This document shows positions 1 through 36,976 of a stretch of DNA of 36,976 nt, piece after piece. Below the pieces are notes generated by a model. That model had not been told where the DNA came from and made no database searches. It was given only the letters and a program-made list of their open reading frames with translations. This DNA is from Clostridia bacterium. GTDB taxonomy: Bacteria > Bacillota > Clostridia > Oscillospirales > CAG-272. Position numbers and translations under genes: made by a program. The stretch is from contig JAFVWS010000046.1 in assembly GCA_017501545.1 (NCBI GenBank), positions 1 to 36,976 on the forward strand. The letters run 5' to 3'. The stretch's first letter is position 1, and every line of letters begins with the position of its first letter.

Positions 1-337
1 TACGCATTGTTATGATTGGCTTCGCCAAGTTTAAAAATTGATGGGTAATCATATCATAACGTTTGCGTAGCAAACTCATAACGGCGAGCAAAGCAAGCCT
101 CATAGCTCTAAACTAAAACCAACAGAAAAAGAGATAACATTACGGCTATAAACCGTTTTGTTATCTCTTTCTGTCGTTATAAGAACCTGCTACGCAGAAC
201 CTTGTTATTTGCTTCGCTCATAATAAGGGTTTGGGTTTATCCCATTATGCGTTTGACCAGTCAAATGCGATGCTCGCACTTAGCGGCGGTTTTTTAATTC
301 TCCGCTAAGAACATCACCCTTTTACCTGGGGATTTTC
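1..337. repeat. Gene-free palindrome cluster
   Basis: No convincing gene lies here. The stretch is packed with short perfect inverted repeats: TTGGC-TTC-GCCAA (16-28), GTTTGC-GTA-GCAAAC (61-75), CTGC-TAC-GCAG (187-197), an imperfect GCGTTTGAC/GTCAAATGC pair (249-268) and CTTAGCGG/CCGCTAAG (279-286 with 302-309). A long hairpin at 122-174 is listed separately. A degenerate direct repeat, TACGCA then TTGTTAT then GCTTCGC, occurs at 1-26 and again at 191-218. The three-base loops and ATAAC-like spacers suggest a REP-like dispersed element. The last hairpin may also terminate the minus-strand gene ending at 338. Whether the array is repeated elsewhere in the genome cannot be seen here. Confidence 0.6.
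122..174. repeat. Long hairpin, 16-18 bp stem
   Basis: The left arm at 122-139 pairs with the right arm at 159-174 through the whole stem, except for two extra A residues on the left. The loop holds a further small ACGG/CCGT pair. No long T-tract follows on either strand, so a simple terminator is less likely than a structural or repeat element. Confidence 0.65.
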
Positions 338-1609
338 TTATTTTATTTGGTTTCTGTACTTTAAAAGAGCGAGAATAATTTGTGCTGTTTGTGCTTTTGT
401 AAGTGGAGAATTTGGTGATATTTTTCCCTCGGATTTTTTTAATATTCCAGCCTCGGTAAGTGATTCAATTGCACCACGCGCCCAGGATGGTATTTCGCTA
501 TCGTCAGAAAAAACAGTAAGCGAGGTTGTTACCTTTGTGCCAAGAATTTTGTTGATTATAACGGCCGCCTCGGCAAGGGTAATAGGCTCCTTAGGGTCAA
601 AATGCACACCATCATCCTTTACAGTGCCAGAAATAATTCCAAGAGAAAAAGCACTTTCGATATATCCCTTGTATTCCGATGCTATTTCACTGTCATCTGC
701 AAACCTTGTCTTATCAATTTCTGGTGCTTCTTTAGCTCCCATAGCACGCATTATCAGCGTTACAAATTCCTCTCTTGTGATTTCCTCATTTGGGTTAAAG
801 GAATAGCTTCCATCAATGTTTTTAACATAATCCATCAGGCTTTTTTCACAAACCGTTGAAACTGCAATCAAATCAGTTTCCAAAACATCATTAAACGCCA
901 TTGTTGTATCTTTTCGATTAATTTTGAATTCTACAACGCACTCCTCTGAGTAGTTGCCGTATGAGTCGCGCACTCTATAAGAGAAGGAGTCCTTTCCCTT
1001 GGCATTTTTGTAAGGTGTGTATATGTAATCGCCGGTTTGCTTGTTTGTTAAGCACAAAAGAGCCTTTTTGGGATAAGATACAATTTCAAATTCAAGCTCA
1101 TCGTCCTCTGGGTCATAGCCTAAGAGAGTGCCAAAGCAAGCGATATTTTTCATTGTCCAGGCAGAAACCTCGGCGCCATTTGATGCAACTGGACTTAAAT
1201 TTGTAACGCTTAACGGAATTAACGAGCATTCAATTTCATAATCAAAGCCGTTTGGCTTGAATTTAAAGGTAGCCTCGGTAGGCTTGCTTTGAGTGCTTAC
1301 AAACCTTAGCATTGAAAAATCCTCTCTATATACAACTTGGTTTTCAACAACGTAAAGGTTATCAAGCATAAGCTTGCCACATTTGTCGCTTGGTAGGGAA
1401 GTAATCTTTATTGAGCTTACGTTAATTCCAAGTGGGTTGTCAAAATCATCAACGTCAAAGGAAATTTCGCCATCGTTTAAAATACCACTTTTTACCATTG
1501 TGCTTTCGTTTGCGATAATATCAATTGCAGGAGAGATTTTTTCACTTGCGAAAGCTACTGTTGTAAAAAGAAGCATAAAAACGATAGAAAAGAAAAAAAT
1601 TTTTTTCAT
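338..1609 (-). CDS. SLH-domain surface protein with cadherin-like domain
   Basis: Secreted protein of 423 residues, predicted to be held on the cell wall by S-layer homology domains. Residues 1-22 are a signal peptide (MKK, then a hydrophobic run ending AFA). Residues about 138-233 resemble a cadherin/Ig-like tandem domain (SPVASNG, DPEDDEL, YTPYKNAKGKDSFSYRVRD). Three SLH repeats follow at about 237-295, 300-358 and 364-420, with the usual F-x-D start, ITREEF/ITLAEA/LTKAQ helices and a ring of hydrophobic residues. An ATG eight codons upstream at 1633 is open, but GGAGG sits five bases before the ATG at 1609, so that start was chosen. SLH domains usually bind pyruvylated wall polymers. Its ligand or partner is unknown, and the first 130 residues match nothing I recognise. 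Confidence 0.88.
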   Translation of the reverse strand: MKKIFFFSIVFMLLFTTVAFASEKISPAIDIIANESTMVKSGILNDGEISFDVDDFDNPLGINVSSIKITSLPSDKCGKLMLDNLYVVENQVVYREDFSMLRFVSTQSKPTEATFKFKPNGFDYEIECSLIPLSVTNLSPVASNGAEVSAWTMKNIACFGTLLGYDPEDDELEFEIVSYPKKALLCLTNKQTGDYIYTPYKNAKGKDSFSYRVRDSYGNYSEECVVEFKINRKDTTMAFNDVLETDLIAVSTVCEKSLMDYVKNIDGSYSFNPNEEITREEFVTLIMRAMGAKEAPEIDKTRFADDSEIASEYKGYIESAFSLGIISGTVKDDGVHFDPKEPITLAEAAVIINKILGTKVTTSLTVFSDDSEIPSWARGAIESLTEAGILKKSEGKISPNSPLTKAQTAQIILALLKYRNQIK

Positions 1610-1701
1610 ATTAGCCTCCAAAATATGTTCCATAAATGTAAAATATTACTAAAAAATTAGTATTTTTTCTACTATTTTTATTTATCTCCAAAAATTACTT
1701 C

Positions 1702-1731
1702 TTGCACCAAAAAGATAAGCTTGAATATAAT
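1702..1731 (+). promoter_or_regulatory. Possible sigma-A promoter for mecA-like gene
   Basis: A perfect TATAAT at 1726-1731 follows a weak -35 (TTGCAC, 1702-1707) by 18 bp. It lies 31 bp before the chosen mecA-like start. Confidence 0.5.
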
Positions 1732-1762
1732 GTAATAAATGCATTGGAAAGGAAGAAAGAGA

Positions 1763-2338
1763 ATGGAAATAATGAAAATAACAGACACTTCTATAAAAAT
1801 CAGTATGCGTGCCGAAGAGGCACAGGAATATAATTTAAACGAGCAATGTGAATTGGATGCAAAAGAAATGAAAAAGTCCTTTGCAAGAATTCTAAATAAG
1901 GCGAAAAGAGAGGTAGGCTTCAAATATGCAGGAGAAAACATAGTTGCTGAAATTTTTTCCTCAAAGGATGGTGGATATGAAATATTTATAAGCTGTATTA
2001 CCGAGGAGGAAAAAATGTATAAGGAAAAGGTTGATGATACCACTCAAAAGCGCCCAAAGCAACAGCTGATTTATTCCTTCGAAGCACTTGAATCCTTGCT
2101 TATAGTTGCCGTCAGGCTTGAAACTATGGGTGGCTTTTCGAGAAGCTCCGCATATTATGACAAAAATGCGAGAAAATATTATTTGACCATAGAGGATGTA
2201 TCAAAAAAAGGACTACGTCTTGCTTTTATAAATGAATACGCAAGGCAAGTGAAGTCAAGCACTCTTTGCTACATAAAGGAATACTGTCAGTGCATTTTAG
2301 AGGGAGATGCTGTTCCAGTTTTGTCATCCCTTAGCTAA
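1763..2338 (+). CDS. mecA: MecA-like adaptor protein
   Basis: Adaptor of the MecA/YpbH (negative regulator of competence) family, which delivers substrates to the ClpC-ClpP protease. The N-terminal MEIMKITDTSIKISM matches the family start. An acidic linker and a C-terminal alpha/beta domain follow (FEALESLLIVAVRLE, YYLTIEDV, INEYAR), the ClpC-binding part in known members. Length is 191 residues, against roughly 220 in Bacillus subtilis. An upstream ATG at 1739 is open, but the purine-rich AAAGGAAG lies at the right distance from the ATG at 1763. The 3' end overlaps the end of the convergent spoIIP-like gene by 8 bases, so the two messages could form an antisense pair. No clp gene is in the window, so the substrate is unknown. 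Confidence 0.8.
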   Translation: MEIMKITDTSIKISMRAEEAQEYNLNEQCELDAKEMKKSFARILNKAKREVGFKYAGENIVAEIFSSKDGGYEIFISCITEEEKMYKEKVDDTTQKRPKQQLIYSFEALESLLIVAVRLETMGGFSRSSAYYDKNARKYYLTIEDVSKKGLRLAFINEYARQVKSSTLCYIKEYCQCILEGDAVPVLSSLS

Positions 2339-3374
2339 CCTTTGATTTTTCCATTATATATTCGTAAAAAAGCATAGCAAGCAGCTTGCCACTTCTTGAC
2401 GCCTCCTCGTATGAATTTGCATAGGTGCCTATATCTATGTTTAATGAAGTGGGCGCAACGTTTTGAGAAAGTGCAAAGCGAGAAATCTTATTTTCGAAAA
2501 CAAAGCAATCCTGCTTTTGGTTTACAAAATTAGCAAAATCAAACGCAAAAAGTACGTTTCTTGTTTGATTTTGGCTTGCTGTGTCCCAGCTTGTTCCACT
2601 TGTAAAGGAAAGCTGTGCATGCTCGGCGCCATCAACGCTTATAGTACCCTTTTTCATGGTTAAATCATCCTCGATTTTAACACCTCTGGAAATGTTAAAA
2701 ACATATGAAATGCTGGGGTACTTCACAAGTGCTTCACTTAGTGATTTTTCATATTCAGCCTTTGAGTTGAGTATTCCACCCGATGCGTAAAGCTCGTTTA
2801 AATGTATTGCGTTAATGCCTAATGAATTTAGCTCCTCGCAAACAAGCAAGCCTATATCTCCAACACATTTTTTGTCGCTGTAAAAATAGTCGTTTGTAGA
2901 ATAACTTACGCCGTCGGAATAGCACTCCTTTATTGAAGAATGTGTTATCAAAACCACAGGTGCTTCATTCCCGTATTTTTCATAAATTTGATTTAGAGTA
3001 GTGGGGGAAAATTCACTCGAAAAATCAAATTCACAGCCACTTTCATTGATGCTTATATACTCGAATTTGCCAAGAGCCTCGATTTTTATATTTCCCTCTG
3101 GTATTTCGACGGTGGTCGAATTCCCATTGCCTTCGTTTGAGGGATTATTCACCTCGTTATTAGGCTCGTTTGTCAAGTTATCAGAACCAGAATTTTTTTC
3201 AAAAAGCCCCTTGATTATAGGGAAGAACTTGATTAAAAGAGCAACCATGCAAATAAGCAGAAACAAAAGTAGTAGTCGCTTAAATAGCTTAAATAATCTT
3301 TTTTTGCTTCGCCTTTTGCTGGTTTCAATGGTTACACAAGAATCATCATAGACAATAATATCTCCTCTTTCCAT
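2331..3374 (-). CDS. spoIIP: SpoIIP-family protein, degenerate active site
   Basis: Membrane-anchored homologue of SpoIIP, the amidase/endopeptidase that cuts septal peptidoglycan during engulfment. Length 347 residues: a basic N-terminus, one membrane helix at about 33-52, an Asn/Ser-rich linker at 61-90, and the SpoIIP domain at about 115-342. The order of family landmarks is intact: VVLITHSS (about 140-147), a region equivalent to the DIHRD strand (NISRG, 227-231), AQLSFTSG (253-260) and the C-terminal NIDIGTYANSYEEA. However, HTHxxE reads HSSIKE: the first His (145) and the Glu (150) remain and the second His is Ser. DIHRD has become NISRG, and the terminal Glu is Asp. It may therefore be a non-enzymatic or altered homologue. 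GGAGG lies 5 bases before the ATG. A sigma-E-like promoter is listed separately. Confidence 0.75.
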   Translation of the reverse strand: MERGDIIVYDDSCVTIETSKRRSKKRLFKLFKRLLLLFLLICMVALLIKFFPIIKGLFEKNSGSDNLTNEPNNEVNNPSNEGNGNSTTVEIPEGNIKIEALGKFEYISINESGCEFDFSSEFSPTTLNQIYEKYGNEAPVVLITHSSIKECYSDGVSYSTNDYFYSDKKCVGDIGLLVCEELNSLGINAIHLNELYASGGILNSKAEYEKSLSEALVKYPSISYVFNISRGVKIEDDLTMKKGTISVDGAEHAQLSFTSGTSWDTASQNQTRNVLFAFDFANFVNQKQDCFVFENKISRFALSQNVAPTSLNIDIGTYANSYEEASRSGKLLAMLFYEYIMEKSKVS

Positions 3375-3397
3375 TTATGCCTCCAGTCTTTTTTTAA

Positions 3398-3424
3398 ATT
3401 CTATGTTGGACAAATTATCTTTAT
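3398..3424 (-). promoter_or_regulatory. Candidate sigma-E-type promoter for spoIIP
   Basis: On the minus strand, CATAGAAT (3398-3405) is one base from the sigma-E -10 consensus CATACAnT. An ATA core (3422-3424) lies 16 bases upstream. Known SpoIIP genes are expressed in mother cell and forespore. The short motif could be chance. Confidence 0.4.
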
Positions 3425-3524
3425 AACTCAAAATCGTTTAAGAAAGTAAAATTCGGTTGAATATTTTAAAAAACTGTGTTATTATTAAAGTATAATTATC
3501 ACCAACATTAAAACGGAGGACAAA

Positions 3525-4070
3525 ATGAAGGACAAAAGTGAAATTAAGGTCTTTATTCTTCACTTAATGGACAGAATAGGGTATCCTGTGAACTGTACTG
3601 ACATATGCTCAATTCTTTCACAAGAAAGTGTTGCAGGATATTTTGAGTGCGGCGACTGCTTTACAGAGCTAATCGAGGCAGGCCACGTGATAGATTCTGG
3701 AATTCCTGACGAAAAGGGCGAAATAACGTATGTCGTTTCAAAATCAGGTAAAACAATAGAAAGCGCCCTTAGCGACCAAATATCAAGCCCTATCAAGGAG
3801 GCAAGCTATCGTAGTGCAATAAGATATCTCTCGTTTGAAAAGAGAGGCGCAATGGTAAATTGCCACAAAACAAGACTTGACAGCGGTAAATACAGTGTAC
3901 ATTGCGAGATAGTCGAAAAGGGCAGACGCGTGCTTGAAATAAACATTGATGTTGATACTGAGAGAGAAGCTGATATGATGCTTTATAATTTCCGCCGTCG
4001 TCCCGAGGTCGTATTTCAGGGGACAATGGCACTCGTTTCAGGAGAGAGAAACTACATCTTCGAAAAATAA
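3525..4070 (+). CDS. DUF4364 family winged-helix protein
   Basis: Protein of 181 residues resembling the DUF4364 family of Clostridia, whose function is not established. The N-terminal 80 residues read as a winged-helix fold (KVFILHLMDRIGYPVNCTDICSIL, then FTELIEAGHVIDSG and the wing YVVSKSGKTIESAL), as in PadR/MarR-like proteins. The C-terminal half is a beta-rich dimer or effector domain (GAMVNCHKTRLDSGKYSVHCEIVEKG). An AACGGAGGA ribosome site precedes the ATG. TATAAT at 3491-3496 is a likely -10, but its -35 is poor. A DNA-binding regulatory role is inferred from the fold only. Confidence 0.75.
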   Translation: MKDKSEIKVFILHLMDRIGYPVNCTDICSILSQESVAGYFECGDCFTELIEAGHVIDSGIPDEKGEITYVVSKSGKTIESALSDQISSPIKEASYRSAIRYLSFEKRGAMVNCHKTRLDSGKYSVHCEIVEKGRRVLEINIDVDTEREADMMLYNFRRRPEVVFQGTMALVSGERNYIFEK

Positions 4071-4146
4071 TTTTGTCAATTTTTGTTAAAATGCACAAAA
4101 AAATATTAGCAGACTATGCATTTTTATCGAAAATGACAAAAAGCAC

Positions 4147-4175
4147 TTGACAAACAACAATATTATTGATATAAT
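4147..4175 (+). promoter_or_regulatory. Consensus sigma-A promoter of sigma-factor gene
   Basis: TTGACA (4147-4152), a 17 bp spacer and TATAAT (4170-4175) match the consensus exactly. A 10 bp palindrome, ATCATATGAT (4182-4191), lies over the expected start of transcription and could be an operator. Confidence 0.85.
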
Positions 4176-4227
4176 ATGATTATCATATGATTAATATTAG
4201 TCTTTGGTAATCGTGACATGAGGCAAT

Positions 4228-4770
4228 ATGGACGAAACAATCGGACTAATTATAAAGGCAAAAGAGGGTAGTGAGTCTGCTTTTTCAAAGCTCCTTACAA
4301 TTTACTCTCCATTGCTTCATAGCGTTTCAAAAAAATATTCATCTATGTGTGATTGTCAACAGGGTGAGGACTTTTTTCAAGAGGCGCAGATAGCACTATA
4401 TAACGCTGTTATCTCATATGATGCATCCATCTCAGGCATCACCTTTGGGGCATATGCTAAAACTTGTATTAGAAACAGGTTGGTTTCTCTTGTAAGGCGC
4501 ATCAAATCTAAAAAACGCACCAAAAATGAGCTTGAGGTTTCTTGTGAGGCACCATCCCCACAAGATGCTGTTGTTTGGCGAGAACTTGGTGAGAAATTAC
4601 TTGCACTTGCAGAAACCACTCTGTCTTCTTATGAAAAAATGGTGCTTGCTTTGTACATAAAGGGTCATAAGGCAGGCGAAATTTCGAAGCAATTAGGTAA
4701 GAGCGAAAAATCCGTGAATAATGCAATTTTCCGAATCAGGTCAAAGCTTAAAAAGACAGCCCTAAGCTGA
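4228..4770 (+). CDS. Sigma-70 family factor, SigH-like
   Basis: RNA polymerase sigma factor of 180 residues with regions 2 and 4 and no region 3. Region 2 covers about 8-95, with the core-binding and -10 recognition helices (GEDFFQEAQIALYNAVISYDA, then FGAYAKTCIRNRLVSLVRR). Region 4 is at about 128-176, with a clear helix-turn-helix (KAGEISKQLGKSEKSVNNAIFRIRSKLKK). The size and the FxxYAxxCIRN pattern resemble the SigH/Spo0H group, which directs early sporulation and competence genes, more than ECF factors. Orthology is not certain because the protein is shorter than Bacillus SigH (about 218). It is read from a consensus sigma-A promoter, with GAGG 5 bases before the ATG. No anti-sigma gene is adjacent; the next gene is a zinc-ribbon protein. 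Confidence 0.8.
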   Translation: MDETIGLIIKAKEGSESAFSKLLTIYSPLLHSVSKKYSSMCDCQQGEDFFQEAQIALYNAVISYDASISGITFGAYAKTCIRNRLVSLVRRIKSKKRTKNELEVSCEAPSPQDAVVWRELGEKLLALAETTLSSYEKMVLALYIKGHKAGEISKQLGKSEKSVNNAIFRIRSKLKKTALS

Positions 4771-4817
4771 TTACCAAGCGTAAGCTTTGTATAAATTTAT
4801 TTTAGAGGAGAGAAAAA

Positions 4818-5102
4818 ATGTTCGAGGACAAGACATTGGTGTGCAAGGACTGCGGTAACGAGTTCGTGTTCACGGCAGGAGAGCAAGAGTTTTATGCAGA
4901 AAAGGGGCTTGAAAATGAGCCAAAGAGATGCAAGGCTTGCCGCGATGCTAAGAAAAACGCAGCTAAAGCACCAAGAGAGCTATTTACAACAGTTTGCGCT
5001 GAGTGTGGAAAAGAAGCGAAAGTTCCTTTCCAACCTAACAACGAAAAGCCTGTTTATTGTAGTGAGTGCTACGCTAAGAAAACAAGCGAGCAGGAAGCGT
5101 AA
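4818..5102 (+). CDS. Double zinc-ribbon protein
   Basis: Small cytoplasmic protein of 94 residues with two four-cysteine zinc sites: C9/C12 with C38/C41, and C60/C63 with C81/C84. The first half matches the zf-trcl/probable zinc-binding pattern (LVCKDCGNEFVFTAGEQEFY...RCKACR) found in many uncharacterised clostridial proteins. The second is a CxxC ribbon resembling CxxC-x(17-20)-CxxC nucleic-acid-binding modules. The lysine-rich linker fits RNA or DNA contact. It has its own AGAGGAG ribosome site and follows the sigma gene by 47 bases. A strong terminator comes directly after. The function is unknown. Confidence 0.8.
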   Translation: MFEDKTLVCKDCGNEFVFTAGEQEFYAEKGLENEPKRCKACRDAKKNAAKAPRELFTTVCAECGKEAKVPFQPNNEKPVYCSECYAKKTSEQEA

Positions 5103-5115
5103 AATAGCATAAATA

Positions 5116-5142
5116 AAAAAGAGCCTTTTTGAGGCTCTTTTT
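5116..5142 (+). terminator. Rho-independent terminator
   Basis: A perfect 11 bp stem (arms 5116-5126 and 5132-5142) with loop TTTTG is followed by G and a T-run. It ends the zinc-ribbon transcript. Confidence 0.9.
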
Positions 5143-5237
5143 GTTTTTTATTCAAAAGAATAAACCCAAGAAAAATCCCGTTATTACCGTGTTAAATAAT
5201 TTACCTATAATTTACGCACGAAAATTTAAAATCTTAC

Positions 5238-5266
5238 TGTACAAACGCGTAAAATTATGTTATAAT
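5238..5266 (+). promoter_or_regulatory. Sigma-A promoter of rlmB operon
   Basis: TGTACA (5238-5243, 4 of 6), a 17 bp spacer and a perfect TATAAT (5261-5266) lie 31 bp before the rlmB start. Confidence 0.7.
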
Positions 5267-5296
5267 TAATTAACTATGTCTATTTAGGAGTTTAAA

Positions 5297-6142
5297 ATGG
5301 CTTTTAAAAATCAAAATCACAAAAACGATTTTAAGAGAAATGATAGAAAATTTGAGCAAAGAAGCTATGGCACGTATAAGAATGATGCCCCAATTGAAAA
5401 AGAGGACGACGGCACTGTTGTTGGTAGAAACGCCGTGCGTGAGCTTTTGAAAAGTGAGCGTGGCATTGAAAAAATATATGTCAAAAAGGGTGGAAGCCAC
5501 GAGGGCTCAATAACTGTTTTAGTTGCTGAGGCGATTGAAAGAGGTATACCTGTGGTAGAAATTGAAGCGCAAAAGCTTGATGCTATTTCTCAAGGCGCAA
5601 ATCATCAAGGCATAGTAGCTATTGCATCAATGAAGGAATATTCTACTATTGATGATATGCTTGATTTAGCAAACGAAAGGGGCGAAAAGCCACTTATCGT
5701 GATTGCAGATTCAATTGAAGACCCACATAATCTTGGTGCTCTTATAAGATGCGCTGAGTGCGCGGGCGCGCATGGTGTCATAATTCCCAAAAGGCGCGCA
5801 GTTGGTATTACCCCAACCGTTTATAAATCCTCAGCTGGCGCAATTGAGCATATGCTTATTGCAAAGGTCTCAAACATAGCAACAACAATAGAGCAGTTAA
5901 AGAAAAAGGGCGTATGGGTTTTCACCTCCGAGGCTGGTGGCACACCATACTATGAAACAGATTTTAACTGTGCATGCGCTGTGGTTCTCGGCTCAGAGGG
6001 CAATGGCGTTTCAAGAATAGTAAAGGAAAATAGTGACTATATAGTTTCAATTCCAATGTATGGAAAGGTAAATTCACTCAATGTTTCTACTGCCGCATCG
6101 GTTATTTTGTGCCACGTGGCAAGAATTCAACGAGGAAATTAA
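5297..6142 (+). CDS. rlmB: 23S rRNA (guanosine-2'-O)-methyltransferase RlmB
   Basis: SpoU/TrmH-family SPOUT methyltransferase of 281 residues. The family typically methylates the 2'-O of a guanosine in domain V of 23S rRNA, using S-adenosylmethionine. Residues 1-42 are a basic, low-complexity extension (KNQNHKNDFKRNDRKFEQR) that probably contacts RNA. Residues about 43-115 are the substrate-binding domain (VVGRNAVRELL). The knot domain follows: motif 1 ADSIEDPHNLGALIRCAECAG, motif 2 VVLGSEGNGVSRIV, motif 3 IPMYGKVNSLNVSTAASVIL. AGGAG precedes the ATG. It is the first gene of an operon running to 10834; the next gene starts 20 bases downstream. The exact target base is inferred from the family, since YsgA-type relatives look similar. 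Confidence 0.9.
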   Translation: MAFKNQNHKNDFKRNDRKFEQRSYGTYKNDAPIEKEDDGTVVGRNAVRELLKSERGIEKIYVKKGGSHEGSITVLVAEAIERGIPVVEIEAQKLDAISQGANHQGIVAIASMKEYSTIDDMLDLANERGEKPLIVIADSIEDPHNLGALIRCAECAGAHGVIIPKRRAVGITPTVYKSSAGAIEHMLIAKVSNIATTIEQLKKKGVWVFTSEAGGTPYYETDFNCACAVVLGSEGNGVSRIVKENSDYIVSIPMYGKVNSLNVSTAASVILCHVARIQRGN

Positions 6143-6162
6143 CCAATCGGAAAGGAGAAGTA

Positions 6163-8322
6163 ATGGACGAAAGATTTAATTTAGACGATTCTGGCGATTT
6201 TGAAAATGAGCCAGTAAGAGATATTGAAAATATCAATGATGATATGGATGACACTGATGAAGGTCTTGTTTCCCCTGATAGAACAATCTTTACGCAGGTG
6301 GCAGAGAAGGTAAATAAGCCTGAGCGCCACGTTGGCTATGCTGCAACCTTCCACGGTGGCGAAAGAGAAGGCGATGGCTTTATTGTTGATGAGCAATATG
6401 CAAGCTCAGCAAACGCTGACAAGCAGTTTATGGAGGCTTTTGGGCTAAGCGAAACAGGCTCTCACAAAACAATGGCAAACGACTCTATTTCTGATGATCA
6501 CGATTTTGGCAAGGATAATATTTATTCTAACCAGTATGAATATACTGACCCCGCCCAAAGAACTGAAATTAGAGATATGTATTCCTATGCAAGAAAAAGC
6601 GTTAAGAGAAAGCTAATTTTCTCATTAATATTCACCGTATTCCTATTCTTACAGGAAAACGTATTCTGCTTTATGCGCTTTGAAGGCTTTGATTATTTTG
6701 ATTCAAATGCACACCCATACATTCATCTTTTTGCAGGCTTGTTTGCTTTGACAATGTGTGCAATTTTCGCAAGAGAACAGCTTTATCACGGCTTTCGCTC
6801 AATAATCAAAAAGGATTATTCACCTGAGTCCGTTGCTGTAATCTCATTAATAGTTGCAATATTACACTGGGTTTCATCACTTGTATTCGAGGTTATTCCG
6901 TCAGACGCAGTGCCATTTGTAAGTGGCTTTAACCCGATACTCTTTAATTTTCCAACAGCTATAGTTCTTTTCACAAGCATACTCTTTACATATTTCAATA
7001 TTAAGAGAGAGCGCTTTGGATTTGGCGTTGTAAGCGTTAAAAAATCAAAATTCGTGCTTGAAAAGGTTACCGAAAGCAATGCTGAGGCTGAGTACGACAC
7101 CTTTACAACAACCTCAAATGGAGAGTTTTCAGGTCAAATCGCACGTGTAAACAGAACACCATTTGTTAAAAACTATTTTGCAAACACCAATACACCAGTA
7201 CAAACTGGCAGATTTTTAAAATTCTATTATGTTCTCGCAATTGTAATAGCATTTATTTTAGCGCTCGTTTCAGCGTTTGTTATGGCGCTTGGATATGCAC
7301 CTAAGGGCAACTTCTCAAACGTACCATATGCAGCACTATCATATCTATTTATTGGTATCCAGTGTATGCTTCCAATAGGAATACTATTCTCATATAGCGT
7401 ACCATTCCTTCTTGCAAACACTAATCTTTACGAAAGCGGTGTTTCCATTCTTGGAGAGGAAGCTATTGATGAGTTTGCAAGCATTGATGCAATAGTAGTT
7501 AATGATACCACAGCATTCCCACCTCAAAATGTTAAAATTAAAAACATTATGGGATACAACGACTATACAATTGAAAAAATAACATATCTTGCTGCAAGTG
7601 GATTTGCTGTTGTCGGCGGTCCTTTAGCTGATGTATTTGATGCAGTTTTAAATGACGCTATGCCAAAAAGCTCAAGGGCAAAATTTGTTTGCTCAGGTCG
7701 AAGCTATCTAAGAGTTAGCATTGATGGTCACGCAGTTATTTTTGCTGACAAATATGGTATGACAGCACAGGGCATTGAGGTTGGTAGTGAAAGAGAAGAC
7801 AAAAACGACATGGCAGTTATGTATATGGCTTGCGATGGAATTTTGTGCTCTAAAATGTATATCAGATACGATATCAACCAAGAGTTTGTAAAAACAACAA
7901 AGCAAATGAATAGCAAGGATATGGCAATAGGCATTAGGACCTTTGACCCAAATATTAATAACGATCTCGTTGCTAAGCTAACAGGCTTTACTAAAAAAGA
8001 GGTTAGAGTAATAAAGCTTGAATCATCAGGCGATATTCCAACACCAACACAAAGATGTGAGGGTAAAATCGTTTCAAAGGGTACCTCAAGCGCTTTGCTT
8101 AGAGGAATTACCACCTGTAAAAGGATTGTAAAAACAAGAAAGGTACTCAAGGCAATAAAGATACTATCATCACTTGTAGGCGCAACCTATATAGGCTTAT
8201 GTATTTTTGGTGCGTTTGGCATATTTAAAATTGCCCAATCAGGCATTGTAGCGTTAATGTATTTAGCCTTCGCTATAATTATGTATGTTACAACCGTAAT
8301 AATGTTGCCGAGTAAAAAATAA
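6163..8322 (+). CDS. P-type ATPase-like membrane protein, catalytically dead
   Basis: Integral membrane protein of 719 residues. Residues 1-140 are acidic and cytoplasmic. Hydrophobic segments lie at about 151-170, 187-203, 224-243, 260-279, 353-375, 388-411 and, at the C-terminus, 668-688 and 694-715. The region CMLPIGILFSYSVPFLLAN (401-419) continuing to EEAIDEFASIDAIVVNDTTAFP aligns without gaps with the M4 helix and phosphorylation loop of P1B-type ATPases (CPCALGLATP...EALE...VVFDKTGTLT). There DKTGT has become NDTTA (447-451), so the phosphorylated Asp is Asn. The ACDGILCSK segment (556-564) and IRTFDPN (591-597, in place of the TGDN hinge) continue the resemblance. The GDGxND motif is missing. 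It cannot pump ions in the normal way; a sensor or scaffold role is my guess. An upstream in-frame start at 6109 overlaps rlmB; AAAGGAG supports the ATG at 6163. Its stop overlaps the next ATG by one base. Confidence 0.75.
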   Translation: MDERFNLDDSGDFENEPVRDIENINDDMDDTDEGLVSPDRTIFTQVAEKVNKPERHVGYAATFHGGEREGDGFIVDEQYASSANADKQFMEAFGLSETGSHKTMANDSISDDHDFGKDNIYSNQYEYTDPAQRTEIRDMYSYARKSVKRKLIFSLIFTVFLFLQENVFCFMRFEGFDYFDSNAHPYIHLFAGLFALTMCAIFAREQLYHGFRSIIKKDYSPESVAVISLIVAILHWVSSLVFEVIPSDAVPFVSGFNPILFNFPTAIVLFTSILFTYFNIKRERFGFGVVSVKKSKFVLEKVTESNAEAEYDTFTTTSNGEFSGQIARVNRTPFVKNYFANTNTPVQTGRFLKFYYVLAIVIAFILALVSAFVMALGYAPKGNFSNVPYAALSYLFIGIQCMLPIGILFSYSVPFLLANTNLYESGVSILGEEAIDEFASIDAIVVNDTTAFPPQNVKIKNIMGYNDYTIEKITYLAASGFAVVGGPLADVFDAVLNDAMPKSSRAKFVCSGRSYLRVSIDGHAVIFADKYGMTAQGIEVGSEREDKNDMAVMYMACDGILCSKMYIRYDINQEFVKTTKQMNSKDMAIGIRTFDPNINNDLVAKLTGFTKKEVRVIKLESSGDIPTPTQRCEGKIVSKGTSSALLRGITTCKRIVKTRKVLKAIKILSSLVGATYIGLCIFGAFGIFKIAQSGIVALMYLAFAIIMYVTTVIMLPSKK

Positions 8323-10172
8323 TGCAAAAGGATATTAGCACAATCTTAAAGTCAGTATCTAAGCCTGCAAGATATACAGGTGGAGAATACGGACAAATTA
8401 TAAAAGATAAAGAAAAGATAAAGACAAGAATAGCATTTTGCTTTCCTGACACCTATGAAATAGGTATGTCAAACTTAGGTATGAAGATTCTCTATGGTGC
8501 GCTAAACGAGCTTGACTATGTTTGGTGTGAGAGATGCTTTGCACCTTGGCCAGATATGGAAGAGAAGATGCGCCAAAACGATATTCCGCTTTTTACCTTG
8601 GAATCAAAGGATGAAATTAAGGAATTTGATATAATGGCAATTTCAATGCAATATGAGCTTTGCTACACAACTGCAATCAATATGATTGATTTGGCTGGAA
8701 TTAGCGTGTTCGCAAAGGATAGAAAAGACATCGACCCTATTATTCTCGGTGGTGGTCCTTGTGCTTATAACCCTGAGCCAGTTGCTGATTTCTTCGATAT
8801 TTTCAGTATTGGAGAGGGCGAGGAAGCGCTTTGTGAGCTTGCAGAGCTTTATACAAGAATGAAGGAAAACGGCACATATACAAAGGATGCATTTTTACGA
8901 GAGGCATCTCATCTTGATGGCTTTTATGTTCCATCGTTGTATAATGTGCAGTATAACTCCGACGGCACCATTGCGTTATTTGAGCCAAAATATGACGATG
9001 TACCTAAAAGGGTGGTCAAGAGGGTGGTTGCAGACTTAAACACCTCATATTTCCCTCTAAAGCCCGTTATGCCGTACATTGAAACCGTACATGATAGAAT
9101 TATGCTTGAAACCTTCCGTGGCTGTATAAGAGGCTGTCGCTTCTGTCAGGCTGGTATGGTTTTTCGCCCTGTACGTGAGAAAAGCGTTGAGGTTTTAAAT
9201 TTCCAAGCTGAACAAATTTATAAAAACACGGGATATAATGAAATTTCTCTTACCTCACTTTCAATCAGCGATTACTCCTGCCTACACGAGGCTACGGATT
9301 TGCTTCTTTCATGGACAAATGATAAAAAAATTAATCTTTCATTACCATCACTTCGTGCAGATAGCTTCACAAGGGAGCTGATGCGTAAAATATCAGGCGT
9401 GCGTTCAAGTGGACTTACATTTGCACCTGAGGCTGGAACACAACGACTTCGTGATGCTATCAACAAAAACCTTTATGAAAAGGATTTGTTTAATGCGGTC
9501 AGACTTGCATTTGAGGGTGGCAAGAGCCAAGTAAAGCTTTATTTTATGAATGGCTTGCCAACAGAAACCTATGAGGATATTGAGGGCATTTCAACTCTTG
9601 CCTCAGCAGTTGTTGATGAGTATTATAAAACCGAGGGCAGACCAAAGCGTCCTGTTTCAGTGACAGTGAGCGTTTCTTGCTTCGTTCCAAAGCCACATAC
9701 TCCATTCCAGTGGGAGGGTCAGGATACGCTTGAAAGTCTGCGTTCAAAGCAAATGTTCTTAGCGGAGAAGATTACCGATAAGAAGATACGTTACAATTGG
9801 CACGAGGCAAAGGTTTCGCGCCTTGAGGCAGTGTTCTCAAAGGGTAACAGAAGGCTCTCAAAAGCTATTTATACCGCACAAAGAAAGGGTATGCGCTTTG
9901 ATGCCTGGGACGAATACTTTAGCTATGAAAAGTGGCTTGAGGTGTTTGATGAATGTGGTATAGATATTGATTTTTATGCTACACGTAAAATGTCATATGA
10001 TGAAATATTACCTTGGGATGTAATTGATATAGGAGTTTCAAAGGGATTCTTAATCAGTGAAAACAAAAAGGCATATGAAAGTAAGACAACTCCAAACTGT
10101 AAGGAAAAATGCTCAGGCTGCGGTGCAAACGCGCTTGGAAAGGAGCTTACATGGTGCCCGAAGAGAAAATAA
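8322..10172 (+). CDS. B12-binding-type radical SAM protein, TIGR03960 family
   Basis: Radical SAM enzyme of 616 residues, of a conserved Firmicute family whose reaction is unproven. Residues about 30-170 form a cobalamin-binding-like Rossmann domain (RIAFCFPDTYEIGMSNLGMKIL, DIMAISMQYELCYTTA, IILGGGPCAYNPEPVADFFD). The 4Fe-4S motif CxxxCxxC is at C268/C272/C275 within FRGCIRGCRFCQAG, followed by the radical SAM barrel (LTSLSISDYSCL, SLPSLRADSF, TFAPEAGTQRLRDAINK). The C-terminus is Cys-rich (CKEKCSGCGANALG). It overlaps the upstream membrane gene by one base (TAATG), so translation is probably coupled. It overlaps the DUF2344 gene by 22 bases, its usual partner and sometimes fused to it. Modification of tRNA or ribosomal components has been suggested from context in other genomes. 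I see nothing here that settles it. Confidence 0.88.
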   Translation: MQKDISTILKSVSKPARYTGGEYGQIIKDKEKIKTRIAFCFPDTYEIGMSNLGMKILYGALNELDYVWCERCFAPWPDMEEKMRQNDIPLFTLESKDEIKEFDIMAISMQYELCYTTAINMIDLAGISVFAKDRKDIDPIILGGGPCAYNPEPVADFFDIFSIGEGEEALCELAELYTRMKENGTYTKDAFLREASHLDGFYVPSLYNVQYNSDGTIALFEPKYDDVPKRVVKRVVADLNTSYFPLKPVMPYIETVHDRIMLETFRGCIRGCRFCQAGMVFRPVREKSVEVLNFQAEQIYKNTGYNEISLTSLSISDYSCLHEATDLLLSWTNDKKINLSLPSLRADSFTRELMRKISGVRSSGLTFAPEAGTQRLRDAINKNLYEKDLFNAVRLAFEGGKSQVKLYFMNGLPTETYEDIEGISTLASAVVDEYYKTEGRPKRPVSVTVSVSCFVPKPHTPFQWEGQDTLESLRSKQMFLAEKITDKKIRYNWHEAKVSRLEAVFSKGNRRLSKAIYTAQRKGMRFDAWDEYFSYEKWLEVFDECGIDIDFYATRKMSYDEILPWDVIDIGVSKGFLISENKKAYESKTTPNCKEKCSGCGANALGKELTWCPKRK

Positions 10173-10834
10173 AGGTAAGAATTAGATTTTCAAAAACTGG
10201 GGATTTAATGTATATTTCCCACCTTGATCTTGCCCGTACAATGCAAAGAATAATTTTGCGTGCAGGACTTGATATTTGGTATAGTGAGGGATTTAATCCT
10301 CAACCAAAGATGGTTTTTGCAGTTCCACTCCCAACAGGCGTTGAAAGTAACTGTGAAATGCTTGATATTAAGCTTAATTCGCCTATGTCAAGTGAGGAAA
10401 TTAAAAATCGCCTCAATGACAACTTTCCAACAGAGATGCGCGTTTTAGATGTTTATACTCCAGAGGTTAAATTTAAGGAAATTGCATACATTGATTATAC
10501 AATCAAGCTAAATTCTCCTAAGATTACAGGAGAAACAGCAGGCAAAATCAAGGCGCTTTTTGATGGTGAGTGCATGATTACTAAGAAAACAAAAAGTGGA
10601 GAAAAAGAGGTTAATATCTCCGAATACATTAAGCTTTTAGAGGCTGATAGTAAAAGTGGATATGCAGAGATACATACAATATTGGCATCTGGCAATGAAA
10701 TGAACCTCTCGCCAGAGCTATTAATTGAGGCACTTCGTCGCAACCTTGACCTTATGACAAGCGGAAGAATTGATGAGTATTATTCAATTATGCGTAATGA
10801 AATGCTGACAAGCACACTCGAAAAGTTTATTTAA
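10151..10834 (+). CDS. DUF2344/TIGR03936 radical SAM-associated protein
   Basis: Protein of 227 residues, matching the family always found beside or fused to TIGR03960 radical SAM enzymes. Landmarks are KVRIRFSKTGDLMYISHLDLARTMQRIILRAGLDIWYSEGFNPQPKM and PLPTGVESNCEMLDI near the N-terminus. It is thought to help the radical SAM enzyme with its substrate; no catalytic motif is visible. A longer frame opens at 10109, but AAAGGAG sits 5 bases before the ATG at 10151. That start lies inside the radical SAM gene, in a different frame. A terminator follows within 5 bases. In many Firmicutes an RNase G gene and rplU follow this pair; here neither does. Confidence 0.85.
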   Translation: MVPEEKIKVRIRFSKTGDLMYISHLDLARTMQRIILRAGLDIWYSEGFNPQPKMVFAVPLPTGVESNCEMLDIKLNSPMSSEEIKNRLNDNFPTEMRVLDVYTPEVKFKEIAYIDYTIKLNSPKITGETAGKIKALFDGECMITKKTKSGEKEVNISEYIKLLEADSKSGYAEIHTILASGNEMNLSPELLIEALRRNLDLMTSGRIDEYYSIMRNEMLTSTLEKFI

Positions 10835-10838
10835 TTTA

Positions 10839-10862
10839 AAAAGCACCCGTTTGGGTGCTTTT
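10839..10862 (+). terminator. Rho-independent terminator
   Basis: A perfect 10 bp stem (10839-10848 with 10853-10862), loop GTTT, and a T-rich tail end the rlmB operon. Confidence 0.92.
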
Positions 10863-10881
10863 TTATTTTTCGTTATACAAT

Positions 10882-10953
10882 AAAAAGACACTCCTCGAAA
10901 AATACTTAGCTTAGCTAAGTGCCTTTTAGGCTTAAATAGGGGAGTGTCTTTTT
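10882..10953 (-). terminator. Nested hairpin terminator of recR-exonuclease operon
   Basis: A perfect 13 bp outer stem (10882-10894 with 10941-10953) ends in a T-run on both strands. Inside it is a second perfect 7 bp hairpin (10904-10910 with 10914-10920, loop TTA). It lies just past the stop of the minus-strand exonuclease and can also stop plus-strand readthrough. The 46-base inner section is longer than a simple terminator needs. Confidence 0.8.
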
Positions 10954-10960
10954 ATATTTA

Positions 10961-12067
10961 TTATAGGCTTGCGTACTTTCTAATCTTAAGAGGTGCAAGC
11001 GTGCTTCTGTCAAGCTCCTTTAAGGTGTCAAGGTCGGTGCCAAGCATTGAAATCAAATCATCAACTGAAATAAATTCAATATTTTTTCCGTCATTTAAAG
11101 CGGCTTCAGCCTTTTCGCGACGATAGCACCTATATAAATCACCGTTTTTGCCAACAATTTCGCATTTGACAAATATGTCACAGCCATATGCATGGCGAGA
11201 ATATTTCGAACCTGCCTTGGCAAGCAACGAAACTATATTCATCATTTCGGCAAAGTGATATTCCTCAAAAAGTGAACTAATGCAGACCTTTTTACCGCTA
11301 AGTGGCGTTTCTGCTGAGCGATTTATAAAAACTCGCTTTTGATACGTTGAAAATTCAATTGCATTTTCCTCTGAATTATGTATCCAGTTTGAACGAAGAC
11401 TGCCAGTTACCTTTTCCATCTTGGAAAGTCGGTTAGCCTTTTGAATTTCCTTGTATTTGATAAACTCAGACCCAAGCTCGCCATTCTTACACCAGCATTT
11501 GCAAAGCGGGTATTTTTCGATAAGCTCAAGTGGAGTAAGTCCTGTCTGGTCACATAGTCCCTTCAAAACTCGCATTGTAAAATAAGAGTCATCATCACTT
11601 TTATGCACGTCCTGTGTTTCAGTTACACCATATTCAGTAGCACACTTGATTAGGGCAGGGGTATTTTCAAGCTCCTTAAAATCCGTATATATCCTTTGAA
11701 CATCTATGAAATCATAGTCAAACATCGGCTTATGGAATCGTGAGCATTCGCTTTTTAAAAAGCCTGCATCTGACATAACGGCAAATCCGAAAATTAAAGA
11801 GTTCTTTCTTGTCAAAAGCTCACTAATTTCAGGATAGTAGAATTTAAAGTCTGGAGATGCGAAAAACTCGTCCTCGTCGTATCCAAGCACAATGCCAGGG
11901 TGATTGTTATGTCCGTGAAGATGAAATTTTGAATGTGGGTTTATTAGAATATCGCTTTTTTGAAGAATGTTAAATTGCTCATCAGTAACTATATAACCAA
12001 ATGAGCAAATTTTTCCACGTCCACCGAAGCAGTTGGCACATTCAATATCAAAAAATATGTAGTCCAT
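10961..12067 (-). CDS. DEDDh 3'-5' exonuclease with C-terminal BRCT-like domain
   Basis: DnaQ/RNase T-superfamily exonuclease of 368 residues, predicted to digest DNA or RNA from the 3' end with two metal ions. The catalytic residues can be placed: D7 and E9 (FFDIE), D100 (VMSDAGFL), and H155 with D160 (HKSDDD), the DEDDh type. The C-terminal part (about 255-355; SGKKVCISSLFEE, NIVSLLAKAGSKYSRHAYGCDIFVK) looks like a BRCT domain, as in DnaQ-like proteins related to the PolC/DinG exonucleases. The start ATG shares one base with the recR stop, so the two are translationally coupled. That points to a repair role, but this is inference. The nested hairpin follows immediately. Confidence 0.8.
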   Translation of the reverse strand: MDYIFFDIECANCFGGRGKICSFGYIVTDEQFNILQKSDILINPHSKFHLHGHNNHPGIVLGYDEDEFFASPDFKFYYPEISELLTRKNSLIFGFAVMSDAGFLKSECSRFHKPMFDYDFIDVQRIYTDFKELENTPALIKCATEYGVTETQDVHKSDDDSYFTMRVLKGLCDQTGLTPLELIEKYPLCKCWCKNGELGSEFIKYKEIQKANRLSKMEKVTGSLRSNWIHNSEENAIEFSTYQKRVFINRSAETPLSGKKVCISSLFEEYHFAEMMNIVSLLAKAGSKYSRHAYGCDIFVKCEIVGKNGDLYRCYRREKAEAALNDGKNIEFISVDDLISMLGTDLDTLKELDRSTLAPLKIRKYASL

Positions 12068-12666
12068 TAGATATCCCTTCTGCCAAGAAGGGCACGGTAA
12101 AGAGTAACCTCATCAGCATACTCAAGGTCAGAACCAACAGGCAAGCCGTTTGCAAGCCTTGTTACCTTGATTTCAAGTGGCTTAAGTATTTTTGAAAGGT
12201 ACATTGCAGTTGCTTCACCCTCGACTGTATAGTTGGTGGCAACGATAATTTCCTTTACCTCACTGTTATTAATTCTTGCAAGAAGCTCCTTAATCTTAAG
12301 CTGGTCAGGACCAATTGACTTCATCGGTGATATAGTACCATGTAAAACATGGTAAACACCTCTAAACTCCTTAACCTTTTCGAAGGCAAGCACTGCTTGA
12401 TAGTCCTCAACCACACAAATGACGGAATGGTCACGCGCATCGTTTGAGCAAATAGGGCAGATTTCCTCGCTTGAAAGGTTTTGACATTCAGAGCATAGCC
12501 CAATTTGAGTTTTTGCGTCTAAAATTGCTTGTGCAAAATCGTACGCATCGCTATTTTCCATATCCAAAACGGAAAAAGCCATTCTCATCGCGCTTTTCTT
12601 ACCAACACCATCAAGAGAACGAAACTTCTCAATAAGAGTGTTAAGTGGCTTAATAAATGTTTCCAT
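12067..12666 (-). CDS. recR: Recombination protein RecR
   Basis: RecR, 199 residues, the usual length. With RecF and RecO it loads RecA onto gapped DNA coated with single-strand-binding protein. N-terminal helix-hairpin-helix (FRSLDGVGKKSAMRMAF); a C4 zinc finger at C58, C61, C70 and C73; then a Toprim domain (VICVVEDYQAVLAFE, EIIVATNYTVEGEATAMYL) and a C-terminal strand (VTRLANGLPVGSDLEYADEVTLYRAL). The start overlaps the ybaB stop by one base (TAATG) and has only a weak ribosome site, so it depends on translation of ybaB. Confidence 0.97.
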   Translation of the reverse strand: METFIKPLNTLIEKFRSLDGVGKKSAMRMAFSVLDMENSDAYDFAQAILDAKTQIGLCSECQNLSSEEICPICSNDARDHSVICVVEDYQAVLAFEKVKEFRGVYHVLHGTISPMKSIGPDQLKIKELLARINNSEVKEIIVATNYTVEGEATAMYLSKILKPLEIKVTRLANGLPVGSDLEYADEVTLYRALLGRRDI

Positions 12667-12998
12667 TAAAATAGACCTGGCATAGAGAGTCCGCCTGTGA
12701 TTTTACCCATCTCGGCGTCATTTGTTGAGTCAACCTTCTTGATTGCCTCGTTTACTGCAGCAACTAAGATATCTGAAAGAGTTTCAATATCATCAGGGTC
12801 AACAATTTCAGGGTCGATATCTATGTTTAAAATTTCTTTTTTACCAGTAATTTTCACCTTAACAACGCCACCACCGGCGCTCACCTCGTACTCTTTAGCA
12901 TCAAGCTCTGCTTGCTTAGCTTGCATATCCTCTTGCATTTTTTGTACTTGTCTTAGCATCTCGCTTTGGCTTGGTGCCTTTGGAATGTTAGCTCTCAT
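12666..12998 (-). CDS. YbaB/EbfC nucleoid-associated protein
   Basis: YbaB/EbfC family DNA-binding protein of 110 residues, a tweezer-shaped dimer in known members. The N-terminal helix is rich in Gln, Met and Lys (EMLRQVQKMQEDMQAKQAELDAKEYEVSAGGGVVKVKITGKKEI), followed by the central strands and the DPDDIETLSDILVAAVNEAIKK helix. It sits between dnaX and recR, the order conserved across bacteria, where it may help RecR or coat the nucleoid. AAGGTGG precedes the ATG. The gap from the dnaX stop is 15 bases. Confidence 0.95.
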   Translation of the reverse strand: MRANIPKAPSQSEMLRQVQKMQEDMQAKQAELDAKEYEVSAGGGVVKVKITGKKEILNIDIDPEIVDPDDIETLSDILVAAVNEAIKKVDSTNDAEMGKITGGLSMPGLF

Positions 12999-13013
12999 AA
13001 TCTTACCACCTTA

Positions 13014-14564
13014 TTAAAATTCTTCAAGACCACTTTTTTTAGTGTCTTGTTTCTTTTTTGAAAATATATCTATTTGCGAAGGAGAATTAATGCTTATTTC
13101 AGATAAGAGCATAGCATCAAATAATGCTTGCTTGTTATCTGTAAGCATCTTTGCAGAAATTTCATTATCTGCTTGAATATAGTATTTGTTATCAGCCTCA
13201 CAATAACGTGCTATCGATTTTGAAACAAAGCTTGAAAGCATCGGGCTCTTTTCACCAATCTTTACTGAAACCTCGTCCCAACCAAAAATCTCCTCATAAG
13301 CCTTAGGCTTTGATGGAGCCTTATGTTCTTGTGGCTTTTCTATCTCTTGGGTAGGCTCCTCTTTAACTACCTCAGTATTTTCAACTGGTTCAGTATAAGA
13401 GGGAAGCGCACCCTTAGAAATAAGCGTTAGCTTGTCCTCAAGCGCTGAAATCCTTGAAATGAGCGCATCACTTGAGTCGGAAAGCTTAGGGTCACACATT
13501 TTCATTAGTGTAATTTCAGCCATCAGTCTTTTTTGTGTTGGATTGCGCATCATATTTAAATAAGCATTGTCAAGCAATGAGGCATGATATATAAGCGTTG
13601 CCATGTTGAAAAGCGAAGCGGCATCAGAAAGAAGCCTAATTTCACTTTCTGGAAGCTCCAAATAATTTGCGTTTCCAAATGATTTTACAACCATCATGTC
13701 TCTGTAAAACGATGTTAAATCAGCGAAGAATACTAAAATATCCTTGGAAGAAGCGACAACCTCATTTATTGTTTCAAAAAGACTTTTGTAGTCCTTGCTT
13801 ACGATGCTTTTTGCAACGGTAGCCATTTTTTCATATGAGCTTGTGCCAAGAATGGCATTAACGTGCTCAGGCGTGATTTTAGTGTGCGCACCTGCGCAAA
13901 GCTCCATTAAGCTAATTGCATCTCTCATACCACCCTGTGCAGTCTTAGCAATAATAGCAGCACCCTCTTCAGTTAGGTCAATGCCTTCTTTATCGGCAAT
14001 AAAGAGCAGTCTTTTTACAAGAGAGTCCATTGAAATCCTTCGGAATTCAAAGCGCTGACACCTTGAAATAATAGTTGCTGGAATTTTATGCTGCTCGGTT
14101 GTAGCAAAGATAAATAGCACGTGCTCAGGTGGCTCCTCAATTGTCTTTAAAAGAGCATTAAAGGCGCTATCTGAAAGCATGTGTGCCTCGTCAATTATGT
14201 AAACGCGCTTTTTTAGGATTGACGGTGTATATAATACGTTGTCACGTAGGTCGCGAATATAATCAACGCCCGTGTTTGTTGCTGCGTCCATTTCAAGCAC
14301 GTCTGTTGTAGTGCCTAAGTCAATAGCACGACAATTTTCGCACTCTCCACAAGGGTTTCCGTCCTTTAAATTAAGGCAGTTTACACTTTTTGCCAGTATT
14401 TTAGCACAGGTAGTCTTACCCGTTCCACGTGAGCCGGAGAATAAGTACGCATGTGAAACTGAATTATTTTTCGCCTCATGCTGCAAAATTGAGGTGATAT
14501 GCTCCTGTCCGTAAACATCTGAAAAGACACTTGGACGATATTTTCTGTATAAAGCCTGATGCAT
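13014..14564 (-). CDS. dnaX: DNA polymerase III subunit gamma/tau
   Basis: DnaX, 516 residues, the ATPase of the clamp loader that opens the beta clamp and links the core polymerases. Walker A GSRGTGKT at 44-51, zinc module C63/C72/C75/C78, Walker B DEAH at 125-128, sensor FATTE and arginine finger SRCQRF. Domain III is at about 240-365. A charged Pro/Glu/Lys linker (about 390-435) leads to a short tau-like C-terminus. I see no A-rich slippery site that would suggest a programmed gamma frameshift, although this was not tested exhaustively. GAAAGGAG precedes the ATG. The SRP RNA gene lies just upstream on the same strand, as in Bacillus. Confidence 0.97.
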   Translation of the reverse strand: MHQALYRKYRPSVFSDVYGQEHITSILQHEAKNNSVSHAYLFSGSRGTGKTTCAKILAKSVNCLNLKDGNPCGECENCRAIDLGTTTDVLEMDAATNTGVDYIRDLRDNVLYTPSILKKRVYIIDEAHMLSDSAFNALLKTIEEPPEHVLFIFATTEQHKIPATIISRCQRFEFRRISMDSLVKRLLFIADKEGIDLTEEGAAIIAKTAQGGMRDAISLMELCAGAHTKITPEHVNAILGTSSYEKMATVAKSIVSKDYKSLFETINEVVASSKDILVFFADLTSFYRDMMVVKSFGNANYLELPESEIRLLSDAASLFNMATLIYHASLLDNAYLNMMRNPTQKRLMAEITLMKMCDPKLSDSSDALISRISALEDKLTLISKGALPSYTEPVENTEVVKEEPTQEIEKPQEHKAPSKPKAYEEIFGWDEVSVKIGEKSPMLSSFVSKSIARYCEADNKYYIQADNEISAKMLTDNKQALFDAMLLSEISINSPSQIDIFSKKKQDTKKSGLEEF

Positions 14565-14592
14565 AAAATTCTCCTTTCTAAATCATTAAAAA

Positions 14593-14898
14593 AACAAGCT
14601 GTCATATAAGATCATACCCCATAAATCGAAATACTCTTACGCGCGCTAACTCATAGCATAGGCTCGAGACAAGCACTCTCGCGGCACATCATCAAAACTG
14701 CTTAGTGCTGCTTGGTCCCCCATCTGACACGGTTCACAGCCGACAATTGCGCAAGACTCATCTGTCAACGCTTCTGTTATAAGTGCTGACCACACAAGAA
14801 TAGCCCTCAAAATGGGAATTCTCCCCTGCATATAGCGGATTTCAGGTACAGGGCACCGCTACCGCCCCGGATAGTATGACCTTATATCACAACTTGTT
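14593..14898 (-). ncRNA. ffs: Signal recognition particle RNA, long bacterial type
   Basis: The 5' end (14874-14898) pairs with the 3' end (14593-14617) over 25 bases with one mismatch and two G-U pairs, giving the closing helix of the Alu-type long SRP RNA. The S-domain hairpin is at 14699-14737. On the minus strand it contains the universally conserved GTCAG on one side and AAGCAGC on the other, capped by a GGGA tetraloop in a TGG/CCA stem (14713-14722). A T-run at 14594-14588 ends the transcript. At about 300 bases it resembles Bacillus scRNA. The position upstream of dnaX is conserved in Firmicutes. The rest of this intergenic stretch (14899-15010) is AT-rich and carries its promoter. Confidence 0.9.
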
Positions 14899-14917
14899 AT
14901 ATATTATGAACGGTAAT

Positions 14918-14947
14918 AGTATAACATACAATAATATAAAAAGTCAA
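14918..14947 (-). promoter_or_regulatory. Promoter of SRP RNA
   Basis: On the minus strand TTGACT (14942-14947), an 18 bp spacer and TATACT (14918-14923) lie about 20 bases before the folded 5' end of the RNA. Confidence 0.75.
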
Positions 14948-15010
14948 GAGAGAATAGTAAACAAATTAATTTAAATATAACAACAAAAATTGCCAACGAA
15001 GTAAAATATA

Positions 15011-15031
15011 AAGGAGGCAATTTGCCTCCTT
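15011..15031 (-). terminator. Terminator of eno
   Basis: A perfect inverted repeat (15011-15020 with 15022-15031) starts 4 bases past the eno stop. On the minus strand it is followed by a T-rich but interrupted tract. The GC-rich GGAGG/CCTCC stem is unusually tight, with effectively a 3-base loop. Confidence 0.75.
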
Positions 15032-15034
15032 AGA

Positions 15035-16279
15035 TTAACTAATATAAATTTCTGCTTCAATTTCTAAGAGACGATTGTATTTTGCAACTCGCTCCATACG
15101 GCATGGTGCACCGGATTTTATAAATCCAGCATTAGTACCAACTGCAATGTCAGAAATAAATGTGTCGTCAGTGTCGCCAGAACGATGTGAAATGATGGTT
15201 TGATATCCCTTTTGCTTTGCAAGCGCAATTACGTCAAGTGTTTCAGTAAGAGTGCCAATTTGGTTTGGCTTTATTAAAATAGCATTGCCCATGCCAGCAT
15301 CGATGCCTTTTTTTAGTCTTTTTTCATTTGTAACAAACAAATCGTCGCCAACAAGCATAACCTTTTCACCGATTAAAGAGGTAAGCTTTTCCCAACCGGT
15401 ATAATCCTTTTCGCCAAGTGGATCCTCAAGAGAAATTATAGGATATTTAGAGATCAAATCCTTCCATTTTTCAATCAGCTCATCGCTTGAATATCTTTTT
15501 TTAGCCTTTGGCAAATAGTATCCGTCCTTGTCAAACCATTCACTGGATGCAATGTCAAGAGCTATTTTTACCGTATCAGTATCATATCCGGCAAGGGTAA
15601 TCGCTTCAATAATTAGCTCTATAGCCTCCTCATCGCTTGATAAATTAGGCGCAAAGCCTCCCTCATCGCCAACAGATGCACCAAGCCCACGATTGATAAG
15701 GATTTCCTTCAGTCCTTGATAAATTTCACACCCTGCCTTTAATGCAGCATTAAATGAGTCAAATCCAACTGGAACAATCATAAATTCTTGAATATCTATA
15801 TTGTTTGTTGCATGTGCACCACCATTTAAAATATTCATCATAGGAATAGGTAGCTTTGAGCTCAAAACACCACCAATGTATCTATAAAGTGGCAAAGAAT
15901 TAGAGCTTGCATTTGCTCGCGCAAGGGCTAATGATACAGACAAAATAGCATTTGCACCAAGGCTTGATTTATCACGAGTTGAATCAAGCTTAATCATTTT
16001 TTGGTCGACAATTCTTTGTCTTGACGTGTTTAGCTGACAAACCTCTGGTGCTATAATTGTGTTTACGTTTTTCATTGCCTTTAAAACGCCCTTGCCAAGA
16101 AATCTTTCTGGGTTTTGGTCACGTAGCTCGCATGCTTCGTATTCGCCGGTTGATGCGCCAGAGGGCACAGAGGCAGTACCTTTGTGCCCACCTTCTAATG
16201 TAACGCAGGCTTCAAGCGTTGGTATTCCTCGTGAATCAATAATTTCTCTCGCTTTTACTTCTTGAATTTTTATTTCCAT
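15035..16279 (-). CDS. eno: Enolase
   Basis: Phosphopyruvate hydratase, converting 2-phosphoglycerate to phosphoenolpyruvate in glycolysis. Landmarks are AREIIDSRGIPT, SVPSGASTGEYEA, GGAHATNNIDIQEFMIVP, VGDEGGFAPN, the metal ligands in LEDPL and VGDDL, the catalytic Lys in ILIKPNQIGT, and ISHRSGDTDDTFI. Length is 414 residues, slightly under the usual 430, mostly because the C-terminus is short. A start four codons upstream (16291) is open, but the GGAGG that would serve as ribosome site lies inside those codons, 5 bases before the ATG at 16279, so that ATG was chosen. It is transcribed alone, with its own promoter and terminator. Confidence 0.96.
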   Translation of the reverse strand: MEIKIQEVKAREIIDSRGIPTLEACVTLEGGHKGTASVPSGASTGEYEACELRDQNPERFLGKGVLKAMKNVNTIIAPEVCQLNTSRQRIVDQKMIKLDSTRDKSSLGANAILSVSLALARANASSNSLPLYRYIGGVLSSKLPIPMMNILNGGAHATNNIDIQEFMIVPVGFDSFNAALKAGCEIYQGLKEILINRGLGASVGDEGGFAPNLSSDEEAIELIIEAITLAGYDTDTVKIALDIASSEWFDKDGYYLPKAKKRYSSDELIEKWKDLISKYPIISLEDPLGEKDYTGWEKLTSLIGEKVMLVGDDLFVTNEKRLKKGIDAGMGNAILIKPNQIGTLTETLDVIALAKQKGYQTIISHRSGDTDDTFISDIAVGTNAGFIKSGAPCRMERVAKYNRLLEIEAEIYIS

Positions 16280-16295
16280 TTTAACCTCCAAATAG

Positions 16296-16323
16296 AGAAT
16301 ATCTCTATTAAAATGGTTGCCAA
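16296..16323 (-). promoter_or_regulatory. eno promoter overlapping a palindrome
   Basis: On the minus strand TTGGCA (16318-16323), a 16 bp spacer and TATTCT (16296-16301) form a plausible sigma-A promoter. The -10 sits in a perfect 8 bp inverted repeat, AATAGAGA/TCTCTATT (16291-16298 with 16302-16309), which could be a repressor site or, if transcribed, a leader hairpin. Confidence 0.5.
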
Positions 16324-16350
16324 AAAATAGATTTTTACTCTAAAAAAAGA

Positions 16351-16378
16351 AAAAAGGTGTGCAAAAGCACACCTTTTT
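16351..16378 (-). terminator. Rho-independent terminator
   Basis: A perfect 12 bp stem (16351-16362 with 16367-16378), loop of four bases, with a T-run on the minus strand. It ends the AI-2E permease transcript. Confidence 0.92.
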
Positions 16379-16382
16379 GTTA

Positions 16383-17858
16383 TTATTTATCTGAATTTTT
16401 CTTTTTCAAGCTCGTTTTAATAGCTTTATTAGCAGGAATTTCTATTACATCAACATCATCAGTGTCGGAAAGATCAAATTCTGATGTATCAATGTCATCA
16501 TCCATATCAACCTCAACCTTTGGCATCGGAATGGGGATTTCTCTCGTTATTTCATTTTCATCATAAACCGAAGAGAAGTCCGTATTGTGTACGTCGATTC
16601 CAACCTCGTAATATTCAATATTCGTCGGCAGGTTTTTCTTTTTAAGACGATGCTCAATTAAGCAGTTAATCATATAAGCAACAACTGCGGCAGCAGGAAC
16701 GCCTATAACCATTCCAACAAAGCCAAATACGTGAGAGCAGAATGTAACAACGGCAATAATTGCAATCGGCGAAAGTCCTGTTGATTCTCCAAGAATGTGA
16801 GGAGCGATAATATTACCATCAATTTGCTGAATAACAAGAATAATCAATGCAAAAATTGCAACACGAAGTATTTTATATGGCATTTCCTCCATGCCAGCAC
16901 CAAACCATGAGTCACCGGGAACGGTACTAATAAGCACAAGCACGCCAGATGGAATAGCACCGATGAATGGACCATAGAATGGTATAACGTTTGTAATGCC
17001 ACAAACAAGACCAATAAGTGCCGCATAAGGGAACTTAAATATGGTTAATACAAGTGTTACAACGCACCCAACAAGCACGGCGTCACAAAGCGCGCCAAGA
17101 ATATATCTACCAAATGTTTTGTTGGTGTATTTTGCAAAGTGAGAAATTCTTTTATAGGTTTTTTCTTTAAATATTGCACATAGTGCACGCTTTATCTTTG
17201 CGATAATGCTGTCCTTAAATATTAGGAAATAGAAGGAAAGAATAAATCCTACAATAAACTTAAAAATGTGACCAAAGAGGCTTTTTACAAACTGAGTTGC
17301 ATATTGAATAACGGCATCGATAATGACCTTCATAATATCGGAGTTTTCGCCCGAAGCGCTAGTAATATTAAGCATTTCAAGCACCTTGGTAAGAAAGTCA
17401 TTTATAGTTTTTTCAGGGTCATCAACGCCAATGTTTTCAAGAAAATCATAAGAAAAATCATATAGCTGAGATACATAAGAGGTAATATTCGTAGCAAGCT
17501 CGGCATACTGAGATTTGATTTCTTGGAAAACTACTCCTGCAAGAATTAGAATTACTAATCCAAAAATAGAGTAGGTAATTATAATTGAGAGAAACTTGCG
17601 GATTCTTGGGTGTGGTTTTCTTCTTTCAAGAAACTTGAAAACCTTGTCGTGAAACAGCTTATATACAGGATTGCAAACAAAGGCAAGAGCAAAGCCATAA
17701 ACAAACGCCATCATAGCACCTATAACCCCGTTGGTGTAGGTAATTATAGGCTTAATATTAATCAATGCAAAGGTCAAAATCAAAAGCGCTGCGCCAACCA
17801 AAAAAACGGCAAGAGCTTTTTTCCATAGCTTGTTGTTTTTATTGAAAAATTTAAGCAA
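16383..17858 (-). CDS. AI-2E family transporter
   Basis: Membrane protein of 491 residues in the AI-2E (TqsA/PerM/YdbI) family. Despite the name, members export or exchange varied small molecules or ions. Two helices near the N-terminus (about 14-33 and 40-65), one at about 85-110, a long soluble middle section (about 110-195), then clustered C-terminal helices with the family signatures FGRYILGALCDAVLVG, GVCGITNVIPFYGPFIGAIP, QQIDGNIIAPHILGESTGLSP and FGFVGMVIGVPAAAVV. The last 80 residues are a hydrophilic, Asp-rich tail. The start is TTG, with AGGAGG 9 bases upstream and no better ATG nearby. Substrate unknown. Confidence 0.9.
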   Translation of the reverse strand: MLKFFNKNNKLWKKALAVFLVGAALLILTFALINIKPIITYTNGVIGAMMAFVYGFALAFVCNPVYKLFHDKVFKFLERRKPHPRIRKFLSIIITYSIFGLVILILAGVVFQEIKSQYAELATNITSYVSQLYDFSYDFLENIGVDDPEKTINDFLTKVLEMLNITSASGENSDIMKVIIDAVIQYATQFVKSLFGHIFKFIVGFILSFYFLIFKDSIIAKIKRALCAIFKEKTYKRISHFAKYTNKTFGRYILGALCDAVLVGCVVTLVLTIFKFPYAALIGLVCGITNVIPFYGPFIGAIPSGVLVLISTVPGDSWFGAGMEEMPYKILRVAIFALIILVIQQIDGNIIAPHILGESTGLSPIAIIAVVTFCSHVFGFVGMVIGVPAAAVVAYMINCLIEHRLKKKNLPTNIEYYEVGIDVHNTDFSSVYDENEITREIPIPMPKVEVDMDDDIDTSEFDLSDTDDVDVIEIPANKAIKTSLKKKNSDK

Positions 17859-17907
17859 TGTTTCCCCTCCTTATATAAATTTATGCGTATATATAAATTC
17901 TATCAAT

Positions 17908-17936
17908 ATTTTATACTAAAAATTCCTATAAGTCAA
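17908..17936 (-). promoter_or_regulatory. Sigma-A promoter of AI-2E permease
   Basis: On the minus strand TTGACT (17931-17936), a 17 bp spacer and TAAAAT (17908-17913), 5 of 6 at each element. Confidence 0.75.
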
Positions 17937-17957
17937 TAGCAAATTGAAAAAATAGAT

Positions 17958-17980
17958 AAGGGCGACATTGTGTCGCCCTT
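17958..17980 (-). terminator. Terminator of guaB
   Basis: A perfect 10 bp stem (17958-17967 with 17971-17980) with a 3-base loop, followed on the minus strand by a T-rich tract. It lies 10 bases past the guaB stop. Confidence 0.85.
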
Positions 17981-17990
17981 TAATTGTCTA

Positions 17991-19478
<1,488 letters not shown>

Positions 19479-19499
19479 CTAAAACAAATTATTTTAATT

Positions 19500-19528
19500 A
19501 TTATAGACCCAAAAAATCGATTTGTCAA
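19500..19528 (-). promoter_or_regulatory. Consensus sigma-A promoter of guaB
   Basis: On the minus strand TTGACA (19523-19528), a 17 bp spacer and TATAAT (19500-19505) match the consensus exactly, 30 bases before the guaB start. Confidence 0.9.
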
Positions 19529-19544
19529 CAAAAAATCATAAATT

Positions 19545-20432
19545 TCAAGCTGTTTTACACAAAAAAGCACGAATTTTTTTAGATTTTAATGCTTCATAAG
19601 CATTGAGCTGTGCTTCATGATTATCGAAAATACCAAAAACTGAAGGGCCACTGCCACTCATTAACGCACCTAAGGCACCATAATCAAGCAATGTGGACTT
19701 AATCACATCAATAGTTGGATTTTTCTCACAAATAACGCTTTCAAATTTATTATAAAGTAGGCTTCCAAGTAGCCTTATATCACCTTTTTCAATTGAATCA
19801 GATATATTTTTTAGCATACCATAGGCTTGTGCATTTGTACCATATTTGTCATCAAGCATTTTAAACGCCTCAGGTGTTGAAACGCTTGAATTGTCAATTG
19901 CGCACACCAAGTATAATTCAGTAGGGCACAAAATAGGTGTTATGATATCGCCAACGCCCCTACAAATGGCAGTTTTTCCAGTCAAGCAAAACCCAACATC
20001 AGCACCAAGAGAGGAGCCAATTTTAAAAAGCTCGTCTTCACTTAGTGCAAAATTATACGCCTCATTTAATAAACGCAGAGCGCAAGCACAATCGGTGCTT
20101 CCACCCGCCATACCAGCACATACTGGAATATTTTTTTCAATATGAAATTTAAAGCATTTGCTTGTATTGCTTTTGCCAATAGCATTTAAATATGCTATGC
20201 AAGCTCGCCAAACAAGATTTGACTTGTCGTTAGGAATACTCTCTGAGCTACACGAAATTTCAATTTTAAATGCACTCGAATCAGAAATTTCAAGCGTTAA
20301 CTCATCAAAAAGAGAAATGCTTTGCATAATTGATTCAATATCGTGATAGCCATTTGAACGCTTGCCCAAAACGTCTAAATAAAGGTTGATTTTAGCAGGT
20401 GCGCTACGCTTAAAAATCATCTTATTTTGCAT
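19545..20432 (-). CDS. ispE: CDP-ME kinase IspE
   Basis: 4-diphosphocytidyl-2-C-methyl-D-erythritol kinase of the non-mevalonate isoprenoid pathway, 295 residues. GHMP-kinase motifs: PAKINLYLDVLGKRSNGYHDI at the N-terminus, the ATP loop PVCAGMAGGSTDCACAL, and GALMSGSGPSVFGIF near the C-terminus. The first codons lie inside the end of polA (11-base overlap). A TTG at 20435 and ATGs at 20432 and 20420 all fit; the ATG at 20432 is preferred because an AGGAAG lies upstream, though it is a little far. Co-transcribed with polA. Confidence 0.94.
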   Translation of the reverse strand: MQNKMIFKRSAPAKINLYLDVLGKRSNGYHDIESIMQSISLFDELTLEISDSSAFKIEISCSSESIPNDKSNLVWRACIAYLNAIGKSNTSKCFKFHIEKNIPVCAGMAGGSTDCACALRLLNEAYNFALSEDELFKIGSSLGADVGFCLTGKTAICRGVGDIITPILCPTELYLVCAIDNSSVSTPEAFKMLDDKYGTNAQAYGMLKNISDSIEKGDIRLLGSLLYNKFESVICEKNPTIDVIKSTLLDYGALGALMSGSGPSVFGIFDNHEAQLNAYEALKSKKIRAFLCKTA

Positions 20433-23037
20433 CAAACCAGGTTCTTCCTATGGAGATATCTGCAGTAAGTGGAACAGAAAGCTTAGCTGCACCCTCCATT
20501 TCCTTTCGTAAAATTTCAAGCGCTTGGTCGGCGCAGTCCTTATGAGACTCGATGATAAGCTCGTCGTGCACCTGTAAAATAAGTCTTGCATCGATTCCAG
20601 CTGATTTTAGTGCCTTGTCAACGTTTATCATAGCAATTTTGATTATATCAGCAGCCGTGCCTTGAATAGGGCTGTTCATTGCCGCGCGTTCACCAAATGC
20701 CTGCACCATTTTATTTTTAGCGCTAAGCTCAGGGATATATCTGATTCTACCAAGCATTGTCTTAGCATATCCGTATTGCTTAGCCTCGGCTATCAATCGT
20801 CTGATAAATGCGTGAATATCGGGATAGGTAGCAAAATATGAGTCAATATAAGCCTTTGCTTCTTTTTTAGAAATGCCAAGATCCTTACCAAGAGAGAAGT
20901 CACCAATTCCATAAACTATGCCAAAGTTTACAGCCTTTGCACGCTTTCTTAACTCTGGCGTTACCTCGTTAGGCTCAACGTTAAACACCAAAGAAGCAGT
21001 AGCGGTGTGAATGTCAGCACCAGAATTGAATGCATAAATCATATTAGCATCGCAAGACATATGTGCTAAAACTTTTAGCTCAATTTGAGAGTAGTCAGCA
21101 TCAATAAGCACATAATCATTACCTTTGGTAATGAAATATTTTCTTAGATTTCTTCCAAGGTCGGTTCTAATAGGAATATTTTGTAGATTCGGCTCGGTGG
21201 AGGAAAGGCGTCCAGTAACTGCAACTGTTTGATTAAACGTTGAGTGAATAATGCCGTTTTCATCGGCTACACGAGAAAGTCCTTGACAATATGTGCTATT
21301 AAGCTTAGCAACGCGACGATAGTCAAGCACCTCGCGCACAATTTCGTATTCTTCGGCAAGTCCCTCTAAAATATCTGCGTTGGTAGAGTAGCCACTTTTT
21401 GTTTTCTTTCCGTGTGGCAATCCAAGCTTTCCAAATAAAATTTCACCAAGCTGTTTTGGAGAATTTACGTTAAATTCCTCGCCTGCAAGTTCAAAAATTT
21501 TTGACTTATGTGTGTCCTCGAGCTTTGAAAGGAACTCATAATATGAGTTTAACCCCTCTAAGTCAACCTTAAAGCCTTCCTTTTCCATATCAGAAAGAAC
21601 ATATGCGAGAGGAATTTCTATCTCTGTCAAAATATGCTCAGTTGAATCCTTTTTTAGATGCTTCATCATTTGATTATAAAGCCCTAAAATAAATTGTGAG
21701 CCGTATTCGGGCTTGAAATCCATATTTAAATAGGTAAGAGTTAAATCTTCGAGCTCATATGAAGAGTCAGAGGGCGAAATAACGTATCCTGCGAGCATTG
21801 TGTCAAAAACGCAGTTGATTTTGTGCGATTTTTTAATAGATTTTACATCGTGGCAGATGATTTGTGCTTTTTCCAAAAAATCACCAAGTGTAGCTATATC
21901 GCAAACAAAGCTCTTTTTGTCAAGTGTAGTGATTTGCACCTCTTCCTCGTTGAAGAAAACAGCACAAGGCTCATTTGTATTTGGTAAGCCATTTTCATAA
22001 GAGTCACTAATCACAATAGAGGCTGGCTCAAGATTTTCCTCACCAAGATCAAACCCTATTTGCTCACCACCAAGTGGCTCACAATCAATAAATTCGTCAA
22101 GCTCAACAGTAGGCTCTTTAACAGTGGTAGGCTTGTCCTCTTCGGGCTTGCTTTCTTGTATGATGGTAGGCTCCTCAATTCCCTCAAGTCCAAACTTTCT
22201 TATAAGCGAGCCAAATTCGAACTTGATAAAGTTCTTTCTAAGATTCCATTTGTCAAGCCCTTTGTTTTCAAGCTCGCAAAGACATTTTTCGACTGGAACA
22301 TCTAAAACAATTGTAGCAAGAAACTTTGAAATATAAGCCATCTCGCGTCCATTTGTGATTTTGTCCTTCATACTCTGTGAAAGGGATGAGGAAAGATAAT
22401 TTTCGTATAAATTGTCAAGTGAACCATATTCTGAAATTAGCTTGAACGCACCCTTTTCACCAATGCCGGATATACCAGGAATGTTGTCTGACGAGTCACC
22501 CATAATAGCCTTCACATCGATATATTGGGTAGGCGTTACACCATACTCCTCGAAAAATTTTTCTGGAGTATAAACAACATCCTCTTTGGTTTTTACAAGT
22601 ACCACAGAAGTGTTATTTGTGATTAATTGTAGTGAGTCACGGTCACCTGTCAAGATGTATGCATGTACGTCATTTGTGGACATTCTTGAAATCGTACCAA
22701 TAATGTCGTCAGCCTCATATCCCTCAATTTCAATTCTGTTAAAGCCAAGCTGTTCAACAAGCTCCTTTGCATAAGGAAGCTGAACTGCTAAATCCTCAGG
22801 CATACCCTTGCGGTTAGCTTTATAAAAATCGTGCGCCTTGTGTCTAAAGGTTTTAGCCTTTAAGTCAAACGCGATAACGGCATAATCTGGCTTAAGAGAG
22901 TCAAGATGCTTTTTAAGTATAGTCATCATTCCAAAAAGAGCATTAGTAGGTAACCCCTCCTTGTTAGAGAGCGGTCTTATGCCATAGTAGGCTCTATTCA
23001 AAATACTATTGCCGTCAACAATTAATAGCTTTTTCAT
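20422..23037 (-). CDS. polA: DNA polymerase I
   Basis: DNA repair and Okazaki-fragment polymerase, 871 residues. An N-terminal 5' nuclease (LLIVDGNSILNRAYYG, GYEADDIIGT, GDRDSLQL, GDSSDNIPGISGIGEKGAFKLI). A middle 3'-5' exonuclease-like domain (about 330-470) in which the first D-x-E pair is lost, so proofreading is probably inactive, as in many Firmicute enzymes. Then the polymerase: DYSQIELKVLAH (motif A), the O-helix RKRAKAVNFGIVYG with the Phe that favours deoxynucleotides, and VHDELIIE (motif C). The open frame reaches 23085, but AAGGACGG before the ATG at 23037, and the conserved MKKLLIVDGNS start, decide. It follows the TSCPD gene by 13 bases. Confidence 0.97.
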   Translation of the reverse strand: MKKLLIVDGNSILNRAYYGIRPLSNKEGLPTNALFGMMTILKKHLDSLKPDYAVIAFDLKAKTFRHKAHDFYKANRKGMPEDLAVQLPYAKELVEQLGFNRIEIEGYEADDIIGTISRMSTNDVHAYILTGDRDSLQLITNNTSVVLVKTKEDVVYTPEKFFEEYGVTPTQYIDVKAIMGDSSDNIPGISGIGEKGAFKLISEYGSLDNLYENYLSSSLSQSMKDKITNGREMAYISKFLATIVLDVPVEKCLCELENKGLDKWNLRKNFIKFEFGSLIRKFGLEGIEEPTIIQESKPEEDKPTTVKEPTVELDEFIDCEPLGGEQIGFDLGEENLEPASIVISDSYENGLPNTNEPCAVFFNEEEVQITTLDKKSFVCDIATLGDFLEKAQIICHDVKSIKKSHKINCVFDTMLAGYVISPSDSSYELEDLTLTYLNMDFKPEYGSQFILGLYNQMMKHLKKDSTEHILTEIEIPLAYVLSDMEKEGFKVDLEGLNSYYEFLSKLEDTHKSKIFELAGEEFNVNSPKQLGEILFGKLGLPHGKKTKSGYSTNADILEGLAEEYEIVREVLDYRRVAKLNSTYCQGLSRVADENGIIHSTFNQTVAVTGRLSSTEPNLQNIPIRTDLGRNLRKYFITKGNDYVLIDADYSQIELKVLAHMSCDANMIYAFNSGADIHTATASLVFNVEPNEVTPELRKRAKAVNFGIVYGIGDFSLGKDLGISKKEAKAYIDSYFATYPDIHAFIRRLIAEAKQYGYAKTMLGRIRYIPELSAKNKMVQAFGERAAMNSPIQGTAADIIKIAMINVDKALKSAGIDARLILQVHDELIIESHKDCADQALEILRKEMEGAAKLSVPLTADISIGRTWFDAK

Positions 23038-23050
23038 TAAAATACCGTCC

Positions 23051-23317
23051 TTAGTTAATAGGTGTAAGCACTTCATCAAGTGCACTTCTTAGTGCAATGG
23101 CAAGCTGGTCAGCACAAGAGGTTCCCTTAAATCCACACAGATTGCCTTTTAGTATGGAGATAACCTTTTCAGCCTCCATGCCCTCAACAAGCTTTGAAAT
23201 AGCCTTAAGATTGCCATTACAGCCACCATTAAACGAAACGCTTGAAACTATACCATCGTTTAAATCAAAATTGATATAAGAGGCACAAACCCCTCTTGTT
23301 TTAAATTTATAGGTCAT
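23051..23317 (-). CDS. TSCPD domain protein, TIGR03905 family
   Basis: Protein of 88 residues resembling the TIGR03905 family, which carries the TSCPD fold also found at the C-terminus of some ribonucleotide reductases. Visible signatures are a Cys at GVCAS (residues 9-13), FNGGCNGNLKAISKLVEGM (the Cys-containing glycine-rich loop) and CGFKGTSCADQLAIAL. The paired cysteines (C11, C33, C61, C67) suggest metal or redox chemistry. AGGAG precedes the ATG. It is the first gene of the polA-ispE unit. Function unknown. Confidence 0.88.
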   Translation of the reverse strand: MTYKFKTRGVCASYINFDLNDGIVSSVSFNGGCNGNLKAISKLVEGMEAEKVISILKGNLCGFKGTSCADQLAIALRSALDEVLTPIN

Positions 23318-23408
23318 AAAATTCTCCTAAACAGTAGAAATTTTTAAAAGGTTGTGATAAAATATTACCCATAACACTATTTTAACAAAAAACAAAGGAA
23401 ATATCAAT

Positions 23409-24146
23409 ATGAGAATGAAAAAAAAGAAGCATGGACCAGAAAGATTAAAGCTACTTAGTGGTCTTGTTTGTGATGATATTAAGGCTCTGTACGAAAACAA
23501 AGAAGCAATTTATAAAAATGATAATCCGCTTCGCATAGAAATCGGCTGTGGAAAAGGCGATTTTGTGTGTGGTAAATCACTAAAGGAACCAGAATATAAC
23601 TATCTTGCAATAGAAAAAATTGCAGACGTTTGCACTCTCGCCGTTGAAAATTACGCACAGGGAAGAGGGCTTGGTGGCTTGGCACCAAACGGAGGCTGGC
23701 AAAAGCCAAATGGTACTGTTTATTCACTTGGCGAGGTTGTTGATTTTACAGGTGATGATCTTGGCAATGTGAGATTTATGGTCGGTGATGCAAAGGAGCT
23801 GCTTGTTAATTTGCCTGATAACTCGTGTGAGGCAATATATGTAAACTTTTGCGACCCATGGTCAAAAAAGGGACACACTAAGCGTCGCTTAACGTATATA
23901 GAGTTTTTAAAAATGTATTCGCGACTTTTAACACCTGAGGGAAGGTTCTATTTTAAAACGGATAATCGTCCACTTTTTGATTTTTCACTTGAAGAGGTAG
24001 AAAGGTCACCACTTGAGCTTGAATATCATACCTATGACCTTCACAACAGTGAAATGGACAAGGATAATATAAGAACAGAATATGAAAGAAACTTTAGCGA
24101 AAAGGGATTTTCAATAAATATGCTCATCGCTAAAAACAATAAATAG
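23409..24146 (+). CDS. trmB: tRNA (guanine-N7)-methyltransferase TrmB, with insertion
   Basis: Makes m7G at position 46 of tRNA using S-adenosylmethionine; 245 residues. The Rossmann motif is IEIGCGKGDFV (44-54), the second acidic position is AIEK, the signature CDPWSKKGHTKRRL spans 148-161, and FKTDNRPLFDFS with TEYERNFSEKG closes the domain. Between NYAQ and NVRFMVGDAKELL, at about residues 85-118, there is an extra Gly/Asn-rich segment (GRGLGGLAPNGGWQKPNG...). The usual family has only a short helix-loop there. It keeps the frame and is not a duplicated part of the protein. The chosen ATG has AAAGGAA 8 bases upstream. Confidence 0.92.
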   Translation: MRMKKKKHGPERLKLLSGLVCDDIKALYENKEAIYKNDNPLRIEIGCGKGDFVCGKSLKEPEYNYLAIEKIADVCTLAVENYAQGRGLGGLAPNGGWQKPNGTVYSLGEVVDFTGDDLGNVRFMVGDAKELLVNLPDNSCEAIYVNFCDPWSKKGHTKRRLTYIEFLKMYSRLLTPEGRFYFKTDNRPLFDFSLEEVERSPLELEYHTYDLHNSEMDKDNIRTEYERNFSEKGFSINMLIAKNNK

Positions 24147-24164
24147 CCAAAATCAATGCGTCCT

Positions 24165-24173
24165 CATACAATA
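24165..24173 (+). promoter_or_regulatory. Candidate sigma-E/sigma-K -10 element for dpaA-dpaB
   Basis: CATACAATA satisfies both the sigma-E -10 (CATACAnT) and the sigma-K -10 (CATAnnnTA), the mother-cell factors that drive dipicolinate synthase genes in studied spore formers. It lies 42 bases before the dpaA start. No convincing -35 was found at the usual spacing. Confidence 0.45.
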
Positions 24174-24215
24174 TGAATGAGAGAAATTCTCAATAAAATG
24201 CGTTAAGGAAAAGCG

Positions 24216-24956
24216 ATGAATATAGATATTGTATCAAAGGACAAAAGGTATGAACACCTAAACGTGCTTCTTTGCAAAAACGGCTTCAAATCAAGAATTT
24301 GCAGCTGTATTGAGGTGAATAACCCAAATGTACTGATTTTATCAGTAAGAAATGAGCTTACTGACGGTGAGCTAACAGAGGTGTTTAAAAAAATAAGCCC
24401 ACAAGCAACCGTTTTTTCGGGCAGTGGACATAGAATAAAGGAATATTTTAAGGGCAAGGTCATAGACTATTCAAAAAATGAGGATTTTTTAGAAAAAAAT
24501 GCTTATTTGACAGCTGAGGCTATGGTATCTATTTGGCACTCTGAATTATTGGAGTCTCCCAAAGAAAAAATGATACTAATCAGTGGCTACGGAAGGATAG
24601 GAAAGCACCTTGCCCATATATTTTCCTCGCTTGGCGCAAAAATTTATGTTTTCGCACGCAGAAATGAGGTAAAGGAAGAGATATTAAAGGACGGATATAT
24701 TCCTGTGTCTCTTGATTTCTCAAGCGAGGTGGATGCTATATTTAATACAGTTCCTGCGACTATTTTTTCAAAGGAGCAAATTGAAAAAATACCACAAGAG
24801 GTATCACTTTTTGACCTTGCTTCAATTTGTGGATTTGAAGACAAGTCGCGCGTAAAATTTGCCCTTGGCTTGCCTGGAAAAATCCTACCAAATGGAGCAG
24901 GGCAAGTAGTATACGAGACTATTTTAGCTTTTCTTTTGCGAGAAAGGACAATTTGA
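24216..24956 (+). CDS. dpaA: Dipicolinate synthase subunit A
   Basis: Homologue of SpoVFA. With DpaB it oxidises dihydrodipicolinate to dipicolinic acid in the mother cell, for loading into the spore core. 246 residues, shorter than the roughly 295 of Bacillus; the N-terminal part is compact. The NAD-binding Rossmann motif is ISGYGRIGKHLAHIFSSLGAKIYVFAR (about 128-154), followed by VDAIFNTVPATIFSKEQIEKIP, LFDLASICGFED and the family end ALGLPGKILPNGAGQVVYETI. AAGGAAAAG precedes the ATG. The stop overlaps the dpaB start by one base. Confidence 0.88.
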   Translation: MNIDIVSKDKRYEHLNVLLCKNGFKSRICSCIEVNNPNVLILSVRNELTDGELTEVFKKISPQATVFSGSGHRIKEYFKGKVIDYSKNEDFLEKNAYLTAEAMVSIWHSELLESPKEKMILISGYGRIGKHLAHIFSSLGAKIYVFARRNEVKEEILKDGYIPVSLDFSSEVDAIFNTVPATIFSKEQIEKIPQEVSLFDLASICGFEDKSRVKFALGLPGKILPNGAGQVVYETILAFLLRERTI

Positions 24957-25516
24957 TGATTGGATACGCATTTTGTGGCTCATTTTGCACTCATAAAAGG
25001 AGTATAGATGAGCTAACTCATTTGAAGGAAAAAGGATACGATATTTTACCAATAATGAGTGAAAATGTATATAACACCTCAACACGCTTTGGCACAAGCA
25101 GAGACTTAATTTCTAAAGTAGAAAGCATAACACAAAATAAGGTTATAAATTCGATAGTTGAGGCAGAGCCATTAGGGCCGAAAATACACCTTGATGCGCT
25201 TGTGATTGCACCATGCACAGGCAATACGCTTGCTAAAATGGCAAGGGGAATTACAGATACCGCCGTTACAATGGCAGCAAAGGCACATTTAAGGTCAGAC
25301 CGCCCTTTAATAATAGCACTTTGCTCAAACGATGCTCTCTCGGCAAATCTACAAAATATAAGCATTTTGCTTGAAAGAAAAAACGTTTATTTCGTGCCTC
25401 TTATGCAGGACGACCCAAAGAATAAGCCCCATTCCTTGGTGTGTGATTTTTCCTTACTTGAAATGACTCTAAATTTTGCACTACAAGGAAAGCAAATACA
25501 ACCACTATTTAAATAA
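24956..25516 (+). CDS. dpaB: Dipicolinate synthase subunit B
   Basis: Homologue of SpoVFB, a flavoprotein-fold subunit of 186 residues. Landmarks are IGYAFCGSFCTHKRSIDELTHLKEKGYDILPIMSENVYNTSTRFG, then PLGPKIHLDALVIAPCTGNTLAKMARGITDTAVTMAAKAHLR and PLIIALCSNDALSAN, FVPLMQDDP. A TTG one codon earlier (24953) is possible, but the ATG at 24956 (TGATG overlap with dpaA) has AAAGGA at the right distance. Translation is probably coupled to dpaA. A strong hairpin follows. Confidence 0.93.
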   Translation: MIGYAFCGSFCTHKRSIDELTHLKEKGYDILPIMSENVYNTSTRFGTSRDLISKVESITQNKVINSIVEAEPLGPKIHLDALVIAPCTGNTLAKMARGITDTAVTMAAKAHLRSDRPLIIALCSNDALSANLQNISILLERKNVYFVPLMQDDPKNKPHSLVCDFSLLEMTLNFALQGKQIQPLFK

Positions 25517-25542
25517 AAAGCCGTGGATTTCCACGGCTTTTT
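25515..25542. terminator. Bidirectional terminator
   Basis: A perfect 12 bp stem (25515-25526 with 25531-25542), loop ATTT, with A/T-runs on both sides. It serves the convergent dpaB and trmL. Confidence 0.92.
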
Positions 25543-26019
25543 TTATTCAACATACGCTTCGTCAAGACCTTTAAAATTCTTTTGTCTTAAATACTCATAT
25601 GTAGCAATAGCTACTGAGTTTGATTGATTTAGAGAGCGCAGCCCCCTCTTCATTGGAATTCTAAGCGTTTTTTCACTGTATTTTTCAATTAAATCCTCTG
25701 GTAGCCCACAGCTTTCGCGACCGAAGAATAAGTACACATCATCTCTATAATTTATGTCGGTGTAGCAGTGCTTTGCCTTTTTTGTAAAAAGGTAAAAGTC
25801 GCATCCCTCGTTCTTTTGCCAAAATTCCTCTATGTTATCGTAGTATCTTATATCTAAATGAAACCAATAGTCCATGCCAGCACGCTTAAGTTTTGCATTG
25901 TCAATTTCAAATCCAAACGGGCGAATCATATGTAAAACAGCACCACTTGATGCACAGGTGCGAGCTATGTTTCCTGTATTTTGTGGAATTTCAGGCTCGA
26001 GTAAAACAATATTAAGCAT
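25543..26019 (-). CDS. trmL: tRNA (cytidine(34)-2'-O)-methyltransferase TrmL
   Basis: SPOUT-class enzyme, 158 residues, that methylates the 2'-O of the wobble base C/U34 in certain leucine tRNAs. Landmarks are NIVLLEPEIPQNTGNIARTCASSGAVLHMI, RAGMDYW, YLFFGRESCGLPEDLI and the knot end RIPMKRGLRSLNQSNSVAIATYEYLRQ. GGAGG precedes the ATG. It is divergent from secA and convergent with dpaB. Confidence 0.93.
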   Translation of the reverse strand: MLNIVLLEPEIPQNTGNIARTCASSGAVLHMIRPFGFEIDNAKLKRAGMDYWFHLDIRYYDNIEEFWQKNEGCDFYLFTKKAKHCYTDINYRDDVYLFFGRESCGLPEDLIEKYSEKTLRIPMKRGLRSLNQSNSVAIATYEYLRQKNFKGLDEAYVE

Positions 26020-26188
26020 TTAAATCCTCCAGAAGCTTGAGTGATATTATTTTACGATATTTTGCTGGCAAAATCAATGATATTTTAAATAAATCGCAAA
26101 ATTTTAAAATAAATGTGGAAAAAATAATTTTTTGTGTTATAATTATTCTGTATAATTATTGCGTAATTATGGAAGGAAATCATAATTA

Positions 26189-28933
26189 ATGGGAAACATT
26201 GTTAAAGAAATTGGCAGATATAGTGCCAAGCAAATAAAAAAAATCACTCCTATTGTTGATGCCATTGAGGCACTTAGTGAGGAGTATTCAAATAAAACAG
26301 ATGATGAGCTAAAGGCAAAAACTGCCGAGTTTAAGGCGCGCCTTCAAAATGGTGAAAGCCTTGATGACATTTTGCCAGAGGCTTTTGCCACCGTGCGTGA
26401 GGCTTCACATCGTGTGCTTGGAAAGCGTCCATTTAGAGTACAGCTTATGTGTGGTATTCTTTTGCATCAGGGCAGAGTCGCTGAGATGAAAACTGGTGAG
26501 GGTAAAACGCTTGTTGCTGTTTTGCCATCATATCTTAACGCGCTTACTGGAAAGGGCGTTCACGTCGTAACAGTAAACGATTATCTTGCTCGCCTTGGCT
26601 GTGAGGAAATGGGTAGAGTTCATGAGTTTCTTGGACTTACAACAGGTCTTGTCGTTCACGGTCAAACAAGAGAGCAAAAGCAAAAGGCATATAATTCAGA
26701 TATTACCTATGGTACAAACAATGAGTTCGGCTTTGACTACCTACGTGATAATATGGTTATTTACAAAAAGGATATGGCGCAAAGGGGTCATAACTTTGCG
26801 ATTGTCGACGAGGTTGACTCAATCCTCATCGATGAAGCAAGAACACCACTTATTATCTCAGGTGCTGGTAGAAAATCAACCGACCTTTACGATAGGGCAG
26901 ACGCTTGCGTAGCTAAGCTTTCTAAATTTACTATCAAAGAGCTTGATATGAAGGTTGAGCACGACGATATTACACAAGACTATATTCTTGACGAAAAGGC
27001 AAGGACAACAACTCTTACAAAGCATGGTATTGCAAAGGTAGAAGCATTTTTTGAAATTGAAAACCTTGCAGCACCTGAAAATTCTGAGCTTTATCACCAT
27101 GTCCAACAAGCACTCAAGGCGCGTGGCCTTATGCAACGTGACACTGACTATGTAATCAAGGATGGACAGGTAGTAATTGTTGATACCTTTACAGGTCGTT
27201 TAATGCCAGGACGTAGATATTCTGATGGCTTGCATCAAGCAATTGAGGCAAAGGAAAAGGTTAAAATTCAAAGAGAAAACCGTACAATTGCTACAATTAC
27301 CTTCCAAAACTATTTTAGAATGTATAAAAAGCTCTCTGGTATGACTGGTACAGCGCTTTCTGAGGATATGGAATTCCGTGAGATTTATAACCTTGACGTT
27401 GTAGTTGTTCCAACAAACAAGCCTATGATAAGAGAGGACTATAACGATAGAGTTTATAAGACAATTGCAGGTAAGGACAGGGCAGTTATTAATCAAATTA
27501 AGGAGTGCCACGCAAAGGGACAACCTGTTCTTGTTGGTACTGTTTCAATTGAAAAATCTGAGGCTCTTTCAAGAAAGCTAAAGGGTGCAGGTATTCCTCA
27601 TACAGTTCTTAATGCTAAATATCATGAAAGAGAAGCCGAAATCGTTGCGCAAGCAGGTAAATTCGGTGCCGTTACTATTTCTACAAATATGGCAGGACGT
27701 GGTACTGACATTATGCTCGGTGGTAATGCTGAATATTTAGCTAAGCAAAAGATGAGAAAGGACGGCTATGACGAGGCTACAATTGCATTAGCAACAGGTA
27801 GCTCACAGTCAGTTAGCGAGGAGGTCTTTGCTGCACGCGCTGTATTTAAGGAGCTTTACGAGAAATTTAAGGTTGAAATTGAGCCCGAGGCTCAAAAGGT
27901 TAGAGAAGCTGGCGGTCTATTTATAATTGGAACTGAAAGACACGAAAGCCGTCGTATCGATAACCAGCTAAGAGGACGCTCTGGACGTCAGGGTGACCCT
28001 GGCGAATCACGCTTCTTCATCTCTCTTGAGGACGACCTTATGCGTCTTTTCGGAAGCGAGAGAATTATAGGACTTGTTTCACGCTTTGGACTTGATGAGG
28101 ACACACCAATTGACGCAAAAATCCTTTCGGGTCAAATTGAAAAGGCTCAGAAGCGTCTTGAGGATAGAAACTTCTCACGCAGAAAAACAGTGCTTTCATA
28201 CGATGACGTTATGAACCAGCAAAGAAATGTTATCTACTCACAGCGCTATGACGTTTTGGACGGCGCAGACCTTAAGGAAAAAATTGAGGATATGATTAAG
28301 TCCACTATTGCAGATGCAGTAGAATACCATACACTCTATGACCGTGATAGCTGGGAGCTTGAGGCTCTTAAAAGCAAATATATGGGTCTATTATGTAGCC
28401 CAGAGGATTTCACTGATGCTAAAATTACAAGAGATGAAATTCAAAAGACACTTACTGAGCGCGCAATTGAGCTTTGGAAAAGCAAGGAAGCGCAGTTTGG
28501 CGAGGAAGCAATGCGCGAAATTGAGCGCGTAATTTTGCTTCGCAACGTTGACGAAAAATGGATGGATCACTTGGAGGCAATGGACGATCTACGCGATAGC
28601 ATAGGACTTCAAGCATATGCACAAAGAGATCCACTAAATGAATATAAGCTCTCAGGTGCTGAGCTATTTGATGATATGATAGTTTCCGTAAGAAATGACA
28701 CAGTCAGAGGTGTTTTGACTGTCGTTCCAAAGGAAAAGCCAATTGAGCGTGTTCAGGTTGTCAAGCCAACTGACGAGGGCTTTATGAAGCTTGGTCAAAG
28801 AAAGGTTTCAAGACCTTCAAAGCCAGCTCCTGTAAGAAACGAGGAAAAGGTTGGAAGAAATGACCCATGTCCTTGTGGAAGTGGAAAGAAATATAAAAAA
28901 TGCTGTGGCGCTAACACAGCCGATGGAGAATAA
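26189..28933 (+). CDS. secA: Protein translocase ATPase SecA
   Basis: Motor that drives unfolded preproteins through SecYEG; 914 residues. Walker A at 100-107 (MKTGEGKT), [27 protein letters not shown]-type box [20 protein letters not shown], preprotein-crosslinking domain (about 230-370), [17 protein letters not shown] and [11 protein letters not shown] in the second motor domain, the helical scaffold region with [16 protein letters not shown], and a C-terminal zinc site (C894, C896, C905, C906: [13 protein letters not shown]) that binds SecB or ribosome and lipid in relatives. Two TATAATTATT copies (26138-26147 and 26151-26160) lie upstream and may hold the -10. Two membrane proteins follow closely and may be co-transcribed. 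Confidence 0.98.
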
Positions 28934-28935
28934 TA

Positions 28936-29571
28936 ATGGGCTTTGGTCTTTTATTCATAGGTTATTTTATAACCTACTTAGGGGCATTTGTCCCTCAAAT
29001 ATCTACCTTTACGTATATTTTGGGTGCAGGTGTAATATTGTTTTCACTTCGTAAGCTCATTTACGAAAACAAGCTGTTTATCGTAAGCGCGTCAGTTGCA
29101 CTTTTACTTGAAATATCAAGCATTATTTCCTTGGGAATACAAATTTTCTCAGGAAACGATGCAAATTTGGTAGCCACAATTTTACTTTATGTTGCGCACG
29201 CAAGTGCATTTGCACTGAATATTCTTTTGATGCTTTCAATTATGCTTCTTGCAAAAGAGGTTGAGCTAAAGCATCTTGTGCGTATGACACTTGTTAATAC
29301 AGCGTTTGTCGCAATAGGAGCAGTGCTTTTTATCCCTTGCGAAATTGTGACAAATAAGGACGTGCTTTTCGGCTTGTCCGTTGCATTAACAGCAGTAAAA
29401 ATCATTTACTCTGTGTTTTCTCTTGTTATCATTTTCAATTCTTATATGCGTATATGCTATGAGGGAGATGAAAAAATGCAGAAATCAACCACAGGAGTTC
29501 CAATTTTGGATTCACTTAACAAGCTAACAGACAAGATATTTTCTAAAAAGGGGAAGGGGGGCAAAAAATGA
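28936..29571 (+). CDS. Unknown multi-spanning membrane protein
   Basis: Protein of 211 residues, mostly hydrophobic, with about six to seven predicted membrane segments between residues 1 and 170 and a basic cytoplasmic tail (about 172-211, ending KKGKGGKK). I do not recognise the family. It starts 2 bases after secA and overlaps the next gene by 4 bases (ATGA), so the two unknown genes are translationally coupled. No catalytic motif is seen. Confidence 0.8.
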   Translation: MGFGLLFIGYFITYLGAFVPQISTFTYILGAGVILFSLRKLIYENKLFIVSASVALLLEISSIISLGIQIFSGNDANLVATILLYVAHASAFALNILLMLSIMLLAKEVELKHLVRMTLVNTAFVAIGAVLFIPCEIVTNKDVLFGLSVALTAVKIIYSVFSLVIIFNSYMRICYEGDEKMQKSTTGVPILDSLNKLTDKIFSKKGKGGKK

Positions 29572-30944
29572 AAAAGGTACTTTTTATTATAGCCTTTATC
29601 ATATTGTCAAACCCAATCATATCAAACGTTGATATCTTGCCCGATTTTCTTGCCTATGCACTTATAATGTTAGCGCTATCCAAGCCAACGTATTATGACC
29701 AAAAGGCGCTTTCTGCGTATAGATGTGCAAGAAATATGCTTTTTATGTCAGTTTTAAGGCTTGTAAGCTTCTATTTAACAACTGTAATAATTGATGCTTC
29801 ACTTTCACTTGTATTCTCATTTGCATTATTTGTAGTTGAGATGGTGTTTGGAATACCATTTATTATTAAGCTGTTCGACTATTTTGGCGACAGGGCATTA
29901 AAGACGGATAATAAATTTGCTTTAAAGGTTGTTGATAAATTTAAGATAGTAACAATAGTTCTATTTTCACTAAGACTGCTTTTGTCAACGTTGCCAGACT
30001 TTATTTTGCTCACCGTGACAGACCCATTAAACGATATGTCTCGCTTCCGTCCTGTGCTAATCGTGCTTGCAGCTCTTGCCTCACTAATAGTTACACTTGT
30101 TTGGATTCCACTTGAAATTGTTCTAATTGCAAGGCTATTCAATAAAAAGGAAAGTGAGCTTGCGAAAGCAACGCTTGATGCAGAGGTAAAGCACAAGGCG
30201 CTACAATATGGGTATAAAGCACATAAAAGAGCATTTATATTAATAGGGATACTTGTCCTTAGTGTCATCGAAATTAGAATAAACAATCTAAACGTAATGT
30301 TTAATACAGCATTACCGCTTGTATTTATTGCCACATACTTACTTTTCCTCCTTTTAAAATACATTAAGGTTGATAAAATGTTTTATGTGTTGTGTGGCGT
30401 TACTTTTGCACAGTTAGTTGCAAACGTAATTGCAAGGGTAGTGACAAGAAAGTATTTTGAAAGCTATACACTCGTTAGCATTTTTAAGGTTTCGCAGGCT
30501 GAAACAATGTACTATTCAATAATTCCGTTATTGCTAATAAGCTCACTTTTGTTCCTTGGTACAGCTTCATTAATGCTATATTTGCTTATCAAAAACGGAA
30601 AAACTGCGTTAGAAGAGCATACCCCGATACTAATGCCAAACACTGATTCAGCGTATACAGTAAAGGATTATGTAAAAAAGCTACGCATTTTCGGTATTAT
30701 TACAACTGCGCTGTGTGCAGTAAGCTCGGTATTCACACCGATAGTTTTTGGAATATTGCCACATATTGATTCACCACTAAGGCTTCAAATCTTTGGCCTT
30801 AGCCTAAATCTTTATGTTTTCCAATGGGCAATACCACTACAAATGCTTTTTACAGGCGCATTTATCGTGATGTTTATTGCAACCTTGACTATAATTTACG
30901 AAAGCTCCTACAAAAAGCTAAAATATGCAATTTCACTATTATAA
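29568..30944 (+). CDS. Unknown polytopic membrane protein
   Basis: Protein of 458 residues with roughly ten hydrophobic segments, in two similar-sized blocks separated by a charged, Lys-rich stretch (about 190-222, RLFNKKESELAKATLDAEVKHKALQYGYKAHKR). The short N-terminal piece NPIISNVDILPDFLAYALIMLAL recalls small integral proteins in which a polar Asp-Pro loop sits between helices. No transporter signature is clear to me. It partners the preceding small membrane gene, and a terminator follows. Confidence 0.8.
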   Translation: MKKVLFIIAFIILSNPIISNVDILPDFLAYALIMLALSKPTYYDQKALSAYRCARNMLFMSVLRLVSFYLTTVIIDASLSLVFSFALFVVEMVFGIPFIIKLFDYFGDRALKTDNKFALKVVDKFKIVTIVLFSLRLLLSTLPDFILLTVTDPLNDMSRFRPVLIVLAALASLIVTLVWIPLEIVLIARLFNKKESELAKATLDAEVKHKALQYGYKAHKRAFILIGILVLSVIEIRINNLNVMFNTALPLVFIATYLLFLLLKYIKVDKMFYVLCGVTFAQLVANVIARVVTRKYFESYTLVSIFKVSQAETMYYSIIPLLLISSLLFLGTASLMLYLLIKNGKTALEEHTPILMPNTDSAYTVKDYVKKLRIFGIITTALCAVSSVFTPIVFGILPHIDSPLRLQIFGLSLNLYVFQWAIPLQMLFTGAFIVMFIATLTIIYESSYKKLKYAISLL

Positions 30945-30947
30945 ATT

Positions 30948-30976
30948 AAAAAGCAGACCATTTTGGTCTGCTTTTT
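30948..30976. terminator. Bidirectional terminator
   Basis: A perfect 13 bp stem (30948-30960 with 30964-30976), 3-base loop, T-runs on both strands. It serves the convergent membrane-protein and DUF4367 genes. Confidence 0.92.
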
Positions 30977-30978
30977 AG

Positions 30979-31671
30979 TTATTCGCTCACATCAATTGGC
31001 ACAATGCTTGAAATAATCTTTTCAAGCTCTTCTAAGGAAACACTATCATGGCAATTAATGCTAAAAATGTATTCGCTATCACTCCAAATAGCAAAGTATG
31101 AATTATGTTTGTGCTTATAATATATTGTTTTTCCATTACTTACAAGTGTATGATATTCAGCCTCATTATCCAAGTATATGACAGCATTTTGCAGCTTTGT
31201 TTGTGATAAGGTAATTCCATGTTCACCATTATTCCAATACGTATTAATCAGCGCGGGATGATTTTTAGATATGGTTTTTATATACCCCTTTGGCACATAG
31301 CTTGCTACAAATTCTTGCATTGGCTCTTCCAAATTTTCCTTGTTGTAGTCTCCATTTGATGTTATGAGTATATGGTCCTCGTAAATACTTATCTCATAAA
31401 TATTTATAAAAAAGTTTCTTATCGCATCACTTGCTGAAATAGAAACAATAAGCAATATTGATATAATAGCCGCCACCAAAATTAGAATAAAACGCTTGCC
31501 CAATCCAGTTTTCCTTTTTTCTTTAAATCCATCGGCAAGCTCTCTTACAAAATTATCTACCCTTTCAGAATTGACAATATTTTCGGCAGGAAGAGACTCA
31601 ATATACCTAAGCTCCATCAATTGCGCATCGTATAGAGCACTTTTCAATATTTTTGCTTGATTAATTGTCAT
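30979..31671 (-). CDS. DUF4367 membrane protein, likely anti-sigma factor
   Basis: Single-pass membrane protein of 230 residues. The cytoplasmic N-terminus (1-58, helical, LMELRYIESLPAEN) is the expected sigma-binding part. One membrane helix lies at about 60-80 (FILILVAAIISILLIVSISA), followed by an exported DUF4367 domain (about 110-225) with the family phrase YVPKGY and beta strands (NAVIYLDNE, KTIYYKHKHNSYFAIW, YIFSINC). Genes of this type sit immediately after ECF sigma genes and hold the sigma inactive until an outside signal. Here it overlaps the sigma gene by 4 bases (ATGA). The signal is unknown. A family-context inference, not a direct motif. Confidence 0.8.
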   Translation of the reverse strand: MTINQAKILKSALYDAQLMELRYIESLPAENIVNSERVDNFVRELADGFKEKRKTGLGKRFILILVAAIISILLIVSISASDAIRNFFINIYEISIYEDHILITSNGDYNKENLEEPMQEFVASYVPKGYIKTISKNHPALINTYWNNGEHGITLSQTKLQNAVIYLDNEAEYHTLVSNGKTIYYKHKHNSYFAIWSDSEYIFSINCHDSVSLEELEKIISSIVPIDVSE

Positions 31672-32210
31672 TTTATATTCAACTCCTTGAATTTTTCTTT
31701 AACTAAATCCTTGCCTCGCTTTAACTGCGTTTGCACGGTGCCAAGTGGCTTATCAAGCGCACCTGCTATTTCCTTGGCGGAAAGTCCTACAACGTAGTTA
31801 AGTATTAAAACGTCTCTATATTTTTCATCCATATTTAAAATAAATTTGATTATGTGGTTATACTCATCCTTGCTTATGTATTCCTCTTGCAAATTATCAT
31901 TCTCAGATAAAGAATACTGTGTACTAATATCATAAGAGAAAAATCGGTTTTCTTTTTTTGAAACCTCAATTCCCGCACTTTTTGCAATCTTAGAGATATA
32001 TGTTTTTTGTTGCGTTTCATCTAAGCCTGATATTTTTTCAACGTATTTTGCAATTCTATAAAAGGTAATCTGTGTTGCATCCTCAGCTAAATGATAGTTT
32101 TTTGTTATCTTAACGCAAATAGCAAAAATTATACCCTTGTATTTTTCATAAATTTCAATAAATTTATTTTTGTTATTTTCATCTTCAATTAATGACAAGA
32201 AAATAAGCAT
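31668..32210 (-). CDS. ECF-type RNA polymerase sigma factor
   Basis: Sigma factor of 180 residues with region 2 (NKNKFIEIYEKYKGIIFAICVKITKNYHLAEDATQITFYRIAKYVEKI) and region 4 (LNMDEKYRDVLILNYVVGLSAKEIAGALDKPLGTVQTQLKRGKDLVKEKFKEL), but no region 1 or 3. An open frame extends to 32243, but GAGG before the ATG at 32210 decides the start. Its sigma-A promoter is listed. The target genes are unknown; the exported genes transcribed in the opposite direction are natural candidates. Confidence 0.9.
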   Translation of the reverse strand: MLIFLSLIEDENNKNKFIEIYEKYKGIIFAICVKITKNYHLAEDATQITFYRIAKYVEKISGLDETQQKTYISKIAKSAGIEVSKKENRFFSYDISTQYSLSENDNLQEEYISKDEYNHIIKFILNMDEKYRDVLILNYVVGLSAKEIAGALDKPLGTVQTQLKRGKDLVKEKFKELNIK

Positions 32211-32243
32211 ATCAAAGCACCTCATAATAAGTTGTTCAATCAA

Positions 32244-32272
32244 ATTTTATCATATTAAAAAGTGCTTTGCAA
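32244..32272 (-). promoter_or_regulatory. Sigma-A promoter of ECF sigma operon
   Basis: On the minus strand TTGCAA (32267-32272), a 17 bp spacer and TAAAAT (32244-32249), 34 bases before the sigma gene's ATG. Confidence 0.65.
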
Positions 32273-32310
32273 CTTTTGTCGAAAAATAAAAATAAAAAAT
32301 TTTTAAAATT

Positions 32311-32340
32311 TTGACCCAATTTTGAAATTATAAGTGTTAT
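32311..32340 (+). promoter_or_regulatory. Possible promoter of exported-protein genes
   Basis: TTGACC (32311-32316), an 18 bp spacer and TGTTAT (32335-32340) lie upstream of the secreted protein. The -10 is weak. An ECF-dependent promoter could be in the same stretch, but no clear CGTC-type -10 was found. Confidence 0.35.
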
Positions 32341-32378
32341 TTATAGTGAGAGCAAAAAATGGAAAAGGAGGTGAAAAT

Positions 32379-32792
32379 ATGAAAAAGACATTAGCAGTTG
32401 CGCTTGCACTGGTTTTCTGCATAGTATTAGTTGCACCAACATTTGCTTTAGATACAAGGGTGACACCACGCTATAACAATGTAGATTCAGTAACACCAAG
32501 ATTTTACATAGCAAGCAATGGCGATTCAGTTGTTACTGTTTCTTATCAAGGCTTTGAAGGCATAACAACAAAAGCAACAATTACAACAGTAATTCAAAAG
32601 AAAACTATGTGGTGGTGGAGCGATGTTGATAATACCGATTGGGTTATCGAAATAACCGAGCCATCTGGAGAAGTAGAGCACAGAATCAATCTCAAAAATA
32701 GTGGCACATACCGCTTGGTTTATGAGGTGAGAATTGAAGGTACAGGCGGCGCCACAGAGGTAATATCAGGCGAAATAGAAGATAGCTTCTAA
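32379..32792 (+). CDS. Small secreted beta-rich protein
   Basis: Exported protein of 137 residues. Residues 1-23 are a signal peptide (KKTLAVALALVFCIVLVAPTFA). The mature part is strand-rich, with alternating polar and hydrophobic residues (SVVTVSYQGFEGITTKATITTVIQKKT, TYRLVYEVRI) and a WWW cluster at about 77-79. TPRYNNVDSVTPRFYI resembles a group of small secreted clostridial proteins that I know only as uncharacterised. AAAGGAGGTGA lies 5 bases before this ATG, a near-perfect ribosome site, and overrides the longer frame from 32334. First gene of the exported module, and probably highly translated. Confidence 0.82.
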   Translation: MKKTLAVALALVFCIVLVAPTFALDTRVTPRYNNVDSVTPRFYIASNGDSVVTVSYQGFEGITTKATITTVIQKKTMWWWSDVDNTDWVIEITEPSGEVEHRINLKNSGTYRLVYEVRIEGTGGATEVISGEIEDSF

Positions 32793-32798
32793 AAAAGC

Positions 32799-32829
32799 TC
32801 CAAGGGTAAGAAATTTCCTTGCCCTTGGA
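32799..32829 (+). promoter_or_regulatory. Intergenic hairpin between secreted and protease genes
   Basis: A 12 bp stem with one G-T pair (32799-32810 with 32818-32829) and a 7-base loop. On the plus strand no T-run follows, so it is more likely a partial terminator or an mRNA-end stabiliser that lowers the downstream genes relative to the small secreted protein. The T-run lies on the minus strand, where no gene needs it. Confidence 0.6.
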
Positions 32830-32858
32830 AAATAAAAACAAAGAAAAGGAGAATAAAA

Positions 32859-35800
32859 ATGAAAAACAAAAAGCTTTCTACTAAAATATTATCGTTCATA
32901 ATGACATTTTTAGTGCTGGCTATATCCTTGCCAATATATGCATTTGCATCGGCAATAGATACAAAAGCAGAGAACAAAGAAACAATAGAAGAAACAATAA
33001 ATTCAGCACAGGCTATCAGTGATGAGCTATATGTGTTAGAGGAAGATGTCACCTTGCGAGAAGAAAACGCAAAGCACTTTAAGCTTTCTGATGGTACAAT
33101 GAAGGCAGTATCCTATGCACAAGCAGTCCACTACAAGGACGAAAATGGCAACTGGATAGACATTGACAACTCCTTGACTCTTAGTGGCAGTGAATATGCC
33201 ACAAGCAATAAGCAAGAAATCAAATTTTCTAACAAATCAGGCTCAAATGGCTTGATTAGTATTAAGGACGGCGAATATAAAATAGATTTTACCCCACTTA
33301 ATACCAATAAAGTAAGTGTGGAAATAGAAAACCCAGAGGGAAATAATAGTAGAAAATTTGACGACGTAAAAAAGCTAAATAAGCTTGTCTCAAAAGCTAC
33401 GTACAAGGACATATATAGCGGTATCGACCTTGAATATATTCTTGTGGGTAATAACATAAAAGAAAATATAATAGTAAAAGAAAAGCAAAGTGAATATAGC
33501 TTTTCCTTTGAAATAAAGCTAAGCAAATTAAATGCAGAGCTTGAAAACAATGCGATAGTATTAACCGATAGCGAAACTGGCGAAAAGGTGTATGAAATCC
33601 CAGCACCATATATGCTTGATGCAAACGGAGAATATAGCGACAGCGTAGAATATACCCTAACCAAGGACAGTAAGTGGAAATACACCCTGACAGTGGTGGC
33701 AGACCCAAGCTGGATAAACGCCGAGGAAAGAGAATTCCCAGTAAAAATCGACCCGACTGTAACAACGGGAAGCATTACAAAAGAGCTTTTTGTTATGGAA
33801 GACGGCGTATACGATAATTTACCATCTTTAATTATCGGAAACTTTATGGGATTTTATTATGATGCTACTGGCTTTATAAAGTTTGATGCCTTGACAGGAA
33901 TCGAGGAAGATACTATTTTGTTAGATGCAAAGCTTCTACTACATGTTCCTTATATAGAAAATCAAACAGGTAGAGATTTTAATGTAGGTGTATATAAAGC
34001 AAAGAGTGATTGGTACACTGGAACATATAATATTAATCATAGTAATAAATCGGAGTATTTTTACCCAACATTAGTAGATGAAAAAACCATGACAGAAACT
34101 GGCGTATATAGTTGGGACATTACGGGTATGTATAAAGAATGGCTTGCTAACTCAGGGTCTAATCATGGTGTTTGTATAAAAGGCATAGATTTACCAACTG
34201 AAAATGACACAACCGTTTCAAGCGAAATAGCTAATATACGAGTAACAACTACTTTAAATACAGATGGATATATGGTCCCAACCATTGAATTGTCGTATAG
34301 ATATTTGGTAGGTGTTGAGGACTACTATGCGTATGCAGAAAATACACTTGGTGACGTTGGTAAAAGCTATGTTAATTTATATAATGGTTCGCTTACCTAT
34401 ATAAATAAACTTACTAGCATAGAGGTAGGCGAAAATTTGACATATGATATTAATATGGTGTATAATTCAATTGATAAAGCATGGACACCAAGCTTCTACG
34501 AAAATGTAGAACCATACACCGCTTTAGGAGTGGAACAATATATTTGGACGGATGAAGATGGAACAAAGCACCTCTTTACACCTCATTTAGAAAAGAACTT
34601 TTTTGGTGCATATGCTACATATGAGCTTTCTCCAACAGAAAAATGGCCGATAAATGACCCAACAATCTTTTATCCAGAAGATGATATTGATTATGTCTTA
34701 GTTCAAACTACAAATAACGAATTGATTTTAAGAGATTATCAAGGTAACCAAAAAATGTTTGATGCTAATGGCAGACTCTCAAGGATTTGTGATGCACAGG
34801 GGAATGTGATTTATATTAATAATCATTTAGGTGAGAATAATATAGCAACCATACATGTTGAGAGTAGTACACAAGATATTATATTCTTGGCAGAAATGAG
34901 ATATAATTCAAATGGAAAGTTGTGCTATATTTATGATGTGCAAAATGAAAAGGAACTCGATATTTTTTGGAATGGGAATTACATAAATTACATTTCATAT
35001 CATAATTATGGCGAAACAACGAGTTACAAAAAAATAGTTTTTGAATATGATGAAAATAATACAAACTTGGAATATGTTTTTGATAATTCAATAAATCAAA
35101 AGATGCATTATTACATTGATGAAAAAGAGGATGAAGACGCTCCTAATGATGAAACAATCATTGAAAGTATTAATATCAATGGAACAGAGGAGGAAATAAC
35201 AAAAAAATATATCGTTGGTAAAGGTTTTTATAAAGATTTAGGTCAAGATCTTACAGAAAATACAAATGATGATTTCTCAGAATATGTTACTTTTGACGAA
35301 AAAGGAAGAGAAATCATAAAAGGCCATACATATAATGATGAACTTAGGCCTGATACTATATATTTTAGCATACTATACAATCCAAAAATATATATCGAAT
35401 CTTTCAATGCCTTTAGATATAATATAGAGACTGGTTTTAGAGAGTATATAACTGTGAACAGGCAGGGAGAAGCCTTGGATATTTCAAATGTAACAACAAC
35501 GAATACAGGCAGAACTTATAAACTCATAGAAAACACACAAAATGCCCCGTACAACATGGTTTGCAAAGTTAAAGTGTATTATGATGGAAGTTCTACTCCT
35601 AAAGAAAGCACAGCATTTTTAACTGGATCAAACACGTTGATAATGTCTGCTCATGGTCTTTTAAAGCCGAATGGAGTAGCTGGCATATATGGGTGGGAGT
35701 TCCCTACAAAAGCAGAGATTATACCTGGATGCTATATAAAAAACGGGGAAGAGCAAACTCCATTTGGTACTTATGATATTACAGAGTTTTATATTCAAAA

Positions 35801-36212
35801 AGAATACTATTATCTTCGTGATACAACTTTAACAGAGAAATATCAGTATGACTGGGCGGTTTGTGTTTTGGATGAAAATGTTGATGAAAGACTTGGATAT
35901 TTCACATTAACGATACCGGATGATAATTTGAATGACAAACCTGTTCAGGTGATTGGATATCGCGAAAAAGTTAGTAATAGCGACATGAAAATACATATGT
36001 ATTATTCAAGAGGAAAAATACAAGCATACCAGAAAACCATAGATTACAATGCATTAACCGCTCAGGGAATGAGTGGCGGACCTCTGTTACTCTATAATAC
36101 CAACTGCGTCATAGGGATACATGTATATGGAGGAGAAAATGTTATTATTGCTGGTGCAAAAAAAATAGACTCATTAATTTATTCTTTAGTAGATAATTTA
36201 AACTCAACTTGA
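32859..36212 (+). CDS. Secreted WapA-like protein with C-terminal trypsin-like protease
   Basis: Exported protein of 1117 residues. Signal peptide at 1-31. Residues about 50-300 match the N-terminal region of clostridial WapA/RHS-type proteins (AVHYKDENGNWIDIDNSL, YKDIYSGIDLEYIL, EYTLTKDSKWKYTLTVVADPSW). A DNRLRE domain is at about 300-480 and a vestigial YD-type repeat at about 621-655 (DYQGNQKMFDANGRLSRICDAQGNV), with no long RHS array. Residues about 900-1110 form a chymotrypsin/V8-like serine protease. The triad is visible: His932 (SAHGLL), Asp998 (YDWAVCVL) and Ser1072 (GMSGGPLL), with GIHVYG after it. So a processing, toxin or nutrient protease sits where RHS-toxin relatives carry a nuclease. 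DNA becomes more AT-rich after about 33780, suggesting a mosaic gene. AAGGAG precedes the ATG. Confidence 0.85.
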   Translation: MKNKKLSTKILSFIMTFLVLAISLPIYAFASAIDTKAENKETIEETINSAQAISDELYVLEEDVTLREENAKHFKLSDGTMKAVSYAQAVHYKDENGNWIDIDNSLTLSGSEYATSNKQEIKFSNKSGSNGLISIKDGEYKIDFTPLNTNKVSVEIENPEGNNSRKFDDVKKLNKLVSKATYKDIYSGIDLEYILVGNNIKENIIVKEKQSEYSFSFEIKLSKLNAELENNAIVLTDSETGEKVYEIPAPYMLDANGEYSDSVEYTLTKDSKWKYTLTVVADPSWINAEEREFPVKIDPTVTTGSITKELFVMEDGVYDNLPSLIIGNFMGFYYDATGFIKFDALTGIEEDTILLDAKLLLHVPYIENQTGRDFNVGVYKAKSDWYTGTYNINHSNKSEYFYPTLVDEKTMTETGVYSWDITGMYKEWLANSGSNHGVCIKGIDLPTENDTTVSSEIANIRVTTTLNTDGYMVPTIELSYRYLVGVEDYYAYAENTLGDVGKSYVNLYNGSLTYINKLTSIEVGENLTYDINMVYNSIDKAWTPSFYENVEPYTALGVEQYIWTDEDGTKHLFTPHLEKNFFGAYATYELSPTEKWPINDPTIFYPEDDIDYVLVQTTNNELILRDYQGNQKMFDANGRLSRICDAQGNVIYINNHLGENNIATIHVESSTQDIIFLAEMRYNSNGKLCYIYDVQNEKELDIFWNGNYINYISYHNYGETTSYKKIVFEYDENNTNLEYVFDNSINQKMHYYIDEKEDEDAPNDETIIESININGTEEEITKKYIVGKGFYKDLGQDLTENTNDDFSEYVTFDEKGREIIKGHTYNDELRPDTIYFSILYNPKIYIESFNAFRYNIETGFREYITVNRQGEALDISNVTTTNTGRTYKLIENTQNAPYNMVCKVKVYYDGSSTPKESTAFLTGSNTLIMSAHGLLKPNGVAGIYGWEFPTKAEIIPGCYIKNGEEQTPFGTYDITEFYIQKEYYYLRDTTLTEKYQYDWAVCVLDENVDERLGYFTLTIPDDNLNDKPVQVIGYREKVSNSDMKIHMYYSRGKIQAYQKTIDYNALTAQGMSGGPLLLYNTNCVIGIHVYGGENVIIAGAKKIDSLIYSLVDNLNST

Positions 36213-36226
36213 TAGGAGGAAAATTT

Positions 36227-36976
36227 ATGAAAAAACTACTTTCAATAATGCTTGTTTCTTTAATGCTAACAGCACTATTAGCATCGTGTAGCAAACCAGT
36301 AAATATCGACACAAGTACTGATACTATTACAGAATCAAAAAATAATAATGAGGATTCGATAATTGACACAAATATAGGTGACGAAACAACCGGTGAAACA
36401 AGCACAGATGACATTAATGAAGGTGGATATAATCAAACTGAACAAAAAATTACGTTCGACCTTGGTCCTCATCTTCCATTAGTAGAATTTGACTATGATT
36501 ATTCTTCTACTTTACAAAAATATGGCAAAATAGGCTATACTAAAAGCGGGATTCCATATATAGAATATGCTCCAAATTGTTTTAGTTATTTTGTGCTTGT
36601 AAGTTGTAAAGAAGATACAACGTATGCTTTTGAGCTTTTTGAAGAGATGATAGCCTTAGGTGAATATGAAATATACATTGACATAGACGTCTTTGAGCCA
36701 GCAGAAAATAAGGCTCTGATTGTGTTTCCAAGCTTTACTGCTTATAGCGCAATTCAAAAGAACCTTTTAGAAGGATTGTCAGCTCTTGAGAGTGTTGAAA
36801 AAATTAAGGTTGGTTATATAGATACAAGCGACAGTAATGAGAAGCAAAAAGGATACGACTTTTATACAGAATTTCAAACAATTGATGAAGAAAGCAAGTT
36901 TATAACATCACACGAAGAGCTTATAAATCTGTTTGACATGACAAATGAGAAAAATGCGCAAATAACACAAATAACA
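36227..36976 (+). CDS. Lipoprotein, cut by window end
   Basis: The frame starts at an ATG with AGGAGG 7 bases upstream, 14 bases after the protease stop, and stays open for 250 codons to the last base. Residues 1-21 are a lipoprotein signal with lipobox LASC (Cys21). A Ser/Thr/Asp/Asn-rich linker runs to about residue 75, then a folded domain (FDLGPHLPLVEFDYDYSSTLQKYG, YIEYAPNCFSYFVLVSC, EYEIYIDIDVFEPAENKALIVFP). I do not recognise the family. The position directly after the protease suggests a partner, inhibitor or immunity protein, but this is inference. Confidence 0.85.
   Translation, partial: MKKLLSIMLVSLMLTALLASCSKPVNIDTSTDTITESKNNNEDSIIDTNIGDETTGETSTDDINEGGYNQTEQKITFDLGPHLPLVEFDYDYSSTLQKYGKIGYTKSGIPYIEYAPNCFSYFVLVSCKEDTTYAFELFEEMIALGEYEIYIDIDVFEPAENKALIVFPSFTAYSAIQKNLLEGLSALESVEKIKVGYIDTSDSNEKQKGYDFYTEFQTIDEESKFITSHEELINLFDMTNEKNAQITQIT

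What the first reader, a model, noticed from the sequence alone, without database searches (positions are those of the whole stretch)
32859..36212. WapA/RHS-type exported protein whose toxin end is a serine protease
Seen: signal peptide, WapA-like N-terminal region, DNRLRE domain, one decayed YD repeat, then a complete His932/Asp998/Ser1072 triad with GMSGGP. Known: polymorphic RHS/WapA proteins carry a shared N-terminus with swapped C-terminal toxins, usually nucleases or deaminases after a long RHS shell. Inference: this could be a protease effector that has dispensed with the RHS cage, or a wall-linked degradative enzyme. A shift to more AT-rich DNA near 33780 fits a conserved N-terminus joined to a variable rest.
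Basis: partly seen in the sequence, partly recalled or inferred. Interest (0 to 1): 0.72.

Follow-up and report, generated by a model that had tools for sequence, protein, structure and literature searches.

The report
Cage-less RHS-type protease with surface inhibitor
A gut bacterium encodes an exported protein that shares its front end with bacterial 'caged toxin' proteins but ends in a V8-like protein-cutting enzyme, directly followed by a membrane-anchored protein that probably shields the producer; relatives swap in other secreted enzymes in the same way.

Summary
ORF 32859-36212 encodes 1117 residues: signal peptide, shared N-module, DNRLRE domain, a stretch homologous to the first ~340 residues of RHS shells, then an S1 protease (H932/D998/S1072) whose nearest solved relatives are glutamyl endopeptidases. 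No RHS core is detected. Identity to relatives falls sharply near residue 305: two genes of one genome are 85-93% alike over residues 81-280 and mostly under 30% after 320; one ends in the protease, the other is a full RHS protein. Of 32 cage-less relatives, 24 show other or similar hydrolases (11 over Pfam cut-offs), and the next gene, where one of immunity size follows, looks exported, usually a lipoprotein (23 of 23; caged 26 of 40). Downstream families track C-terminal families (5 of 5 homologous pairs; 0 of 20000 permutations). The protease gene is followed after 14 nt by a lipoprotein gene, and the genome holds orphan relatives of lipoproteins found beside two related proteases. Best reading: a cage-less WapA/RHS-type polymorphic effector acting outside the target membrane, with a surface immunity lipoprotein, probably under an ECF sigma/anti-sigma pair. 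Protease class is near certain; antagonism and immunity are inferred. New variant of a known kind.

The parts
30979..31671 (-). DUF4367 membrane protein, probable anti-sigma factor
   Evidence: Pfam DUF4367 E 2e-13, one TM segment; homologues beside sigma genes upstream of L077, L079, L058
31668..32243 (-). ECF-type sigma-70 factor, divergent from the effector operon
   Evidence: Pfam Sigma70_r2 and r4_2; homologues in the same place at L077, L079, L058
32379..32792 (+). small secreted protein (ORF opens at GTG 32334; ATG at 32379), accessory of unknown role
   Evidence: homologues directly upstream of the big gene at L077, L079, L060, L058, caged and uncaged alike
32859..36212 (+). cage-less RHS/WapA-type effector, 1117 aa
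32859..32951 (+). signal peptide (residues 1-31, approximate)
   Evidence: sequence; hydrophobic segment from residue 6
32994..33758 (+). constant N-module (residues 46-300), weak DUF7948 match
33807..34214 (+). DNRLRE domain (residues 317-452)
   Evidence: NF033679 E 4.5e-14, only match in the genome; the model does not reach L077 or L142
34308..35318 (+). remnant of the start of an RHS shell (residues 484-820)
   Evidence: blastp to long RHS relatives
35499..36209 (+). S1 serine protease of the glutamyl endopeptidase type (residues 881-1117)
35652..35654 (+). catalytic His932
35850..35852 (+). catalytic Asp998
36072..36074 (+). catalytic Ser1072 (GMSGGP)
36057..36059 (+). Thr1067, S1-pocket position five before the serine; conserved in L077 and L142
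   Evidence: role recalled from V8 protease
36120..36122 (+). His1088, S1-pocket position (His in L077, Asn in L142)
   Evidence: role recalled from V8 protease
36214..36219 (+). AGGAGG ribosome-binding site in the 14-nt gap
   Evidence: sequence printed
36227..36976 (+). lipoprotein gene, candidate immunity protein; cut by the contig end after 250 codons
   Evidence: lipobox ALLASC; relative in G176, 38% over 186 residues, E 2e-35

Best explanation
It is a secreted polymorphic effector of the WapA/RHS kind that has lost the cage. Shown: N-module shared with caged relatives, DNRLRE domain, beginning of an RHS shell, and a complete S1 protease of the glutamyl endopeptidase group at the extreme C-end, followed after 14 nt by a lipoprotein gene. 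Inferred: the protein leaves by the Sec route, the DNRLRE and shell parts hold it at a cell surface, the protease cuts surface or wall proteins of competitors after Glu (or Asp), and the lipoprotein on the producer's outer membrane face binds the protease and spares the producer and its kin. No cage is needed because the enzyme acts outside the target membrane and need not be carried across it. Expression is probably set by the divergent ECF sigma/anti-sigma pair.
For: Protease class; triad conserved in L077 and L142. Swap near residue 305: N 72% identical to L077 and, over the 69 residues held, L142; the rest 32-43%; L077 and L079 of one genome 85-93% per 40-residue block in 81-280 (78% in 41-80, 50% in 281-320), then under 30% in most blocks. 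Cage-less relatives carry other hydrolases. Adjacent gene exported in 23 of 23 cage-less cases (17 lipoproteins, one of them by eye) against 26 of 40 caged, Fisher p 0.001; strict lipobox 16 of 23 against 29 of 317 background gene pairs. Downstream family follows C-terminal family: 5 of 5 homologous downstream pairs also have homologous C-ends, 0 of 20000 permutations reach this. Orphan relatives of the L077 lipoprotein (52%) and the L142 lipoprotein (26%, E 3e-19) lie elsewhere in the window's own genome, in which only one N-module gene was found.
Against: No activity, secretion or killing has been measured. The window's lipoprotein is cut by the contig end and shows no convincing homology to those of L077 and L142; the covariation is shown for other classes, not for the serine-protease class. 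Of the 34 pairs with homologous C-ends, 29 have no detectably homologous downstream genes. Stand-alone proteases of this type (4 loci) are also followed by exported or lipoprotein genes in 3 of 4, so the pair may be simple self-protection of any secreted protease. 16 of 40 caged genes also have a lipoprotein next to them. The DNRLRE model does not reach L077 or L142. The fold model is weak (mean pLDDT 53.8, pTM 0.60). L142 is cut at its 5' end.
Confidence: 0.62

Rival explanations
1. A secreted digestive or surface-maturation protease: the N-module, DNRLRE and shell parts tether a glutamyl endopeptidase to the producer's own surface or to feed particles, and the lipoprotein is a receptor, chaperone or safety inhibitor.
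For: Stand-alone glutamyl-endopeptidase-like genes in the same family also have exported neighbours in 3 of 4 loci; DNRLRE-region CBM96 matches of relatives suggest carbohydrate binding; many named relatives are ruminant gut MAGs.
Against: Patchy distribution (protease in 4 of 196 family genomes), swapped C-ends on one N-module, downstream genes that change family with the C-end, and orphan lipoprotein copies fit conflict better than digestion.
Confidence: 0.22
2. The protease is a releasing or processing enzyme, as HINT, caspase-like and papain-like domains are in other polymorphic toxins, not the toxin itself.
For: Releasing peptidases are common in polymorphic toxins (passages of PMC3482391).
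Against: Nothing follows it: the catalytic domain reaches the C-terminus in the window and in L077 and L142, and the next gene is a separate lipoprotein.
Confidence: 0.06
3. A decayed RHS gene whose cage was lost by deletion and whose C-end is a chance fusion, no longer functional.
For: Only the first part of the shell is left and no YD/RHS model reaches the protein.
Against: Two homologues in other genomes keep the same layout at 33-43% protease identity with the whole triad; the frame is open over 1117 codons.
Confidence: 0.05

Closest known systems
WapA/RHS polymorphic toxins of Gram-positive bacteria (e.g. Streptococcus suis WapA-CT1, PMC12704120, passages seen)
   Same: Exported protein with a DNRLRE domain in a conserved N-region, variable C-terminal toxin, adjacent immunity gene, further toxin/immunity pairs downstream
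   Different: WapA-CT1 also has LysM, DUF6531 and two Rhs domains, none of which was hit here; toxin here is an S1 protease; immunity candidate is a lipoprotein
TslA/TilA of Staphylococcus aureus (PMC10730906, passages seen)
   Same: Secreted hydrolase acting outside the cell, neutralised by an immunity lipoprotein, with clusters of lipoprotein paralogues in the genome
   Different: TslA is a phospholipase secreted by the T7SS with a reversed domain order; no RHS-related N-module
VgrG2b C-terminal metallopeptidase with envelope-located immunity (PMC6899460, passages seen)
   Same: Antibacterial protease effector whose immunity protein sits outside the cytoplasm, predicted to be a lipoprotein in Enterobacteriaceae
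   Different: Gram-negative T6SS spike effector, metallopeptidase
Glutamyl endopeptidases and Spl proteases (1p3c, V8, SplA-F)
   Same: Same S1 protease group by sequence profile and triad
   Different: Those are single-domain secreted enzymes (recalled); here the domain is the last of a 1117-residue multidomain protein
Streptomyces umbrella toxins, UmbA (PMC11062931, passages seen)
   Same: Trypsin-like domain and lectins in an interbacterial weapon
   Different: The UmbA trypsin-like domain lacks catalytic activity and serves as an adaptor
Imm65 with Tox-JAB-1 (PMC3482391, passages seen)
   Same: Lipoprotein as immunity protein
   Different: Described there as the only lipoprotein immunity protein in that 2012 collection; different toxin

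Membership tests
S1 glutamyl endopeptidase-type serine proteases | His-Asp-Ser triad in the family context with GxSGxP | tested here: met
   H932, D998, S1072; aligned with L077, L142 and 1p3c
S1 glutamyl endopeptidase-type serine proteases | Double beta-barrel fold | tested here: inconclusive
   The 50 listed of 1031 PDB fold matches are S1-type proteases by title, best 1p3c, E 1.7e-7, TM 0.50-0.55, rmsd 8.1, but model mean pLDDT is 53.8
S1 glutamyl endopeptidase-type serine proteases | Cleavage after Glu (S1-pocket Thr and His, recalled) | not testable with these tools
   T1067 and H1088 present; His is Asn in L142
WapA/RHS polymorphic toxins | Export signal and conserved N-region with variable C-end | tested here: met
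   export signal from sequence only
WapA/RHS polymorphic toxins | YD-repeat shell closed by the RHS core | tested here: not met
   No YD/RHS model hit in window, L077 or L142; only the first ~340 shell residues are homologous
WapA/RHS polymorphic toxins | C-terminal catalytic toxin domain | tested here: inconclusive
   Catalytic domain at the extreme C-end is shown; toxicity is not testable here
WapA/RHS polymorphic toxins | Cognate immunity gene directly downstream | tested here: inconclusive
   Adjacent lipoprotein gene; covariation 5 of 5 pairs across the family, but not shown for the serine-protease class itself
DNRLRE-type surface domains | Profile match over the curated cut-off | tested here: met
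   NF033679, 52.9 bits against a cut-off of 34

The most novel reading that the evidence does not exclude
Polymorphic RHS/WapA effectors of gut Clostridia split into two branches on one secretion module: caged ones carrying mostly toxins for the inside of the cell, and cage-less ones carrying extracellular hydrolases (serine, papain-like, caspase-like, metzincin and M23 peptidases, lipases) often joined to carbohydrate-binding domains, each with an exported, mostly lipoprotein, immunity partner. The cage is kept only where the payload has to be carried across the membrane. The window's protein is a transitional form that still holds the beginning of the shell.
Probability: 0.45. Interest if true: 0.75.

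Novelty: new variant of a known kind. Interest (0 to 1): 0.62.

Why it matters
If true, it makes a question about RHS proteins testable: what the cage is for. Natural pairs with nearly the same N-module, one caged and one not, occur in one genome (L077 and L079). It would also add a chymotrypsin-type protease to the payloads of polymorphic toxins (the held text of the 2012 survey PMC3482391 contains neither 'trypsin' nor 'chymotrypsin'; it does discuss a possible serine peptidase of another kind and subtilisins) and show that lipoprotein immunity, called exceptional there, is common in this family, as expected for weapons that act outside the membrane.

Tried and rejected
A housekeeping protein: rejected, since the N-module is in 61 of 196 family genomes and 73 of 394 order genomes and the protease in 4 of 196.

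Wall anchoring: no LysM, SLH or sortase domain among the Pfam and NCBIfam hits of the window protein.

Base-composition boundary: change point at 33807 not better than 84 of 500 codon shuffles.

Homology between the window's lipoprotein and those of L077 and L142: pairwise scores were reached by 113 (L077-L142), 484 (L077-window) and 26 (L142-window) of 500 shuffles; a four-row profile found one further own-genome lipoprotein (E 0.0024) but the G176 relative of the window's only at E 0.4. A blastp hit between the window's and L142's lipoproteins (E 0.003) covers mainly the leader. I saw a shared pattern by eye and do not claim it.

Single-sequence fold of the protease: mean pLDDT 40.9, useless. 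Scan of viral contigs with the protease profile: 139 pattern matches, none confirmed.

Sampling: I fetched the surroundings of 36 N-module places (20 of them because their frames were short) and 20 (14 chosen as short), not all that those calls listed, plus the 80 loci; the ratio of caged to cage-less is therefore not a natural frequency. Rows dropped from the tally: genes open at the 3' end and duplicates were left out before the 80; of these 80, four fragments (L103, L105, L113, L123), L155 (masked stretch) and L189 (1410 aa with repeats) were dropped, leaving 42 caged and 32 cage-less; the window itself is not among the 32. 'No adjacent gene' (9 cage-less, 2 caged) includes two cage-less cases, L190 and L055, whose next ORF is a large soluble one (489 and 555 aa) that my rule did not count as immunity-sized; counting both as soluble would give 23 to 2 instead of 23 to 0. 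One lipoprotein (L046) was called by eye. Genes were called by a longest-ORF script, lipoboxes by a pattern (some calls, such as L144, are doubtful), TM segments by hydropathy, cage status by two sequence patterns. The background uses genes of 100 aa or more in L077-L156; the tally uses 70 aa or more.
Full report
What is there. The ORF at 32859-36212 is intact and 1117 codons long, with H932, D998 and S1072 in MSAHG, YDWAV and GMSGGP. Residues 317-452 are a DNRLRE domain (NCBIfam E 4.5e-14). Residues 881-1117 find glutamyl endopeptidase 1p3c in the PDB by sequence (E 1.2e-8); with the two homologues as a profile E is 4.6e-13 and the other hits are V8, glutamyl endopeptidase, Spl, Jep and exfoliative-type entries and others named serine protease. 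A three-sequence AlphaFold model is of low confidence (pLDDT 53.8, pTM 0.60), but its best PDB match is again 1p3c, and the 50 listed of 1031 matches are S1-type proteases by title (TMq 0.39-0.50, rmsd 7.7-10.8). Thr1067 and His1088 sit where V8-type enzymes hold the Glu side chain (recalled; positions), so Glu specificity is predicted; L142 has Asn at the His position.

A constant front and a swapped rest. The N-module was found in 61 of 196 genomes of the family and, as a profile, in 73 of 394 genomes of the order, once in the window's own genome. A scan of GTDB contigs gave 89 confirmed relatives among 164 pattern matches, 80 kept; most titles name Clostridia, Clostridiales or Oscillospiraceae, many from ruminant guts. 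Contig G027:C1, same genus as the window, has the length of SVSE01000004.1 (Oscillospiraceae SIG661), so the window is probably from such a bacterium. Two relatives share the layout with the protease at the end: L077 (isolate SIG635) and L142 (RGIG5375, 5' end cut). Identity to the window is 72% in the N-module (only 69 residues held for L142) but 32-33% in the DNRLRE region, 40-43% in the middle and 33-43% in the protease. The DNRLRE model itself does not reach L077 or L142. L077 and L079 come from one genome: per 40-residue block of L077, 78% identical in 41-80, 85-93% in 81-280, 50% in 281-320, then under 30% in most blocks; L077 ends in the protease, L079 is a full RHS protein with YD repeats and core.

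The cage is gone. Residues 484-820 are homologous to the first part of the shell of long relatives (E 2e-35 to L156, 9e-29 to L083, 3e-25 to L084). Neither YD-repeat nor RHS-core models hit the window, L077 or L142, while caged relatives L156 and L079 are hit by both. The window protein thus looks like an RHS protein cut short early in the shell and capped with a protease.

A wider cage-less class. From two genome searches (part of the matches, short frames preferred) and the contig scan I collected 80 non-redundant N-module genes complete at the 3' end: 42 caged, 32 cage-less, 6 dropped (listed in Tried and rejected). I scanned 29 of the 32 cage-less against Pfam (not L052, L193 and the second gene of L116; 15 of the 29 only over their last 299-667 residues). 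Eleven of 32 have a C-end over a Pfam cut-off for a peptidase or lipase: Trypsin_2 (L077, L142), C70 (L041), C39_2 (L101), Reprolysin_5 (L042), M10 (L124), M23 (L194, L197, L050), LCAT (L106), Lipase_3 (L125). A further 13 have weaker support: CHAT below cut-off (L038, L096, L104) or homology to such a C-end (L046), HExxH tails (L039, L040, L043, L044, L195, L200), homology to L041 or L125 (L193, second gene of L116), weak LCAT (L056). Eight of 32 are unassigned (L047, L048, L052, L054, L055, L190, L192, L199). At least 14 of the 29 scanned have a ricin-type lectin domain over cut-off; the window does not.

The next gene. In 23 of 32 cage-less genes a same-strand gene of immunity size follows within 150 nt: 16 have a lipobox, one more by eye, six have TM or signal segments, none is soluble. 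In 40 of 42 caged genes one follows: 16 lipobox, 10 TM, 14 soluble. Exported against soluble, Fisher p 0.001; lipobox share cage-less against caged, p 0.036. Background for a lipobox in the next same-strand gene, from the loci, is 29 of 317. The five caged genes with an HExxH tail all have a lipobox by pattern in the next gene. Among 63 effector-neighbour pairs (window included) only five pairs of neighbours are detectably homologous, and all five belong to effectors with homologous C-ends (34 of 1953 pairs are such); 0 of 20000 permutations within cage class reach five, the most being four. For these five pairs 11, 97, 107, 871 and 1153 of the 1953 pairs have more similar N-modules, so shared ancestry of the whole locus does not explain most of them. 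This is the pattern expected of effector and immunity genes. The other 29 pairs with homologous C-ends have no detectably homologous neighbours, among them the serine-protease class: the lipoproteins of window, L077 and L142 are not convincingly alike pairwise.

The window's own partner. The effector's TGA (36210-36212) is followed by AGGAGG and, after 14 nt, the ATG of a lipoprotein gene (36227, lipobox ALLASC) that runs off the contig. Its nearest relative found is a 570-residue lipoprotein of G176, same genus (38% over 186 residues). Behind it on C24 lie two more lipoprotein genes, one 52% identical to the lipoprotein that follows the L077 protease; on C20 lies a relative of the L142 lipoprotein (26%, E 3e-19), with no N-module gene in the 7 kb read around it. 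One N-module gene was found in the genome, which is 93.87% complete. Orphan or extra immunity genes are described for S. suis WapA loci and for TilA in S. aureus (passages of PMC12704120, and PMC10730906).

Regulation. A DUF4367 anti-sigma-like gene and an ECF sigma gene run divergently upstream, and a small secreted protein gene lies just before the effector. The same set in the same order precedes L077, L079 and L058; L060 has the full set on one strand, L125 has it about 3 kb before its big gene, and L153 and L192 have parts of it. It occurs with caged and cage-less genes alike.

Against. Three of four stand-alone proteases of this type are also followed by exported or lipoprotein genes (L073, L074, L075 yes, L072 no), so self-protection of an ordinary secreted protease is a live rival. 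Lipoproteins also follow 16 of 40 caged genes. No function has been measured.

Literature seen. Zhang et al. 2012 (PMC3482391, passages; first 300,000 characters held) lists 23 peptidase clades among polymorphic toxins, has no occurrence of 'trypsin' or 'chymotrypsin' in the held text, and calls Imm65 the only immunity protein of the collection that appears to be a lipoprotein. PMC6899460 (passages) gives a protease effector with envelope-located immunity; PMC11062931 (passages) gives trypsin-like domains in toxin particles that lack catalytic activity. Searches for a glutamyl endopeptidase with interbacterial and immunity, an Rhs serine protease effector, WapA with an immunity lipoprotein, polymorphic toxin with trypsin-like, or DNRLRE with serine protease listed no report of this arrangement (listings only apart from the papers named; open-access papers only).

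Noticed in passing
30979-32243: ECF sigma and DUF4367 anti-sigma-like pair divergent from the effector operon, conserved upstream of caged and cage-less relatives
   Followed up: partly
32334-32792: Small secreted protein gene conserved just upstream of the effector in the nearest relatives; weak filamin-type Ig match only
   Followed up: partly
L228 (G000:C24) 1-2268: Contig starts inside a reading frame like the C-end of the G176 relative of the window's lipoprotein, then two more lipoprotein genes with the same leader; may be the continuation of the window
   Followed up: partly
L229 3973-5022, L230 2956-3993, L228 302-1366 and 1363-2268: Several lipoproteins of the same genome share an almost identical leader with different bodies, as if bodies were swapped behind one leader
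   Followed up: no
L073 938-4764: In a same-genus genome a stand-alone protease of the same type follows a sigma-like gene and a TM-protein gene and precedes an exported 480-residue protein
   Followed up: no
L068, L084, L120, L132, L144: Caged RHS relatives with HExxH tails, all five with a lipobox by pattern in the next gene
   Followed up: partly
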